Source: Bacillota bacterium (GTDB taxonomy: Bacteria > Bacillota > Sulfobacillia > RBS10-35 > JAJYVN01). From it: a DNA stretch of 64,000 nt. Position numbers and translations under genes: made by a program. Every line of letters starts with the position of its first letter. Positions within the stretch are counted from its first letter, which is position 1. Below, piece by piece: positions 1 through 64,000 of this stretch. Location: the NCBI GenBank assembly GCA_021806565.1, contig JAJZXK010000003.1, positions 18,512 to 82,511 of the forward strand, read 5' to 3'. The notes below the pieces were generated by a model. It saw nothing but the letters and a program-made list of their open reading frames with translations. It was not told where the DNA came from and did no database searches.

Positions 1-1
1 C

Positions 2-205
2 CGCCGCCTGCTCTCGGCCGGCACGGTGCTGCTCGAAGGCCTCGCCCACCTGGAGCGCGTGCCCCAGGGGAGCTTCTGGCTCTCCGCCCTGCCGCTACGC
101 CTCGGCGGCGCCGACGCCTCTCCGGTGCGCGCGATCGGACTCGTCCCGGAACCGGCAGCGGAAACGCGCGCAGAAAGCGCGGCGGCGGGCGGTGCCACTC
201 CCTGA
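2..205 (+). CDS. Cyclase family protein (kynurenine formamidase-like), C-terminal fragment
   Basis: The open frame enters from the left edge and ends at TGA 203-205, giving about 67 residues. It reads LLEGLAHLERVP, then FWLSALPLRLGGADASPVRA, which is the typical C-terminal pattern of the cyclase/arylformamidase (kynurenine formamidase-like) family: a leucine-rich helix, a strand ending in ALPL, a glycine turn and SPVRA. The catalytic HxxTHxD region would lie outside the window. A 20-residue alanine-rich tail follows the conserved part. Family assignment rests on the C-terminus only, so the substrate cannot be stated. Confidence 0.6.
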   Translation, partial: RRLLSAGTVLLEGLAHLERVPQGSFWLSALPLRLGGADASPVRAIGLVPEPAAETRAESAAAGGATP

Positions 206-245
206 AGCCGCGCCGGGCTTCGGCAAGGCACGCGCGGCCGGCGGC

Positions 246-881
246 TCAGCCGCCGGCGGCCGCGGCCCCCAAGGCTGGAGCCAGGTGGGCGGTGTCGTTG
301 AAGCGCACCAGGACCACCCGGCCGTGGGCGAACCGCAACTGATGCACGGCGGTGTTGTCCTGGAGCAGTTCCACCGACCCGTCCTGTGGCGCCCCGAGCC
401 AGGCACGGACCAGATACTGGCCGAAGCCGCCGTGACCCACCAGGGCCACGCGATCCACTCCCGCCAGGGACGCCACCCGGGCCACCACCCGCCGGGCCCG
501 CGCGACGGCACCCTCCGGATCCTCGTCGCCCGATTGGTCCGGCCAGTGGATGCCCGGCTCGAACTCCGCCTCCGGAAACGCCGCGGCCAACTCCGTCACC
601 GGCTGTCCGTCCCCGGGGTGGCTGCGGTGGACCTCGGCCAGGTCCGCCCACACCTGCCAGGGGACCCCGAGGCGCGCCGCCAGCGGGGCCGCCGTGGCCA
701 TGGCCCGCCACAGCGGGCTCGAAAGGATCCGCTGCGGCCGCAACGCGGTCCAGAGATCGGCGCGGGCCAGTTGCGCCACCTGAAGCCGGCCGAGCTCGGT
801 CAGGGGTGGATCCGGCAGGTGGTGGCTCCTGGGAAGAGTGTTGTTCCGGGACTCGCCGTGGCGCACCAGGAAAAGCTCCAC
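246..881 (-). CDS. Histidine phosphatase family protein (phosphoglycerate mutase-like)
   Basis: A 211-residue protein beginning MELFLVRHGES, the RHG phosphohistidine signature of the histidine phosphatase superfamily, with the catalytic His at residue 8. The second conserved His is in ALVGHGGFGQYL near residue 150, and the SSPLWRA segment fits the conserved arginine loop. Length is normal for cobC/gpmB-like small-molecule phosphatases. The substrate is not predictable; mutase, phosphatase or alpha-ribazole phosphatase are all possible. The gene lies 4 nt downstream of the IscA-like gene on the same strand, so the two are probably cotranscribed. Confidence 0.85.
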   Translation of the reverse strand: MELFLVRHGESRNNTLPRSHHLPDPPLTELGRLQVAQLARADLWTALRPQRILSSPLWRAMATAAPLAARLGVPWQVWADLAEVHRSHPGDGQPVTELAAAFPEAEFEPGIHWPDQSGDEDPEGAVARARRVVARVASLAGVDRVALVGHGGFGQYLVRAWLGAPQDGSVELLQDNTAVHQLRFAHGRVVLVRFNDTAHLAPALGAAAAGG

Positions 882-885
882 CGTA

Positions 886-1170
886 TCAGTCCTCCTGCGC
901 GACGTTCAGCCAGGCGCCGAAGCGGCCCCGACCGACGGTGACGCGAAACCTGCCCCGCAGGGTCGGCGCGATCGCGACCGGCAGGCCGTCCACCACCAGG
1001 CGCTCGTCTTCCGGCTCCGCCGGGGCGGGCGCGGCGACCGGCCGCCTCAGCCCGCAACTGCCGATCGCGATGCGCAACACCTTGTTGCGCACCCCGTCCA
1101 GGGAGTCCGCCTCCAGCAGTTCGCGGGCCTCGCGGACCGCCTCCGGCGTCAGCACCACCCGATCGATCAT
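886..1170 (-). CDS. IscA/HesB-like Fe-S biosynthesis domain protein
   Basis: A 94-residue protein with the layout of the HesB/IscA fold: an N-terminal helix (LTPEAVREARELLEAD), a strand (VLRIAIGSCG), an acidic stretch, then DERLVVDGLPVAIAPTLRG. Canonical A-type carriers bind iron or cluster through three cysteines; here only one cysteine, in GSCG, is present and the C-terminal CGC is absent. It may therefore belong to the degenerate HesB-like group rather than act as a cluster carrier. ATG start at 1170; no clear Shine-Dalgarno is visible. The histidine phosphatase gene follows 4 nt downstream. Confidence 0.6.
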   Translation of the reverse strand: MIDRVVLTPEAVREARELLEADSLDGVRNKVLRIAIGSCGLRRPVAAPAPAEPEDERLVVDGLPVAIAPTLRGRFRVTVGRGRFGAWLNVAQED

Positions 1171-1239
1171 AAATCACGCGGCGCGGGGACTGCCGCCCTC
1201 AGACGACAGCGGCAACGCCGCTCCCCCCCTTGCGGCAGA

Positions 1240-1470
1240 ATTAGTCGGAACCTTGAAAACCGAGCGTAGCGGGTTCGGCTGGGCAGCCTGCCACCCGGAA
1301 AAACGCTCGCAGCGTAGCGGAGAGGAGACGCGGCCCAAAGGCACCGGCTTGCCGGACAATCGCTGTGGGCACATGGCTCCGGATCGCTCCTTTGCTTGCC
1401 GGGGTGGGTACATCCGACCCCGGCGGGCCGCCGTCCACCGGCCTAACGTCCGCCGATTCGGGTGGACAAG
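1240..1470 (+). pseudogene. TnpB C-terminal zinc-ribbon relic
   Basis: Within the roughly 530-bp gap between the IscA-like and MFS genes, one plus-strand frame carries a degraded TnpB C-terminus: RCGHMAPDRSFACRGGYIRP and then RRAAVHRPN. This mirrors the CGH...F-CR-CGY...AA--N pattern of the TnpB (OrfB) zinc ribbon, with the second CxxC damaged. It is followed directly by a hairpin with TAGTTGAC, as expected at the right end of an IS200/IS605-type element. No upstream RuvC part is left. I see no other gene in 1171-1698. Confidence 0.45.
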
Positions 1471-1498
1471 CCGTCGGCTTCAGCCGACGGTAGTTGAC
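1471..1498 (+). repeat. IS200/IS605-type right-end hairpin
   Basis: CCGTCGGC-TTCA-GCCGACGG is a perfect 8-bp stem with a four-base loop, followed by TAGTTGAC. Subterminal hairpins with this loop and tail are typical of right ends of tnpB-bearing IS200/IS605 elements, where the 3' part of the guide (omega) RNA is also encoded. It sits immediately after the TnpB relic in the same orientation. Confidence 0.55.
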
Positions 1499-1698
1499 CG
1501 CGCGTCCCCCCACACCACCACCTCAGCCGGTGGTGAAGCATCCGATCGATCCCGTGCCAATATCTTCACGCCCGGGCGGGCCCGCTGCAAGCCCAGAGCC
1601 ACGGGGCGGCGGGTCGCGGCGGCCTGTGCCACACGGCGGCACAAGCGGGCGCCCGCACAGACCGGAGGCGGGGCCGCCGGGGACCACCCAACGCGCGA

Positions 1699-2940
1699 TC
1701 ACCGCACGCCGCGAACCCGCCACACCAGCGCCGAGCCGACCACCGCATACAGCCCGGCAAGCACAAACACGACCTGGTAGGCGAAGGCCTGCCGGGGCAG
1801 CAGCAGGAACACAGCGCCGGCCAGTGCCGGGGCCAGCATCTGCGGCACGGTGATCGCCAGCCCCCAGATGCCCATGTCGCGCGCCACTCCGGCGGAGTCG
1901 GGCAGCACATCGGTGGCCATGGCCCAGTCCACGGAGATATAGGCCCCGTAACCCGCACCGAACAGCGCCCCCACCGCGCAAACCGGCCAGAAGCCGCGCA
2001 CGGCCAGGAAGGCGAGCGAGCCACACGCCATCGCCAGCCCGGCGGCCGAGACGATGGCCCGCCGTCCGACGCGGTCGGACAGGCGGCCGCACCAGAGCGT
2101 GACGGCACTGGCCGCGAGGATGGTCACCGCCACGACATAGGAGGTCGCCTGAATGTAGTGCGGCAGGTGCACGACGTCGTGGAGGTAGTAGGCGAGGTAG
2201 GTGAGGAGGGTGTAGAAGCCGAGCATCACCAGGGCCCGGGTCACGATCACCCACACGAGGTTGCCGTAGTTGCGGGCCGTGTGGCGCACCTCGGGCGGTG
2301 GCGGCGGCATGCGGCCCTCCGGCACGCCCAAGACGGTGACCAGCACCCCGGCGGCGAGCAGCAGGGCCAAAAAGAGCAGCATCCAGTGGTAGCTGGCCGG
2401 CCGCACCAACAGCGCCGCGCCGATCGCCCCCGCCAGCGCGCCCAGGCTGGACATCAGCCCCTGGAAACCGCTGGCCTTGCCGCGACCGGTCTCGGGGACG
2501 ATCTCGGGAATATAGGCCTGGTAGGCGGCGATGGCGACGTTGTACGCGAACTGCAGCGCCAGCACCGCCACAATGAGCTCGGTATACCCCCGCGTGAATC
2601 CGAGCCACGCCGTCGCCGCAACCGCGAGCGCCCCGCCGCCCAGGACGTACGGCCGCCGCCGCCCGAAGCGCGAGCGCGTGCCGTCGGACAGCCAGCCGGC
2701 GAGGGGATGCACGACGCTGGCCAAAAGCGTGCCCACCATCGCGATCAGGCTGAGCGCCACGACCTTGCGCGCCTCGCCCACCGCCTGCAACACCAAAAGG
2801 GGCAGCAGGACGGTGAGCAGGGCCTCCCACAGGGCGTTGCCGGAAAACCAAAGAAAACTCAGCCGGAACTGATCCGCCCAACTCCCCGGATCAAAGGGAC
2901 GCCGCGCGGCCGAGGGCGTCGCCCGCTCCACAGTGCCCAT
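1699..2940 (-). CDS. MFS transporter (SLC45/GPH-like sugar transporter)
   Basis: About 413 residues with twelve predicted hydrophobic segments. The loop between TM2 and TM3 reads PLAGWLSDGTRSRFGRRRPY, which is the SDxxxxRxGRRRPY signature shared by SLC45 and GPH-type sugar symporters; a second SDRVGRRA motif lies in the cytoplasmic loop of the second half. It probably moves a sugar or glycoside across the inner membrane. ATG at 2940 is preceded in frame by GTG at 2943, and a GGGAGTGG site lies upstream. The next gene upstream on the same strand is a hypothetical protein 70 nt away. The specific substrate is unknown. Confidence 0.8.
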   Translation of the reverse strand: MGTVERATPSAARRPFDPGSWADQFRLSFLWFSGNALWEALLTVLLPLLVLQAVGEARKVVALSLIAMVGTLLASVVHPLAGWLSDGTRSRFGRRRPYVLGGGALAVAATAWLGFTRGYTELIVAVLALQFAYNVAIAAYQAYIPEIVPETGRGKASGFQGLMSSLGALAGAIGAALLVRPASYHWMLLFLALLLAAGVLVTVLGVPEGRMPPPPPEVRHTARNYGNLVWVIVTRALVMLGFYTLLTYLAYYLHDVVHLPHYIQATSYVVAVTILAASAVTLWCGRLSDRVGRRAIVSAAGLAMACGSLAFLAVRGFWPVCAVGALFGAGYGAYISVDWAMATDVLPDSAGVARDMGIWGLAITVPQMLAPALAGAVFLLLPRQAFAYQVVFVLAGLYAVVGSALVWRVRGVR

Positions 2941-3010
2941 CACCCACCGCCACTCCCGAAGGATGCAGCCGGATCACAGCCGCGCGTGAAGGCACCGACC
3001 CGCCCCGACC

Positions 3011-3583
3011 TCAGAGACCGCGATCCGGCCGGAGCATGTGCTGGGCCAGCAGGGCATCGATCTCCGCCACCTGCACCTGCGCCAACCACGGGTGCTCCCC
3101 GTGCGTGCGGCACCAATCCAAAAAGGTGAACGGGTCCCAGGCGCCGGCCCGGCGCAGGTCGGCCACCCTGGCCTCGCACCAGGAATCGCCCCCGGCCGCC
3201 ATGGACTCGCCGACGCTCAACGCCAGCGTCCACACGCGCGAAAACAGCGGGTGGTCGCCCACGCGGCGAAACCAGTGGGCGGAGTTGTCCAAATCGCCTT
3301 CGCGCCGATGCATCAGCCCGTGCCAGTACGAACCGGAAGGATTCTGCAGCCGCTGGCTCAGGGCATGGGACTCCGCCAGGTCGTCGTTCCACAGGTGCAG
3401 CCCCGCGCGCACGGCCGTCCCGCCGTCTCCGGACTCGAGCCCGAGCGCGTCGCCCGCGATCTCGGCCCTCAGGGCCTCGTCCCAGGACACCCAGGGCCGC
3501 GGTGCGAACAGCGGCAACGACCGGCCGCGCAGGCGCGTTACCACGGCGGCGAGCCCCGGATGGTCCGGCATCCATCGCTCCAC
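3011..3583 (-). CDS. Conserved hypothetical protein, helical (TPR-like)
   Basis: The frame is open far upstream, but GTG at 3583 has GGAGG exactly 7 nt before it; the ATG at 3571 is the alternative. The 190-residue product contains GLHLWNDDLAESHALSQRL, then SGSYWHGLMHRREGDLDNS and HWFRRVGDHPLF. This helix-rich block with HxR..GD..NS..WFRRVG recurs, to my recollection, in uncharacterised proteins of several GC-rich phyla. No catalytic motif can be named. It is divergent from the isomerase gene across a 246-bp intergenic stretch and could be cotranscribed with the MFS gene. Confidence 0.65.
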   Translation of the reverse strand: MERWMPDHPGLAAVVTRLRGRSLPLFAPRPWVSWDEALRAEIAGDALGLESGDGGTAVRAGLHLWNDDLAESHALSQRLQNPSGSYWHGLMHRREGDLDNSAHWFRRVGDHPLFSRVWTLALSVGESMAAGGDSWCEARVADLRRAGAWDPFTFLDWCRTHGEHPWLAQVQVAEIDALLAQHMLRPDRGL

Positions 3584-3829
3584 GCGCACCCCTCCGGCGG
3601 CCGCCCACAGGAACAACCGCGCGCCGACCCTTCCCGCAGTGGGAGGCGCTTCCCTGCCGTGGCGCGGCGCAGGACCGAACCCCGGGGGGAAGGAATGCCT
3701 CCGCCGCGGTGGTGGCGGTGGGGCCGCCAAGCCGGGCTCCCGCGGCGGCCAGGGGGCGCGGGCCGCGCGGAAACCCGCGGACTGCCGGCCTCCGGGCGCG
3801 ACCTGGATCGAGGAGAGGGACGGTGGCAA

Positions 3830-4648
3830 ATGCGGATCGGACTGAACGCGGGCATCTTCCCCGGGAATCCGTTGCCGACGGAGGCGGTCCGGCTCGCGCG
3901 GGCCGCCGGGGCCGACGGTCTCGAACTCAACGTCGCGGCCGAAGGCCCGTTTTCCCTGGAGACACCCGAGCGTGATCTGGCGGCGCTGCGCACCGCCGCG
4001 GCGGAGGCGGGCGTGGACCTGCCGACGCTCCACTGCGGACTGCACTGGAAGTACCCGCTCACGGACCCCGACGCGGAGGTCCGGCAACGCGGCCTGGACG
4101 CGCTCGGTCGATCGCTTGAGATCGGCGCCGCGCTCGGCGGCACCGTCCTGCTGGTGGTACCGGGCGTCGTCACGCCACAGGTGCGGTACGCCGACGCCTA
4201 CGCGCGCGCCCAGGAGGGAATTTCCGTGCTCGCCCGGCGCGCGCAAACCCTCGGCATGCGCATCGGCGTCGAGAACGTCTGGAACCGCTTCCTGCTGTCG
4301 CCGCTGGAGATGGCGGCCTTCATCGACGCGGTCGGCTCTCCGGCCGTCGGCGCGTACTTCGATGTCGGCAACGTGCTGGCCTTCGGCTATCCCCAGGACT
4401 GGATCGCCACCCTGGGCCGGCGCATCCTGGCCGTCCACTTCAAGGACTACCGCAGCGACGTCCCGGGCATGGGCGGCTTCGTGCACCTCCTGCAGGGCGA
4501 TGTCCCGTGGGCCGCCTCACTCGCGGCACTGCGGGCCATCCCCTACGAAGGCTACGTCACGGCCGAACTCGGTCCATTCCGCCACCTGCCGCAGCGGACG
4601 GCCGGTGACACCGTTTCGGCCATGCGCGCCATCCTCGCCTCCGGATGA
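3830..4648 (+). CDS. Sugar phosphate isomerase/epimerase (TIM barrel)
   Basis: ATG at 3830 follows AGGAGAGGG. The 272-residue product starts MRIGLNAGIFPGNPLP and shows the AP-endonuclease-2-like TIM-barrel pattern: GADGLELN, LPTLHCGLHWKYP, the metal-ligand strand IGVENVWNRFLLSP, YFDVGNVLAFGYP and LAVHFKDYR, with a final TAELGP glutamate. These Glu, Asp, His and Glu positions are the expected divalent-metal ligands. Such enzymes isomerise or epimerise sugars, inosose or hydroxypyruvate. The GT87 gene follows after 73 nt on the same strand. Confidence 0.85.
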   Translation: MRIGLNAGIFPGNPLPTEAVRLARAAGADGLELNVAAEGPFSLETPERDLAALRTAAAEAGVDLPTLHCGLHWKYPLTDPDAEVRQRGLDALGRSLEIGAALGGTVLLVVPGVVTPQVRYADAYARAQEGISVLARRAQTLGMRIGVENVWNRFLLSPLEMAAFIDAVGSPAVGAYFDVGNVLAFGYPQDWIATLGRRILAVHFKDYRSDVPGMGGFVHLLQGDVPWAASLAALRAIPYEGYVTAELGPFRHLPQRTAGDTVSAMRAILASG

Positions 4649-4721
4649 CCGACGCCGCCACCCACCGCTACCTGCACCACGGCGGCCGCAGGCGGGAGCA
4701 GGAGGAGAAGGGAGAGGCGGC

Positions 4722-6692
4722 ATGGGTGCGACCACGACACCGCAGACGCAGGCGCAGCGACCCTGGCCGCGGCGGGCCGTCCACATCGGCGCCATCGCCG
4801 TCGCGGCGGCGTTTGCGGCATGGAGGCTCGGCCACTTCTGGGCCCAGGTCGCGCCCATCTACCACACGACGGCCCTGAACAGCCGCCTGGACTTCACCTG
4901 GTATGACTACGCCTTCCAAACGGTGTGGCGGCACCTCAACCCGGCGCGGCACCTCTACGACGTCGCGCGCGAAGACCGCTGGATGGCGGCCCACCACCTC
5001 CCCTATGACCATACCGACCTCTACAGCTACCCCCCCCAGTTCGCACTCTTATGGTCCCCCCTGGCGGCCCTGCCGCTGATCGCCGCCCGCACCCTGTGGA
5101 CCCAGATCAACCTGGGGGCCTTCTTTCTGGGCGTGGCGGCGGCGGCGGTCTACGCGCGGCCGCGCCTGGAACCCGCCGGCTGGCTGCTTCTCGCGGGGTT
5201 GGGACTGTGGGCCCACCCGGTGCGGGGTAACTTCTTCTGGGGCCAGAGCGACGCCCTGACGCTGCTCTTGGTCACGCTGGGTCTGGCGGCCTGCCTCCGG
5301 CCGAACCCCGGCCGGGGCGCCGCGGTGTTGGGCGGCGCCTGTCTGGGCTTGGCCGCCGTCTTCAAGGTGACCCCGGTGATCCTGCTGGTCTACCTCCCCC
5401 TGCGCTGGGCCCTGGCACGCGGCACGCCGCGCGGACGGGCGGCCGGACTGGCCGGGCTGAGCGGCTGGGTCCTGGTGGGTGCGAGCAGCCTGGCGGTCGG
5501 CTGGACGATGGGCTGGTCGCTGCTGACCACGTATCTGCGGCGGACCCTGCCCGCCGTCGAACACTCCGCCTGGCTGCACGGGCCGGCCCCGTGGAACCAG
5601 TCCTTCCGCGGCATCCTGATGGTCTGGGGGCCCAACCGCCCCGGTCTGACCGCGGCCGCCGACGGCTTCGCGCTGGCCGCCGTGGCCGCACTCCTGGCGC
5701 TGGTCGCCCTGCGTCCGCGCCTGGACGTGCGCCTGGAGGCCGCCGGGGCCGCCCTGCTGGTGCTCTTGTGTTCCCCGTCACTGGAGGGCCACCATTTCAC
5801 CGCGGCCGTCCTGCCGTGGCTACTCCTGGGCGGATACCTGCTGGACGTTTTGCCCCGGCGCGCCTGGGCTTGGCCCGCGGCCGCCATCTTCGTCCTGGGC
5901 TCGGCGGCGTTCGTCCAACCCACGATCATCCATTGGCCGCCCGGTTGGTGGACGCCGGCCGGCCGCCGTCTTTCGGTACCACCGGGCCGCTACCGCCGCG
6001 TCTACCTCCTGGGCGCCTCCAGCTACGGGCCGATCCACTTCACGCTGCGCCTGCGCTACCAGGGCGGCGCCCAGGGATCGGTGGCCGCCATTTGGCCCGA
6101 CTGGTGGACGCCCGGCCGGCCGCTGAAGCCCGCGATCGCCGGGCTGGCGGTGGGACACGCACCCCGAGGCCAGCGGGCGGGACTCTATGCCTTCCGCTAC
6201 CCGGTGAATCCCTCCCGCACCCTGGACGCCCTGGTGCTGCCGGCCCGGCTGGCCGCTCAACACGGAGGAGCCCCATCCCTGCACCTGGTCGCCGCCACAC
6301 TGCGCGCCGCGGGAGGCGGCCTGCGGACCGTGCCGCTGGGCGGGGTCGCCAACGCCGACGGCATCGTGCCCGGCCCGAGTGCCGGCGGCCTGGACCACAC
6401 CAGTTTCGACGGCGTCGGCAACGACTTCTGGAGCGCCCACTGGCCGACCGCTGAACCCTGGCACACGCGGGTCGACGGCCGCGCAGTGGACTTCCGCTTA
6501 CCCCCTGCGAACCGGCAGGCATTCAATGTCCTGTCCACCCCGGCCACAACCCCCACCGCCGCCACCACCTGGCCGTCGGTGGTGCTGAACCGCGCGCCCC
6601 ACTTCGTCAGCATCGCCGCCTTCTTCACCAGCACCCTGGCGCTGATCCTGGCCGAACCAGCGCTCCGGCGCCGGCCGCCGCCCGGTGGGTGA
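4722..6692 (+). CDS. GT87 family membrane glycosyltransferase with extra C-terminal domain
   Basis: 656 residues from ATG 4722, preceded by a purine-rich site GGAGGAGAAGGGAG. Residues 1-400 form a polytopic GT-C-type mannosyltransferase (DUF2029/GT87): one N-terminal TM, a large extracytoplasmic loop with YDYAFQTVWRHL and SYPPQFALLWSPL, then further TMs including GNFFWGQSDALTLLLV and FKVTPVILLVYLPLRW. The usual family length is near 400. From about residue 420 a long soluble, strand-rich region follows (LYAFRYPVNPS, GVGNDFWSAHWPTAEPW), and a final TM with RRRPPPGG ends the protein. It would use a polyprenyl-phosphate sugar donor on the outer face of the membrane. Confidence 0.75.
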   Translation: MGATTTPQTQAQRPWPRRAVHIGAIAVAAAFAAWRLGHFWAQVAPIYHTTALNSRLDFTWYDYAFQTVWRHLNPARHLYDVAREDRWMAAHHLPYDHTDLYSYPPQFALLWSPLAALPLIAARTLWTQINLGAFFLGVAAAAVYARPRLEPAGWLLLAGLGLWAHPVRGNFFWGQSDALTLLLVTLGLAACLRPNPGRGAAVLGGACLGLAAVFKVTPVILLVYLPLRWALARGTPRGRAAGLAGLSGWVLVGASSLAVGWTMGWSLLTTYLRRTLPAVEHSAWLHGPAPWNQSFRGILMVWGPNRPGLTAAADGFALAAVAALLALVALRPRLDVRLEAAGAALLVLLCSPSLEGHHFTAAVLPWLLLGGYLLDVLPRRAWAWPAAAIFVLGSAAFVQPTIIHWPPGWWTPAGRRLSVPPGRYRRVYLLGASSYGPIHFTLRLRYQGGAQGSVAAIWPDWWTPGRPLKPAIAGLAVGHAPRGQRAGLYAFRYPVNPSRTLDALVLPARLAAQHGGAPSLHLVAATLRAAGGGLRTVPLGGVANADGIVPGPSAGGLDHTSFDGVGNDFWSAHWPTAEPWHTRVDGRAVDFRLPPANRQAFNVLSTPATTPTAATTWPSVVLNRAPHFVSIAAFFTSTLALILAEPALRRRPPPGG

Positions 6693-6855
6693 ACCGCGAC
6701 GACGCCACGGCGCCACAGTGCAGCGTTTCGGCTCGGCGGAACCGTGCAGGTCCCGTGGCCCGCTACGGCCTGCCCTGGGCGTTACGAGATGTGCCCGGCC
6801 GGTCCACGCCGGAGGATTGGCTCGGTGACCGGACCGGCGGCGCACCGCGCCCGGG

Positions 6856-7857
6856 TCATCGGGCCACGGCGACCGGTTGGCCGAGTCTGGCCGAGCGGTA
6901 GGCGGCCAGGCAGACCGCCAGGGAGCGCGCGCCCTCCTCTCCACTCGTTAGCGGCTCCGCCCCAGTTGCGACCGCGTGGGCAAAGTGCCGGATCTCCTCC
7001 GTGAACGAGTCCGCGGCTGTGAGCGGCACGCGGATGAAGCCCGCGTCGCAGTCGGCGAGGACCTCCCTGTCCAGGTGCAGGCCCGAGACGTTGTGCATGC
7101 TGCCCCGGGTCCCATAGAGCCACATCAACTCATACCAGGGAGCGCGGCGTACGGCCCAGTTGGTGCTCAGCGAGGCGATGGCGCCGCTGGCGAAACGCAG
7201 CGTGGTCAGCGCGACCGCCTCGCCCTCCAGCCGGTCGGGGAGGGTGCGCTGAACGCTGTAGACCTCGGACACCTCGCCCAGAAACCAACGGAGCAGGTCG
7301 ACGCGGTGGATGCCCGAGCCGATCAGCGCACCGCCGCCGGATCTCACGGCACTGCGCAACCAGTGGCCCTCCGGCAGTCGCACGTGCTGGTTGTGGTCGG
7401 CGCGTGCCGCAACGATCGCACCAAGGACGCCGTCGTCGATGCGGCGCTTCATCTCCTGGTACTGCGGGTCGAAACGCTCGTTATGGCCCACCTGCAGCAC
7501 GACCCCCGCCGTCCGGGCCGCGCGTACCATGCGTCCGGCGTCCTCCAACGTCGTGGCCAGAGGCTTCTCCACCAGGGTGTGCTTGCCACGCGCCATCGCC
7601 GCCAGGGCGACTTCGGCGTGCAGGTCATGCGGCAAGCAGATGTCCACCGCATCGACCTCCAGGGACAGCAGGTCTCGGTAATCAGAAACGGCATGCGGCG
7701 CCGACAGTTCCCGGGCCCGCCGCGCCGCGGCGTCAGCCACGGCGTCGCACACCGCGGCCACCCGCACCAGCCCCTCCGCGGCCAGATGCCGGTAGGCGCG
7801 GACATGCGCCTGGGCAATCCCGCCCGCACCGATCAAACCGATCCGGACCGCGTCCAT
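6856..7857 (-). CDS. Gfo/Idh/MocA family oxidoreductase (second copy)
   Basis: 333 residues from ATG 7857, behind GGGGGAGTGG. The N-terminal Rossmann motif is RIGLIGAGGIAQAHVRAY and the characteristic EKP is in HTLVEKPLATTLEDA. The C-terminal alpha/beta domain has the putative catalytic His in GSGIHRVDLLRWFLGEVSEV. The family oxidises or reduces sugars and cyclitols with NAD(P). It is the last gene of a minus-strand run that also holds a DUF6807 protein and another Gfo/Idh/MocA enzyme (8963-10060). The two paralogues are clearly diverged, so they probably act on different intermediates. Confidence 0.9.
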   Translation of the reverse strand: MDAVRIGLIGAGGIAQAHVRAYRHLAAEGLVRVAAVCDAVADAAARRARELSAPHAVSDYRDLLSLEVDAVDICLPHDLHAEVALAAMARGKHTLVEKPLATTLEDAGRMVRAARTAGVVLQVGHNERFDPQYQEMKRRIDDGVLGAIVAARADHNQHVRLPEGHWLRSAVRSGGGALIGSGIHRVDLLRWFLGEVSEVYSVQRTLPDRLEGEAVALTTLRFASGAIASLSTNWAVRRAPWYELMWLYGTRGSMHNVSGLHLDREVLADCDAGFIRVPLTAADSFTEEIRHFAHAVATGAEPLTSGEEGARSLAVCLAAYRSARLGQPVAVAR

Positions 7858-7975
7858 CGGCGCCACTCCCCCGTTCAACCGCATTCGGTCTGGCACCCAC
7901 CGGCCGACCCCCTGGGCGCGCGGTTCCCTTGGGCCAGAGCGCCGGCCCCGCACCGGCCCACCTCCGGGCGGGACG

Positions 7976-8863
7976 CTACCCGGCATCCTCGGGGCTGGCG
8001 GCAAACTCCGCCTGGGTGGCCGCCAGCCGCGCGGGGTCGGGGGCCCCCGGATAGACCAGGACCCTGTAGCGCAGCACGAGTTCCTCCTCGACTCCCAATT
8101 CCAGGGGCGCGGCCAGCAGTGGCGACGGGTTGAGGTACGCGAAACCGGGCTCGTCGATGAAGCGCCACGGCGTGGGGTGGCGCCGATTTGCCGGGTGGTC
8201 GAAGATGGCCACTCCGGCACGGAGGTCTGGACCGCCATCGAGGCGGCCGAACATCGTGGCCCATGCCGCCCGCTGGTGTTCGATGGCCTTTCCCCGCCGG
8301 CCGGACGCATCCAGGCCGCCGACGGCTCCCAGACCGCGCGAAAAGCGCCAGGACAGCCCCCCGTACCCGCCCCACGGGGTTTCGGGCGTGATGGGCGTGC
8401 GGTCCAGGGTGACGCGTGCGGGGCCGGTGTGGAAGCGGACACTGCAATCCACCAGGTAACTACCCTCGGCGCACGGGCGTCGCCATGCCGTGCGGCGCAC
8501 CTCGCGGCCCACCTCCACGCCCAGCGGATCCATGTAGGTGTAGGAAGCGGTCACCACCACCTGATCGGCCACCGCCTCCAGGCGTTCGGGGGGATCGAAG
8601 CGGATGACCCCGTCGGGCCGCGGGCGGTCCGCACCGTTCTCCCAATAGTTCACGCCATTGATCAACTTCCAATTGAACCAAAAACCGGTGTGCCAGACGT
8701 GGTCGTGCGGCGCGAAGCAGGTGAGCGGCGGGCCGCCCGGCAGGGACACCGGGTCGGCGTGCGGCCGAGCGCCGCGTTCGGTCCCCAGGTGCTGGCGGAA
8801 GTACTCGTCCCCGCGCCAGAACAGCCGCACCTCGGATCCCAAACGGTGCTCGTACCTCCACAC
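7976..8863 (-). CDS. DUF6807 (PmoA-like) family protein
   Basis: 295 residues from a GTG at 8863. The product contains DPVSLPGGPPLTCFAPHDHV and WHTGFWFNWKLINGVNYWEN, then GGYGGLSWRFSRGL and AIFDHPANRRHPTPW. The HDHvWHtG...W......N.W and DHPaN blocks are typical of the DUF6807 family (often labelled PmoA-like), a beta-sandwich protein that in many genomes sits beside Gfo/Idh/MocA enzymes; the reaction is unknown. The upstream frame stays open and a strong GGAGGGGGGAGGGG lies about 37 nt before the GTG, so an uncommon upstream start is possible. Confidence 0.75.
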   Translation of the reverse strand: MWRYEHRLGSEVRLFWRGDEYFRQHLGTERGARPHADPVSLPGGPPLTCFAPHDHVWHTGFWFNWKLINGVNYWENGADRPRPDGVIRFDPPERLEAVADQVVVTASYTYMDPLGVEVGREVRRTAWRRPCAEGSYLVDCSVRFHTGPARVTLDRTPITPETPWGGYGGLSWRFSRGLGAVGGLDASGRRGKAIEHQRAAWATMFGRLDGGPDLRAGVAIFDHPANRRHPTPWRFIDEPGFAYLNPSPLLAAPLELGVEEELVLRYRVLVYPGAPDPARLAATQAEFAASPEDAG

Positions 8864-8962
8864 CTTGGACGGCGCCAGCCGCGGGGCCCGGCCGGACGCC
8901 CCTCCCCCCCTCCGCGCTGGCGGTGGACCACTGCCATCCGGTCGCCCGCACCTGGCCGTCCC

Positions 8963-10060
8963 CTACAGATCGGCCAACTCCACCCAGGAGCCGGTCTCCG
9001 CCGAGCGGTAAATCCCGAAGACCGCCTTCATGGTCCCGAGGTTGTCCTCACCGCTGCTGTCCGGCGTCTGGCCGGTCCGGCAGCAGGTGGCGAAATGCGC
9101 GATCTCGTTGGCGAAGGCGTTGTCACCGGCGGGCAGGCCGGCCGCGTCGGGCGGCACCGGCAGAAAACCCGTGAACTGGCCGTCCCATCCCTTCCCGCGA
9201 GCAGCCGCGTCCTGACGGGCCCGCGAGGCGAAGAACGCGGGTCCGGACCCCTTCCCCGTCGGCGGCAGCGCGTGCACGGCTCCGTCGCTGCCCAGCAGCA
9301 TGAACATCTCGCTGTACGGCAGGCGAAAGCCGCTGTAGGTGGCAAAGTGCTCGCCGATCGCGCCGTTGGCGAACTCAAGGATGGCCGCGGCGTAGTCCTC
9401 CGCGCCATTCCGGTAGGGCTCCGTCCCGCGGCGCGTGATCGCCAGGACCCGCCGGACGTCGCCGATCAGAAAGCGCATCAGGTCGAGGCGGTGGACCGAG
9501 ACGGAGATCACGATCCCGCCCCCGGCCAGGCGGCCGTCGAACAGCCAGTGTTCCTTGGCAAGCAGGTCGGGCGCGTTCTGCATGGAGTCGAAGCGGACGG
9601 CGCGGATGGTCCCAAGTTCACCGGAGGCGCACAACCTCCTGACGCCGCGGTAAGACGGCATGTACCGCTGCGTTTGCGCCACCATCAGCACGACCCCGCC
9701 CGCGTCGGCCGCCCCCACCATGGCGCGGCACTCCGCCATGGTACAGGCCATGGGCTTCTCCACCAAGACGTGCTTGCCGGCCCGCGCGGCTGCGATCGCG
9801 ACCTCGGCGTGCAGGTGGTGCGGCAGGCAGATGTCCACCGCGTCGACGTCCTGGCGTTCGAGCACGGCACGATAGTCGGCGCTGGAGAAATCGGCCCCGA
9901 GCTCCGCAGCGCGTTGGTCGGCGAGGTGCCGGACCGTGTCGGCGGTAGCGGTAACGGGCACCAGGTCCGGACCGAGGGCTCGGTAGGCGGCGGCATGCGC
10001 GGACGCGATACCCCCGCACCCGATGATCGCGACGCGCACTGCCGCCGGTGTGGCAGCCAT
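8963..10060 (-). CDS. Gfo/Idh/MocA family oxidoreductase (first copy)
   Basis: 365 residues from ATG 10060. It begins with the Rossmann motif RVAIIGCGGIASAHAAAY, carries EKP in GKHVLVEKPMACTMAE and a catalytic-type His in SVSVHRLDLMRFLIGDV. An insertion near residues 275-320 (KGSGPAFFASRARQDAA) is absent from the second copy. NAD(P)-dependent sugar or cyclitol dehydrogenase activity is expected. It lies between TatA and the DUF6807 gene in the same orientation, spaced 184 and 99 nt, and is likely part of one transcription unit. Confidence 0.9.
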   Translation of the reverse strand: MAATPAAVRVAIIGCGGIASAHAAAYRALGPDLVPVTATADTVRHLADQRAAELGADFSSADYRAVLERQDVDAVDICLPHHLHAEVAIAAARAGKHVLVEKPMACTMAECRAMVGAADAGGVVLMVAQTQRYMPSYRGVRRLCASGELGTIRAVRFDSMQNAPDLLAKEHWLFDGRLAGGGIVISVSVHRLDLMRFLIGDVRRVLAITRRGTEPYRNGAEDYAAAILEFANGAIGEHFATYSGFRLPYSEMFMLLGSDGAVHALPPTGKGSGPAFFASRARQDAAARGKGWDGQFTGFLPVPPDAAGLPAGDNAFANEIAHFATCCRTGQTPDSSGEDNLGTMKAVFGIYRSAETGSWVELADL

Positions 10061-10244
10061 CGCCCACCGCCCCCCGCGGCACCCGGGTCGGCCGGCCGCC
10101 CCGCAAGCGGCCGCCGCCGGTGCCCATCGCGCCCAGGGGGAGTACGCTCCCTGCCGCGACTCCCCTGCCTGGGATTCTCGGTGATCGCCCTCCAACCCGG
10201 CCGGCCGCCGCGCCGACTGCGGCCACCGACGCGGGCGTGGCAGT

Positions 10245-10487
10245 TCAGCGCTGCGTCTGGCCTGAATCCTTGCCCGGGGCGGCGTCGCCCTTGTCCGCAC
10301 CGGGCGCGGAGGGCGCGCCGCCTTCGGGATGCGGGGCCGATGTCCCGGCCATCCCGCGCCGGAACGCGGTGATGGTCCGGCCGACGGCGCCACCCAGTTC
10401 GGGAAGCCGACCGGGACCGAAGACCAGCAACGCGACGACCACCAACACCACGATGTGCACCGGGGTCAAAAGGTCACCGAAATCCAT
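10245..10487 (-). CDS. tatA: Twin-arginine translocase subunit TatA/TatE-like
   Basis: An 80-residue protein with the full TatA plan: a short periplasmic start, one TM helix (PVHIVVLVVVALLVFGPGRL), the FGPGRLPELGGAVG hinge, an amphipathic helix (RTITAFRRGM) and a charged, disordered tail. TatA oligomers form the size-fitting part of the Tat export pathway. No tatC or tatB is near. The gene lies between a ceramidase-like hydrolase and an oxidoreductase on the same strand, so it may serve a Tat substrate of this cluster; that link is inference. Confidence 0.9.
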   Translation of the reverse strand: MDFGDLLTPVHIVVLVVVALLVFGPGRLPELGGAVGRTITAFRRGMAGTSAPHPEGGAPSAPGADKGDAAPGKDSGQTQR

Positions 10488-10568
10488 TCGGGCCGCCTTC
10501 CTCCGGACGGAGCCCCGCTCCGTCCCACGCCACCCTACGCCTTTCCATCACCGTCGCGCCAGGTCGCG

Positions 10569-11744
10569 CTACGAAACCTCGGCGAGCAGGGCCTCGCCGG
10601 TGCGGCGCAGGATCTCCCCGGCCTCTGGCGCCAGGGCCGAGGCGAAACCGTAGTAGCGGTGGGCGGCCGCCACCTCGTAGCCGCCGGCCGCGTACGCCGC
10701 GCGCTCCGGCACATACCCACAACTCGCCCCGGCGTGACCCGTCGCCAGGCAATCGGCGGGCAGACCCTGTGCGAGCGCCGCATGGGGCTCGCCCGGCCAG
10801 AACAGCAAGCGGCCGTCCCCCACCCGCCAGGCGCCGACCTCCGCGACGGTGGGCGGCACGGGTCGGCCCGGCCGTGCCACGGCATCCCACCCGGCCGGCC
10901 GCGGCCCCCCGGCCACCGCTGGCCGGTCCCCCGCCAGGCGCGGCAGTTCCACCGACGCACGCACCGCGGCCAGGGCATCCGCGGCCCCAACCCGCACCGA
11001 ACACCACAGGGCGTGCAGGCGTTCCGCCACACCCACCCACTCGGCCAGGGCGGCCTCACCACGCCGCCGGGGGTTTTGGTCGCCGCTGCAGCCCGGGATG
11101 AAAATGGAAGGATAGGGAAGGCCGGCCCGCACCACCCCGACCCAATCGGCCGAGATCCGCCGCTGCGAGGCCTCGAGCACGACCGGATGGCAGGCGGCCG
11201 ACCAAAGCATGCAGACCGGCGCCCGCGTCCCATCGGCCCGCTCGATCTTCAAGGCATGCAACCGCGGGTCGACCATGCCGCCCGGATCGCGCCGATTCGC
11301 CCAGGGAGGGTCAGCGAGTGCCGCGCGGCCCCAGCCCAGGCGGCAGGGTACGAGCGCGTCCATCGCGGCCGCCGCGGTCGCCGCGGCAGTGGCCACCAAC
11401 TGGCGGAGAAACGCGGGATCGGGGCGGCCGCAATCCAACAGGTGGTAGCCGGCTGGCGCGCTGTGCGTGTGAGAGCAGACCACCTGGAGGCGGTCCGCGG
11501 GCAAGCGGCAGGACGCCGTCAACGAAGCGACCAGGGCGGTATCGGCCGCGCACACATCCAGACCGATCAGCAAGTATGGTCCCTGGTCGCCGACGGCCAG
11601 CGCCAGGGCGGCCACCTGCAGTGGGTCCCGCACGCCCGTCGCCGGTTGCACCCGCGCCGCATAGCCGCTGAGTTCGACCGGTCCGGCCGCCTGATCGGGC
11701 AGCAGGTGGCGCACGGCAAACCCCGCCCGCATCCGGACACCCAT
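10569..11744 (-). CDS. Neutral/alkaline ceramidase-like hydrolase
   Basis: 391 residues; ATG at 11744 has GGAGGGG 7 nt upstream, and ATG 11732 is the alternative. The protein shows the N-terminal domain pattern of neutral/alkaline ceramidases: RAGFAVRHLLPDQ, PVELSGYA, ATGVRDPLQVAALAL, LLIGLDVCAAD, VCSHTHSAPAG (zinc-type His motif), CHPVVLE and FIPGCSGDQNPR. No signal peptide is visible, so it is probably cytoplasmic. In bacteria this fold often occurs in uncharacterised catabolic loci and the true substrate need not be ceramide. Only 29 nt separate it from the DegT aminotransferase gene. Confidence 0.8.
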   Translation of the reverse strand: MGVRMRAGFAVRHLLPDQAAGPVELSGYAARVQPATGVRDPLQVAALALAVGDQGPYLLIGLDVCAADTALVASLTASCRLPADRLQVVCSHTHSAPAGYHLLDCGRPDPAFLRQLVATAAATAAAAMDALVPCRLGWGRAALADPPWANRRDPGGMVDPRLHALKIERADGTRAPVCMLWSAACHPVVLEASQRRISADWVGVVRAGLPYPSIFIPGCSGDQNPRRRGEAALAEWVGVAERLHALWCSVRVGAADALAAVRASVELPRLAGDRPAVAGGPRPAGWDAVARPGRPVPPTVAEVGAWRVGDGRLLFWPGEPHAALAQGLPADCLATGHAGASCGYVPERAAYAAGGYEVAAAHRYYGFASALAPEAGEILRRTGEALLAEVS

Positions 11745-11773
11745 CCACGCCACCCCTCCGGCGCCGCCGCCGG

Positions 11774-13012
11774 TCACCCCCAGGCCCGCTGCAGCTTCCA
11801 GACCGCCTCCGGGATCGCCCGCAGGTCGGACTCCTCGGCAAGCAGCACCGCCTGATGCAGCCAGCAGCAACGATCGGCCGCCTGGCGCGCCACCGCCAGA
11901 GCTGCGTTCCCACCGTCCGGGAGCGGCACCCCCGCCCGTTGCGCGTTGACCGTCGCCTGACGGGCCACGGCGGCATTCCCGGACAGCAGGGTATATCCAG
12001 CGCTCGCCGGCACACCCTCGGCCCGCAACGCCGCCAGGAAGGCCCTCCGATCCCGTCCGCCGAAGGCCGCCGGGTCGTAGTTGAAGGCGAACAGATGCCA
12101 GGCATGGGCCGTGGCGGCTGGCGGCGGGCACAGCGGGGCGATCCCCGGAACGCGGGCCAGCGCCTCGGTCAGGAGCGACGCGGCGCGCGCCCGCCTGGCC
12201 GCCTGATCGGGAAAGCGTTGTAGCTGCGAGCGCAGGAGCGCAGTCTGCAGCGCCGTCAGGCGCAGATTCTGACCGATGCGCTCGTGCCCATACCAGGCGC
12301 CTTCCCGTGTCCGGCCGGCATTGTGCAGCGACCAGACCCGTTCGAGCGCTTCACCGCGGCCGGTGACCGCCCCGCCCTCACCGGCGCTGAGGTTCTTGCT
12401 CTCCTGGAATGAAAAACAGCCGAACAATCCGAAAGAACCGACCGGCCGGCCCAGCCAGGCCGCCCCCGGAGCCTGACAGGCGTCCTCGATCAGAACGGCC
12501 CCGCGGTCCTGGCAGAGTGCCGCAAACGTCGGTGGGTCCGCCGGGCACCCGGCGAAGTGCACGGGGATGACCGCCCGGGTGCGCACCGACCAGGCGGCGG
12601 CGGCCGCCTGCGGGTCCAGGCACAGCGTCGCGGGATCGAGGTCGGCGAAGACCGGCACCGCCCCCACCTGCAAGCAGGCACTGGCGGTGGCGATGAAGGT
12701 GTATGGCGGGACGATCACTTCGTCCCCCGGGCCGACACCCGCGGCCTGCAGGGCCAGGATCAGGGCCGCCGTACCGCTCGAGACGGAGACGCAGTCCAGA
12801 TCCCCTTCCCCGGGTGGCCGGTGGAGGGCCGCAAACGCCCGCTCGAAGGCGCGAACCTCCGCCGCCCCCGCCGTCGCGGAACACCACGTCCCCGCACGCA
12901 ACACCGCGAGTACGGCCGCCTCATCCTCCGGCGACACCTGCGGCCAGCGCGGCCACGGACCTGGATGGACCGCCTGGCCGCCATCCTGCGCCAGGCGCGA
13001 CGCGTCCGCCAA
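11774..13012 (-). CDS. DegT/DnrJ/EryC1/StrS family PLP aminotransferase
   Basis: 412 residues from a TTG at 13012 behind GGGGGTGG; no better in-frame start is close. Conserved parts are SSGTAALILALQAAGVGPGD and IVPPYTFIATASACLQVGA, the PLP-contacting IEDACQAPGA, and the Schiff-base lysine in FSFQESKNLSAGEGG. The family aminates keto-sugars or cyclitols (for example scyllo-inosose) using glutamate or glutamine. The neighbouring asparagine synthase-like gene, a ceramidase-like enzyme and two Gfo/Idh/MocA enzymes suggest metabolism of an amino sugar or aminocyclitol. Confidence 0.9.
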   Translation of the reverse strand: MADASRLAQDGGQAVHPGPWPRWPQVSPEDEAAVLAVLRAGTWCSATAGAAEVRAFERAFAALHRPPGEGDLDCVSVSSGTAALILALQAAGVGPGDEVIVPPYTFIATASACLQVGAVPVFADLDPATLCLDPQAAAAAWSVRTRAVIPVHFAGCPADPPTFAALCQDRGAVLIEDACQAPGAAWLGRPVGSFGLFGCFSFQESKNLSAGEGGAVTGRGEALERVWSLHNAGRTREGAWYGHERIGQNLRLTALQTALLRSQLQRFPDQAARRARAASLLTEALARVPGIAPLCPPPAATAHAWHLFAFNYDPAAFGGRDRRAFLAALRAEGVPASAGYTLLSGNAAVARQATVNAQRAGVPLPDGGNAALAVARQAADRCCWLHQAVLLAEESDLRAIPEAVWKLQRAWG

Positions 13013-13158
13013 GGGGCCACCCCCGCTTCCCCACGTCTACCCGTGCGTCTTGGAAGGGGGAATCGACACGTCCGCGGCCCATCCCTGCCGACGGCGCTCC
13101 GGGCCGCACCCGAGATGCGAGGGGCGCCGCGGCGCGCGCCCCGATCCCCGCGCCCGCT

Positions 13159-13734
13159 TCAGCGCACGATCCGTATCCGGTAGGTGCGCAACCAGGCGTC
13201 GACCTGGATCAGATAGGCGTAGAACTGCGCTCCACTCATCGTCTGGCCGAACCATTGCACCCGCGGCGGGCCGTCCTCGCTCAGCAACCGGTGCAGCAGA
13301 GCCGTGTCCACAAGCGGCGTCAACGGTGAGGTCGGATCGGCGAGGATGGCCCGCAGGCGCGAGCGGGTCGCCGCCAGGTAGTCGGGGTTGAAGGTGCGTG
13401 GGTACGGCACCTTCTTGCGCACCAACACGTCCTCGGGCAGCAGACCGCGCAGGGCCCGGCGCAGGATGCCCTTGGCCTGGCCGTCGCAGGTCTTCAGATC
13501 CCAGGGAATGTTCCACACGTAGGACACGAGGCGGTGGTCGCAGAACGGCACCCGCACCTCGAGCCCGACGGCCATGCTCATACGGTCCTTGCGTTCCAAC
13601 AACACCGGCAGGAACCTGGAGATGTTCAGATAGAGGATCTCGCGCATCCGGGCGGCGCGCCCGGTCTCGCCCTCCAGACGCGGCACCTCGGCCAGGGCGT
13701 CCCGGTAGCGGTCGGCCACAGCGGAAGCCATCAC
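13159..13734 (-). pseudogene. asnB: Asparagine synthase, C-terminal part (interrupted gene)
   Basis: This frame holds the last 182 codons of a class II (AsnB/AsnO-type) asparagine synthetase: RDALAEVPRLEGE, then LNISRFLPVLLERKDRMSMA, VGLEVRVPFCDHRLVSYVWN and GILRRALRGLLPEDVL. These follow directly on the N-terminal part at 15385-16797. The first codons after 13734 are foreign; homology begins at ADR, exactly in a 9-bp repeat shared with the other fragment. Translation might start at ATG 13731 but the ribosome site is poor. Without the nucleotide-binding half this piece cannot be active alone. Confidence 0.8.
13708..13716. repeat. 9-bp direct repeat, left copy, at the asnB interruption
   Basis: GCGGTCGGC (GCCGACCGC in the gene) occurs at exactly the point where asparagine synthase homology resumes and encodes Ala-Asp-Arg in frame. 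The partner is at 15424-15432. It looks like a target-site duplication bounding the 1707-bp insert. Confidence 0.6.
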
Positions 13735-13981
13735 AACCGGCTTCGGGTCAGGGCCTTTTTGAGCCTATTACCACCGATTGATCACAAGTGGTCACCGACA
13801 CCGTCCAGGGACCGCCCGATGGTTCGCGGTACCGCCGACTGGCCATGAAAGGTCTGCCTGAGAGAGGCGTGCCGCCGAGGGCGTACCGAAGGAGGGTGCG
13901 GCCCCGCGCGCCGCGATACTCCAGCGCGCTACCTGTGTCCCAGTCGCACGCACGACTCGGCACCAAGCACCCCAAGCAACG

Positions 13982-14320
13982 TCAGCCGAGTTTCATGTTG
14001 GCCAAACGTTCCTCCAGCACGGGCAGGTCTTCTTGTATGGTCATCCATACCGTTTCTGGATCCACTCCGAAGTACTCATGAATAAGCACATTCCGCGTCG
14101 CAATGACTTCGCCCCAGGGAATTTCGGGGTACGCATGGCGCGTCGCCCGGCTCACGTGGCCGCACGCCTCGCCGATGATCTCCAACTGCCGGACCACGGC
14201 ACTCTGCGTCTTGAGGTCCTGAAGAAACTCGTCCCTGGTCATGCCCTCGGTGAACTCCTGCGCCAACCGGATGGCGTCACGTACCTCCGCGATATAAACA
14301 GCATCATCCCTCGCAGCCAT
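13982..14320 (-). CDS. hepT: HEPN (DUF86/HepT-like) ribonuclease toxin
   Basis: 112 residues from ATG 14320. The DUF86/HepT pattern is clear: VYIAEVRDAIRLAQEFTEGM, QSAVVRQLEIIGEACGHVS, and the nuclease motif RNVLIHEYFGVD (Rx4-6H plus Tyr, the site AMPylated in characterised HepT). The preceding MNT gene overlaps it by 17 nt, the order known for MntA-HepT modules, in which the nucleotidyltransferase silences HepT by adding AMP to the tyrosine. It lies inside the insert that splits asnB. Confidence 0.9.
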   Translation of the reverse strand: MAARDDAVYIAEVRDAIRLAQEFTEGMTRDEFLQDLKTQSAVVRQLEIIGEACGHVSRATRHAYPEIPWGEVIATRNVLIHEYFGVDPETVWMTIQEDLPVLEERLANMKLG

Positions 14321-14606
14321 ACAGCACCTCGCGGCTCCGCAGAATCCGCTCTCTGAGATGCCGGCTGAGCCCTCTCTTGCTGACTAGATCCACCCGCCGC
14401 CCAAACACCGCAGAAAGATGTTCCTGCATCTTCACCAGACGGAAGAGCGATGCGGCTCGGCCTGGGGCAAACTCCACCAACACATCCACATCGCTTTCGG
14501 GTCCGAAGTCCTCTCGGACCACCGACCCAAACAGGGATAGTTCGAGAACATGGTTCTCTTCACAGAACTGCCGTATCGCCTCCGGATCAACCACCATCGC
14601 CGCCAC
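14304..14606 (-). CDS. mntA: MNT-type nucleotidyltransferase antitoxin
   Basis: About 100 residues. GTG 14606 has GGAGG 6 nt upstream and is preferred; ATG 14597 is the alternative and gives 97 residues. The nucleotidyltransferase signature is LFGSVVREDFGPESDVDVLV (GS-x-DxD), followed by LVKMQEHLSAVFGRRVDLVS with the third acidic residue. In known modules this protein AMPylates and neutralises the HEPN toxin encoded next. The stop codon lies inside the start of the HEPN gene, giving translational coupling. Confidence 0.88.
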   Translation of the reverse strand: MAAMVVDPEAIRQFCEENHVLELSLFGSVVREDFGPESDVDVLVEFAPGRAASLFRLVKMQEHLSAVFGRRVDLVSKRGLSRHLRERILRSREVLYGCEG

Positions 14607-15384
14607 CGGCCCCCTCCCCCCTTGCAAGCAGTCCCAGGGCAAAGTGCACCACCGGCGACATCCCCAGTCTACTCCGGAGCCTGGTTCCACCGTTGCTTCC
14701 GCGGCTCTGACCGCACCCGTTGCACGGCGACCTCCCCACCACCGCCGGACGGTCACGCGCCCGCACCGCAGCCTGTGCGTCGTGCAGCATGGGGGCGAAC
14801 GCCTGGGGGGGACACGGGGGAGCTACGGGGCACCCACAGAAACGCCACCCCCCGCGGTTGGCGCCCCCCGTGGCCCCCTGGGTCCATTAGGACGGGCCGG
14901 ACAAGCAAACAGGCGGGATTGGGGGCCTTGTCCGTTCCTCTCTTCATAGCCTTTTGTCTCCGGCCGCTGGCGCGGTCAGTTTCCTGCTTGGAGATTCCTG
15001 CTTCGTTGCGGCTGGTTTCACCAGGCCGTTCTCCTGGCCAGAGCCCTCCGCTCCACAGGCGTTTTGTGTCTCCGGGGAACTCCCGGCGACAAGTCCGGTC
15101 CCAGACCTGTTTGAGCGTCTGCGTTCTTACGTGCCGGACGCTGTTTCCCGGCACAGCGGCCAAAACACAGGCTTTCAAGATGCGGGGAACGGATCTTATG
15201 CCTATGTTTCGCCACGAACGGCGATACCTCCTGCAGCTACTGGCAACCCTGCAGGTGTCCGCCGCCCTGGCTCCCTCGGTCACAAACGGCCACACAGAGC
15301 CTGAGACCAGCCGCGAACAGGGAGACCAGCGGGCACCACTCATGGTACCGGCGAACCTCGGCGATCCCCGTCTGGACCAGCGCT
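14607..15384 (-). other. Right part of the asnB insert; degraded, possible TnpA relic
   Basis: This 778-bp stretch has no convincing intact gene. Around 15030-15125 on the minus strand one frame reads TLKQVWDRTCRREFP and KRLWSGGLW, which resembles the helix and strand region of IS200-type TnpA (LK...RRFP..KRLWGG.LW); the HUH motif and catalytic tyrosine are not found. Just left of the 9-bp repeat another frame reads ETIEALVQTGIAEVRRYHEW, which I cannot place. Base composition is less GC-biased than in neighbouring genes, consistent with foreign origin. Confidence 0.35.
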
Positions 15385-16797
15385 TCAATCGTTTCTCTCG
15401 GGTGACGGTACCATGACGATGTCGCGGTCGGCAATGTATTCCAGGGGGCGCACCAGGCGGCGGGCTTCCGGCGAGAGCACGGCGGCACGCACGTCTGTGG
15501 CGCGCGACCAGGGGAAGGTATCGGCGGTGATGGCCTCTTCCCAATGGCACCAGGGATACCCGCCGAAGACCTCGTCGGCCGCCTCTCCCGAGAGGGCCAC
15601 CGTGGTCTCCTCCCGCACCGCGCGGCAGAGCAAGTACAGAGACGAATCGATGTCCGCCAACCCCGGCACGTCACGGGCGGCCACGGCCGTCTGAAGCGCC
15701 TCCACCTGCTCGGCGGAATCCAGCACCACCGTGCGGTGGTCCGTGCCCAGGGTCGCCACCATGCGGTCCACCCAGGGACCGTCCGGATCGGCGTAGTAGT
15801 CGGTGGACTGGAAATGCCTTCCGCCGTCCGCGAACTCCAGGGCATACGTACGTAACGGACCCCGCCCCTCGCGCTCCAGGGTGTCCACCGCCAGCGCCGC
15901 GACCGCGCTGGAATCAAGCCCTCCGGAGAGCAGGGTCGCCAGCGGCACGTCGGAGACCAACTGGCGGGCCACCGTGTCCTGCAGGAGGTCGCGCACCGTG
16001 CGCGCCGTGGCGGCCGGCCCGTCGTGGTGTGGTTCCGAGTGCAGGCCCCAATACGACCAACGCCGCAACCCGCGCCGATCGAAGACCATCGCCTGGCCGG
16101 GCCGGAGTTCCTCGACACCACGGAACACGCCGTGGCCAGGGGTCCGCCCCGGACCCAGGGCCAGCACCTCCGCCAATCCCTCCGCCCCCACCTCCGGCGG
16201 TACCGCGGGGTGTACCAAGAGCGCCTTCAGTTCCGAAGCAAAGAGCAGGCCCGCCCCGCGCGCGACGTAGAACAGCGGCTTCACCCCGAGCCGGTCGCGC
16301 GCCAGAAAGAGGCGCTGTGCCTCCGCGTCCCAGATACCGAAAGCGAAAATGCCGTTCAGCCGGTCGACGCACTCGGTGCCCCAGGCCAGATAGGCCTGCA
16401 ACAGCACCTCCGTATCCGAACGGCTGGTGAAGCAATGGCCGCGTGCGACGAGCGCGGCCCTGAGCTCCGCCGTGTTGTAAAGTTCCCCGTTGTACGTGAG
16501 CACGACCGGCGATTCGTCCGCAAGAGGTGCCGCCTGGTCGTGGGCCGCCGGCTCCCCCCCGACCATCACCGGCACCACGCCCCGGCGGACGCCGGCCCGG
16601 GTGCGTACCATCGGTTGGCCTCCGCCGACCGGATCGATCACGGTCAGCCGCCGGTGCACCAGCGCGGCGTGCGGTCCGAACCAGGATCCCTCAGCGTCCG
16701 GGCCCCGACACGCCAGACGATCGCACATCGCCGCCAGAATCGGACGCCGCTCTCGTGGGTCCATGTCCCAGTCGATCCAGCCAGCGATGCCACACAT
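15385..16797 (-). pseudogene. asnB: Asparagine synthase, N-terminal part (interrupted gene)
   Basis: 470 codons from MCGIAGWIDWD: the Cys2 nucleophile of the glutaminase domain, CRGPDAEGSW, LTYNGELYN and RSDTEVLLQAYLAWG follow, then the ATP-pyrophosphatase loop LLSGGLDSSAVAALAVD in the synthetase domain. After PLEYIADR the sequence becomes foreign (DIVMVPSPERND, stop). Joining codon 458 to the fragment at 13159-13707 gives a 640-residue protein, normal for AsnB. The truncated product lacks the conserved C-terminal synthetase segment. It would lead the minus-strand cluster down to 6856. Confidence 0.85.
15424..15432. repeat. 9-bp direct repeat, right copy, at the asnB interruption
   Basis: Second copy of GCGGTCGGC, also encoding Ala-Asp-Arg in the asparagine synthase frame; partner at 13708-13716. 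Removing one copy plus the intervening DNA (1716 nt, a multiple of three) would restore the full gene. Confidence 0.6.
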
Positions 16798-16944
16798 CCA
16801 ACGTCAACCCCCGTACCGTCATGCTCCCGCGGCCTCCGCACCGGCCGCCGCCGCCCGGCCCATCCGGGCGGCGACGGCGGCACGGGCTAACGGCCCAGGG
16901 TAGGCGACGGCACCGGGGGTCTGTGCGTGTCCGCCCCTGCGGGT

Positions 16945-17166
16945 CTAGTTACGGGAGCCGCAGCAGCCGCAGCCACTGTCCGATTCGCCGCAGGGGCAGG
17001 CCGTCTCGGAGGATCCCGACCGCAGGATGGCGTGGACCCGCGGCAGGGTGCGGCGGACCCGCGATTCCGAGCAGCGCGGGCACCGGACGTCGTCCCGCTT
17101 CGCCACCGTCCGCTCCGCCTCGAAGGCCTCGGCGCAAACCTCACAGGTGTAGTCATACCAGGGCAT
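16945..17166 (-). CDS. FmdB family zinc-ribbon protein
   Basis: 73 residues from ATG 17166, preceded by GAGGGG. It starts MPWYDYTCEVCAEAFEAERT and continues VRCPRCSESRVRRTL: the CxxC...CxxC zinc ribbon of the FmdB/CxxC_CXXC_SSSS family. The C-terminus is rich in Cys and Gly (CPCGESDSGCGCCGSRN), as in longer FmdB members. It is a putative regulatory or metal-binding protein whose role is unknown. It is on the same strand as asnB, 147 nt upstream. Confidence 0.85.
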   Translation of the reverse strand: MPWYDYTCEVCAEAFEAERTVAKRDDVRCPRCSESRVRRTLPRVHAILRSGSSETACPCGESDSGCGCCGSRN

Positions 17167-17357
17167 TTCCCGACCCCTCCCCGATGGACACCGCATCCGG
17201 TGTCCACTTCTTGCGCGACGCGACCATCCCCTCCCCGAAGACCCATCCGGCTTTGGCCGGGTACAGCGGATCCCCGTCCCGCGCCGGCGGGATCAGGCCA
17301 GGAGGGGAAACCACTCCCCCTGCAGCGATTGCCCAGGCTGCAGGCCCAGGTCCTTGG

Positions 17358-17418
17358 TGACCGAGATCGCGGCGCAAGCCCCCGGCTTCAGCCGTGGGGT
17401 GAGCCGCGATCTCGGTCA
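17358..17418. repeat. Composite palindrome: transposon-end hairpin inside a 16-bp inverted repeat
   Basis: TGACCGAGATCGCGGC (17358-17373) and its exact reverse complement (17403-17418) flank CAAGCCCCCGGCTTCAGCCG TGGGG, a hairpin of the TnpB right-end type also present at 63884-63904. The whole forms a 61-nt nested stem-loop. The rest of the 323-bp gap 17167-17489 upstream of fmdB shows no gene. Confidence 0.7.
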
Positions 17419-17489
17419 GCCGCGCCCGGGGGTATTAACTGTTGACCAGCAATATCTACACATCTCATCTCCTGTGATATACTGTAGGC

Positions 17490-17792
17490 ATGAAACTGAG
17501 CGCCGGGGCGAAGGAGCAAGGCATCGGCCACCAAGCCGCGTGGCGAATGTACCGCGATGGCATATTGCCCGTGCCGACAGAGCAACTGCCCACAGGCACC
17601 ATCATCTTGAAGCCCCCAAAGGAGGAGCCAACAGGGGTGGCGGTCTATGCGCGTATGCCCTCATCTGACCAGCGTGACCAGCGTGACCAGCGTGCGGACC
17701 TGGATGGGCAGGTGGCGCGTGTGCGTGTGCGTCGAGTTCGTGACGCGCAAAGGCTATTGGCCAAGGCCCTACGCCGACTGCGGCACCGGTAG
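17490..17792 (+). pseudogene. IS607 TnpA serine recombinase, truncated
   Basis: The frame starts MKLSAGAKEQGIGHQAAWRM, the MerR-like DNA-binding N-terminus of IS607 TnpA, then QLPTGTIILKPP and VAVYARMPSSDQ, which is the start of the resolvase catalytic domain (normally YARVSS-DQ). A threefold 9-bp repeat at 17667-17693 expands DQR to DQRDQRDQR. About 35 codons later the frame ends at TAG 17790-17792, where the sequence passes directly into TnpB-like codons in the same frame. Most of the catalytic domain is missing. Confidence 0.75.
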
Positions 17793-18113
17793 CGGCTGCA
17801 TGGCCGTAAGCAGCGTGGCTCACGCAACCGCCGCAAGTCGGCGGCCGGCCTTGCGAGACTGCACCGCCGTATCCGCTCTCAACGCACGGACTTCCTGCAC
17901 AGGGCGACCACCTACCTGACGAAAACCAAGTCGGTCATCGTGGTCGAGGACCTTGCGGTGCGTGGCATGATCCGAAACCACTCGCTGGCGCGGTCCATCG
18001 CGGACGCGCCCGTCCGCCAGCTAGTTGTCCGGGTTGCCCGCACGCCGCGGTCGGTCGATGTGCCGCTGCAGCCGGCGGACCGCCTGGGCCAGCCGGCTCT
18101 AGATTCGCACTGA
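17793..18113 (+). pseudogene. TnpB internal fragment
   Basis: Translation gives GLARLHRRIRSQRTDFLHRA, then KSVIVVEDLAVRGMIRNHSL and ARSIADAPVRQL. VVEDL contains the second RuvC-type acidic residue of TnpB, and the following N-x-x-LAR-IAD block is typical. The N-terminal part and the zinc ribbon are missing. The fragment continues the frame of the truncated TnpA after one stop codon. Confidence 0.75.
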
Positions 18114-18237
18114 AACGTGACCCAGGTTTCGCGTTCAAAAGTGCACCGTCCTGGAATGATTCTCCTCGGTTGGCAGAAGACTTTCCGGGGAGGCTTCAGG
18201 GATGCGGTGGACCGTCGGGCTCCTGGCCGGCGCCGGA

Positions 18238-19317
18238 TCATCCCGCCCAGCGGACGGCGGTCTTGATCCGCTCCGGTCCTCCGCCGATGGCCGAAGCCAC
18301 ATCGGCGGGCGGGACCCTCACGCTGACCAGGCCGGCCAACCAGCCCGGCCAGTTGGCTTCCGCCACCGCCAGGGATTGACCCGCCTGCGCGAAGGCCTCG
18401 CGGCTGGCATTCACCGATCCGAAGACCAGACCGTTGCGCAGCACCAACCCCAGGTTGATCGCGTCCGCCGGGACCTCCAGGCTCACACCCGCGCCCGACA
18501 CGCCCAACAGGCAGAGCACCCCGGCGGGCGCCAGCGCCTGCAGGGCGCCGAACACCAGCGCGCGCGCCCCGGTGCACTCCACGATCCAGTCCACGCCGTC
18601 CGCCCCGGCGACCTGGGCCAGCTCGGCGTCCGCGCTGCAGACATAAGCCGCGCCCAGCGCGCGCACCGCCTGGGCCCGCGGATGGTCCGCTGCGTCGCGG
18701 TCGTAGACGGTGACGTCCAGATGGCGCAGCCGCAGCAGCATCGCGGCCAGGAGCCCGACCGGACCCGCCCCGGTCACCAGGGCACGTTGCGGCTCCCATG
18801 CCAAGCGCGCGCGTTGCACGCGCGCCGCCTCTTCGATCGCCTTGGTGACGACGCTGGTCGGTTCCATCAGCACGCCGAAGTCGGCAAAGCCGTCCGGCAG
18901 CGGCACCAGATAACGGGGCCATTCCGCGAACCGCTCGCACTGATAGCCGTGGGCCCCCTGGATGCCGCGCTCGGTGTATTGCAGGCTGATACACATGTCC
19001 GGGTGGTCGTGTGCGCACGGGTAGCAGCGCGGTTGGCCGCAGGGCCGCCGCACCGTCGGCGCCACCAGTTGGCCGGGCCGCAGGCCACAGCCCTCGGGCG
19101 CCTCCAGCACGCGCGCCAGGCATTCATGTCCCGGGATCAACCACGGGGAACCCCGAGGGGCCTCGCCGTGCCCCCCCGCCAGAATCTCATGGTCCGTCCC
19201 GCAGATCCCCACCTCAATCGTCGCAAGCAGCGCCTGGCCCGCCGCCGGACGCGGATCGTCCACCGTCGCCAACCGCGCGGATCCCGCCACGCCGGGCTTC
19301 ACCGTGATCGCCCGCAA
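18238..19317 (-). CDS. Zinc-dependent glucose 1-dehydrogenase-like (MDR family)
   Basis: 359 residues; homology begins at a TTG (19317) placed behind a run of G. The start reads RAITVKPG, then EVGICGTDHEI with the catalytic-zinc Cys, IPGHECLARVLE with the His, a four-Cys structural zinc lobe (RPCGQPRCYPC...DMC), YTERGIQGAHGYQCERF and the nucleotide-binding GAGPVGLLAAMLLRLR. This matches NAD(P)-dependent glucose/galactose 1-dehydrogenases of thermoacidophiles. It would oxidise an aldose to the lactone. The 437-bp upstream region separates it from the divergent ABC transporter gene. Confidence 0.82.
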   Translation of the reverse strand: MRAITVKPGVAGSARLATVDDPRPAAGQALLATIEVGICGTDHEILAGGHGEAPRGSPWLIPGHECLARVLEAPEGCGLRPGQLVAPTVRRPCGQPRCYPCAHDHPDMCISLQYTERGIQGAHGYQCERFAEWPRYLVPLPDGFADFGVLMEPTSVVTKAIEEAARVQRARLAWEPQRALVTGAGPVGLLAAMLLRLRHLDVTVYDRDAADHPRAQAVRALGAAYVCSADAELAQVAGADGVDWIVECTGARALVFGALQALAPAGVLCLLGVSGAGVSLEVPADAINLGLVLRNGLVFGSVNASREAFAQAGQSLAVAEANWPGWLAGLVSVRVPPADVASAIGGGPERIKTAVRWAG

Positions 19318-19754
19318 ACGGGGCCCCCCCTTTCCGCCCGCTGGACCGGACGGGGCGCCAGCGCGCCTGCGCTGGGGTTTCCCCTTCGAGTCCGCGTGGC
19401 CTGCCCGCTCCCGCCGGAGCGCCCCCTCCCGCCAAGCCCACGCGCCCACCGGCACGCGAGCCCCGCCGAGCCCTTTGTCGAACCCGGTTTCGAGACCGGG
19501 TCCGCCATTTCAGATTTTCTGCCACGTTCCATCTTGCCGCTCCCCGCTGCGGGTGTCACACTCGGTCCGTCCGGTGGCCGGATCGATGGCCGCCGGGGGC
19601 CGCTAGGCGGCCAAACCCTTCATGCAACCACGGAGGCGCACCCCCGAACACGACACAACATCCGCCTTGCAGACTTAGCCCGGCCGGGGTTTTTCCCGGT
19701 TGCGCCGGTGCATTCGGGCGGCTTGTGCGTTGGGGACAAAGGGAGGCCCGTCGG
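19318..19754. other. Divergent intergenic region with a candidate operator palindrome
   Basis: No gene is supported here. ACCCGGTTTCGAGACCGGGT at 19482-19501 is an 18-of-20 dyad upstream of the dehydrogenase and could be a repressor site. A second inverted repeat, GGCCGCC...GGCGGCC, lies at 19588-19612, and CCGGGGTTTTTCCCGG lies near 19690. I do not see confident -35/-10 pairs. Confidence 0.4.
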
Positions 19755-22055
19755 ATGCAGTTGGTCGATGGCGCCGACGCCGCACCGGACCAGGGGGCCT
19801 ACGCGGACCCGCCGCTCCTGTGTGCCGGCAGCGACCTGGACGGACAGGGGCGATTCGGACGCAGCTGGCTGATCGTGCGCGACGGCGAGGTGGTAGTCTG
19901 TACCGGCGACGGCATCTGGCCATCCGCCCAGGGCCCCTACCTGCGCCGCCAACGCGAGCAGATGTGGGACGGCGCCCACCTGTGCCTGGCCGCCCCGCCG
20001 CCGCGCGAGGCACAGGAACTGCAGCGCATGCCGCTCGCGCGCCTGGCTTCTGTCCGCCTGCGCCACGAGATCGGCGCCGTCGTCCTCGTGGCACGCCTGG
20101 AGGATGGCGCCACCATCCCGCTGCTACGCGGCACCGCGCCGCTGGCCCGCCACCTGGCCATCGCCGCCCGCGCCCTGGAGAAGCTGATCAAGGGCGAGCC
20201 CCTGCAGGTCAACGTCCAGGACCTCCCCTCGTACTGCCCGCGCTGCGGCCGGCGCCTGGGCAACGACACGCGCGTCTGCGGTTCTTGTCTGAACCGCGGC
20301 GCCGTGCTGCGCCGGCTGCTCGGCTTCGCCGAGCCATACCGCTACCGCATGCTGACCGCGGCCGCGCTCGTGCTCGTCAGCAGCGCCATCGCCCTGGTGC
20401 CGCCCCTCATCACCAAACACCTCACCGCGGCCCTCATCGTCCACGGCCAGCCCGTCGCCATGCAGGCGGTCGGCGTCTTCGTGCTGCTGCTGCTCGCCAT
20501 CCAGACGGCGAACCGCATCATCGGCGTCATCCAAGCCCGGGTCGGGGTCTGGGTCGCGTCCCGCATCGTCGGCGACCTGCGGGGCCGCGTCTGGAACGCC
20601 TTGCAGCGCCAGAGCCTTTCCTACTTCGACCGCATGCAGGTCGGACAGATCATGGCGCGCATCAACAATGACACCCAGCGGGTGCAGCAGTTCCTCACCG
20701 ACGGTGTTCCCTTCTTCGCGCCCAACGCGCTGCGACTGCTCGGCTCGCTGGCGATCATGCTCGCCCTGAACTGGAAGCTGACCCTGATCGTGCTGTTGCC
20801 CTCCCCCTCGCTGATCATCGCCCGCTACCTCTTTTGGCCGCTGATCCGCAAGGTCGACCGCCGGCTCTGGCAGACGATCGGCAAGCTGAACGTGGTGGTC
20901 GACGACGTCCTATCGGGCATCCGCGTCGTCAAGGCGTTCGGACAGGAGGAACGCGAGCGGGACCGCTTCGGCGAGGTGAACTCCGATCTGGTCTCCCGCA
21001 ACATCCAGGCACAGTACCTCTGGCAGACGATCTTCCCCGCCTTCGCCTTCATCGGCGGGCTCGGCGGGTTGTTCCTCTGGTACTTCGGCGGCCAGTCCAT
21101 CGCCGCCGGCCGGATGACCTTCCCGGACCTGATGGCCTTCATGGGATACATCGGCATGTTCACCGGCCCCCTGGGCTGGTTCGCGAACCTATCCAACTAT
21201 TACGCCACCTCGATGACCTCGGCCGAGCGCGTCTTCGAGGTCCTCGACGCCGAGCCGGACGTGCGCCAGGCCCCCTCCCCCCACAACCTCCCCCAGCTGC
21301 GCGGCGCGGTGCGCTTCGAGTCCGTGGAGTTCGGCTACGTCCCCCATGACCCCGTGCTCAAGGGCGTCTCGCTGGAGGTCGCCCCGGGGGAGATGATCGG
21401 ACTGGTCGGCCACACCGGCGCCGGCAAGTCCACCTTCATCCAGTTGCTGACGCGGCTGTACGACGTGGATTCCGGCTGCATCCGCATCGACGGCGTCGAC
21501 ATCCGCGAGATCTCCCAGGACGACCTGCGCCGCCAGGTCGGCCTGGTGCTGCAGGACACCCTGCTGTTCGACGGCACGATCGCCGAGAACATCGCGTACG
21601 GCAAGCCGGGGGCCACCCTGCTGGAGGTGATGCGCGCCGCCAAGATGGCCAATGCGCACGACTTCATCCTCCGCCAGCCCGACGGCTACGACAGCCGCGT
21701 CGGCTGGCACGGGCACCGCCTCTCCGGCGGCGAGCGCCAGCGCATCACCATCGCGCGCGCCATCCTCCACGATCCCCGCATCCTCATCCTGGACGAGGCC
21801 ACCGCCTCCGTAGACACGCAGACCGAGCGCCAGATCCAGCAGGCCATCGCCCGCCTCATCCGCGGCCGCACCACCTTCGCCATCGCCCACCGGCTGTCCA
21901 CCCTGCGCCACGCCGACCGCCTTGTCGTCTTCGACCACGGGCGCATCGCCGAGGTCGGCACGCACGACGAACTGGTCGCCAGCGGCGGCATCTACGCCAA
22001 GCTGGTCGAGGCGCAGTACGAGGCACTGCGCAGCCGGGAGGTGGTTCTACAGTGA
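19755..22055 (+). CDS. ABC transporter, fused permease/ATPase with zinc-ribbon N-terminal extension
   Basis: 766 residues from ATG 19755, GGGAGG 8 nt upstream. Residues 1-150 are a soluble extension; a CPRCGRR...CGSC zinc ribbon follows, then six TM segments and a type I exporter ATPase domain with GHTGAGKST, LSGGERQR, ILILDEAT and AHRLST. The N-terminal extension plus downstream DUF1854 partner matches the pair that databases describe as cyanophycin-metabolism-associated; no cyanophycin gene is in this window. GTGA overlap couples it to the next gene. The exported substrate is unknown. Confidence 0.88.
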   Translation: MQLVDGADAAPDQGAYADPPLLCAGSDLDGQGRFGRSWLIVRDGEVVVCTGDGIWPSAQGPYLRRQREQMWDGAHLCLAAPPPREAQELQRMPLARLASVRLRHEIGAVVLVARLEDGATIPLLRGTAPLARHLAIAARALEKLIKGEPLQVNVQDLPSYCPRCGRRLGNDTRVCGSCLNRGAVLRRLLGFAEPYRYRMLTAAALVLVSSAIALVPPLITKHLTAALIVHGQPVAMQAVGVFVLLLLAIQTANRIIGVIQARVGVWVASRIVGDLRGRVWNALQRQSLSYFDRMQVGQIMARINNDTQRVQQFLTDGVPFFAPNALRLLGSLAIMLALNWKLTLIVLLPSPSLIIARYLFWPLIRKVDRRLWQTIGKLNVVVDDVLSGIRVVKAFGQEERERDRFGEVNSDLVSRNIQAQYLWQTIFPAFAFIGGLGGLFLWYFGGQSIAAGRMTFPDLMAFMGYIGMFTGPLGWFANLSNYYATSMTSAERVFEVLDAEPDVRQAPSPHNLPQLRGAVRFESVEFGYVPHDPVLKGVSLEVAPGEMIGLVGHTGAGKSTFIQLLTRLYDVDSGCIRIDGVDIREISQDDLRRQVGLVLQDTLLFDGTIAENIAYGKPGATLLEVMRAAKMANAHDFILRQPDGYDSRVGWHGHRLSGGERQRITIARAILHDPRILILDEATASVDTQTERQIQQAIARLIRGRTTFAIAHRLSTLRHADRLVVFDHGRIAEVGTHDELVASGGIYAKLVEAQYEALRSREVVLQ

Positions 22056-22669
22056 ACGCGAACTGGAGCGCGGCCGACGGCGATGCCGCCGCCGCGGACG
22101 CTTGGGCGACGGCGACCGAAGGATTGGACCTGGTGACGCTGGACCCGGGTGCCTGCCACCTGAAACCCGGCCCGGCAGGCCGCCTGTGCGGCACCGTCCA
22201 CGGCAGGGAGCATGCCGAGATCGTCCCCTACCGGCCGTTTCCCCTGTCCGAACCGGACTGGGTCTCCCTGGTCACGGTGGAGGATTCCGACTCGGACGGG
22301 CGGCGCAGCGATGGCGACCGCTCGGACTGGGTTGAACTGGGCGTGCTGCCCAATGCGGGCGCCCTGGACCCCGAAAGCCGCGCCGCGCTGGACGCCGCGC
22401 TGGTCCTGCGCTACTTCCTGCCCCGCGTCCAGCAGATCTCGGCGGTGCGCGACGAGGACCCCGGCCAGAGCGGCGCGGTCGTGTGGGACCTGCAGACCGA
22501 CCGCGGTCCCATGCGCCTGCGCATGCCCAATCTGTTCGAAGGCATCCAGCAACTTCCGTCGGGACGCCTGCTGCTGTCCGGCGGGGAGGGCAACCGGGCC
22601 GACATCCCGGACGTGGCGGCCATGGACCCGGCGAGCCGCCGGCTGCTGGAACGCTATTACTGGTTTTGA
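22052..22669 (+). CDS. DUF1854 family protein
   Basis: 205 residues. GTG 22052 overlaps the ABC transporter stop (GTGA), so translation is coupled. The conserved part contains IVPYRPFPLSEPDWVSLV, ELGVL, LRYFLPRVQQISAV, RGPMRLRMPNLFEGIQQLPS and GNRADIPD, the DUF1854 pattern. The product is probably a cytoplasmic partner of the transporter. Its biochemical role is unknown. It ends 13 nt into the convergent GtrA gene. Confidence 0.85.
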   Translation: MNANWSAADGDAAAADAWATATEGLDLVTLDPGACHLKPGPAGRLCGTVHGREHAEIVPYRPFPLSEPDWVSLVTVEDSDSDGRRSDGDRSDWVELGVLPNAGALDPESRAALDAALVLRYFLPRVQQISAVRDEDPGQSGAVVWDLQTDRGPMRLRMPNLFEGIQQLPSGRLLLSGGEGNRADIPDVAAMDPASRRLLERYYWF

Positions 22670-23148
22670 TGGTTTTGGACGCGCTGCCTGCGCCCGCCGA
22701 TCCCAGGACGGAAGACGACCAGGCGCATGACGAAAAAGCTCATGCTCGACGCGAATGCCATGGCGACGCCCTTGGCCAGGTTGACCTTGACCCAGTGCGG
22801 CGCGATCTGCAGGGCGTGCACCTGGGAGGCGGTGAGGATCAACACGAGGTCGTTGATGCCGATGTTGAGCAGGGACTGGGCGATGAACAGCGTCAGCTGA
22901 CGCGTGCTGCCGTCTGCCTGGCGCCGGAAGGTCCAGCGCGTATTCCACAGATAGGAGTTGAGGATGGCCAGTGCCACCGCCAGGGAGGTCTCCACCGTGA
23001 GCCCGATCCGGCTGGTGGTGGGAAACACCGCCAGGAGGATGTTGAGGATGGCCAGATCCACGGCCGCGTTGACAAAACCCACCGTCGCGAACTGACCATA
23101 CTGCCGCCACGCCAACACGCGCCGACGCACAGCGGCCGGCTCGCCCAC
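22657..23148 (-). CDS. GtrA family membrane protein
   Basis: 163 residues when started at GTG 23148, which has AGGGG 7 nt upstream; GTG 23130 is an alternative. Four TM helices are evident: YGQFATVGFVNAAVDLAILN, ETSLAVALAILNSYLWNTRW (with the family NSYLWNTRWTFR motif), FIAQSLLNIGINDLVLIL and KGVAMAFASSMSFFVMRLVV. GtrA proteins are thought to help move undecaprenyl-linked sugars across the membrane. The gene lies downstream of sqdX and sqdB on the same strand. Confidence 0.85.
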   Translation of the reverse strand: MGEPAAVRRRVLAWRQYGQFATVGFVNAAVDLAILNILLAVFPTTSRIGLTVETSLAVALAILNSYLWNTRWTFRRQADGSTRQLTLFIAQSLLNIGINDLVLILTASQVHALQIAPHWVKVNLAKGVAMAFASSMSFFVMRLVVFRPGIGGRRQRVQNHQNQ

Positions 23149-23203
23149 CGCACGCCCCTGCGGCGATGCGCCCTCAGCTGGCCAACGATTCTCCACCGGC
23201 AAT

Positions 23204-24373
23204 TCAGCGCCCCCCGGCACCCGAGCCCCCCGACGCCAGGTGCGGCGTCCCCGCCCCCGCCCCCGCCAGCCCGAGCGCCTCGTCATAGTAACCCAACAGT
23301 TGGCGCGTGGGGCCATCCCAACCGTGCCGCGCCCCGCGGGCACGGGCGCCGGCCCGCAGCCGGGCCGCGAGTTCGCTGGAGCCCGCCAGGGCATCGACGG
23401 CCTGCATAAGCGCGGACGTATCGTCTCCGTCGTAGAACATGCCGGCCTCGTCCTCACCCAGCAGCAGGTGGCTCGGGTGGCTGTGGGCCGCGATGATGGG
23501 CAGCCCGCACGCCATGGCCTCCAACAGGACCAGCCCGAGCGTCTCGGTCGTCGACGGGAACACAAAGGCATCGGCGGAGGTGTAGGCTGCGATCAGCGCG
23601 TCGCCGTGCAAATTGCCGGTGAACACCGCCGACGTTCCCGCGAACGTCGCTTCCAGCGCCTGGCGCGCCGGGCCGTCGCCCACCATGGCCAGGCGCAGAT
23701 CGGTGCGGCGGGCCAGCGGCAGGAGCCGTTCCAACTGCTTTTCCGCCGCCAGGCGCCCCACATACAACAGCACCAGCGGCACCTTTGCACCGCCGCCCAA
23801 GCGCAGGCGCATCGCCGGGTCGGCCGGCAGCGGGCGGAATCGCTGCAGATCGACGCCATGGCTCCAAACCCGCACGCTGGCGAACCCGTGGCGCACCAAC
23901 TCGACCCGCGCCGCCTCAGAAGTGCAGAGGTTGACGGCCGCCCGGTTGTGCAGCAGGCGCATGTAGGTCCAGATCGCCCCACTCAGATAACCGAAGCCAT
24001 ACAGCTTGGCATAGTGCGGAAAGTGGGTGTGGTAGCTCGCCACCAGGGGCACACCCATGCTGCGGGAAGCGAGGATCGCCCCGATCCCGAACACGGTCGG
24101 GTTCAGGGTGTGGATCACGTCCGGCGAGAAATCCCGCAACAGATCCAGCGTCCGCACCCGCGGCCAGATGACTCGCTTATCCGGATAGAGGAAGAACGGG
24201 TTGCCGGGGAAACCCACCACCCGCGCGCCCGCATACGTCGGCGGGCCGCCGTCGGGGGCCAGCACGAGCACCTCGTGGCCGAGCCGGTTGAGTTGCTCCA
24301 GTGTGGCCAACAGACGCGTCACCACGCCGTCGGTGGAGGGCAGATAGGTTTCGGTGAACATGGCGACCCGCAC
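23204..24373 (-). CDS. sqdX: Sulfoquinovosyl/glycosyl transferase, GT4 (SqdX-like)
   Basis: 389 residues from GTG 24373. A GT-B enzyme of family 4: MRVAMFTETYLPSTDGVVTR, FSPDVIHTLNPTVFG, SYHTHFPHYAKLYG, then VWSHGVDLQRFRP and VLLYVGRLAAEKQLERLLP with FVFPSTTETLGLVLLEAMA as the donor-binding E-x7-E. The TETYLP.DGVV.R start and HTHFP..Y motif are seen in SqdX/SQD2 and MgtA-like enzymes. Its position directly after sqdB (43 nt) makes transfer of sulfoquinovose to diacylglycerol the most likely role. It acts at the cytoplasmic membrane face. Confidence 0.82.
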   Translation of the reverse strand: MRVAMFTETYLPSTDGVVTRLLATLEQLNRLGHEVLVLAPDGGPPTYAGARVVGFPGNPFFLYPDKRVIWPRVRTLDLLRDFSPDVIHTLNPTVFGIGAILASRSMGVPLVASYHTHFPHYAKLYGFGYLSGAIWTYMRLLHNRAAVNLCTSEAARVELVRHGFASVRVWSHGVDLQRFRPLPADPAMRLRLGGGAKVPLVLLYVGRLAAEKQLERLLPLARRTDLRLAMVGDGPARQALEATFAGTSAVFTGNLHGDALIAAYTSADAFVFPSTTETLGLVLLEAMACGLPIIAAHSHPSHLLLGEDEAGMFYDGDDTSALMQAVDALAGSSELAARLRAGARARGARHGWDGPTRQLLGYYDEALGLAGAGAGTPHLASGGSGAGGR

Positions 24374-24416
24374 GAGCCGTGGTCCCCCTCTCCCGGATGC
24401 CTCAGGCGGCCGCGCC

Positions 24417-25891
<1,475 letters not shown>

Positions 25892-26044
25892 GTGACGAAA
25901 CGTGGTGTGCGCTTGCACATCCTTGCGCTCGCGGTAGGCACGTGCGGGCGATCGCGTATGGTTGCGCCGCTTCGGCGAAGGGGTGGCCGATTGGGGTTTG
26001 GTTGGACACACCTGCCGGCGGGCCCACACCGGAGGCGACCTTGA
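25892..26044 (+). CDS. Small 50-residue ORF upstream of the histidine kinase
   Basis: GTG 25892 is preceded by a full GGAGGTG site 8 nt away, one of the best ribosome sites in the window. The product begins MTKRGVRLHILALAVGTCG and is rich in arginine and glycine, with no recognised domain. Its stop TGA (26042-26044) overlaps the ATG of the kinase gene by one base (TGATG), so it could act as a translational leader. It may equally be a non-conserved frame. Composition is weakly informative. Confidence 0.4.
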   Translation: MTKRGVRLHILALAVGTCGRSRMVAPLRRRGGRLGFGWTHLPAGPHRRRP

Positions 26045-26976
26045 TGGAAACCGCGGCCGTCTCGGTCGAGCGGCAGAACCAGTTTTGGCGCGTGCGTGTC
26101 GGAGGGCTGGTCACCTCCAGCCTGGTGGCCGAGCTGCGCCGTCTGAGCGCACACCCCGGCCCGACCCAGATCAACCTGCGCGAGGCCCTGCTGAGCACCG
26201 ACGGTGTGGAGGCGTTGCGCGCCTGGCATTCCGCCGCGCGCGGCGAACTGGAGTTGTTGTTGCCACGGGCCGTCGCCGCCTTCAGCCCTCCCGCCGCCGC
26301 CACCGCCCCGCCACAGGCGCCGGTCGATCTGCCCGCCATGCTGGCACACGACTTGCGGGGCCCACTCGCGGTCACCCATCTGCGCCTGCAATCGCTGGCC
26401 GCCCGCCTGAGTGCGCACCGCCTGGAGCCCGAAACGGCCGATTGCCGCAGCGCCATCGCGGGCATCGAGGCCGTCAGCCGCCTCTTTGACATCTATCTGA
26501 CGGCGAGCCGGCCATGGCAGACCACCGCCGTCAATGTGGCCGAGATCTGCCGCGCGGCCGCCCAGCTCGCGGAGAACGCGGGCCAAGCCGCCCAGATTGA
26601 AATCCAGGCGCCCGATCCCCTGCCGGTCGAGGGTGAACCGCAGGCCCTGCAGCAACTCGTGTACAATCTTCTGCGCAACGCGCTGGAATCGGGCGCCGAG
26701 CCGCCCGCGGCCCGGATCCGCGCCATCCGGGCCGGCAATCGGGTGCGCCTGGAAGTGACCGACCGGGGGCCCGGCTTCCCTGCGGAGGTCCTGGCCGCCC
26801 CGAGCAAACCGCGGCGCAGCACCAAACCCGACGGCATGGGCATCGGCCTGCCGCTCTGCCACTGGATCGTCGAGCGTCACCACGGCACCATCCGCCTCGC
26901 GAACACCGGTGGCGGCGGCGCGCTCGTGCAGGTCGACCTGCCGACCGCGGCCGGGTTCAGCGAATCAACTGGATGA
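26044..26976 (+). CDS. Sensor histidine kinase-like protein (HisKA-HATPase)
   Basis: 310 residues from ATG 26044, preceded by GGAGGCGACC. Residues 1-95 form an unrecognised N-terminal domain without TM segments. The H-box is LAHDLRGPLAVTHLRL, the N-box LVYNLLRNALESG, and ATP-lid motifs are VTDRGPGFP and GMGIGLPLCHWIVERH. It is thus a soluble orphan histidine kinase; no response regulator is adjacent. TGATG overlap with the small ORF suggests coupling. It runs convergently 20 nt into the gene for a small membrane protein. Confidence 0.85.
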   Translation: METAAVSVERQNQFWRVRVGGLVTSSLVAELRRLSAHPGPTQINLREALLSTDGVEALRAWHSAARGELELLLPRAVAAFSPPAAATAPPQAPVDLPAMLAHDLRGPLAVTHLRLQSLAARLSAHRLEPETADCRSAIAGIEAVSRLFDIYLTASRPWQTTAVNVAEICRAAAQLAENAGQAAQIEIQAPDPLPVEGEPQALQQLVYNLLRNALESGAEPPAARIRAIRAGNRVRLEVTDRGPGFPAEVLAAPSKPRRSTKPDGMGIGLPLCHWIVERHHGTIRLANTGGGGALVQVDLPTAAGFSESTG

Positions 26977-27121
26977 AGCCGCCGGCCCAGAGCGCCAATA
27001 GGCTCGCCCCGGTCCAGCGCACCACGCGCGGCAGCCCGGGACGGCGCAGAAAGGCAAACGTGCCAAGCAACCAGTAGCATAGGCCGAGCACCGCCATCAC
27101 CAGAATCGGCCGCTCGATCAC
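26957..27121 (-). CDS. Small membrane protein (two TM helices)
   Basis: 54 residues from GTG 27121, with GGGGAGG 7 nt upstream. The sequence contains ILVMAVLGLCYWLLGTFAF, then LRRPGLPRVVRWTG and ASLLALWAGGFIQLI: two hydrophobic helices joined by a basic loop, topology both ends out or both in. No family is recognised. It overlaps the 3' end of the kinase gene and is divergent from rqcH. Confidence 0.55.
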   Translation of the reverse strand: MIERPILVMAVLGLCYWLLGTFAFLRRPGLPRVVRWTGASLLALWAGGFIQLIR

Positions 27122-27220
27122 CAGTGCGCCTCCCCGACGGCTTGCGCCGTGCCGCCCCGCCCCGTTACTTTGGACTGCGGCCGCCGGTTCGGTCAACGCC
27201 CGGCCAGGGGGGATCGCGTC

Positions 27221-29014
27221 GTGGACGCCTGGTTGCTCGCCGCGGTCGCGCACGAACTGCGCACCTCCTGGGTGGGGGCCCGCTTGCAGCGCGTCGCACA
27301 GCCGTCCGAGCGCGAGATCGCCCTGCAACTGCATCAGCCGGGCCGGACCGCCTGGCTCTGGCTCGCGGTCGTGCCGGGGGCCGCGCGCGTCCATCTGGCG
27401 TCGGAGCGCGGCGGCGGCGGGGCCGCACCGCCTCCCGCCTTCTGCCAGTATGTGCGCCGCCAACTCGACGGTGCCCGCCTCACCGGCTGCGACCAGCCCG
27501 GTCTGGAGCGGCTGGTCGCCCTCGCCTTCGTGGCCAGGGACGACCTGGGCAATCCCGTCACGCTGAAGCTCGTGGCCGAGGTCGGCGACCGCCGGCCCAA
27601 CGTCATCCTGGTGGGACCGGATGGGCGGATCCGCGACGCCCTGCGCCGCGTCGCCCCCGAGGACGCGCCCACCCGGCTGGTGCTCCCCGGCGTCGCCTAC
27701 ACCCCGCCGCCGCGGCCCGAGGGCCGGTTGGATCCGCTGCAGACGCTTGCCGTAGCGGGGGCCGACGGCCTGCACGCCGCCCTGCGGGCGGCTTGGTCCG
27801 GGCGCCCGGCCCAAGAAACCGGCGAGCAGCGCCTGGCGGCGACCGTCTTCGGCCTCTCGCGCCCGATCACCCGCGCCCTGACGGCGTGGGCGGCGGGCGC
27901 ACCGGATGGACCGCCGTCGCCCGTCCCGGCCCCGGGGGACGCGGTGGATCCCGCCTTGGCGGAGGCGGTCGTGGGCCTGGCCAGCAGCATCGCGGCCGGC
28001 CACTTCCACCCCTGCCTCCTGGTCGACGACCGCGGGCGCACCACACCGGCCGCCTGGCCGCTGCCCGGCCTGACCCACCGGGCGGCCGAGACGCCATCGG
28101 CCGCCTGCGCCTCCGCCGACGCGGCACAGGGCGGGCAGGACCAACTGCAGCACCTGCGGCGCCACCTCGGAGCCGCGCTCCGTTCCCGCCTGGCGCACGT
28201 CGACCGCCGCCTGGAGCGCCAACGCGCCGAGCAGGCGGCGGCGCGGGACGCCGACCGCTGGCGGCTGATGGGTCAGACCCTCCTGTGCCACCTGGGCGAA
28301 GTCCCGCGGGGAGCCGAGGACATCGGCCTGCCGTGCGTGGAAGACCCGCAGATCACGCTGCACATCCCGCTGGATCCGCGCCGCTCTCCGAGCGCCAACG
28401 CGCAGTCGCTGCTCAGCCGGTACCGCAAGGAGAAACGCGGCCTGGAGGTGATCGGCGCGCACATCGCCGGCGGTGAGGCCGAACGCGCCTATCTAGAAGA
28501 GGCGGCGTGCGCGCTGGCCCAGGCAGAGAGCCGCGCCGAACTCACCGCCCTGGAGCAGGAACTCGCCGACGAGGGCGTCCTGCACACCGGGGCCCGCAAA
28601 CGGCGCGCCCGCCCCCCCGTCGGTCCACCGCCCCCCCTGAGCTTCCCCGCCGGTGGTGGGTGGCGTATCCTCGTCGGCCGCAACGCCAGCGGCAACGACC
28701 AGCTCACAATGCGTCAGGCCCGGCCGGACGACATCTGGCTGCACGCGCAACGCATCCCGGGCAGCCACGTGCTGCTGCGGCCGCCGGCCGACGGTCCAGG
28801 ACCGGCCGGCATCCGGCCGCCCCAGGAGACGCTCCTGCAGGCCGCCCGCTGCGCCGCCCACTTCAGCGCCGGGCGTGGCGCCGCCAACCTGCCCGTCGAC
28901 TGGACCCCGCGGCGCAATGTCTGGAAACCGCGCGGCGCCCGGCCGGGCTTCGTCCTCTACCGCGGGGAACACACGCTGGTCGTCGACCCCGCAGCGCCCC
29001 CGCGGGACGCCTGA
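27221..29014 (+). CDS. rqcH: Rqc2/RqcH family (NFACT) ribosome quality-control protein
   Basis: 597 residues from GTG 27221, behind AGGGGGGATC. NFACT-N begins MDAWLLAAVAHELR, with a long middle coiled region (residues about 310-470, rich in Arg/Glu/Ala) and a C-terminal NFACT-R domain GGWRILVGRNASGNDQLTMR and DDIWLHAQRIPGSHVLLRPP, with RNVWKPRGARPGFVLYRG. RqcH binds stalled 50S subunits and recruits alanyl-tRNA to add C-terminal alanine tails. The length and all domains are normal. It converges on the FapA-like gene with a 7-nt gap. Confidence 0.92.
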   Translation: MDAWLLAAVAHELRTSWVGARLQRVAQPSEREIALQLHQPGRTAWLWLAVVPGAARVHLASERGGGGAAPPPAFCQYVRRQLDGARLTGCDQPGLERLVALAFVARDDLGNPVTLKLVAEVGDRRPNVILVGPDGRIRDALRRVAPEDAPTRLVLPGVAYTPPPRPEGRLDPLQTLAVAGADGLHAALRAAWSGRPAQETGEQRLAATVFGLSRPITRALTAWAAGAPDGPPSPVPAPGDAVDPALAEAVVGLASSIAAGHFHPCLLVDDRGRTTPAAWPLPGLTHRAAETPSAACASADAAQGGQDQLQHLRRHLGAALRSRLAHVDRRLERQRAEQAAARDADRWRLMGQTLLCHLGEVPRGAEDIGLPCVEDPQITLHIPLDPRRSPSANAQSLLSRYRKEKRGLEVIGAHIAGGEAERAYLEEAACALAQAESRAELTALEQELADEGVLHTGARKRRARPPVGPPPPLSFPAGGGWRILVGRNASGNDQLTMRQARPDDIWLHAQRIPGSHVLLRPPADGPGPAGIRPPQETLLQAARCAAHFSAGRGAANLPVDWTPRRNVWKPRGARPGFVLYRGEHTLVVDPAAPPRDA

Positions 29015-29021
29015 AACCGGC

Positions 29022-30836
29022 TCAAGCGCTGGCGTCGGTGATGTCGCGCGTCAGCGCCCCATACTCCCGGGCCTCGTCCCCGCGCACCAGCACCGTGCCG
29101 ACATGCACCTCCCGCGCATGGAAGACGGCGTCGGCCCCGATCTCGATGCGGGTCTCCACCTCGCCTTCCGAGCCGACCACGCCCAGGAGCGCGCCGCGTT
29201 CGGCCCGGACGCTTCCGCCCCGCACCGACCCGTCACAGCGCAGTTGACCGCCGCAAACGATGCTGCTGCGCAGGGATCCCTGGTCGCCCAGCAGGACGTT
29301 GCCCGTGGCCTCGACCCGCGCGTTGTGCAGATGATCGGCGCGGCAGGAGCCGACGCGTTTGAGGGCGCGGCGCATCGAAACGACGGCCGCCCCGACCACC
29401 ATGGCCGCGCCGCCGGCCTGCGCAGGTTGCAGCCGGTTTTCGGTGATGCGGGCCAGCGCCCCGAGCAACCGCACCAGGTCGCTGACCTCTGGGTCGAGCG
29501 TCGCCTCCGTGCGGCCGAGCTGTTGCACCAAGCGGGAGGCGATCGCGGCCATGCGGCCCGGGCGCGACGGCAGCGTGCCCGCCGCGAGGTCCGAGAGCAG
29601 GTCGCGCAGATCGATGGTTCCGGGCAGGGCCACGGTATAGGCAAGTCCAGGCCCGCCCGCCACCAGGACGGCATTGACCGCCCCTCCCTCCACCCGCACG
29701 CTGCCACGCGCCTCCAGGCGGGCGTGCTGCACCGCCCCCCGCACCCGGACGCAGCCGGAGGCCTGAACGGTACGCCCGGGCAGGATGTCGCCCTCAATCC
29801 AGACGTCACCGTCGAAAAAGATGTCGCCGCAGGCGGCATCGACGTCCCCGGCGACCTGGCGCTCCGGGTAGACGGCGACAAAGACATGCTCTTGGTCGAC
29901 CACCACCTCCGGATGGCCGGAGACCGCCGCGATAGCCGTTTGGCCGTCCGCGCTGGTCCGCACCCCCGGACCACACTGCACTACCGGGGCCCACGGCACC
30001 GGTCCGGTTCCGATCGCCTCTCCGGTCACCGCCTGCCCGGGCGCGGGCGCCACCCCGGGCCGCACCTGGACGACCGGGCAGCCGATCTCGATGAAGGGAC
30101 GGCCGGTCGAGGTCCACACATCCACAGCCTCCGGATCGGCTGGGGATGGTGGCTCCCGCAGGGCGCCGTGGATCGTCGTCCAGACGCTGCCGGATGCGCC
30201 CGGTACCGGCGGGCTGCCTTCCGCGATCAGGACCCGGTGCTCCGGTTGGGCCAACGCCTCCTGCGCCGCGCCCGGGCGCACCGGGCGGTGCACGCCGGCC
30301 TCGACAAGTGCGGTTGCGACATCTTCGGCCTGGAAGGGCAAGGACCCCACGTCGCGCGTCGCTTCGACCTCCAACCGCACCCGCTGGGCGGCCGCGACGG
30401 CGCGCGGCTCCACCCTCCGGCGCGTCGGTGGATGGGCCGTAACCCAGGCCCGCATGCGGTCGTCGGAGATCTCCACGTCGATCCACGCCGGAACCTCTTC
30501 CAAGACCGGCACGAGCCTGGCATCATCCTCGGCGCGCAGCACCACGTCGCCCGACACCCGCTCGCCGTTGAGCCACAGTGCCACCTCGGCGTCCGCCTCC
30601 ACCACCAGGACCGGCCAGCGCCCCCGACCGGCGGGGTTGACGACGCGCAGGCGACCGCCCTCGATGCAAACAGACCCGTCCTGGCCCGCGTCGACCGCGG
30701 GCGGTACCGCCGCGGGGGCCGCCTCGGGTCCAGTATCCGCGGGCGGCTCACCCCGCGGCGGCGGTGCCTCCGCCGTGACCGCCGGCAGGGAGTCCTCTTC
30801 CACGTCCTTGTGTGTCCCGCGGCTCCACCAGCGCAT
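29022..30836 (-). CDS. FapA family protein (DUF342)
   Basis: 604 residues from ATG 30836. After a low-complexity Pro/Ala region and an SSGN-like N-terminal domain, the FapA core appears: GRPFIEIGCPVVQVRPGVAP, QTAIAAVSGHPEVVVD, then repeated right-handed beta-helix steps (DIFFDGDVWIEGDILPGRTV, ASGCVRVRGAVQHARLEARG). The C-terminal part has more such repeats, interrupted by a helical hairpin near residue 440. DUF342 proteins are cytoskeletal or surface-associated in Gram-positives, role unclear. The GGDEF-EAL-like gene lies 43 nt upstream on the same strand. Confidence 0.85.
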   Translation of the reverse strand: MRWWSRGTHKDVEEDSLPAVTAEAPPPRGEPPADTGPEAAPAAVPPAVDAGQDGSVCIEGGRLRVVNPAGRGRWPVLVVEADAEVALWLNGERVSGDVVLRAEDDARLVPVLEEVPAWIDVEISDDRMRAWVTAHPPTRRRVEPRAVAAAQRVRLEVEATRDVGSLPFQAEDVATALVEAGVHRPVRPGAAQEALAQPEHRVLIAEGSPPVPGASGSVWTTIHGALREPPSPADPEAVDVWTSTGRPFIEIGCPVVQVRPGVAPAPGQAVTGEAIGTGPVPWAPVVQCGPGVRTSADGQTAIAAVSGHPEVVVDQEHVFVAVYPERQVAGDVDAACGDIFFDGDVWIEGDILPGRTVQASGCVRVRGAVQHARLEARGSVRVEGGAVNAVLVAGGPGLAYTVALPGTIDLRDLLSDLAAGTLPSRPGRMAAIASRLVQQLGRTEATLDPEVSDLVRLLGALARITENRLQPAQAGGAAMVVGAAVVSMRRALKRVGSCRADHLHNARVEATGNVLLGDQGSLRSSIVCGGQLRCDGSVRGGSVRAERGALLGVVGSEGEVETRIEIGADAVFHAREVHVGTVLVRGDEAREYGALTRDITDASA

Positions 30837-30879
30837 ACCACCATCCGGACGGCCGGCGGACGCCGGGCCGCCCGGACGT

Positions 30880-33513
30880 TCACCCCCCGTACGCAGACTG
30901 GGAACCCGGAGGATCGCCGGCGCGCGGCGACGACCACTCCGGCGGCCCCCCGGGCCGCGCCAGCATCGCCTCCAGGGCGGCCGGCCCCAGGGGCCGGGCA
31001 AAGAAATGACCTTGGCCCAAGAGACAACCCATGCGGTGCAACTGGACGGCCTGCTCCCGCCGCTCGACACCCAGCGCGACGACGTCAATGTTCAGCGACC
31101 GGCCCATCCCCAGCACCACGCTGCCGGTGGCACCGCGGAGGATGCCCTGGTCGATCTTGACGATGTCCGCGCCCAGATCCGCCAACCGCTCCAAAGACCC
31201 CTCCTGCGGCCGGAAGTTGTCGACCGCCAGACGCACACCCTGCTGGCGAACGAAGCGGACGAACCCCAGCAGGGGCCCGGGAGCGTCGGCTGCGCCATGC
31301 AGGGCCGGCGCGGCCACCTCCAGCACCAGGCTGGACAGCGGCAGCCCGGTTTCGTCGAGCACCGCACCCAGTTCGTCCACCAGTCCCGGGTGGCGCAACT
31401 GCCGCACGGCGAGGTTCACATGCACCGCGAGCGGGGGAATGGCCGGCCGCCGACTGTGCCAAGCGCGCACCTGGGCGCAGGCCTGCCGCAGGACCCACCA
31501 CCCGATGGGCAGGATCAGCCCCGAATCCTCCAACTGCGCGAAGAACTCGGGTGGTGCCAGCACGCCGCGGTCCGGGTGGCGCCAGCGCACCAGCGCCTCG
31601 ACGGCGGTTACTCGGCCCGTGTCCAACGCGACGGTGGGTTGGTAGTAAACGGCGAACTCCTTGCGTTCGATCGCCAGCCGCAACGCCGGCTCCAGGTCCC
31701 GCCGCACCCGGGCCGGCAGCACGTTTGCGCCGTCACGCTCGACCGGGAGCCCACCGGCCGCCCGCGCGTCCTCCAGGGCGTCCCGCGCCGCCTCCAGCCA
31801 TTGGTCGCCATGGCCGCCCGCCGTTTCGGCCAAGCAGACGCCGACCAGCACGGCGGCATCGAGGCCGGCGCTGACCCGCTCGCGCAGGCGCTCGGCCACC
31901 CGCGCCGCCTCCGGGGCACCTCCGACCATCTCCAGCAGGACGGCGAGTCGCCCTTCGCCCAAGAAACAGGCGCTGTCCCGTTCGCGTAAGTCGAGCCGCA
32001 CCAACTCCGCGATCCGGCGCTGCGCACCGACGGCGGCCTCGCCCACGACCTCGAGCAAGAGCAGCGCCGAGCGCGCCCGCCCTCCCTCGCGCACAAGGGC
32101 CTGGTCGAGCCGGTCCAAAAACAGCGCCGGCGCCGGCAGTCCGGTCAGGGGGTCCTGAAGGGTGTCCGGACCGGCGGCCGCGGGCAGCAGCGTCAGCACC
32201 GTGCCGCGCACGTCCGGGTCAGCCGTCTGTCGGGCCCCGCGGGCCTCCACGGGGAGCCATCCACCCCGGTGGCGCACCCGTAGCCGGATGCCCACTGCCG
32301 ACCCGTCCGCATCGGCCTCCCTGTGCCACGCGACCCAATCCTCGGGATGAACGAAGCCGCGCAGTTCCCCGCCCTCGACCGGCGCAAGTCCATCCCCCAG
32401 CAAGACCTGGAAAGCGGGGTTGGCGGCGCGCACCAAGCCGGCGGGATCGATCAGCGCCACCGCCGCGGCACAGTTGCGCCAGAGGGCGGCGGTCCGCGCG
32501 GCCTCACGCCGGGCCCGCTCCAGGCGGGCGGCGCCCTCCAGCCCCGCGGTCAGGCTGGCAGCGATCTCGGCCAATCCCTCGGCGCGGGATGCGTCAAACC
32601 GGGATGCGCCCAACAGCAGCAGGCCGCTGGGGTGCGCCCCGGCGCCGACTGCCGCGGCCCACACCACCTCCCGCGTCAGCGGGCCACCGCCGGCGACCAC
32701 CGCCGCGCACTCCACCGCCGTCAGCGCCACGGCACGTCCCGCGCCCAGGACGCCGCGCCGCTCCCGGGACAGTCTCTCCCAGTCCACCACCGCATCGGCG
32801 GCAACCCCGCGACCGGCCGCCAACGGCATGAGGCGCACCTCGGCGCCCGCGTCGGCGCCGGCGGAAAAGACGCCGGCCGCCCCGTCGCCGGCCGTCAGCG
32901 CCAGGGCGGCATCGGCTGCGGCCCTGGCCCACCCATCTGGACCCGTGCCGGCAGCCGCCGCCAGGGACGCCCGGGCCCGCTCCAGGGCCCGGGCGTCCTC
33001 CACGCGTTGGCGTTGCTCCGCAAGGCCCGCGGTCAGGGCCTGGAGCGCGGCGGCGGCCACAACCAGCAGCGTCCACTGTGACAGCACGGCGGCCACCGAC
33101 GGCGGGTGGACTCCGGGCGCAAACGCCGTGCCCAAGGCGAAGGCGGCTCCGTACGCTCCGGCCGCCCAGGCGGCCAAGCGCAAATCCGGTGCCGCGATCG
33201 CCCAGAGTCCGACGCCGACATAGACGAGGACAGCCGCCCGCGGCGGGCCGCCCGCAGCCGCAACCGCCACGGCCGCGAGCACAGCCTCCGGTGCCAGCCA
33301 GCCCGCCGGCCGGTCGCGGCCCGCCCCCCACCCCGCGCGCCACCAGACCGCGGCCAGAAGTGGTGGCGCCAGAGCACCAGCGGCCCGCCACGTCCAGGCC
33401 TGACGGGTCGTGAGGGCCAGGACTGCGTCCAGCACCGCCCACGCAACCCCGGAAGCGATCAACCACCGCGCGACGGCCTCCGGCACCGCCGCAGACCTGC
33501 CCGCACCCGCCAT
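30880..33513 (-). CDS. Membrane PAS-GGDEF-EAL protein with degenerate active sites
   Basis: 877 residues from ATG 33513, GGAGG 8 nt upstream. Several TM helices occupy residues 15-160, followed by a coiled stretch, a GAF-like region, and a PAS domain (ALIDPAGLVRAANPAFQVLL). The GGDEF domain starts LQDPLTGLPAPALFLDRLD but the GGDEF signature is replaced by LGEGRLAVL. EAL is present (TAVEALVRWRHPDRGVL), yet the second motif is VDNFRPQEGS where DDFGTGYS is expected, and VALGVE replaces VAEGVE. It is therefore predicted not to make or degrade c-di-GMP and may act as a receptor or scaffold. Confidence 0.85.
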   Translation of the reverse strand: MAGAGRSAAVPEAVARWLIASGVAWAVLDAVLALTTRQAWTWRAAGALAPPLLAAVWWRAGWGAGRDRPAGWLAPEAVLAAVAVAAAGGPPRAAVLVYVGVGLWAIAAPDLRLAAWAAGAYGAAFALGTAFAPGVHPPSVAAVLSQWTLLVVAAAALQALTAGLAEQRQRVEDARALERARASLAAAAGTGPDGWARAAADAALALTAGDGAAGVFSAGADAGAEVRLMPLAAGRGVAADAVVDWERLSRERRGVLGAGRAVALTAVECAAVVAGGGPLTREVVWAAAVGAGAHPSGLLLLGASRFDASRAEGLAEIAASLTAGLEGAARLERARREAARTAALWRNCAAAVALIDPAGLVRAANPAFQVLLGDGLAPVEGGELRGFVHPEDWVAWHREADADGSAVGIRLRVRHRGGWLPVEARGARQTADPDVRGTVLTLLPAAAGPDTLQDPLTGLPAPALFLDRLDQALVREGGRARSALLLLEVVGEAAVGAQRRIAELVRLDLRERDSACFLGEGRLAVLLEMVGGAPEAARVAERLRERVSAGLDAAVLVGVCLAETAGGHGDQWLEAARDALEDARAAGGLPVERDGANVLPARVRRDLEPALRLAIERKEFAVYYQPTVALDTGRVTAVEALVRWRHPDRGVLAPPEFFAQLEDSGLILPIGWWVLRQACAQVRAWHSRRPAIPPLAVHVNLAVRQLRHPGLVDELGAVLDETGLPLSSLVLEVAAPALHGAADAPGPLLGFVRFVRQQGVRLAVDNFRPQEGSLERLADLGADIVKIDQGILRGATGSVVLGMGRSLNIDVVALGVERREQAVQLHRMGCLLGQGHFFARPLGPAALEAMLARPGGPPEWSSPRAGDPPGSQSAYGG

Positions 33514-33616
33514 CGGTCCACCCTCCCCGCGCACCACGCCGGACCGGTGCGGCAACGCCGACCCTCCTGTCTCTGATCGGGCTTGGCGCGCATCGGGTTT
33601 AGCGTGGTCGCCGCGT

Positions 33617-34705
33617 TCAGACGCCGGGTACGGGCCGCGGGTGGTATCCCGCGGCGGGGGCCGCGTGGCTCAGGGCGTCATAGACCGGACGACGCCTGGT
33701 GGCGACAAAAAGGTATTCGACGTTGCGCGTGTGGGACACGGAGCCGACCTTCACCCCGCCGGGGCTGTAGATGCCGATCCGCGAGCCGATGTAGCGCGGA
33801 TGCTCCCGCTGCAACCGCACCACGAATCGCCCGTCTCCGAGACAGTCCTCGATGTCGGCCGCCGTCAGATACCCCTCGTTGCTGAAAGAGACGACCACGT
33901 GGTCGGCCCGCAAGGCCGCGACCAGGCTGCGTAGGGCCTGCGGCGCCGAGCCCTTATGGTTGAAGGCACTCTTGCGCGTGCGGCAGTCCAGGCGCTTGCG
34001 GGCGACGCCGTAGGTCGGCGGGCAGTCCCAGAGCACCAGCGTCTCCCACAGATGGTAGTTGCCAAGATACGAATGTTGGTTGTACGGGGGGTCCAGATAC
34101 ACCAGATCCACCTCAACGGCCTCGGCCGCCGCCTGCGCCTCTCCCTGCAGCGACCAGCCTGGCCCCGCGAGCAGCGGCGGGACGGACAGGTTCAAGTCCC
34201 CGAGGGCCCGCGGCGCCCACCGCTTCAAGTACGCCATCTGCACGCCCGTCGTCGAATCGACCCGGTCGGCCGCCAGCATGAGGCTGGTCAGCAGGATGGC
34301 ACGCAGTTGGTCGTCCGAGCCGCACACATCCGGAATGGCGTCGCGGACCGCCTGGATGCGGCGGGCGTTTTTCGGGTGGAAGAAGCGGGCCTCCTCCGCA
34401 TACAGCGCGGAAAACCACCCGTCGCGGCCGGTGAGCCGGTTCAGGTCCGCCAGGAGGCCGCGCAGTGCGTCCTCACTGTAGTGGCGCGCATCGGCCGCGA
34501 CCAGCGCCGTGGCGAGGACATGCCCGTAGGTCATCAGATCGTTGGCGACGACCTCGAAACCTGCCGCCTTGAATGCGTGCGCCACGCGCGCCGAACCGGA
34601 AAAGAGGTCGCCGACCCGCCGCACGGGCGCGACGCGGCCGACCTCCGCCACGGTCGACAGGATCCAGGGAACAAGCGCGCGTTTGGATCCGATGTACTTG
34701 ATCAC
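33617..34705 (-). CDS. D12-class DNA adenine N6-methyltransferase
   Basis: 362 residues from GTG 34705; the frame is open further upstream but homology starts at IKYIGSKRALVPWIL. AdoMet motif I is VGDLFSGSARVAHAFKAAGF and the catalytic motif is VYLDPPYNQHSYLGNYHLWE. FNHKGSA fits the target-recognition side. Size is slightly above Dam/DpnM. No restriction endonuclease is adjacent, so it is an orphan methylase, possibly regulatory or phage-derived. ATG/GTG upstream codons lie inside the inverted repeat region and are not favoured. Confidence 0.88.
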   Translation of the reverse strand: MIKYIGSKRALVPWILSTVAEVGRVAPVRRVGDLFSGSARVAHAFKAAGFEVVANDLMTYGHVLATALVAADARHYSEDALRGLLADLNRLTGRDGWFSALYAEEARFFHPKNARRIQAVRDAIPDVCGSDDQLRAILLTSLMLAADRVDSTTGVQMAYLKRWAPRALGDLNLSVPPLLAGPGWSLQGEAQAAAEAVEVDLVYLDPPYNQHSYLGNYHLWETLVLWDCPPTYGVARKRLDCRTRKSAFNHKGSAPQALRSLVAALRADHVVVSFSNEGYLTAADIEDCLGDGRFVVRLQREHPRYIGSRIGIYSPGGVKVGSVSHTRNVEYLFVATRRRPVYDALSHAAPAAGYHPRPVPGV

Positions 34706-34771
34706 GGCTGCCGCCCCCGTGGTGCCGATCGTCGGGTCGCGCACCCGCCGCAGCCCGCACCGCAGAAGATG

Positions 34772-34835
34772 CCTCGCCTGTGCGAACGGCCCTGCCTCGG
34801 CCCGACGCCGCGCAGGGCCGTTCACACAGGCGAGG
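34772..34835. repeat. 24-bp inverted repeat with 16-nt loop
   Basis: The arms 34772-34795 and 34812-34835 are complementary at 23 of 24 positions; the loop is CTCGGCCCGACGCCGC. The right arm covers the stop codon of the DHH phosphoesterase gene. There is no T-run on either side, so it is not a canonical intrinsic terminator. GGCCCGACGCCG in the loop recurs at about 34840. Confidence 0.8.
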
Positions 34836-35853
34836 CCGCGGCCCGACGCCGGACCGAGCCGGCGGGGACGCCCGCCAGATGAGCCCAGGCCGCCACCAAC
34901 CGCTCCTGCGCGCCGTCCAGACCGATGCCGCGCAACTGGGCCCCGGCGGAGGTCGGATGGCCGCCGCCGCCCAAAAGGTGCGCCAGCGGCAGCACATCGT
35001 GGCCGCGGGAGCGGAAGCGCAGCCGCACCCCCTGGACACCCTCCTGCAGCACGACCAACACGCCGCCGGCGGGAGGCGAAAGGTGCGTCGGGAGCATGGC
35101 GTGCTCGTACGGGCCGATCCCGTGGCGCCTGGGCTGGTCGACCGTCACCGCCACCGCGGCCAACGGCGGCGCCCCCGGTGCGGTGAGCCAGCCCATCGCC
35201 CCTTCGACCTCCGCCAGCAGGGCCCAGAACCCGGGCGAGCGGCGGTGAAAACGCTCGGCGGCGGCCCCACAATCCGCCCCGGACCGGGCGAACCGTTCGG
35301 CCCAGGCGAAGGCGTCCGGTCCACCGACCTCGCGGAAGCCGGAGGTGTCGCCGAGCAGACCCGCATAGAGCGTAGTGGCCAGAGCGCCGTCCGCCTCCAC
35401 CCCGAGCGCGTCGGCCAGCGCCGCCACCAAACAGGTGCAGGACGGGGCCGGAGTCACCCAGTCGGCCTCCACCCCGAAGCCTGGGTTGTCCTCATGGTGG
35501 TCGAGGCAGAAGGTGACCGGCCCGGGAACCTGCAGCCGCTCGGGACGCGCCGTGTCGACGGCGATGCGGACCGCCGCCGCCGCGTCCGCCCGTTGCAGCG
35601 CCGGGTCCAGCACCCAGGCGTGGAGATCCGGCACCTCCGGCGCCTCGACCCGGGCGCGCTTACCCATGTGGCGCAGCACGGTGCAGAGTGCCGCGGCCGA
35701 AGCCAGAGCATCCACATCCGGCAGCACGTGCGGCACGATCACGAACCCGTCCGCCCCGTTCAGCCCCGCAACCAACGCGCGCGGTACCGTCAGGCCGCCC
35801 GCCAACCCGTCCCGCTCCCCTTCCAGCCACCGGGGCCGCACCCAGGCGGCCAT
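34822..35853 (-). CDS. DHH family phosphoesterase (NrnA-like)
   Basis: 343 residues from ATG 35853. DHH-domain motifs: VLPDVDALASAAAL (HxxPDxDAL variant), DPALQRADAAAAV, and FCLDHHEDNPGFG; the DHHA1 domain ends with the GGGH motif in LLGGGGHPTSAG. The family includes NrnA nano-RNase/pAp phosphatases. pAp is a by-product of PAPS use, so a link with the cysteine genes at 38-41 kb is possible but speculative. The 24-bp inverted repeat spans its stop codon. Confidence 0.85.
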   Translation of the reverse strand: MAAWVRPRWLEGERDGLAGGLTVPRALVAGLNGADGFVIVPHVLPDVDALASAAALCTVLRHMGKRARVEAPEVPDLHAWVLDPALQRADAAAAVRIAVDTARPERLQVPGPVTFCLDHHEDNPGFGVEADWVTPAPSCTCLVAALADALGVEADGALATTLYAGLLGDTSGFREVGGPDAFAWAERFARSGADCGAAAERFHRRSPGFWALLAEVEGAMGWLTAPGAPPLAAVAVTVDQPRRHGIGPYEHAMLPTHLSPPAGGVLVVLQEGVQGVRLRFRSRGHDVLPLAHLLGGGGHPTSAGAQLRGIGLDGAQERLVAAWAHLAGVPAGSVRRRAAASPV

Positions 35854-35902
35854 CCGCCGGCTGCCTGCACATCAAAGTGCGGCGCGCCGCCAAGGCGGGG
35901 CG

Positions 35903-36172
35903 TCAGCGCGCCGGCGGGGCCTTGCCGGTCCCGGCCGCGCGAGCATGCGGCGCGCGGCCTTCCGCATCTGCCCGGCCGCGGGGAGCGGCGGCGGCGCGCC
36001 GCAGGTAGCGGACGAACCAGGAGTCCTCCCCGCCGTCCCCGGAGACACGCAGGAACCGTGAGAAGTTGTCCTCGTTAGCGCGGGATGTCCCCCGCGGCGT
36101 ATCCGGCCCCAAAACCGCCTGCCCCCCATGCCCACCCAGGACACGCCGCCGACCGGCCACGGACCCAGACAC
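35903..36172 (-). CDS. Hypothetical 89-residue protein coupled to the desaturase gene
   Basis: The desaturase stop TAG and this GTG share one base (TAGTG), which favours translation by re-initiation. The product contains SRANEDNFSRFLRVSGDGGE and DSWFVRYLRRAAAAPRGRAD, with an Ala/Arg-rich tail. No family is recognised. Alternative frames across the region are open too because of high GC, so this is a tentative gene; the EDNFSRFLRV...SWFVRYLRR block looks protein-like. Confidence 0.4.
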   Translation of the reverse strand: MSGSVAGRRRVLGGHGGQAVLGPDTPRGTSRANEDNFSRFLRVSGDGGEDSWFVRYLRRAAAAPRGRADAEGRAPHARAAGTGKAPPAR

Positions 36173-37086
36173 TACGCCAAGGCGGTGCTTCGACCGGCCG
36201 CAATCCGCTGCGCCAAACGGCCCAGCCGGTCGCGGTGGGCAAGAATCTGATAGCGCGCCTCGATGGCCCCGGCCAGGGTCGGCTGTAACTGCGCGATGCG
36301 CCAGTGGCGGACCAACGTCTCGACCACCTGATGATAATACTCGCAGGGGCCGTAGCCGGCATGGTTGGCGATCATGCGCATGCGGGAACGGAAATCGGGC
36401 ATGCCGCGTCCTGGCATGTTGAAATCGCGCAACACCCGCGCGATCGGCCAGACGTAGTTGGGATCGGCCTGCAGGTGCGCGGCGATCACATCGCGATAGA
36501 AGGTGTAGTGGAGCGTCTCGTCCCGCGCCAGCCGCAGGAGGATGCGCGCCAGAGCCGGGTCCTGTTCGGCGCCCGCCCCGGCCACGCTCTGGTAGAAGGC
36601 ACGCGTGGCCAACTCTTGGATCGTGGTGCAGACCATCATCTCGATGGGCGTCTGGTATTCGCCTTCAAACCCCTGTTCCATCACCTCGTGGCGCAGGCGG
36701 TGCAGGTGCTCCGCCTCACCGTTGCGCGTCAGCAGCAGGTAGGTCTGCAGGAGGTCGCTGTGCTGATCCTCCTCGGCGGTCCAGGCGCGCAGGAAGTCGT
36801 GGAGGACGGTGAGGCTGCCGCGAAACATCCCGTCCAGTGCGGTCGTGAACCACGGCAGATTAGCCTCCGTCAGCAACGCCGTCTCGACCGCCACATACAT
36901 GGGCTCGCTCAGGCGCCGCTGCTGCGGCGTCCACGGCACACGTTGCAGGTCGCGGCCCTGCTCCCATGGCAAGAGGGACGCATAGCTCCAGTCCACCCCG
37001 CGGGCGGCCTCGCGATGCCGGACCAACAACTGTCGCAACTTGGGCTCCAGGGTCGCATCGACCCGGGTGAAGACAGCGAAATCCAC
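36172..37086 (-). CDS. Acyl-[acyl-carrier-protein] desaturase (ferritin-like diiron)
   Basis: 304 residues from GTG 37086 behind GGAGGGGGA. The ferritin-like four-helix bundle carries the diiron ligands: ETALLTEANLPWF, WTAEEDQHSDLLQTYLLLTR (EExxH), TIQELATRAFYQS and ARDETLHYTFYRDV (ExxH). This is the FA_desaturase_2 family (plant stearoyl-ACP and mycobacterial DesA types), which introduces a cis double bond in acyl-ACP using O2 and ferredoxin. Its substrate chain length is unknown. It is divergent from the globin gene. Confidence 0.85.
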   Translation of the reverse strand: MDFAVFTRVDATLEPKLRQLLVRHREAARGVDWSYASLLPWEQGRDLQRVPWTPQQRRLSEPMYVAVETALLTEANLPWFTTALDGMFRGSLTVLHDFLRAWTAEEDQHSDLLQTYLLLTRNGEAEHLHRLRHEVMEQGFEGEYQTPIEMMVCTTIQELATRAFYQSVAGAGAEQDPALARILLRLARDETLHYTFYRDVIAAHLQADPNYVWPIARVLRDFNMPGRGMPDFRSRMRMIANHAGYGPCEYYHQVVETLVRHWRIAQLQPTLAGAIEARYQILAHRDRLGRLAQRIAAGRSTALA

Positions 37087-37477
37087 GGAACCATCCCCCT
37101 CCGCCGCACAGCGCGAGCGTACGACCTTGCGGGGCTTGGGCCCAACCGCAGGCCGCCGGCGCGGGCCGCGGAACCGGCCGCGTCGCGCCCAAAGAGGACG
37201 GTGCTGCAAAAGGATGGCACATGGCCGTGCCCGATCAGACCGGGCACCCAACCACCAAGCGGAACCCGCAACCGCAGCCTACCACAGCCACAGGACCGGG
37301 TCACCTTCCGACATTTTCCACACCCACCCCGTCACCGTTGCCTGGGGCACCATCGGCCACACCGGAGGCGGGCGGGCCGGAGCCGATCGCCCGCCCGCCC
37401 GGCACCCGGGATCCCAGATGCGCCGGACCACACAAACCACCTGTCGCGACGCCCTCCTGAGTTGGTAGGCTGGCACC
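37087..37477. other. Divergent intergenic region between desaturase and globin genes
   Basis: 391 bp with no supported gene; open frames here are Pro/Thr-rich shadows. No confident promoter or hairpin is seen. The globin start lacks a clear GGAGG and might be expressed from a leader-poor transcript. Confidence 0.4.
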
Positions 37478-37948
37478 ATGGAGACGGTGTATGAGGCTGC
37501 AGGCGGGGCCGGGGGCCTGCTGCGCCTGGCGCAGGCGTGGCATGCCAGGGTGATGGCCGACAAGGTCGTGGCGCACGCGTTCAGCCACGGCTTTGACCCT
37601 CAACACGTCGAGCGCCTGGCGGCGTATTGGTGCGAATCCCTCGGCGGGCCGGCAACCTTCTCCGAGCGGTATGGCGACGAAAGCTCGGTGGTGCGCGTGC
37701 ACAGCGGCAACGGCCGCCACGAGGAGATGGACCGCCGCGCGATCGCCTGTTTCGACCAAGCCTTGGCCGACACCGGTCTTTTTCCCGACGACCGGCTCCG
37801 CCAGACCCTCCACGACTACTTCACCTGGGCCACCACGACCACGATGGCTCGCTATCCGCGCTCCGCCGGCGATGTCCCATCGGGCCTGCGCATCCCGCGC
37901 TGGTCCTGGAATGGAGCCGTCCAGGGATCAGGACCGGCCGAGGCCTGA
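37478..37948 (+). CDS. Truncated haemoglobin-like (group II) globin
   Basis: 156 residues from ATG 37478. It begins METVYEAAGGAGGLLRLAQA, then HARVMADKVVAHAFSHGFDP with the F/H patterns of 2/2 globins, HVERLAAYWCESLGGPATFS and ERYGDESSVVRVHSGNGRHE, ending with DYFTWATTTTMARYP. These are hallmarks of the group II-like truncated globin family, which bind haem and O2 or NO. The C-terminal extension is short. The nearby desaturase also needs oxygen, but a functional link is inference. Confidence 0.85.
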   Translation: METVYEAAGGAGGLLRLAQAWHARVMADKVVAHAFSHGFDPQHVERLAAYWCESLGGPATFSERYGDESSVVRVHSGNGRHEEMDRRAIACFDQALADTGLFPDDRLRQTLHDYFTWATTTTMARYPRSAGDVPSGLRIPRWSWNGAVQGSGPAEA

Positions 37949-38244
37949 GCGCGGCAGACGCGAGAGCGCCCGCACACCTCACATTTCAGGTCTCTCGAAG
38001 AAAGCACCACAGGCCAAGCGCGCCCCCCGGCGCGCGGCGCGCAACACCAGGCGGAAGCATTTGAAGCATTGGGTACAGAAGCGACTCCTCTCCGCGTCCG
38101 CCCACCTGACCATCTGGCCGCCGGCCGACCACCACCGGAGGTTGGACACACCGTCCGCCGCCGGCCTGAACGGCTCCGACAACCCCGCACCCAGAGGCCG
38201 GATTCGACCCCCCATACACCAGGGCTGCCGTCCAGATACACCAC
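37949..38244. other. Intergenic region upstream of the cysC promoter
   Basis: About 295 bp without a supported gene. I looked for a SAM or T-box riboswitch fold and found no recognisable core. The sequence is less GC-biased near 38230-38330, where the promoter and operator lie. Confidence 0.4.
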
Positions 38245-38274
38245 TTGACAACCGCCTGGAATGCGCGCTAGCAT
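38245..38274 (+). promoter_or_regulatory. SigA-type promoter of the cysC operon
   Basis: TTGACA (38245-38250) and TAGCAT (38269-38274) are separated by 18 bp. The -35 box is a perfect consensus match and the -10 is TATAAT-like at four of six. A dyad operator begins 12 bp downstream, over the expected start site, and the cysC ATG is at 38331. Confidence 0.7.
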
Positions 38275-38285
38275 CCAGGCACGGT

Positions 38286-38317
38286 AATACACTAATTCCG
38301 ATCGGGAACAGTGCATT
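38286..38317. promoter_or_regulatory. Dyad operator candidate for the cysC operon
   Basis: The 32-bp element reads AATACACTAATTCC-GATC and GGGAACAGTGCATT: arms AAT-CACT-..TTCC and GGGAA-AGTG-ATT match at about 12 of 15 positions with one gap. It lies at the likely +1 region, where a repressor would block initiation. The core TTCC-n4-GGAA resembles sites of Rrf2-type regulators such as CymR, but the regulator is not in the window. Confidence 0.55.
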
Positions 38318-38330
38318 AGGGGGAAGCTGG

Positions 38331-38921
38331 ATGGCCACCACCACGCGCGCCGACCGCCTGGAGCAGGGCTTCACCGTTTGGTTCACGGGGCTTTCGGGTG
38401 CAGGCAAGTCCACGCTCAGCAAGGCGCTGGCCGCCGAGTTGCTGCGCAGGGGACGCCGAGTCGAGGTGCTGGACGGTGACGAAGTGCGCACCAACCTCAG
38501 CCGGGGCTTGGGCTTTTCGCGCGAGGACCGCGACGAAAACGTCCAGCGCATCGCCTACGTCTGCCAACTGCTGACGCGCCACGGTGTGGCCGTGCTGTCG
38601 GCGGCCATCTCCCCCTACCAGGAGGCACGGGCACAGGCGCGCGCGCGCATCGGCGCGTTCGTGGAGGTCTACGTGCAGTGCCCGATCCCGGAGTTGGTGC
38701 GGCGCGACGTCAAGGGCCTCTATGCGCGCGCCCTGCGGGGTGAGATCCAGCACTTCACCGGCATCAGCGACCCGTACGAACCACCGGCGCACCCCGACGT
38801 CGTCGTCGACAGCGGCAGCGAAAGCGTGGGCGCCTCGTTGGAGCGCATCGTCCGCCACCTCGAACTGCGCGGCTACATCCCGGTGGCCATGGCCGAACCC
38901 GGCGCGGCCGACGCCGACTAG
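38331..38921 (+). CDS. cysC: Adenylyl-sulfate kinase
   Basis: 196 residues from ATG 38331, with an AGGGGGAAG site. The P-loop is VWFTGLSGAGKSTLSKAL, followed by VEVLDGDEVRTNLSRGLGFS, EDRDENVQRIAYVCQLLTRH and AISPYQEARAQAR, the complete APS kinase signature. It phosphorylates APS to PAPS with ATP. No sulfate adenylyltransferase gene is present here. Sulfite reductase and cysH follow in the same direction at spacings of 32 and 29 nt, giving an operon. Confidence 0.95.
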   Translation: MATTTRADRLEQGFTVWFTGLSGAGKSTLSKALAAELLRRGRRVEVLDGDEVRTNLSRGLGFSREDRDENVQRIAYVCQLLTRHGVAVLSAAISPYQEARAQARARIGAFVEVYVQCPIPELVRRDVKGLYARALRGEIQHFTGISDPYEPPAHPDVVVDSGSESVGASLERIVRHLELRGYIPVAMAEPGAADAD

Positions 38922-38953
38922 CCGCCAGACGCCGATAGGGAGGCACAAACGCA

Positions 38954-40585
38954 ATGGATATCCCCGCCGGGGCGGCTCGCCCCCAGGCGCCGGCCCCGAC
39001 GATGGCCGACGTGCTCAAACGCAACGCGATCGAGCGGCTAAAGCAGGAGTTGCACCCATTGGAGATCCGCCATCAGCTCGACCGGCTGATCACCGCCGGC
39101 TACGAAGCGGTGGCGGAAGAGGACATCGTCCGCCTGCAATGGTACGGACTGTACCATGACAAGCCGAAGGTCGGGACGTTCATGCTGCGCGTCAAGCTCC
39201 CCGCCGGGGAGGTCACACCCGACCAACTGCGGACGATCGCCCGCATCAGCCGGCGCTACGGTCGCGAGGAGGCCGAACTGACGACGCGCCAGAATGTGCA
39301 ACTGCACTGGCTGACACTGCCCGACCTTCCCGATGTCTTCGACGCGTTGGAACGGGTCGGCCTGTCGATGGCGGGCGGGTGCGGCGACACGGTGCGCAAC
39401 ATCACCGGTTGCCCGCTATCGGGCCTCGACTCCGAGGAACTGTTCGACGCGCGTCCCTTTGTCGCGGCGGCGGCGCGCTTTTTCTACGGCAACCGCGAGT
39501 ACAGCAACCTGCCGCGCAAGCACAAGATCACGATCTCCGCCTGCCCGCACCAGTGCAACGCGCCGGAAATCAACTGCATCGCGCTGGTCGGGACGAAAGA
39601 CGCGGCAGGGCGCAACGGCTTCGCGATCCGGCTCGGCGGCGGCCTGTCGACCGCACCGCGCATCAGCCGTGACATCGGGGTGTTCGTGCCCGCGGACCAG
39701 GACGAGGTGATCGCGGTACTGCGCGCCGTGATCGACGTCTGGTCCTCCGATATGAAGTACCGCATGAGCCGCGCGAAGGCACGCCTCAAATTCGCCGTCG
39801 ACGACATGGGAGCGGAAGGCTACCGGCAGCGGGTGGAAGCCAGACTCGGGCGTCCCCTGGCCGAAGGGGTCGCGCCGCTGCCTCCACCGGGACCCCACCT
39901 CCACCTTGGCGTCATGGCCCAAAAGGACCCACAGCGGCGCGCCGTCGGCTTCCCGGTGTTCCTCGGCATCTGCCGCGGTCCCCAACTGGAGGCGATCGCC
40001 GACCTGGCATCGGAGTACGGCTCCGGCATCCGCCTGACCCGCCAGCAGAACCTGATCCTGACCGATCTGGCGGCGGACTCGGTGGACACGGTGATCGCCC
40101 GTATGGCGGAGATCGGCTTCCGCCTCGACGTCAACGGACTGCGCGGCTCGGCGATCGGATGCACCGGCAGCCCGCTTTGCAACTACGCCGTCGGCGAGAC
40201 CAAGGCCAAGCTCGCCACCATCGTCGCGCACCTCGAGCAGCGGTTCGGGAACGCGGTCTCGGCCCTACGCCTCAACCTGGACGGCTGCCCGCACGCCTGC
40301 GCGCAGCACTTCATCGGCGACATCGGGTTACAGGGCACCAGCCTGCGCGGTTCCGACGGTGGCAAGATCGAGGCCTACGACATCTTCGTCCGCGGCGGAC
40401 AGGGCTCGGAGGCGGCCATCGGCCGGCCCCTGGTACGCAGGGTACCGACCGACGTGGTCACCGGCTGCGTCGAGCGACTGGTCGGCGCCTACCTTGAGGG
40501 CCACCGGGACGGCGAGAGCTACCGCGCGTTCTTTGAACGCACCGTGGACGCGGAGATCCTGGCCATCGCGGGAGCCGCGGGCTGA
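38954..40585 (+). CDS. Ferredoxin-type sulfite (nitrite/sulfite) reductase
   Basis: 543 residues from ATG 38954, GGGAGG 10 nt upstream. Two half-repeats each hold a ferredoxin-like and a sirohaem domain: ELTTRQNVQLHWLTLPDLPD, GGCGDTVRNITGCPLSGLDS and PHQCNAPEI in the first half. The second half has IRLTRQQNLILTDL, and the cluster cysteines are in GCTGSPLCNYAVGETK and LDGCPHACAQHF (Cx5C...Cx3C). The enzyme reduces sulfite to sulfide by six electrons; nitrite reduction is the alternative, but the neighbours cysC and cysH argue for sulfite. Confidence 0.93.
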   Translation: MDIPAGAARPQAPAPTMADVLKRNAIERLKQELHPLEIRHQLDRLITAGYEAVAEEDIVRLQWYGLYHDKPKVGTFMLRVKLPAGEVTPDQLRTIARISRRYGREEAELTTRQNVQLHWLTLPDLPDVFDALERVGLSMAGGCGDTVRNITGCPLSGLDSEELFDARPFVAAAARFFYGNREYSNLPRKHKITISACPHQCNAPEINCIALVGTKDAAGRNGFAIRLGGGLSTAPRISRDIGVFVPADQDEVIAVLRAVIDVWSSDMKYRMSRAKARLKFAVDDMGAEGYRQRVEARLGRPLAEGVAPLPPPGPHLHLGVMAQKDPQRRAVGFPVFLGICRGPQLEAIADLASEYGSGIRLTRQQNLILTDLAADSVDTVIARMAEIGFRLDVNGLRGSAIGCTGSPLCNYAVGETKAKLATIVAHLEQRFGNAVSALRLNLDGCPHACAQHFIGDIGLQGTSLRGSDGGKIEAYDIFVRGGQGSEAAIGRPLVRRVPTDVVTGCVERLVGAYLEGHRDGESYRAFFERTVDAEILAIAGAAG

Positions 40586-40614
40586 AGCGCGAGAAGCGGC
40601 AGGGGGCGAAAGGC

Positions 40615-41445
40615 ATGGCGGAGACCGCCGAGCAGCGGGTACTGCTCGATGATTATGAAGTGGGCGAGCTCGCCGTCGAGTTCGACGACCGGCCGGCCGA
40701 GGAGATCGTGGCATGGGCCATCGAGCGTTTCGGCCACCGGCTCGCGATCTGCAGCTCGCTGCAGGCCGAGAGCGTCGTGCTCTTGGATATGGCGTGGCGG
40801 ATTGACCCGCAGGTACGCGTCTTCACCGTCGACACCGGGCGCATGCCCCAGGAGACCCACGTGCTGATCGACCGCATCCGCGACCGCTACGGGGTGCAGA
40901 TCGAGGTGGTCCACCCGGACGCCGAGGAACTGTCCCGCATGACGACGCGGTATGGCAGCAACCTCTTCTACGAGAGCGTGGCCAAGCGGCTCCTGTGCTG
41001 CGAGGTGCGCAAGGTCGAGCCGCTCAAGCGCAAGCTGGCCGAGTTGGACGCCTGGGTGACCGGCCTGCGGCGTGAGCACTGGCCGACGCGCAGCAACATC
41101 CGCAAGATCGACATCGACCACGACCACGACGGCATCGTGAAGCTCAACCCGTTGGCCGACTGGATCCACGACGATGTCTGGACCTACATCCGCGACCACG
41201 ACGTCCCGTCGCACGACCTCTACGCCCAGGGCTACACCAGCATCTCCTGCACCTGCTGCACGCGCCCCACGAAACCTGGCGAAGACCCGCGCGCCGGACG
41301 CTGGTGGTGGGAAAAGGGCGCACCCAAGGAGTGCGGTATGCACTGCTCCCTGGAAACCGGCGGTTTCGAACACGAGTTGGACGCCCTGCTCGATGACGTC
41401 CTGCGCGGCAAGGCCCCGGAGACGGCGAAGGCGGGTTCGGACTGA
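40615..41445 (+). CDS. cysH: Phosphoadenylyl/adenylyl-sulfate reductase, [4Fe-4S] type
   Basis: 276 residues from ATG 40615. Nucleotide-binding start AICSSLQAESVVLLDMAWRI and VFTVDTGRMPQETH are typical of CysH. The cluster motif is present in two parts, RLLCCEVRKVEPLKR and SISCTCCTRPTKPGED, and the redox Cys is in KECGMHCSLE. Enzymes with the CC...CxxC motif use APS, or both APS and PAPS. Together with CysC this leaves both routes to sulfite possible. It ends the operon; an IS607 left-end relic follows about 100 nt later. Confidence 0.93.
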   Translation: MAETAEQRVLLDDYEVGELAVEFDDRPAEEIVAWAIERFGHRLAICSSLQAESVVLLDMAWRIDPQVRVFTVDTGRMPQETHVLIDRIRDRYGVQIEVVHPDAEELSRMTTRYGSNLFYESVAKRLLCCEVRKVEPLKRKLAELDAWVTGLRREHWPTRSNIRKIDIDHDHDGIVKLNPLADWIHDDVWTYIRDHDVPSHDLYAQGYTSISCTCCTRPTKPGEDPRAGRWWWEKGAPKECGMHCSLETGGFEHELDALLDDVLRGKAPETAKAGSD

Positions 41446-41548
41446 GGCGCGTCCCGGGCCCCGTCCCGTCCTGCGGTCGGCGGTGCTCCCCCAGCGGAGC
41501 CCCGCCGCGGCGGGGCGGCGGATCCGCTCCACCCGGAGGGCGAGCGCG

Positions 41549-41661
41549 CTGCCACGCGGCTTGGTAGCTGATGCCTTGCTCCTTCGCCCATCTGCTCAGT
41601 TTCATGCCTACAGTTTCTCACAGGCGCTGATACGTCTAGATATTACTTGTCAACAGTTAAT
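41549..41661 (-). mobile_element. IS607 left-end relic with first codons of tnpA
   Basis: On the minus strand, ATTAACTGTTGAC (41661-41649), a leader ending TGTAGGC and the first 18 codons MKLSRWAKEQGISYQAAW closely match the IS607 relic at 17434. Homology stops abruptly after codon 18. Adjacent 41446-41548 and 41662-41889 show no gene. This copy and the 17.4-kb copy face each other across 24 kb. Confidence 0.75.
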
Positions 41662-41889
41662 GCCCCGCGAAAACACCACCGCCGGCCCCGGTTCGGCTCA
41701 TGGTGGCGGGCGGGTGTGGTGGGAGGGAGGAGGAACTCAGGGCGACGGCGCGAGCCATGGTTCGGCGCAGCAAACCCAGACCCTCCAGCCGGACTCCGCC
41801 AAGCGCCGGACGTATAAGCTGACATCCAGCGGGACGGTGGCGGCCGTGGCCCCGATGCGCACTGCAATCCGCGCCTGGGAGGTCGGCGC

Positions 41890-43341
41890 ATGCGGACCCG
41901 GCGGGACGTGCTGAAATGGGCCGCGTGTGCGTTCGCGCCGGCCGTCTTGGCGGGTTGCGGGCCCTTTGCGACAACCGCCATGAGAGGGCGGCTGCGGATC
42001 GGGATCGTCGGCCTACCGGGCCACATCGCCGACGGCCTCGCCAAGGCGCTCACAGCCTGTTTTCAAGCGTTCGCCCGCCAAGACCGCGTCGCGACTCGGC
42101 TTGAAGTCTCCGCTTACGCCATGCCCCCGCTGCAGTGGTATCGGTGCCGTCCTGGGGGCCCGTGCGGACCGGCCACGACCCGACATGGATCCGGCCTCTT
42201 CCACGTGGGCCCATCCGCCAAGGACCCTCAACTATCGGGGAGCCGCGGCGGCCTGTTCGTGCGCGGCCGCACCGCACTGGGGCTGGTGTACGGGGAATCG
42301 CCTCCACCGGCCGTGGCCGCGAGTGTGGACGCCCTACGGGTGGCGGGCCCCGACATCATCATCGCCTACTCCACCTGGTCCTATTGGATCACGCCCATCG
42401 CGACCCCCTTGATCGATATGCAAAAGACGTATGCCGAGCATCTTTCCGGGGTGGCGCCGTCCGTGATCGAACACGGGATGTTGCTCTCTCCACAGGAGGG
42501 GTTGCAGCCGTACGGCGCCCCGCTGCTCCGCGATCCCCTGGCACTGTTCGTCCCGCCCGCGCTGGACGGGCTGAACCCGCACCAGGCGCCCTGGACCTGG
42601 GATGGTCTCGCGCGCTTGCTCAAACGCGCGAACCCGCCCGTCGGCGGAGGCGGCTTTCTGGCCACGGCCTCCTATCCAGAAGGCGCGGAAAGTGCCCTAT
42701 CCATCCTGCTCGCGCAGGGCGGATCACTCGGCAGGGTCGCGCGCGGCCGCGTCATCCCCACCGGCGATACGGCCGCCGCGCGGGATGCCCTTCGCCTCTG
42801 GGGGCGGCTGGTCCACTCCGGAAAACCCACCTGGGTACCGGAGGGCGCCCCGGCCAACGGGACCACGCTTGCCGCGATGGTGTCGGTCACTGCGCAGCAT
42901 CTGTGGTCTCCGCTCTGGCTGGATCGGTTTCAGTGGAACCCGACCTGGCCGTGTTGGCCGCTTCCCGCCGGACCCAGGGGACCATTGGTGCCGTGCACCT
43001 ACCTGACCGCGTTCATCAACGCCGGCAACGCAAGCGGCTCGCTGGCGCAGGATTTCGTGGCGTTTCTGTGGGGGAGCAGGGCCCAGGTCCTGCTCCTTGC
43101 CGCGGGCGTCGGCCTGCCGCTGCGCCCGCAGCCGGGCGGCAGGATGTCTCTGCTCACCCGGCTCTATCCGTGGATCGGGGATCCATCCGCCTTCGGCAAC
43201 GCGGACGCCGACATCCGGATCAGCCAATTGTTCCACGGCGTGGGCGGGATACGGGACGCCGCTCCCCTCTACGGCGTGGTGGATGCGTTCCAACGCAAAC
43301 TGCTGCGGATCCAGCAACCGACCGCACCCGCCACGGCCTGA
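41890..43341 (+). CDS. ABC-type solute-binding lipoprotein (orphan)
   Basis: 483 residues from ATG 41890, GGGAGG upstream. The N-terminus MRTRRDVLKWAACAFAP AVLAGCG has a twin-arginine-like RRDVLK and an LAGC lipobox, so the mature protein should be lipid-anchored outside. The body has the features of sugar-type extracellular binding proteins: WTWDGLARLLKRA, an AYSTWSYWITPIATPL segment and YLTAFINAGNASGSLAQDFV near the C-terminus. No permease or ATPase gene is nearby. Assignment to a subfamily is not possible. Confidence 0.65.
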   Translation: MRTRRDVLKWAACAFAPAVLAGCGPFATTAMRGRLRIGIVGLPGHIADGLAKALTACFQAFARQDRVATRLEVSAYAMPPLQWYRCRPGGPCGPATTRHGSGLFHVGPSAKDPQLSGSRGGLFVRGRTALGLVYGESPPPAVAASVDALRVAGPDIIIAYSTWSYWITPIATPLIDMQKTYAEHLSGVAPSVIEHGMLLSPQEGLQPYGAPLLRDPLALFVPPALDGLNPHQAPWTWDGLARLLKRANPPVGGGGFLATASYPEGAESALSILLAQGGSLGRVARGRVIPTGDTAAARDALRLWGRLVHSGKPTWVPEGAPANGTTLAAMVSVTAQHLWSPLWLDRFQWNPTWPCWPLPAGPRGPLVPCTYLTAFINAGNASGSLAQDFVAFLWGSRAQVLLLAAGVGLPLRPQPGGRMSLLTRLYPWIGDPSAFGNADADIRISQLFHGVGGIRDAAPLYGVVDAFQRKLLRIQQPTAPATA

Positions 43342-43636
43342 GGCGTCCCACGGGCACGCGCCGGCCGCCACGCCGGCGTCCTCTACGGGCGGCGATCGCA
43401 GGAGACGCCGGCGGGCGGTAAGAACACCTTCCGCGTGATCCGAGCCCCACAGACGCCGTCACGATGGCGGACGGCCGGACCAGACCACGGACGGCGCCCC
43501 CCCACCACAGCGGCCCGTGGAGCGCTCCGCGGGTGTGGAGAACCCCTCGCGCAGATCCCGGGGTATCGGCGCGGCGGCCCGCGATGCGGCGGCGCCCGGA
43601 CCCGACAGGCGAGATTGCACTCTGGAGGCGTCCACG

Positions 43637-44095
43637 ATGGACAGGTTGACCCTCGATCAGGCGGCCCGCGACGTTCTGGAACCCGAACTCACCGCCCTCC
43701 TGGCCGAAGTCGGTCCGGAAGCACGGGGACGCTGGCAGGCCGTGTTCGACGAAGTGGCGGCGGGCGGGGTCTCCGGCGATCAACTGGAGGCTCTGGAGCA
43801 ACTCCTGGCCATGGGCATCGAAACCGGGCGCTTCGAGCGGACGCAGGGGCGCGCCGCGGACACGCTCGCCCGGGGGCTTTATGCGCGCACGCCGGGCGGG
43901 CAGGCACGCGCGCAACAGGCGGACGCGGTCAACTCCGCCCTGAAAGCGTTGGCGGGCAACGTGCTCGAGTCGGTGCGCTTCACGCCGGACGGCCCCACTG
44001 GCTGCCGCGTCACCCTGGAAACCGGCCGGGGTGAGATCTCCCTGCGCATCGACCGCCAGGGCATCCGCCTGGACAGCGTCGGGGTCGGCGGCTGA
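43637..44095 (+). CDS. Hypothetical protein, 152 residues
   Basis: ATG 43637 is preceded by GGAGG 9 nt upstream. Residues 1-110 are helical and acidic (ELTALLAEVGPEARGRWQAV, QLEALEQLLAMGIETGRFER), and the C-terminus is strand-like (VTLETGRGEISLRIDRQGIR). No signal peptide or TM is present. I do not recognise the family. It is convergent with the PhyH-like gene at a distance of 31 nt. Confidence 0.65.
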   Translation: MDRLTLDQAARDVLEPELTALLAEVGPEARGRWQAVFDEVAAGGVSGDQLEALEQLLAMGIETGRFERTQGRAADTLARGLYARTPGGQARAQQADAVNSALKALAGNVLESVRFTPDGPTGCRVTLETGRGEISLRIDRQGIRLDSVGVGG

Positions 44096-44126
44096 ACCGG
44101 CTGGCGATGGCGTAGCGGGAGGGCGC

Positions 44127-44915
44127 TCAGACCCAATCCTCACAACCGCGAAACGGCATGTGCCGGCCGGGCAGGTAGCGCGGACGAGGACGGTAGGGGT
44201 TCCCGCCCGCGAGCGGCCGGCCCCGCAGCAGGAGGGCGCAGGGCCACGCGGGCGAGGTGATGCGCGCGCTGGTGGGAGTGTAGCGGAGGTTGAGGTCGCA
44301 GCGGCGCCGGGGGGTCGGATTCGCCCCCGCGGCATGCAGGAGCAGTGGATGGTATGCCGCCACATCACCGGGCGCCAGCTCGAGCTTGAGCACCGCCGCG
44401 GCGGGGTCGGGACCGCTTTCCACCACGGCCGGCTCGGGCGGTGCGGCCCCACCCTCCGCCAGCCGGTGGGAGCCGGGCAGTACCCGCCAAGACCCGTCGG
44501 GCCGCGGGCGGGCATCGATCGCCACGCGGAACGTCACAAAGCGCGGCGGATCCAGCGGCCATGCAAGCCCATCCCGCCGCCAGCCCCCGTTGCGAGCGTC
44601 GAACGGTGGCGTGCAGCGGTAGTGTGAGGCAAACAGGGCGATATCCGGACCGATCAGCGTCTCGACGACGTCCAGCAGCCGCTCGTCCGACGCCAGGCGC
44701 ACCCAAAAGGGATCCGCGGCGACAAGGCCGTGGCCGGAATCCTCCCACGCCTGGGCCGCGCGGCGCGCCGTCAGCCAGCCGACGTGCGCCGCCGCCTCCG
44801 CAACCAACGCCGCATCCAAGACCCCGCGGAAGATGACGTATCCGTCGCGCTCGAACGCCTCGGACGACCCGTTCAACCGCCCGGCCCCCCGGCCGCTCCG
44901 CCGCCGCTCACGCAA
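44127..44915 (-). CDS. Phytanoyl-CoA dioxygenase (PhyH) family protein, iron site altered
   Basis: Up to 262 residues from TTG 44915, which overlaps the preceding gene; TTG 44876 behind a G-rich site is a good alternative. The fold is clear: FERDGYVIFRGVLDAALVAE, ERLLDVVETLIGPDIALFAS, WRVLPGSHRLAEGG, GDVAAYHPLLLHAAGANPT and RRCDLNLRYTP. In active members the first iron ligand is in WHQDG; here it is WRRDG, so the His is Arg while the Asp and distal His remain. Activity may be lost or changed. Confidence 0.8.
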   Translation of the reverse strand: MRERRRSGRGAGRLNGSSEAFERDGYVIFRGVLDAALVAEAAAHVGWLTARRAAQAWEDSGHGLVAADPFWVRLASDERLLDVVETLIGPDIALFASHYRCTPPFDARNGGWRRDGLAWPLDPPRFVTFRVAIDARPRPDGSWRVLPGSHRLAEGGAAPPEPAVVESGPDPAAAVLKLELAPGDVAAYHPLLLHAAGANPTPRRRCDLNLRYTPTSARITSPAWPCALLLRGRPLAGGNPYRPRPRYLPGRHMPFRGCEDWV

Positions 44916-45897
44916 GCGGCTCGTCGGTGCGATCGTATACGCCGAGCGTCGGCTCTAACCCACCGAGCCACACGCGCACCTCCGACCGCGGGCGCAGGGC
45001 AGCGCCGCAGGCACGCAGCCCACCCCGCAGGTGGCGCCGGTCGGAGGTCAGCACCACCAGACGGGAGCGGGGCCGCAGTATGCGCGCCGCCTCACGCAGC
45101 AGGGCCGGATACAACGCGGCGTTGTCGGCCGCGGTACCCATGCGGTGGCCGAACGGCAGGTTGGTCGCGACCGCCGTGGCCTCACCGGGTTCGAGCGGCA
45201 GGTTGCGGGCGTCGCCGTGGCACAGTCGCGCCACGACCCGGCCCTGCGCCACCCATCCGGAAAGGGTTCGCGAGGCCGCGTCCAACGCCCCGGCATCCAC
45301 GTCCACCCCGACCAGTCTGCAGGGCCCGAGCATCGCCCGCTCAGCCAGCACGGTGCCGGATCCACAACACGGATCGCACAGGAGGTCTCCCTCCCGGGCA
45401 CGACTCGCCATCACCATCGCCCGCGCGAGCGCCGGGTTCAGGGCCCGCGCCATCAGAGCCACCCGGTATGGACGGCGCCGCTCACAGCCCCAGACGCGTG
45501 CGCGGCCGATGTGCAACACGCCGCCGCGGTCCAGGATGGCCACCAGATCCGGTGGCCCGTCCAGATCGGCCTCCACCGGCCCGCCGGCGGCGCGCACGAC
45601 CGCGGCGCGCACCTCGGCCGTCTCCCGGCCGCGGTTGATCCACTGCGCTTCGAACCAGAGCCGTTGCGCCGGCGGCAGTCGGTCCGGCGGCGACTCGGCC
45701 GGCCCCCTCCAGATCAGATCGATCAGGGCCCGCAGCGTCCCCGCCCCGCGCACCTGTTGCGCGGCATCCCCGGACGCCACCTCCACCCAGCCGTCCCCGA
45801 CCCGGCCCAGCGGCACCCCGAGCGCCTTGCACTCACCGACCAGGAAGCTCTCGATACCGGGCAGGGTCAGGGCCACCAACGCGCCGATCTCCACCAC
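44908..45897 (-). CDS. RNA/DNA methyltransferase with N-terminal THUMP-like domain
   Basis: 329 residues from GTG 45897. The N-terminal 150 residues resemble the THUMP/ferredoxin-like part of TrmN/Trm14 and RlmL enzymes (ALTLPGIESFLVGECKALG), followed by RPYRVALMARALNPALARAM. The Rossmann domain has motif I LLCDPCCGSGTVLAERAML, VGVDVDAGALDAA, and the catalytic TNLPFGHRMG (NPPY-like). This predicts AdoMet-dependent N2-guanine methylation of tRNA or rRNA. It overlaps the PhyH-like gene by 8 nt when TTG 44915 is used. Confidence 0.85.
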   Translation of the reverse strand: MVEIGALVALTLPGIESFLVGECKALGVPLGRVGDGWVEVASGDAAQQVRGAGTLRALIDLIWRGPAESPPDRLPPAQRLWFEAQWINRGRETAEVRAAVVRAAGGPVEADLDGPPDLVAILDRGGVLHIGRARVWGCERRRPYRVALMARALNPALARAMVMASRAREGDLLCDPCCGSGTVLAERAMLGPCRLVGVDVDAGALDAASRTLSGWVAQGRVVARLCHGDARNLPLEPGEATAVATNLPFGHRMGTAADNAALYPALLREAARILRPRSRLVVLTSDRRHLRGGLRACGAALRPRSEVRVWLGGLEPTLGVYDRTDEPLA

Positions 45898-46125
45898 ACC
45901 TCACCACGGCTGGGGTCGGGTCCCGCCTTCGGGCGCGGCGGCCGCTCCGAGCCTGTACACCGCAGAGGACCATGGCCAGGAAGGCGCTGGACGATTCCAC
46001 CTGCGCCGGCTGCAGCGTACCACACTGGAAAACACACGCAGGACGGCAGGAGGTGCGTTCATGGCGGCGTATCGGGCGGCCAACACTGACAGTGCCAATC
46101 ACTGCCAGACCGGGGGGCAACGTGC

Positions 46126-46854
46126 ATGGGGCGCGCGTCGCGGGGCCGTTCCGTGGTCCTCGGAGTTGCTGCAGCGGTGGTGAGCTTGAGTCTCGGCGGG
46201 TTTGCGTCCGCCGCATCTCTACCCATGGTACAGATCGACCAGAGTTCCCTGTCCGTGGCGGCCATAGGCGCGAGCCATAACCCCTTCGGCCCCCTGGCGG
46301 CGGGCCAGACACTCGCGGAGGTCTTCACCACCACCCAGCCCTTCAGTCTGGTGGGCGCGGACACCCCCACCTGGACCACCAAGACCTCCGGAGGCACGCT
46401 GCTGCTGCGCGCGGGCGCGGGTCTGACGGGCAAGGTCCTCGTCCAAAAGGCCTTCACGAACGTGGCGGACGGCGGCACCCTCACCCTCACGCTGGCCTCT
46501 CCAGCGCCCGCCGGCACCTACACGCTGGAACTGGCCAATCCGACCGGCCCGAGCCCGCTCGGCTCGCCGCCAAAGGGAGGCGCCATCGGTTGGTGGGGAT
46601 CCAACAGCATGGTTCCGGGGGACTACGCGCTCGTCAACGGCAAGAAGCAGCAGGCGGAACTGGTCATGGAGTACCAGCCGGTCGCCGCCGCGGCGAAGCC
46701 GGCGGCCTCCACTCCAGCGGCCGCCAGCAAGGGCACAGCGGGTAAGGCGCTGCCCAAGACCGGACAGGGTCCCGCGCTGCCGCTGGCCGGAGCGCTTGCG
46801 CTGGGGACGGGGCTGTGGCTGGCCGTGGCACGCCGCCGCCGCGGGACCGCCTGA
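46126..46854 (+). CDS. LPXTG-anchored surface protein with repeated-type module
   Basis: 242 residues. A signal peptide (RSVVLGVAAAVVSLSLGGFASA) is followed by one 150-residue module (SHNPFGPLAAGQTLAEVFTT, LLLRAGAGLTGKVLVQKAF, AIGWWGSNSMVPGDYAL) and an Ala/Lys linker. The C-terminus is LPKTG, a hydrophobic helix and RRRRG, a sortase cell-wall anchor. The module recurs at the C-terminus of the neighbouring 47157-49871 protein. No sortase gene is in the window. The module's function is unknown; a carbohydrate-binding role is a guess. Confidence 0.85.
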   Translation: MGRASRGRSVVLGVAAAVVSLSLGGFASAASLPMVQIDQSSLSVAAIGASHNPFGPLAAGQTLAEVFTTTQPFSLVGADTPTWTTKTSGGTLLLRAGAGLTGKVLVQKAFTNVADGGTLTLTLASPAPAGTYTLELANPTGPSPLGSPPKGGAIGWWGSNSMVPGDYALVNGKKQQAELVMEYQPVAAAAKPAASTPAAASKGTAGKALPKTGQGPALPLAGALALGTGLWLAVARRRRGTA

Positions 46855-46867
46855 CCAGCGGCCGCTG

Positions 46868-46907
46868 GAGACACCCCGCGCCGGCATGGGCGGGGTGTCT
46901 CATTTTT
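46868..46907 (+). terminator. Rho-independent terminator
   Basis: The perfect 12-bp stem GAGACACCCCGC (46868-46879) and GCGGGGTGTCTC (46890-46901), a 10-nt loop and ATTTTTCC follow the LPXTG gene stop by 13 nt. It is the one classical intrinsic terminator in the window. Confidence 0.92.
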
Positions 46908-47156
46908 CCGTCGCACGGGGGTACACCCGGCATGAAGGACGGCCGGGGCCCGTGGCGACCGAGCGCTTCCGCCGGCGTTCCTTCCCACCTGGCGGTCAGA
47001 GCGTGGCCGCTTGTCCGGCGCGAATGGGTGTCGGCGCCCCTCCCCCGCCCCTTGCCCAGTCCGTGTTGCGGCTTCCGGCCGACCCGGGCGCCAGTGACCC
47101 GGGTCGGCCGGAGGGCCGACGGGCTCAGAGCCGGAACGTGAAAGGATGGACGCGAC

Positions 47157-49871
47157 GTGTTGCGGTGTTCCTGGCTGCGCCACGTCGGGGGCCGGCGCGG
47201 CATTTGCCTCCTCTGCCTGACGGCCGCGTGCGCATGGACCACGGCTTGCGGACGGCCCAAACCCGCCGCGGTGCACGTCCGCACCATCCGGCTGGCGCCC
47301 GCACCCGCATCCGTCACCGAAGGGGCGACACTCCGCCTCACCGCCACTGCGCGCTCCGCCAACGGAGCGCCGGTGGCTGGCGCCGTCCTGCAGGCCTTTG
47401 CCAACGGCCAGTCCTGGGGGGCGCCCGAAACGACCGACCACCAGGGCCGGGCCGTGCTGCCGCTACCCATGCCGAGCACGGGAACCACGCGGCTGCAGGT
47501 GGCGACTCCCCCCCGGCGTACGGCGTGGATCTGGCCGGTCAAGACGCCTGCCGGGCGGCCCGTGTATCTCGTGCGAAAGTTCACCCTCGATCCCAAACTC
47601 CTCGGTTCGACGGTCTCCCGGTTGTCGATGCAGGCGACCCTGAGCATCGTGTCGGACCGGCGGTTCGTCGCCTATCTCAACGGTCATAAGGTGGCCTCGG
47701 GCTCGGGTCTGGACGTTCAGACAGTCCAAAGCCTCGGATCGCACCTGCGTGCGGGCGGCAACGTGCTGGCGGTCGAGTCATCGGGCGGACAACAGCCCGG
47801 ACTGCTGGCCCGCCTTTCGCTACGAACCTTCAGCGGTACGCTGACCGTACGGAGCGGCGGCGGGTGGCAGGCCTTTGGCCGGGCTCCGTCCCACTGGAAC
47901 GGCAATGCCGCCGCGTTGAGCCAGGCACGGGCGGTCCGTGTGCTCGGACCGGCGGGCGGCGGCGGCTGGCAAGGGCGTCCGATCCAAAACGGTGCGGCGC
48001 TGGGCCTGACCCCCCTGAGCCTCGGCGCCAGTCTGCCCGCGGGCTGGGTGGCATCTCCGATGGTGCGGGTGGCGGTCCGGCCGGTCCACCTGCCAGTGCG
48101 TCCGAACCCACGCCACATGGTTGGCATGGAATATGAGCCATGGTTCACCTCCATGAACATGACCTGGAAGAGCGCCGAGGCCGTCCCTCTGCTCGGGCCG
48201 TACCGCTCCACCGACACCTCGGCGCTCCGCCAGCATGCCCTGTGGCTGGACCGGGCCGGAATCAACTTCCTCCTCATCGACTGGTCGAATAACCTTTGGG
48301 GTAAGACCAGCTGGTCCCAGCGCTCACCGAACATCCAACAGTTGGTGAACAGCACCACGGTGCTGCTGAACACCTACGCCGCGATGCGAACCCAGGGCTT
48401 ACCAACCCCCCAGGTCACGCTGCTGCTCGGCCTGGACAACGGCCCCACCACGACCACCACCGCCCTGAACGAAGAGATGGCCTGGATCGACCGGAACTAC
48501 GTGCGCAATCCCCAGTACCGAGGGCTGTGGGTGCACTATCTGGGTAAGCCGCTGGTGGTGATCTTCAACGGCGCCGGTCCCAGCGCGCTCTCCGGGCAGC
48601 CGCCGATCTCCACATCGACGTTCACGGTGCGATGGATGGGCAGCCAGTTGCAGCAAAACCACCTGCAGAACGCCGGCTACTGGTCCTGGATGGACGGCTC
48701 GGTGCACCCGGTCGTGACCGCGTACCATGGACATCCCGAGGCGATGACGGTGACCCCGGCGTTCTTCGGCGCCGGTGGCTGGACCGGGCCCCAGGCCCTG
48801 GCGCGGCTCGGCGGGACGACATATCTGCGGGAGTTCGCGCGGGCGATGCAGATCAGGCCCCGGTTCCTGATCATCAACCAGTTCAACGAGTTCGCCGGCC
48901 AGCCGCCCTCGGCGGCCGTCCACGTGGACACATACACCGAGGCCCTGAGCGACGACATCGAACCGACCTCGGTGGGTGACTGCGGCTACGCCAGCTGCGG
49001 CGGCTGGGGCTTTTACTACCTGGATCTGACCCGGGCCCTGGTCTCCATGTACCACGAGGCCAAGCCCAAGAGTACGCTGCTGGCCGTCGGCAGCCCTCTG
49101 CGCGGCGCCACCGTCTGCGGAACGGCGCTGCCCGTCTTTTGGACCACCGTGGGGGCGCGGCCCAGCGGCGTGGAACTGAAGCTGGACGGACGCACCCTGG
49201 CCAGCGGGGCGTCCGGCACCTCGTACCGCCTCTCGCTGGCCGGGTTGCGCCGGGGGCCGCACACGCTCAGCGTGGTCGCCGAGGGCGCCAGCACGCGCTA
49301 TGTGCTCTCCCGCTCCGTGTTCGGGCCGGTACTCTCCCATCCCGTCCCCTCCCAGGTGCGACGCAGCTTCACCTACACCGGACCCTGCTCCGCGGGCACC
49401 CCCGCCGCGGCGAACCCCGCCGCCCCCGCCGCCCGCGACGGGATCGACCTCGGCAGCGTGGCCGCCGGTGCGATCGGGCCGACGCACAACCCGGTGGGGC
49501 CGCTGCTGCCCGGGCACACCCTGGCCGAGGTCTTCACCGTTCCTGGAGCCATGACGTCGGTCGAGGCCACCACCCCGACGTGGAACCACACCGGATCCGG
49601 CGCCACCCTCGTGTTGCGGGCGGGCGCCGGCCTGGGCGGACGAGTGCTGGCACGGCACACCTTCCAGAACGCGCTGGACAACGGCTGGCTGAGGTTGACC
49701 CTGCCGAGCCCCGCACGGGCCGGCGTGTATACGTTGGAGATGATGCACCCGACCGGCCCGGCCATCGGCTGGTGGGGCGCGGCGAAGATGGTCCAGGGGG
49801 CGTACGCGCTGAAGGACGGCCGCCGGCAGGCTCAGGAGTTGGTCGTCCACTGGACGATCGAGGGCGGCTGA
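47157..49871 (+). CDS. Secreted GH99-like glycoside hydrolase with shared C-terminal module
   Basis: 904 residues from GTG 47157. A lipobox-like signal (LLCLTAACAWTTAC) is followed by a bacterial Ig-like domain (SVTEGATLRLTATARSANG), a jelly-roll-like domain (VRKFTLDPKLLGSTVSRLSM), and a TIM-barrel core: MVGMEYEPWFTSMNMTW, HALWLDRAGINFLLIDWSNN and LLGLDNGP. The middle is related to GH71/GH99-type proteins. The final 140 residues repeat the module of the LPXTG neighbour (SHNP-type: THNPVGPLLPGHTLAEVF). It may act on alpha-mannan-like or related glycans; specificity is unknown. Confidence 0.75.
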   Translation: MLRCSWLRHVGGRRGICLLCLTAACAWTTACGRPKPAAVHVRTIRLAPAPASVTEGATLRLTATARSANGAPVAGAVLQAFANGQSWGAPETTDHQGRAVLPLPMPSTGTTRLQVATPPRRTAWIWPVKTPAGRPVYLVRKFTLDPKLLGSTVSRLSMQATLSIVSDRRFVAYLNGHKVASGSGLDVQTVQSLGSHLRAGGNVLAVESSGGQQPGLLARLSLRTFSGTLTVRSGGGWQAFGRAPSHWNGNAAALSQARAVRVLGPAGGGGWQGRPIQNGAALGLTPLSLGASLPAGWVASPMVRVAVRPVHLPVRPNPRHMVGMEYEPWFTSMNMTWKSAEAVPLLGPYRSTDTSALRQHALWLDRAGINFLLIDWSNNLWGKTSWSQRSPNIQQLVNSTTVLLNTYAAMRTQGLPTPQVTLLLGLDNGPTTTTTALNEEMAWIDRNYVRNPQYRGLWVHYLGKPLVVIFNGAGPSALSGQPPISTSTFTVRWMGSQLQQNHLQNAGYWSWMDGSVHPVVTAYHGHPEAMTVTPAFFGAGGWTGPQALARLGGTTYLREFARAMQIRPRFLIINQFNEFAGQPPSAAVHVDTYTEALSDDIEPTSVGDCGYASCGGWGFYYLDLTRALVSMYHEAKPKSTLLAVGSPLRGATVCGTALPVFWTTVGARPSGVELKLDGRTLASGASGTSYRLSLAGLRRGPHTLSVVAEGASTRYVLSRSVFGPVLSHPVPSQVRRSFTYTGPCSAGTPAAANPAAPAARDGIDLGSVAAGAIGPTHNPVGPLLPGHTLAEVFTVPGAMTSVEATTPTWNHTGSGATLVLRAGAGLGGRVLARHTFQNALDNGWLRLTLPSPARAGVYTLEMMHPTGPAIGWWGAAKMVQGAYALKDGRRQAQELVVHWTIEGG

Positions 49872-50068
49872 TGCGATGCCCTCCACCCGGGCCGTAGGGG
49901 CCGCGCCCGAAGACCGCCACCCCGAGACGGCGCCTGTCCCTTGGCGACAGTCAGAACTTGATGGACGCGCCGCCAAGTCACGGCGACGGCAGCGCTTACG
50001 CAGCGCACCTGGAGGTACAGCGGTCCGGAGCGCGAGCGGGCGTCAGAAACCGCGATTTCCGCAGTTCC

Positions 50069-52003
50069 CTACACCCGCCTCTCCCCCCTTCCCCCCCCCC
50101 CCAACTCTCCGCCCCGCCACTCCCGCGCCGCGCCGGTGGCGTTCCAACCCAGCACGCCGTCGTCCGTACGCGTCTCCACTACGCCCCGCGTCGTGGCGAC
50201 CTCGACCTCCGGCAGCCCCAGCGCCCGCGGCAGCGCCTGCAGCAGGTCGCGGACAATCGACTCCGCCGCGCCGGGCACCGCCATCCAGTCGTCTCCCGAC
50301 GCAAGCCCGCCGGTGTGGAACACAGCCGCGCCACGGCCCCACGGCCTGTACCACAGGACCAGCGGCACCTGACCGCTGGCCGGCGTGTGCCGCACCCGCA
50401 GCAGGGGCACGGCGGCGGGGTCGAGGTCGCGGTATGCGTGCGCGAGGTGCAGCGGCGGCAGCGCCGCGTACTCGGGCGTCCGCGCGCCGTCCGCCGGGCG
50501 GACCGCAGAGATGCCGAACACCTCCTCCGCCCGCTCGCCGAAGCCGAAGAGGACGGCAGCGGCGTCCGCACCTCCCGCGTTCTCCAGCGCCTCGGGCCGC
50601 ACCCCCGCGGCCACGACGACGCCGCCCTCCGCGGCGAAGCCCTGCAACCGCCGCAGCGTCTCGGCCGACCACAGCCGCGCCGGTGCGAGGAACACCGCGC
50701 GCAGACCCTGCAACGCCCCCGCGGCCACGAGGTGGTCGTCGAGAACCTCGAAGTCGCAGACGGGCCGCAGAGTTCGTGCGAGCCCCAACGCGCCGCCCAG
50801 GATGCCCGCCTGCCGCAGGGCCAGGTCCGGTAGGGAATGGATCAGGGCCACCTCGTACCGCGGGTGCCGCCGCGTGAGGCATGGGAGGCCGCGCTGCCAT
50901 GCCTCCGCCGCGCCGGGCACCAGGACGGCGTCGGTCCCGCGTTCCGCGACGACGTTGCCCTGGTACTCGTGCAACTGCCGGGCGCCCGAGCCGGTGGCGT
51001 TGAACTCCCGCACGGCGATGCCCGTCGCATTCACGGTCGCCGCGGGCTCGAAGCCGAAGAAGCCGCCGTGGTGGCGCGCGGCGCTGGCGGCCAGGCGCGT
51101 GAGCATCAGGTTCTGGACGTAGTCCGAGCCCTCGTTGGTGATGCGCACCCCCGCGCCGGTCGCGGCGGCCACGCGGCACTGCTCGGAGAAGTCCGAGCCG
51201 TGGGACGGGGTCATGTCCCCGCCGGTGCAGAGGTAGATCTCGCTTCCGGGCAGCCGGGTGCGGGCCTCCACGAGCCAGCGCTCCGCCCAAGCCGTCATGG
51301 CGCCGCGATACCACTCGACAAAGTCCAACCAGGCGCGCGGCGACGGCGCCTGCGGGGGCGAGGACGGGGGCGTTAGCCCGTCCCAGGATGACGGCGCGTC
51401 ACCCCACGCCTGTCGTAATCCGGCCAGGTCACCGTACCGCGCTTGCGTCCAACGGCGGAAATCCGCCAAGGCGTAGCGATCCCCGCACCAGTAGCCGGCG
51501 TGGCCGTGATAGTCGCCGGGCCAGTTGCCGACGACGGTGAAGATGGCCTCCCCGTAGTCGCCGGTGACGCCAAGCAGCAGCGACTCGACGGACTCTGAGG
51601 CGCCGCCCACGCCGTAGCGGGTGGCGAAGGCCGCCATCAGGCGACGGACCTGCGGGAAGAGGTGGGGGCTCCAAATAGATTGGGTACCCGTCTCGCGGCC
51701 GTGCTCCAGGCAGCGGGCAAAGACGCTCTGCTCGCTGCGGCGAAACCACTCCGGCGTGGCGTACCAGGGCCCCGCGATGAGGAACGGCACCCAGCGCAAG
51801 CCGTGCGCCCGCAACGCCTCCAGGTCGGCGTCGAAGACGGACCAATCCCACCGGCCCTGTTCGGGCTCGAAGTCGATCCAGCGAACGTACGTCTCGACAC
51901 TGGTGGCGCCCATGTCGACCAGCCGGCGCAGGACGGCCGCGCCGCCCGGCCGGGCAGCGAACCCCTTCTCCATTCCGATGGTGACTTCCAGTGGCGAGGC
52001 CAT
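50069..52003 (-). CDS. GH42-like beta-galactosidase-type glycoside hydrolase
   Basis: 644 residues; ATG 52003 has GGAGG 8 nt upstream. The TIM barrel has VETYVRWIDFEPEQGRWDWS, PFLIAGPWYATPEWFRRSEQ, LLGVTGDYGEAIFTVVG with the likely acid/base Glu, and RITNEGSDYVQN with the nucleophile Glu. A trimerisation-like domain follows (VCDFEVLDDHLVAAGALQGL, PARLWSAETLRRLQGFAAEGG). No signal peptide is seen, so it is cytoplasmic. A 12-base C run at 50091-50102 lies in the last codons and could shift the C-terminal frame. Confidence 0.75.
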   Translation of the reverse strand: MASPLEVTIGMEKGFAARPGGAAVLRRLVDMGATSVETYVRWIDFEPEQGRWDWSVFDADLEALRAHGLRWVPFLIAGPWYATPEWFRRSEQSVFARCLEHGRETGTQSIWSPHLFPQVRRLMAAFATRYGVGGASESVESLLLGVTGDYGEAIFTVVGNWPGDYHGHAGYWCGDRYALADFRRWTQARYGDLAGLRQAWGDAPSSWDGLTPPSSPPQAPSPRAWLDFVEWYRGAMTAWAERWLVEARTRLPGSEIYLCTGGDMTPSHGSDFSEQCRVAAATGAGVRITNEGSDYVQNLMLTRLAASAARHHGGFFGFEPAATVNATGIAVREFNATGSGARQLHEYQGNVVAERGTDAVLVPGAAEAWQRGLPCLTRRHPRYEVALIHSLPDLALRQAGILGGALGLARTLRPVCDFEVLDDHLVAAGALQGLRAVFLAPARLWSAETLRRLQGFAAEGGVVVAAGVRPEALENAGGADAAAVLFGFGERAEEVFGISAVRPADGARTPEYAALPPLHLAHAYRDLDPAAVPLLRVRHTPASGQVPLVLWYRPWGRGAAVFHTGGLASGDDWMAVPGAAESIVRDLLQALPRALGLPEVEVATTRGVVETRTDDGVLGWNATGAAREWRGGELGGGGRGERRV

Positions 52004-52109
52004 GCGCATCCCCTCCACCGCGCGGGGCTTCCTCGGGCACTGCAGGAAACCTGCGCCGGGGGGTCGGGTTGTGCGAGGCGCCAGGGCCCAACTTCGCACA
52101 ACTCAGGGC

Positions 52110-52495
52110 GCTGCATCATTGCCAACTCCTGAAGGACCGAGCAGGCAGGACGACGTTGGACTTTGGTGTTGTCGTGCAGGCACTTGCCGACGACTTCACC
52201 GCACACCTCGAATCCGTGCAGGTGGCAACGCACAAACGTCGCCAAGTCCTGTCGCTCCGCGCCGCGCAGTTTTCCACCTGTTCCTGGCGCACGCGCCGTA
52301 CGATATACTCGGCCCAAGGCGCCAGCGTGGACTTGCGCGGCCCACGTGGCTGCGGCATCGGGATCGTGTCCGCCCGCAGGTACTTCCGACGGTCGCGCGG
52401 GAAAGGTCCAACCGCCTTGCGATCTCCCGGATGCCGGCCCCTTCGGCTCGCAGGTCGTAGATCGTCTTCGCATTCGCGCCCCCCTGCATCGTCAC
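52110..52495 (-). pseudogene. IS21 family IstA transposase relic
   Basis: Three frames must be joined: KTIYDLRAEGAGIREIARRL DLSRATV (helix-turn-helix), then RRKYLRADTIPMPQPRGPRK, and then CHLHGFEVCGEVVGKCLHDN TKV. These match the IstA start, DNA-binding linker and early DDE domain (the YDN(M/T)K motif). At least two frameshifts and a deletion are present. The remaining part of the 52004-52736 gap holds no supported gene apart from the VapBC promoter. Confidence 0.65.
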
Positions 52496-52682
52496 CTGAC
52501 CCCCTCCTGGATTTCTTTGCCTGGAAACCCAAGCGGGGGCTTCGCTGGGGGGTAGGTCATTTCTTATCCGGCTAACTGGGTCATGTTGAAACCGGCCACC
52601 ACAGGGTCGATAGCACCGGCTTCCAACCCACCGTACCGCCGCGGCCGGGTCACGTTTCCACGCCGCGTCGCGTAGTGCCCGA

Positions 52683-52716
52683 TTGACGCGCGATGCAATA
52701 CCGCGATATCATGATA
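52683..52716 (+). promoter_or_regulatory. VapBC promoter with palindromic operator
   Basis: TTGACG (52683-52688), an 18-bp spacer and TATCAT (52707-52712) form a good promoter. The -10 lies within the perfect palindrome TATCATGATA (52707-52716), a probable binding site for the ribbon-helix-helix antitoxin, as expected for autoregulation. The vapB ATG is at 52737. Confidence 0.65.
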
Positions 52717-52736
52717 CCGGGAGGGAAGCGCCAGTC

Positions 52737-53165
52737 ATGTCGGTCCGGTTCGTGACGACCAACGTCCGATTCGCGCCGGAGGATTACGCCGACCTGCAGC
52801 GTCTGGCCGCGGCGAGTGGCCGCAGCCTGGCGCAGTGCATCCGACTGGCCGTCAGCGCCTATCTGGCCCGTCCCGACGGTGAAACCGATGCGGGTGCGGC
52901 CGAGGACCTTCTCGCATACGGCCCGCCTGGATCCGGCGTCGAAGTGGCCGCGGAGGTGCACGGCGAGACGCTCGTCTTACAGCAACCGTTACCCGGCGTC
53001 CGCGATGGCGATAAGGTGTGGGTCCACTGCATCGGTGCGGCCGACCGGGCCGTGCAGCAACAGCGCCGCCAAGTGGTGGCGGACCTGCTGGCCGAGTTCG
53101 AGGCGATGGAGGCAGGCCCTCCGGCCCCGACCCGCGCCGAGGACAAGGAGATCTACGACCCGTGA
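52737..53165 (+). CDS. vapB: Ribbon-helix-helix antitoxin (VapB-like)
   Basis: 142 residues from ATG 52737, GGGAGG upstream. The N-terminus FVTTNVRFAPEDYADLQRLA AASGRSLAQCIRLAVSAYL is a ribbon-helix-helix DNA-binding unit. The C-terminal half is long for an antitoxin and strand-rich (VEVAAEVHGETLVLQQPLPG) with a helical acidic tail (LLAEFEAMEAGP), which likely wraps the toxin. The stop overlaps the toxin start (GTGA). Confidence 0.8.
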   Translation: MSVRFVTTNVRFAPEDYADLQRLAAASGRSLAQCIRLAVSAYLARPDGETDAGAAEDLLAYGPPGSGVEVAAEVHGETLVLQQPLPGVRDGDKVWVHCIGAADRAVQQQRRQVVADLLAEFEAMEAGPPAPTRAEDKEIYDP

Positions 53166-53569
53166 AAGAGGCTTTCGTCGACACCGGTCCGCTCTACGCC
53201 TTCTTCGACACCCGCGACCCCCGCCACGATGACGCCGTCCAGTTGTTTACGGCGGCATGGCCGTTGGTTACGACGAACCTGGTGGTGGCGGAGGTCGTCA
53301 CCCTGGCCATGCAGCGGCGGGAACCGGCTTTCGGCATCCGGCTCGCCGAGCACCTCGTGGAGGGCCGTCCGGCCAGGGTAGAACGGACGACCGCCGCCGA
53401 CGAGGCGCTCGCTGTCCGCTTTTTGAGGCGCTTCGCGCCGACCGGGGTCAACTTCGCCGACTGCGTGTCGTTTTCGGTCATCGCCCGTCTGCAACTGGGG
53501 TTGGTGTATTCCTTCGACCAGAACTTCGCGCCACCGGGCTTCTTCCGGCTCGAGCCCGCCGAATGCTGA
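53162..53569 (+). CDS. vapC: PIN-domain ribonuclease toxin (VapC-like)
   Basis: 135 residues from GTG 53162, overlapping vapB by 4 nt. PIN acidic residues are visible: EAFVDTGPLYAFFD (first Asp), LVVAEVVTLAM (Glu), NFADCVSFSVIARL (third Asp) and SFDQNFAPPGF (fourth). It is predicted to cleave tRNA or rRNA when free of VapB. The module is a type II toxin-antitoxin system. The IS21 relic lies immediately upstream, so it was probably acquired with mobile DNA. Confidence 0.87.
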   Translation: MKEAFVDTGPLYAFFDTRDPRHDDAVQLFTAAWPLVTTNLVVAEVVTLAMQRREPAFGIRLAEHLVEGRPARVERTTAADEALAVRFLRRFAPTGVNFADCVSFSVIARLQLGLVYSFDQNFAPPGFFRLEPAEC

Positions 53570-53589
53570 GGGGCCTCTTGCGACAGGTC

Positions 53590-54225
53590 TCAGCCGGCCA
53601 CACCCGGACGGCTCCCGGGCTTCAGGGCCGGCGCACCACCGGCCTGGCACAGCGGGCACGCATCCGCGGGCCAGGAGGCCCACTCGAACCGGCCCAGGCT
53701 CACGTACGGCACCGTGAACACGCCCGAGGGATCGGCGGTACGGTCGCAGTATGCGGCGACACCGACCAGCCGCGCCCCGGCCGCCTCCACCAACGCTTGC
53801 ACCTCGCGCACCGAGCCCCCCGTGGTCAACGTGTTTTCGCAGATCAGCACCGGCTCTTCGGCCTCGAGGCCGAAGCCGCGGCGCAGAGCCATCCGCCCGT
53901 CGCCATCCCGCTCCGCGAATACGAAGCGCAAGCCCATGGCCTCCGCCAGCGCAAAACCCGGTAGGATCGCACCCAGGGCGGGGCCGAGGATGGTGCGCGG
54001 TCGTAGACCCTGCCCCAGCACGACGGCGGCCAGGGCCCGCGCCAACCGCTGTGCCAGTTCAGGCCACTGGAAAGGGGCGGCCACCTGAAGGTAGCGGTCG
54101 GCGTGGCGCCCTGAACTCAGCACGAAATGCCCCGTGAGCAGTCCACCCGACCGGTGGAGCGTCTGCTCCAGTTCCACCTGACCGCCCCACGGCGCCTCGC
54201 CAAACGCCCCGCCTGACTCCGGCAT
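53590..54225 (-). CDS. pyrE: Orotate phosphoribosyltransferase (Thermus-type)
   Basis: 211 residues from ATG 54225, with GAAGGGGG upstream. It has LLTGHFVLSSGRHADRYLQV, ILGPALGAILPGFALAEAMG and the PRPP loop VLICENTLTTGGSVREVQAL, plus the C-terminal ACPLCQAGGAP found in Thermus-type PyrE. The usual loop is ED-TTGGS; here the Asp is Asn. It converts orotate and PRPP to OMP. Dihydroorotase lies upstream on the same strand, separated by 132 nt. Confidence 0.88.
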   Translation of the reverse strand: MPESGGAFGEAPWGGQVELEQTLHRSGGLLTGHFVLSSGRHADRYLQVAAPFQWPELAQRLARALAAVVLGQGLRPRTILGPALGAILPGFALAEAMGLRFVFAERDGDGRMALRRGFGLEAEEPVLICENTLTTGGSVREVQALVEAAGARLVGVAAYCDRTADPSGVFTVPYVSLGRFEWASWPADACPLCQAGGAPALKPGSRPGVAG

Positions 54226-54357
54226 CCGCCAACCCCCTTCCGGTTCTGCGCATATCCCCGGCGCCGGGGGGCCAGACGGCGTGGCGGCGACAGGTCCCAC
54301 CACCGGCGCTCACGAGGCGAGGCCCGCCGGGATGGACCCGCGGCTTTCACGCCGGAC

Positions 54358-55665
54358 CTAACGCCGCAGCCAGCGCCCGGCCGGCGAGCCCCGCGGCGCA
54401 CCGTGCAACCAGACGGGCCGGCCGTCCACCAGGGTCGCCACGACCTCCGCCGTCGGCGGGCAGAGCCGCAAGATCGGCCCGTCGGGATGGCGGCTCCACT
54501 GCGCGGCGGGCTGAGCCGGCGGGTGCGGGCGCACCACCACCAGGTCCGCGTCGGCCCCAAGCGCGATCCGCCCCTTGGACGGCCACAGGCCCCAGGTGCG
54601 CGCCGGCCCCTCGGCGCACAGCCCGACCAGACGCCGCGGGCCCAGCCGCCCGTAGAGCATCGGCAGCGTGAGTTGGACGCCGGCGAAACCCGCTGGCGCG
54701 ACGGCCACGGCCACCGCCTTCTCCGACGTCGCGTGCGGTGCGTGGTCAGACCCGATCTCGTCGATGGTGCCGTCCGCGATTCCGACCCACAGCGCCGCCT
54801 GGTCCGCTTCGGTGCGCAACGGCGGGTTGACCTTGGCCAGGGAGCCGAGGTGGGCGGCCTGGGCGTGCGTGAGCAGCAGGTGGTGTGGACAGGCTTCGCC
54901 GCGCACATCCACCCCGTCGACCTTGGCGCGACGCACCGCCCGCACCGCCCCGGCGGCCGCAAGGTGCGCGATCGCCAGCGGAGCCCCGGCCGCCGAGGCC
55001 AGCAGGCAGATACGCGTCACCGCCTCCACCTCGGCCAGTGCAGGACGCGCGGCCAGGTGGGCGTCCAGTCCGTCGAGTCCGGTCGCGCGACGGGCGGCGG
55101 CGGCCAGCAGGTCCCCGTTTTCGGCGTGCACCATGGTACGCAGTCCGCAGGCCCCAGCGACGCGCAGGGCCTCCAACAGGGCCCCGTCGGCCGGCGCCGG
55201 CAGGCTCGCCGTCGTTTCCCCGAGGAAGAGCTTGAGCCCCGCCGCGCCGGCCGCCGCCAGGGCTTCGATCTGATCGGCGTTGGCGGCCGCCAGCAGCCCA
55301 TAAAAACCGTAGTGACAGCGGCTGCGCCCCGCCACGCGGGCCACCTTTTCCTCCAGCGCGGCGGGCGTGGCCGTCGGTGGCAGCACGTTGGGCATGTCCA
55401 GAACGGTCGTGACCCCACCCGCCACCGCGGCGGTGGAGGCCGATCCCCAGTCTTCCTTGTGCACAAGACCCGGCTCCCGGAAGTGGACGTGGGCGTCCAC
55501 CAACCCAGGGAGCACGATACAGCCGCCGGCATCCAGCGTCGGTGCGTCGGCCGGCGCCGAGCCCGGTGGCGCGAGCGCCGCGAAACGGCCATCGCGCACC
55601 CCCACGTCCATCCGCTCAAGCGCATCCGGCGTACAGACCACGCCACCGCGGATCCAAAGATCCAT
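54358..55665 (-). CDS. pyrC: Dihydroorotase
   Basis: 435 residues; ATG 55665 is the best start, with GAGGGT just before it. Metal ligands are in VDAHVHFREPGLVHKEDWGS (HxH), the carboxylated lysine in GLKLFLGETTASLPAP, a His in MVHAENGDLL, one in RGEACPHHLLLTH and DEIGSDHAPHATSEK (Asp). The order and spacing fit the amidohydrolase family type I dihydroorotase; allantoinase is the other option. Linkage to pyrE supports pyrimidine synthesis. Confidence 0.85.
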   Translation of the reverse strand: MDLWIRGGVVCTPDALERMDVGVRDGRFAALAPPGSAPADAPTLDAGGCIVLPGLVDAHVHFREPGLVHKEDWGSASTAAVAGGVTTVLDMPNVLPPTATPAALEEKVARVAGRSRCHYGFYGLLAAANADQIEALAAAGAAGLKLFLGETTASLPAPADGALLEALRVAGACGLRTMVHAENGDLLAAAARRATGLDGLDAHLAARPALAEVEAVTRICLLASAAGAPLAIAHLAAAGAVRAVRRAKVDGVDVRGEACPHHLLLTHAQAAHLGSLAKVNPPLRTEADQAALWVGIADGTIDEIGSDHAPHATSEKAVAVAVAPAGFAGVQLTLPMLYGRLGPRRLVGLCAEGPARTWGLWPSKGRIALGADADLVVVRPHPPAQPAAQWSRHPDGPILRLCPPTAEVVATLVDGRPVWLHGAPRGSPAGRWLRR

Positions 55666-55897
55666 ACCCTCGCCGGGCCGCGACGACGCATCGCCCCGCC
55701 GCTGCCCGAAGCCTCCTCCCAACCGTCTGCCGTCTGGCGTCCCGTCCGCCCGGCGAACGTAGCACAGTGCCAGACCAAGGGCAATCGACCGAGCGAGCGG
55801 GCGCCGCCCACGGGGCCGTTCCTGCTACACTGGCCCTGGCGTCATCGGTGCCGGCCAGGCGACCGTGCGCACGCAGGCACCCACAGGGGGAAACCGC

Positions 55898-56425
55898 ATG
55901 GCATCGCTCCAGGGTCGCAGGGCGATCGTACTCGCGGAGGACCAATATCAGGAACTTGAGCTCTGGTATCCACTGCTGCGGTTGCAGGAGGCGGGGGTGG
56001 AAACCCGGGTCGTAGGGCCTGGGGCCGCCACGTACACTTCGAAGTACGGGTATCCGGTTCAGGCCGATCTCGCGGCGGCCGACGCCGTATCCCAACCCTG
56101 GGACGCCGTGGTCGTCCCGGGCGGCTACGCCCCGGACCGCATGCGCCGCCACCCGGAGATGGTGCGGCTGGTGCGGGATGCGGACCAGCGCGGCTCGGTG
56201 GTGGCGGCCATCTGCCACGCGGGCTGGATGCTCTGCTCCGCCGGCATCCTGCGCGGCCGGCGCGTCACCTCGTTCAGCGCCATCCGGGACGATCTGGTGC
56301 ACGCCGGGGCGCAGTGGGTCGATGAAGCGTGTGTGGTGGACCGAAACCTGATCACCTCGCGCCAGCCCGAGGACCTACCGGCCTTCTGCCAGGCGTTGCT
56401 GACCGCCCTGGACCGGCCGCACTGA
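55898..56425 (+). CDS. DJ-1/PfpI family protein
   Basis: 175 residues from ATG 55898. The DJ-1/PfpI fold is shown by RAIVLAEDQYQELELWYPL, AVVVPGGYAPDRMRRH and the nucleophile elbow VVAAICHAGWMLCSAGIL with the reactive Cys, then RVTSFSAIRDDLVHAGAQW and the NLITSRQPEDLPAF end. The family includes glyoxalase/deglycase and putative intracellular proteases. PurU follows 44 nt later on the same strand. Confidence 0.9.
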   Translation: MASLQGRRAIVLAEDQYQELELWYPLLRLQEAGVETRVVGPGAATYTSKYGYPVQADLAAADAVSQPWDAVVVPGGYAPDRMRRHPEMVRLVRDADQRGSVVAAICHAGWMLCSAGILRGRRVTSFSAIRDDLVHAGAQWVDEACVVDRNLITSRQPEDLPAFCQALLTALDRPH

Positions 56426-56469
56426 GCCGCCCCGTCCCGCGACGACCCGCCGAAGGAGGTCCATCCGCC

Positions 56470-57384
56470 TTGGCGCCGGATCCGACACCCGCCCGGCCGT
56501 CCCGGCAGCGGCCCCGCCGCCCCGCCCGCTCCGACCGCGCCCGCATGCTGCTGTCCTGCCCGGATCGCCCGGGGATCGTCGCCGCAGTCTCGCAGTTCCT
56601 CTTCGCGCACGGGGCCAACATCATCCGCTCCGACCAGCACACCACCGACCCCGCCGGCGGCACCTTCTTCATGCGGGTCGAGTTCGACCTTGAGGGGTTC
56701 GCCGCCCGGCGGGAAACCCTGTCCCAAGCCTTCTCGCCGGTCGCGGCGCACCTGGAGATGGACTGGCGGCTCTCAGGCTCGGAGCCGGTGCGGCGCGTGG
56801 CGATCTTCGCCTCACGCGAAGGCCATTGCCTGCTGGAACTGCTCTGGCGCTGGCAGGCCGGCGAGCTGCCGTGCCACATCACCATGGTCGTGGCCAACCA
56901 CGACGAGTTGCGCCCGGTCGCGGAGGCCTGGGGGGTTCCGTTCCACCTCATCCCGGTACGCGCCGGCGCCAAGCACGAGGCCGAAAAGGCCCAGTTGCAA
57001 CTGCTGGGCGGCGGCCAGACCGACCTGATCGTCCTGGCCCGCTACATGCAGATCCTCTCCCCCGAGTTCGTCACGCGGTATCATGGGCGGATCATCAACA
57101 TCCACCACTCCTTCCTGCCCGCCTTCGTCGGCCCCCAACCCTACCACCAAGCGTTCGAACGCGGCGTCAAGATCATCGGCGCCACCGCGCACTATGTGAC
57201 GGCGGAGTTGGACGGCGGGCCGATCATTGAACAGGATGTGCAGCGGGTCACCCACCGCGACAACCCGGACGACATGCGCCGGGGTGGGCGCCAGATCGAA
57301 CGCGCGGTGCTGGCGCGGGCGGTCCGCTGGCACCTGGAGGACCGCATCCTGCTGCACGGGGGCCGCACCGTCGTCTTCGACTGA
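56470..57384 (+). CDS. purU: Formyltetrahydrofolate deformylase
   Basis: 304 residues. The TTG start (56470) is chosen because a perfect AAGGAGGT lies 9 nt upstream. The N-terminal ACT domain (LSCPDRPGIVAAVSQFLFAH, NIIRSDQHTTDPAGG) is followed by the formyltransferase-like domain: VAIFASREGHCLLELLWRWQ, VVANHDEL, IVLARYMQILSPEFV, IINIHHSFLPAFVG and GATAHYVTAELDGGPIIEQD. The Asn-His-Asp catalytic set is present. It hydrolyses 10-formyl-THF to formate and THF, balancing one-carbon pools. Confidence 0.95.
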   Translation: MAPDPTPARPSRQRPRRPARSDRARMLLSCPDRPGIVAAVSQFLFAHGANIIRSDQHTTDPAGGTFFMRVEFDLEGFAARRETLSQAFSPVAAHLEMDWRLSGSEPVRRVAIFASREGHCLLELLWRWQAGELPCHITMVVANHDELRPVAEAWGVPFHLIPVRAGAKHEAEKAQLQLLGGGQTDLIVLARYMQILSPEFVTRYHGRIINIHHSFLPAFVGPQPYHQAFERGVKIIGATAHYVTAELDGGPIIEQDVQRVTHRDNPDDMRRGGRQIERAVLARAVRWHLEDRILLHGGRTVVFD

Positions 57385-57474
57385 TGCAACCGGACCGGGT
57401 TAACGCGGCCGCGGCCGCCGCCGATACCCGTAGTAGCGCCCTGGGCGGGCAGCTGGAAGGGAAGGCACCGCGGC

Positions 57475-59511
57475 ATGGAGGCGCCGGCTCCCCGCTCTCC
57501 CGGCCATCCCCCGTGGGTGACCGCCGCAGATGCGATACCGGTCGCCCTGTTGCGCACGGACGCATCCGGGCGCATCCGGGCCGCCAACGCGGCCGCGGTC
57601 GCGCTCTTGGCGTGGGACGCGGACCACCTGCGCGGGCAGGCCCTCACCGACATCCTCCCCGGGGACCCGCCCGGTCCGGAAGCCGAGGCACGGTTCGCGG
57701 CGCGGGCGGATGGAACACCGTGCGCCGTGGAGGCGCGCGCCCTGCGGCAGGATGACGGCGGCCGCATCGTCTCACTGCTCCCGGACGACGCACGCCGGGC
57801 CCTGGAACGGACCCTGGCGCGGGTGGGCGCGGAGTATCAGACGATCTTCGACGCCGTGCCGACGCTGATCTGGTTCAAGGACCGCCACAACCGCTACCTT
57901 CGCCTCAATCCCGCGGCGGCCGCCGCCTTCGGCCGGCCGGCCGACCAGATCGAGGGCCACACGGCGCATGACTTCCTCCCGGAAGACCTGGCCCGGCGCG
58001 ATCACCAAGAGGACCTGGACGTACTGCGCAGCGGACGGCCCAAGCGGGGTCTGCTGCTCACCCTTCCCTCCGCCTCCGGCCAACCGCTCACCCTGCAGGT
58101 CACCAAACTCCCCAGCCACGGCGCCGACGGTGCCGTCAGCGGGGTGATCGGCCTGGCGACCGACATCAGCGAGCGGCAACGCGTGACCGAGACGGTGCGC
58201 CGCGTCGCGTACTACGACCCCCTCACCGGGCTGGCGAACCGGCTGCTCTTTTCGGACCGCCTGGAGCGATCGCTCGCCGCCGCCCGCCGCCAGGGATCAC
58301 AACTGGCCATCCTGGTGGTGGGCATCGACCGCTTCCAGTTGTTCAACGACGGATTGGGACACTCGGCCGGCGACGAGATCCTCCGGATTCTGGCGCAGAG
58401 GCTCTCGGGTAGCGTCCGCGACCAGGACAGCGTCTGCCGGCTGACCGGCGACGAGTTCGCCCTGGTGGCGCAGGGAATCGAGCAATTCCGTGACGTGATG
58501 CGCCTTGCCCAGCGGCTGCGCCACAGCCTGAGCCAGCCGCTCACCGTGGCCGACCGCGAGTTGTTCCCCAGCGTCACCATCGGTTCCAGCCTGTTTCCGG
58601 CAGACGGCTCCGACGTGGACGTCCTGGTGCGCAACGCCGAATCGGCCCTGCACCGCGCCAAGGAACAACGCATCGACCACGCATTCTACAATCCGGCGAT
58701 CACCCACCGCGCGACCGCACACCTGGAGGTGGAACGCGGCCTGCGCCGGGTGCTGGAACGCGGCGAACTGGTGTTGCACTACCAGCCCATCTTCCGGCTC
58801 GACCCTCCGGGGATCACCGGCGTCGAGGCCCTGATCCGCTGGCAACACCCGGAACGGGGGCTACTGCCGCCTTCGGCCTTCATCGAACTGGCGGAGAGCA
58901 CCGGCATGATCGTCCCCATCGGCGCCTGGGTCATCCGCACCGCCTGTGCGCAGATCGTCGCATGGGAACACGCTGGCCTGGGCCGCCTCGGGGTCTCCGT
59001 CAACCTGTCGGCGCGGCAGTTGCAGGACCGGCGCCTCGTGGAAGAGGTCACGCAGATCCTCTCGGACACCGGCATCGCACCCGATCGCCTCACGCTTGAG
59101 CTGACCGAAGGGACGGTCATGGGTACCCGCGGTCGGCCGGACCAGACGCTTCGCTCCCTGAAGGCCATGGGGGTGCGGCTGGCGATCGACGACTTCGGCA
59201 CCGGGTATTCTTCCCTGAGCTACCTGCAGCAGTTCACCGTGGACGCACTGAAGATCGACCGTTCCTTCCTCGCGCCGGTCCGCAGCCCAGGCGACCCGTG
59301 CCCGGTGGCCCGGGCCGTGATCGCCTTGGCGCACAGCCTCAACCTGAGCGTGGTCGCCGAAGGCGTAGAAAACGACGCCCAGGTGGACTGTCTGCGCCGG
59401 GACGGCTGCGACCAGCTGCAGGGGTATCTGCTGTGCCGGCCGCTGCCGGCGGGCGAGTTGGCGGACCGCCTCGCCGACCAGCAACTGCCCACCCGCCGGC
59501 TCAGTCGGTGA
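57475..59511 (+). CDS. PAS-PAS-GGDEF-EAL c-di-GMP phosphodiesterase
   Basis: 678 residues from ATG 57475. Two PAS domains (about 15-100 and 115-235; the second with IWFKDRHNRYLRLNPAAAAA) precede a GGDEF domain whose signature is LTGDEFALVAQG, so the first Gly is Thr and cyclase activity is doubtful. The EAL domain is intact: TGVEALIRWQHPERG, LELTEGTVMGTRG, LAIDDFGTGYSSLSYL, LKIDRSFLAPV and VVAEGVENDAQ. No TM helix is present, so it is cytoplasmic and probably degrades c-di-GMP under PAS-sensed control. It overlaps the convergent UPF0145 gene by 11 nt. Confidence 0.92.
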   Translation: MEAPAPRSPGHPPWVTAADAIPVALLRTDASGRIRAANAAAVALLAWDADHLRGQALTDILPGDPPGPEAEARFAARADGTPCAVEARALRQDDGGRIVSLLPDDARRALERTLARVGAEYQTIFDAVPTLIWFKDRHNRYLRLNPAAAAAFGRPADQIEGHTAHDFLPEDLARRDHQEDLDVLRSGRPKRGLLLTLPSASGQPLTLQVTKLPSHGADGAVSGVIGLATDISERQRVTETVRRVAYYDPLTGLANRLLFSDRLERSLAAARRQGSQLAILVVGIDRFQLFNDGLGHSAGDEILRILAQRLSGSVRDQDSVCRLTGDEFALVAQGIEQFRDVMRLAQRLRHSLSQPLTVADRELFPSVTIGSSLFPADGSDVDVLVRNAESALHRAKEQRIDHAFYNPAITHRATAHLEVERGLRRVLERGELVLHYQPIFRLDPPGITGVEALIRWQHPERGLLPPSAFIELAESTGMIVPIGAWVIRTACAQIVAWEHAGLGRLGVSVNLSARQLQDRRLVEEVTQILSDTGIAPDRLTLELTEGTVMGTRGRPDQTLRSLKAMGVRLAIDDFGTGYSSLSYLQQFTVDALKIDRSFLAPVRSPGDPCPVARAVIALAHSLNLSVVAEGVENDAQVDCLRRDGCDQLQGYLLCRPLPAGELADRLADQQLPTRRLSR

Positions 59512-60358
59512 GCGGCAGGACCAGCGACGGCGGATCGATCACGTGGTCGGAGGAGATCTCCTCGACCGCCGTCCCGACCGCGAAGAACTCGATGATGTGG
59601 GCCCCCCAGGTATGGCTGTTTTCGTGCACGTCCGCCCCGACCACCCCCTTGGCGTCCAGGGCTTCGGCCTCCTTCTGCATGCGCTCCATGGCGAGTTCGC
59701 GGCTGTCATAGAGGGCCTGGGTGTACTGGACCATCTCGGTGTTGCGGCCGAGGGTCTGCAGCATTCCGGCCACGCCCTGTTGGGCGACGTGGTAGACGCA
59801 ACTGCCCATCACGAGCCCGAGGGGGCGGTACCCAGAGCGTAGCAGGACGTAAAAGTCCTGGCCCGACAGGTCCGAAGTGAAGGGCCGATTGTGCTTGTTA
59901 CGAAACCGCGCGGGGTCGTTGCGGTGCACGACGGCCGTGCCGATGGCCACGAACTCCGCGACGTGCGAACCCCACTCCTTGTGGCTGACCTCCAGCCGCA
60001 CCCCGACCACCCCGTCGGCGCCCAGGGCCTCGGCCTCCTCCTCCATGCGCGTCATGGCCAACTCCCGCGCGTGGTACATCGCCTGGCTGAGCACCGTCAT
60101 CTCCTGGTTCTGGCTCCAGGCGGCCCGCTGGTACCCGATGTGGTAGATGGAGCTACCGACCACAAGCCCGACCGGATCGAAGCCGGCTTCCTTGACCAGC
60201 AGGAACTCACTGGTCGAAAGGTCCGAGGTGAACAGCCTCCGCCCCTCGGCGGAGCCCCGCATCTCGACCAGGCGCTCCTTGGCATGCGCCGGTAGGGTTG
60301 CGAACTCGGCCTGTTCCGCCTTCTTGTCCTGGTCTCCCTGCACGTGCCTTCCCCCCAT
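59501..60358 (-). CDS. UPF0145 (YbjQ-like) double-domain protein, copy A
   Basis: 285 residues from ATG 60358; GTG 60343, right after a GGGGGAAGG site, is a good alternative. Two tandem YbjQ-type modules follow each other: FTSDLSTSEFLLVKEAGFDP with SSIYHIGYQ and LGADGVVGVRLEVSHKEWGS, then FTSDLSGQDFYVLLRSGYRP with SCVYHVAQQ and DAKGVVGADVHENSHTWGAH. Each ends in FxAxGTAV. Single-module YbjQ proteins form pentamers. A paralogue lies 27 nt upstream. Confidence 0.85.
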   Translation of the reverse strand: MGGRHVQGDQDKKAEQAEFATLPAHAKERLVEMRGSAEGRRLFTSDLSTSEFLLVKEAGFDPVGLVVGSSIYHIGYQRAAWSQNQEMTVLSQAMYHARELAMTRMEEEAEALGADGVVGVRLEVSHKEWGSHVAEFVAIGTAVVHRNDPARFRNKHNRPFTSDLSGQDFYVLLRSGYRPLGLVMGSCVYHVAQQGVAGMLQTLGRNTEMVQYTQALYDSRELAMERMQKEAEALDAKGVVGADVHENSHTWGAHIIEFFAVGTAVEEISSDHVIDPPSLVLPLTD

Positions 60359-60385
60359 GGCTGCGGATACGTGTCGGTACGCGCC

Positions 60386-61369
60386 TCAGGAAAACGCCGC
60401 CTCGGCCGCCGAACTCCCCGACTCCAGCCGGCCCGACCGCAACGAGATCACCAGGTTCGTCTGGGGAACCCGCGGGGCCGCGCCATCCCGGGGACGGATC
60501 GCGGTGCCGATCATGCTCAGCACGACGTTGTGGTGTTCCCGCTCGTAGGCCGGATTGTCGTCGCTACCCGTCAGGCGCACCTCGTCGACCCGGCGTGCCA
60601 TGTGGACGCCGACCACGCCGCTGGCGCCGGCCTCACGGGCGATCTGCTTGAGGTGCATGGCGGCCCGCGTACGGCACTGACCCAGGGCGTCGCTGAAGTG
60701 CCCGAGCTCTTGGTTGACCGAACTCTGCTCGTTCCATTCGTCGGCCTGCGTGGTCAGGACGAACCACGTGCAATGGCCGTACGCCAGGGCCGCCGGTTCG
60801 TAGCCCGCGCGCCACAGGGCCCACCATTCCTGGCCGGACAGGTCGGATAACCACGGCTGCGCCGGCGCCGTGTCCTGCTGGCGCACCGCGGTACCCACCA
60901 GGGTCACCTCGACGGTGCGGTCCGCCCACTCGTGCCGGATCAGGGCGTAGCGCACCCCGACCACCCCGTGGGCCCCGAGTGCCACCGCCTCCTGGCGCAG
61001 GCGGCCGACGGCCAGGCGCGTGGCCTCGTTGTAGGCGGCACTGAGTTGCGACACCTCGGTGTCGTGCCAACTGGACGCATAGGCGATCCCGACATGGTAC
61101 ATGGCGCTGCCGCCCACCAGGCACAGCGGGGACAGGCCGTGCCGGCGCAGCAGCCCCGCCTCGTCGGCCGCCAGGTCCGACGTGAAGGCGAGCTTCCCCT
61201 GGCCGCTGCCGATCTCCGCCAGCCGGGCGGCGGCCGCTTCCGGCAATTGGCCTCGTTCCAAGAGGTCCTGATCCCGCTGCTGCCGCACCATTTCCGCCTG
61301 CAGTTGCCGTCGCGCCGCGGCAGGATCCGAGACGGGATCCGGCCCCGCGCCGCGCGACCACCAAGGCAT
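60386..61369 (-). CDS. UPF0145 (YbjQ-like) double-domain protein, copy B
   Basis: 327 residues; ATG 61369 has GAGGGGG upstream. After a 60-residue charged N-terminus the two modules read FTSDLAADEAGLLRRHGLSP with SAMYHVGIA, LGAHGVVGVRYALIRHEWAD, then LSDLSGQEWWALWRAGYEPA with HCTWFVLTT and AGASGVVGVHMARRVDEVRL. The second module is more diverged than in copy A. It precedes copy A on the same strand, so the two likely form an operon and possibly a hetero-oligomer. Confidence 0.85.
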   Translation of the reverse strand: MPWWSRGAGPDPVSDPAAARRQLQAEMVRQQRDQDLLERGQLPEAAAARLAEIGSGQGKLAFTSDLAADEAGLLRRHGLSPLCLVGGSAMYHVGIAYASSWHDTEVSQLSAAYNEATRLAVGRLRQEAVALGAHGVVGVRYALIRHEWADRTVEVTLVGTAVRQQDTAPAQPWLSDLSGQEWWALWRAGYEPAALAYGHCTWFVLTTQADEWNEQSSVNQELGHFSDALGQCRTRAAMHLKQIAREAGASGVVGVHMARRVDEVRLTGSDDNPAYEREHHNVVLSMIGTAIRPRDGAAPRVPQTNLVISLRSGRLESGSSAAEAAFS

Positions 61370-61530
61370 CCGCACCACCCCCTCGCGGCGTTCACCGCCA
61401 ACCCCTATACTGCCATCCAGAGGCTGCAGGCGCATCCACGCCCCACCAGAGCGTTTCGGCCGCGGAACGCCGCGGCGCCCACACTGCGTGTGACGAAACC
61501 GTATGTGAACTACGGAAGGCGGAAGCACCC

Positions 61531-61914
61531 ATGGCCGAGGCACCGGACTTCGATCTCGTGGCCGCGTCCCTGCGGGCGGACGCCACCGACAACCGTACCT
61601 TCCTGGAGGTTCTGGCGGCCAAGCTGGAAACGGCCCTGCCCGGCGGGGTCGAGGTCCGGCGCGCCGGCGGCCTGCTGCGGAGGGATCATCCCGTGACGGA
61701 CATCACGGTCTCGCTGGGGGACTGGCGTTTCCATCTCGGGGCCCATAGCGGCGCCGACGTGCGGGCCGAGCGCACCCATCTGGTCGGGGGGATCGCCCTC
61801 AAGTCCGAACCGATGGCACTGGACGCCTGGATCGGCGCCCTGGCGGAGTCCTTGGTGGCCCACGCCAAGGCCAACTCCGTCGCGGCGGCCGCCCTCCACC
61901 AATTCCTCAGTTAG
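61531..61914 (+). CDS. Conserved hypothetical protein, 127 residues
   Basis: From ATG 61531, with GGAAGG site. The sequence has LAAKLETALPGGVEVRRAGG, ITVSLGDWRFHLGAHSGADV, RAERTHLVGGIALKSEPMAL and DAWIGALAESLVAHAKA. The pattern of amphipathic helix, two strands, and VxxIxLKSE-LxxW fits a small family I have seen in Gram-positives without known function. No signal or TM. It ends in the palindromic region shared with the aldo/keto reductase. Confidence 0.7.
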   Translation: MAEAPDFDLVAASLRADATDNRTFLEVLAAKLETALPGGVEVRRAGGLLRRDHPVTDITVSLGDWRFHLGAHSGADVRAERTHLVGGIALKSEPMALDAWIGALAESLVAHAKANSVAAAALHQFLS

Positions 61915-61918
61915 GAGA

Positions 61919-61968
61919 GCGACCGGAGGGGTGAGCCGCCGCCCCCCTCCGGTCGCCGGCGGCTCACC
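61919..61968. terminator. Overlapping hairpins in a convergent gap (possible bidirectional terminator)
   Basis: GCGACCGGAGGGG (61919-61931) pairs with CCCCTCCGGTCGC (61944-61956), 13 perfect bp. A second pair, GGTGAGCCGCC (61930-61940) with GGCGGCTCACC (61958-61968), interleaves with it, so both together could form a pseudoknot. There is no T-run. It lies between the hypothetical gene and the aldo/keto reductase stop. Confidence 0.6.
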
Positions 61969-62935
61969 AGGCGTAGGCTTCGGGAGCCGGCCTGCCCGGT
62001 CCGGGAAACAGCTTGTCGATGCGGCCCAACACCTCGGCCGACAGTTTGATCTCCAGGCTGCGTAGCGCGCCGGCGAGTTGCTCCATGGTCCGCGGCCCGA
62101 CGATGGGCGCGGTCACCGCCTTCTGGTGCAGCAGCCAGGCGATGGCGACGTCCGCCGGTTGCGCCTCCAACTCGGCGCACAGTTCGTGGTAGGCGGAAAG
62201 CCGGCTGCGCTCAGCATCCGCCCGCTTCTGCACGGCCGCCTGTGCCCGGCGGCCCTCGCCGGGCACATCGCGCACCCCGGCCAGGAGCCCCCCGGCCAGC
62301 GGGCTCCACGGCAATACGCCGAGCCCGTAGTGTTCGCAGGCAGGCAGCACCTCGAGTTCCACCGTGCGCGCTGTCAGGTTATACAGGCTCTGCTCGGAAA
62401 CCAGGCCGAGGAAGTGGCGCGCCCGGGCGCTCTCCTGAGCCTGGGCGATGTGCCAGCCGGCGAAGTTGCTGCTGCCGCAATAGAGCACCTTGCCCTCGCG
62501 GCACAACTGCTCCATCGCCTGCCAGACCTCTTCCCACGGGGCGGCCCGGTCGATGTGGTGCATCTGATACAGGTCGATGTGGTCGGTCTGCAGGCGGCGC
62601 AAGCTGTCCTCACAGGCCCGCCGGATGTGCCGGGCGGACAACCGCGACTCGTTGGGCCAATCGCCCATGTCCCCGTACACCTTGGTCGCGAGCACCACCT
62701 TGTCCCGCCGGCCGCCACCCTGGGCGAACCAGCGGCCCACGATGGATTCCGTCACACCCTCTCCCTTGCGGCCCCCATACACGTTGGCCGTATCCAGGAA
62801 GTTGACGCCGCGGTCCAGGGCCTCGTCCATGATGCGGAAACTGTCTGCCTCGTCGGTCCTGGGCCCGAAGTTCATCGTCCCCAGACACAGCCGGCTGACG
62901 CGCAGGCCCGTCCGACCCAGGTGCCGGTACTCCAC
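61964..62935 (-). CDS. Aldo/keto reductase
   Basis: 323 residues; GTG 62935 follows GGAGGGGGA 8 nt upstream and is preferred over ATG 62956. The protein starts EYRHLGRTGLRVSRLCLGTM, with FLDTANVYGGRKGEGVTESI (catalytic Asp and Tyr), VLATKVYGDMGDWPNES (Lys), DLYQMHHIDRAAPWEEVW (His) and PIVGPRTMEQLAGALRSLEI for NADP binding. The full tetrad is present. The reductase acts on sugar or ketone substrates. It is followed upstream by a hydroxypyruvate-isomerase-like gene. Confidence 0.9.
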   Translation of the reverse strand: MEYRHLGRTGLRVSRLCLGTMNFGPRTDEADSFRIMDEALDRGVNFLDTANVYGGRKGEGVTESIVGRWFAQGGGRRDKVVLATKVYGDMGDWPNESRLSARHIRRACEDSLRRLQTDHIDLYQMHHIDRAAPWEEVWQAMEQLCREGKVLYCGSSNFAGWHIAQAQESARARHFLGLVSEQSLYNLTARTVELEVLPACEHYGLGVLPWSPLAGGLLAGVRDVPGEGRRAQAAVQKRADAERSRLSAYHELCAELEAQPADVAIAWLLHQKAVTAPIVGPRTMEQLAGALRSLEIKLSAEVLGRIDKLFPGPGRPAPEAYAW

Positions 62936-63010
62936 AACCGATCTCCCCCTCCGCATACCTCTGCAGCTTGCCGCGCGGACGCCAGCCCAAGTCCGTCCCC
63001 CGCAGACGGC

Positions 63011-63778
63011 TCAGCCGCGCAGGATGGCCAGGGCCGACCGCACCGCCGCCGCCGATTGCTCGGCACCCTGGCGCGGACGGAACTCCATACCGGCCCAGCC
63101 GTCGAACCCCGCATCGCCAATGGCCGCCGCCACGTTGCCGTAGGCGATCTCCCCGGTGCCGGGCTCGTAGCGGCCCGGAACGTCGGCGAGGTGGAAGTAG
63201 CCGATCGCGTCGATGTGCCGCCGCAGCGTGGCGATCAGATTCCCCTCCATGATCTGCATGTGGTAGATGTCATAGAGGACCCGCACCGCCGGCGACCCGA
63301 CCGCTTCCACCACCCGCACGGCCGTCTCGGTGCGATCCAGAAAATAGCCGGCGTGGTCCACCAGCGTATTGAGCAGTTCCACATTCAACCGCACGCCGGC
63401 CGCCTCCGCCGCCGGCGCGACGGCGCTCAGGGCGGCCACCACCGACGCCTCCTGCGCGTCCAGCGCGAGATCCTTGACCACATTGCCGGTGGTCACGATG
63501 ACGTGGCGCACCCCCTCCTGGCCGGCGACGGCGATCGCTTGGCGCAGCGCCGCCTCGGCGTCCGCCCTGCGCTGCGGATCCGTCAGCGGCGCCCCGCAGG
63601 CGAAGGTCGCGACCTCCAGGCCGAGCGCGCGGGCCCGCCGGCAGACCGCGCCCACGTCCTTGCCCCCGACACCCCAAAACTCCACCCCGTCGGCTCCGGC
63701 GGCCGCGGCGGCGTCCACGCGATCGATGAACGGTAGATTGGTGAACAGCATCTCGATGCAGGCCGAAAAGCGCAGCAC
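63011..63778 (-). CDS. Hydroxypyruvate isomerase-like TIM-barrel protein
   Basis: About 255 residues. GTG 63778 has GGGAGG 10 nt upstream; ATG 63787 touches the ribosome site and is less likely. The Hyi/OtnI-like pattern is clear: FSACIEMLFTNLPFIDRVDA, ADGVEFWGVGGKDV, VELLNTLVDHAGYFLD, VLYDIYHMQIMEGNLIATLR, GYFHLADVPGRYEPGTGEI and WAGMEFRP. The Glu, Asp, His and Glu metal ligands are in place. It isomerises hydroxypyruvate/tartronate semialdehyde or a related ketose. The aldo/keto reductase gene follows after 75 nt. Confidence 0.88.
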   Translation of the reverse strand: MLRFSACIEMLFTNLPFIDRVDAAAAAGADGVEFWGVGGKDVGAVCRRARALGLEVATFACGAPLTDPQRRADAEAALRQAIAVAGQEGVRHVIVTTGNVVKDLALDAQEASVVAALSAVAPAAEAAGVRLNVELLNTLVDHAGYFLDRTETAVRVVEAVGSPAVRVLYDIYHMQIMEGNLIATLRRHIDAIGYFHLADVPGRYEPGTGEIAYGNVAAAIGDAGFDGWAGMEFRPRQGAEQSAAAVRSALAILRG

Positions 63779-63883
63779 CCGGACCATCCCTCCCGCGGAC
63801 GGGACGTCGCCCGCCACGGCTGCGCAGTTTGACGGCCGCACAAGCGGTCCTGCCGACGGCGCACCGGCGCCGGGGAGTCATGA

Positions 63884-63904
63884 CCCCACGGCTAAAGCCG
63901 GGGG
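63884..63904 (-). repeat. TnpB right-end hairpin
   Basis: CCCCCGGC-TTTA-GCCGTGGGG (minus strand) is a 3+4 bp interrupted stem located 9-30 nt after the TnpB stop codon. It differs from the hairpin at 17374-17400 only in the loop. It corresponds to the right end, and probably to the 3' scaffold of the TnpB guide RNA. Confidence 0.55.
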
Positions 63905-63912
63905 CTTGCCAA

Positions 63913-64000
63913 TCACCCCGCTTGCGCGGGCGTGGCGTGCGGACGCATGACGGCGCCCCGGCGACCGATGTTGATCGCCGCGATGTGGTCTGCTGGCCCA
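63913..64000 (-). CDS. TnpB (RNA-guided nuclease of IS200/IS605 or IS607), C-terminal fragment
   Basis: The gene enters from the right edge. The last 29 codons read ADHIAAINIGRRGAVMRPHA, then TPAQAG and stop. ADxxAAxNI with the RRG tail is the C-terminal RuvC-III Asp region plus tail that follows the zinc ribbon in TnpB. The rest lies outside the window. Whether the gene is intact cannot be judged here. A right-end hairpin follows at 63884-63904. Confidence 0.7.
   Translation of the reverse strand, partial: GPADHIAAINIGRRGAVMRPHATPAQAG

Follow-up and report, generated by a model that had tools for sequence, protein, structure and literature searches.

The closest described systems are of the CymR type. 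CymR binds together with CysK in the presence of cysteine (PMC3828012, PMC9338935), and in a model a tyrosine in the CymR tail contacts CysK (PMC11487621). For Clostridium acetobutylicum, PMC3828012 predicts a CymR regulon over the sulfate-assimilation operon (cysC, cysD and cysN) and cysK, the sites being predicted using a Staphylococcaceae matrix. For C. perfringens, PMC2940859 describes a CymR-like Rrf2-iscS operon that is induced on cysteine limitation. Here we analyzed a 64-kb stretch of DNA (the window; 71% GC) from a Bacillota draft assembly of 4.0 Mb in 213 contigs (the host genome, G000), in which a promoter and a 32-bp dyad precede the genes cysC, sir and cysH. With fairly high confidence, the sequence comparisons point to this dyad being a doubled operator of the host's single clear CymR-like Rrf2 repressor, which would control cysC-sir-cysH. 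The genomes analyzed are draft-quality MAGs, with a contamination of 7% given for G002, and genome-wide statements refer to pattern and model searches. Judged by the cysC-sir-cysH operon, the closest named relatives are two Bacillota MAGs. The features of the locus are as follows.

38245..38250, + strand: -35 hexamer TTGACA of the cysC-sir-cysH promoter; TTGAC(A/T) is at the same place 5' of cysC in loci L008 and L009
38269..38274, + strand: -10 hexamer TAGCAT, from a promoter search; both relatives have TACCAT with a 17-bp spacer
38286..38317, no strand: predicted 32-bp dyad operator, AATACACTAATTCCGATCGGGAACAGTGCATT; highest-ranking site of the window when scored with a matrix from other operons and genomes
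38286..38309, no strand: sub-site A, AATACA-N12-GGGAAC, 24 bp, Rrf2/CymR-like; 15.5 bits with a held-out 24-mer matrix, a score that two window positions reach
38294..38317, no strand: sub-site B, AATTCC-N12-TGCATT, 24 bp, offset by 8 bp from sub-site A; 16.3 bits held-out, the best in the window
38318..38324, + strand: ribosome binding site AGGGGGA of cysC, from sequence reading; directly adjoins the operator
38331..38921, + strand: cysC, adenylylsulfate kinase (PF01583, E 1.1e-59; NF002059 above cut-off)
38954..40585, + strand: sir, siroheme/4Fe-4S sulfite (or nitrite) reductase, NirA/Sir superfamily (PF01077, PF03460)
40615..41445, + strand: cysH, thioredoxin-dependent APS/PAPS reductase (PF01507; TIGR02055, 250.7 bits, cut-off 235.3)

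The three genes are co-directional, with intergenic gaps of 32 and 29 bases, and each is supported by Pfam; the top NCBIfam matches of Sir were all under their own cut-offs. CysH (40615-41445) scored above the APS reductase cut-off but not above the specific PAPS reductase model TIGR02057, despite the presence of an APS kinase gene in the operon (38331-38921). PAPS may therefore have another purpose, or CysH may accept both APS and PAPS. Further downstream, a solute-binding protein gene (41890-43341) separates cysH from a gene (43517-44095, + strand) encoding a protein without NCBIfam match, which is found 3' of sir-cysH in Chloroflexota, Gemmatimonadota/Latescibacterota, Acidobacteriota and other loci.

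In agreement with the original prediction, a promoter TTGACA-18-TAGCAT (38245-38274) is followed by the 32-bp dyad (38286-38317). The promoter has 10 of the 12 consensus bases and is the sole promoter-like site within 600 bp, shuffled sequences giving 0.0. The dyad, AATACACTAATTCC-GATC-GGGAACAGTGCATT, contains 12 of 16 symmetric pairs and is flanked by the -10 hexamer, 11 bases before it, and by the ribosome binding site. Conservation among the copies falls on the outer arm AATACC and the inner arm WATTCC; the CACT/AGTG arms of the original prediction are partly peculiar to the copy in the window. Symmetry alone was dropped as evidence, as 20 centres in the window equal or beat the dyad; we estimate the chance of such symmetry beside one promoter at about 1% for some 40 centres. 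That the dyad is more than chance is indicated by the recurrence and conservation of the element.

The 32-bp element was found just 3' of, or abutting, the -10 hexamer of cysC-sir-cysH (three genomes), cysH2-sat (four genomes) and cysK (four genomes), all within one family. The cysC promoter is kept in G002 (JAJZZC010000002, L008) as TTGACT-17-TACCAT with a like element after 11 bases, and in G005 (JAJZMB010000020, L009) as TTGACA-17-TACCAT with a like element after 10 bases; L008 and L009 are apparently the same contigs as the G002 and G005 loci and were counted once. The same arrangement precedes both cysH2-sat and cysK in G000, G002, G004 and G005. The eleven sites align gap-free and give the half-site consensus AATACCNNWATTCC. 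At two cysK genes outside the training set (G001 and G003), the element was the best 32-mer of the locus and lay beside the -10 hexamer (19.4 and 12.7 bits, respectively); eight other loci of pyridoxal-phosphate enzymes in these genomes scored at most 12.1 bits, at positions that were not promoter-proximal. Hence the search for the same dyad at other sulfur genes, which the original prediction had proposed, found it at cysH2-sat and cysK of the host genome, and the element is present 5' of the same operons in close relatives; the dyad is neither unique in its genome nor absent from close relatives, the two outcomes that had been named as telling against it. On this comparative evidence, the 32-bp element is a real, conserved control site common to three cysteine-making operons. 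Its position, past the -10 hexamer and ahead of the start codon, is likewise conserved and fits repression. No strong additional site was detected among the PF01053 loci scanned except beside cysK, and the sulfate permease PF00916, considered as a further target, was absent from the four genomes checked.

Two other observations concern these operons. In each genome (L163, L161, L162 and L168) the gene after cysK encodes another pyridoxal-phosphate enzyme (cysteine desulfurase type), so that the cysK operon may also supply Fe-S assembly. The cysH2-sat leaders of four genera share a near-invariant ACATAGC(G/C)TGG between operator and gene (L150:1493-1503, L151:4169-4179, L152 and L153), which is out of frame relative to cysH2, lacks a nearby in-frame start codon on its 5' side in G000, and matches nothing in Rfam.

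The specificity of the element was assessed in several ways. A held-out matrix, built only from six cysH2 and cysK sites of other genomes, ranked position 38286 first among the 64,000 positions of the window, with 27.9 bits versus 13.8 bits for the next one. When orthologous groups were held out in turn, the site ranked first in 10/10 other loci, three cysK sites being weaker (10.3, 13.9 and 16.0 bits). A strict consensus pattern allowing up to three mismatches, which measures specificity and not discovery because it was designed on known sites, matched the host genome (4.0 Mb) only twice, at the cysC dyad and at the cysH2-sat promoter. Over six family genomes the same pattern gave four matches, all at sulfur promoters (besides those of the host, only cysH2-sat in G002 and only cysK in G005, and none in the other three), and its reversed control gave 0. 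A structure-free covariance model returned only sulfur sites, weakly so in the 71% GC genome (E 0.16-1.3). Elsewhere in the class, matches to the strict pattern occurred at chance level, and from this the 32-bp element seems to be confined to the host family. Whole-genome searches with a degenerate palindrome or with the outer arms as the pattern were dropped because they gave too many chance matches.

The sir loci of other phyla, scanned with the same matrix, gave mostly AT-rich noise and were set aside. Other elements were seen there. Latescibacterota-type sir operons (L010-L016, L043 and L025) carry a conserved element with TTGATCAA (e.g. TTTACTAAATTGATCAAGATTGTNATTTTT) about 130-170 bases 5' of sir and directly upstream of a TTGACA -35 box; this element looks like an activator site. 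Two Rokubacteria sir loci, L055 (-126) and L061 (-332 from sir), both contain TTGACATT(A/G)CCGATCGG(A/G)ATAG, in which the CCGATCGG palindrome is located inside the promoter spacer and has the same core as the dyad in the window.

The inner and outer half-sites of the 32-bp element lie 8 bp apart. Along its length, 24-mer scores peaked at offsets 0 and 8 and were low between them in nearly all copies; in the cysC copy of G002 sub-site B is weak (3.3 bits). Sub-sites A and B form the sole offset-8 pair in the 64 kb in which both members score above 8.5 bits. Judged by these profiles, the 32-bp dyad is probably a pair of overlapping sites and not a single long palindrome.

When a 24-mer matrix trained on the cys dyads only was applied to ten rrf2 loci from the class, each 3.4 kb long, its best match was located in the rrf2 promoter in 10/10, in most of them just 3' of the -10 hexamer. 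Column-permuted matrices achieved this in a mean of 1.6 loci (maximum 8), and 0/1000 reached 10/10. The cys dyads thus appear to be built from the unit that precedes rrf2. When different spacings were compared at the rrf2 loci, CC-N12-GG was best and N13 second. The presumed link to an Rrf2/CymR-type site gained from these results and also from the cysK CymR site of B. subtilis (one published site, PMC11487621), which agrees with the half-sites (p 0.001-0.0035 versus shuffled sequences), at a spacing of N13-14 versus N12. The rrf2 site is single in five family genomes, of which only G005 shows a further, weak match at offset 8; because of this single operator copy, repression by the regulator probably extends to its own operon, and for the same reason the doubled form at the cys genes can be read in other ways. 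In G012 and G009 (L192 and L193) the rrf2 promoters contain two non-overlapping matches, across the promoter spacer and 3' of the -10 hexamer, pointing to a further kind of doubled arrangement in that family. In the host genome, a 6S RNA (RF00013, 81.8 bits) is encoded at L156:2549-2732 (+ strand), roughly 4 kb 5' of rrf2.

The candidate regulator gene (G000:C3:16463) is the first gene of rrf2-nifS-mnmA, a synteny found in G000 and G005. One clear CymR/IscR-like Rrf2 gene is present in every family genome but G001, which is incomplete; G005 encodes an additional Rrf2 protein. The host protein belongs to the Rrf2 family (PF02082, 139.2 bits versus a cut-off of 30). Its best NCBIfam family is CymR (NF047409), with a score of 161 bits that is below the cut-off of 195, and we therefore call it CymR-like and not CymR. 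Its nearest relative in the PDB is 4cic, matched full-length at 162.8 bits, and B. subtilis CymR (2y75) is another; the recognition region SEHYLEQL.APLRKAGLV.SVRGA.GGY is shared. The C-terminus of the host protein is MYYI, so that the YI tail is kept. With the exception of G033 (MYHI), the fully aligned CymR-like orthologs have the tail M(Y/F)YI, and the G003 ortholog ends in VYYI.

The same protein features bear on an alternative that concerns the signal and not the operator, namely that Rrf2 binds the dyad but acts mainly as an IscR-like Fe-S sensor, Fe-S status and not cysteine controlling the enzymes. A cluster of four cysteines, C-x9-CC-x5-C, is conserved in family and order (it is absent in the G034 and G053 orthologs), rrf2 heads nifS-mnmA, Sir and CysH are Fe-S enzymes, and 4cic, the PDB entry closest to the host protein, belongs to the BadM/Rrf2 family. 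However, the host protein scored 115.7 with the NCBIfam IscR model TIGR02010, under its cut-off of 207.55 and weaker than with CymR; in addition, the C-terminal YI tail of the CysK type is kept and the regulon found is that of cysteine synthesis. We consider it unlikely that Fe-S status is the main signal; an Fe-S input to the regulator is possible.

It is improbable that a different sulfur regulator, for instance of the LysR, TetR or CsoR type, binds the dyad and also controls rrf2-nifS-mnmA, Rrf2 then being a target. Nested dyads of 32 bp with two-dimer binding occur in other families, and the spacing is 1-2 bp off that of the B. subtilis CymR site, both of which would suit such a regulator. 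Against it, the half-sites match the known CymR site, nearly all genomes searched encode a CymR-like protein, and the 24-bp unit occurs at rrf2 promoters across families, including those of class relatives without the cysC-sir-cysH operon, which fits autoregulation. Finally, an RNA hairpin at the mRNA 5' end, controlling stability or translation, or a riboswitch, was dropped as very improbable: although the dyad is part of the 5' leader, directly next to the ribosome binding site, and has 12/16 pairs in the copy in the window, there is no base-pair covariation over the eleven copies (pairing in 59.7% of cells versus a shuffled mean of 59.8%, and covariation equal to the shuffled mean), several copies have only 5-7/16 pairs, the element abuts or overlaps the -10 hexamer at cysK, and there is no Rfam match.

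As a doubled operator of the CymR-like Rrf2 repressor, the dyad would function as follows. Two 24-bp sites offset by 8 bp would provide four half-sites (AATACC, WATTCC and their complements) that together make up the 32-bp palindrome. Two Rrf2 dimers would occupy it and, given its location downstream of the -10 hexamer and ahead of the ribosome binding site, would mask the start of transcription and obstruct RNA polymerase. Double operators of this kind would also control cysH2-sat and cysK, and a single copy is present in the rrf2 promoter. By analogy with Bacillus CymR, the repressor would probably be on the DNA with CysK when cysteine is plentiful and would probably be released when O-acetylserine rises; this signal is proposed because CymR binds with CysK and the CysK-contacting tail is conserved here. 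The switch would thus most likely turn the cys genes off when cysteine is plentiful. More tentatively, it is possible that an operator doubled family-wide at sulfur promoters and single at rrf2 allows cooperative binding of dimers and a sharper switch, with the tail and the cysteines coupling cysteine and Fe-S status.

These results define a testable sulfur regulon (cysC-sir-cysH, cysH2-sat, cysK and rrf2-nifS-mnmA) for an uncultivated high-GC Bacillota family, and would extend CymR-type control well beyond Bacilli. In addition, an operator that is doubled at the targets and single at the autoregulatory promoter predicts differing repression strengths.

Compared with known systems, the host regulator resembles CymR of B. 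subtilis and Staphylococcus aureus in being an Rrf2 protein with the same helix-turn-helix region and a C-terminal YI tail, in the half-sites (AATACC/GGAAAT) and in its predicted targets, which are genes of cysteine synthesis including cysK. The rrf2-nifS-mnmA gene order is a further likeness, its Bacillus counterpart being cymR-yrvO-trmU. It differs from CymR in that the host half-sites are spaced by N12 instead of the N13-14 of B. subtilis, the operator is doubled with an 8-bp offset, it has four cysteines that B. subtilis CymR, as aligned, lacks, and the protein scores under the NCBIfam equivalog cut-off. The closest solved relative, the BadM/Rrf2 regulator 4cic, also ends in MYYI, whereas its deposited sequence, as aligned, is without the C-x9-CC-x5-C cluster of the host; 4cic is from Thermincola potens and is known as an Fe-S type regulator. 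With C. acetobutylicum the host shares predicted CymR-type control of sulfate assimilation and cysK, and the rrf2-iscS operon of C. perfringens is a further likeness; a doubled operator, as proposed for the host, is not described in the passages of PMC3828012 and PMC2940859 considered here. In kind, then, this is an ordinary CymR-like sulfur regulon; its form is unusual, with a doubled operator, N12 spacing and a regulator that has both the tail and the cysteines.
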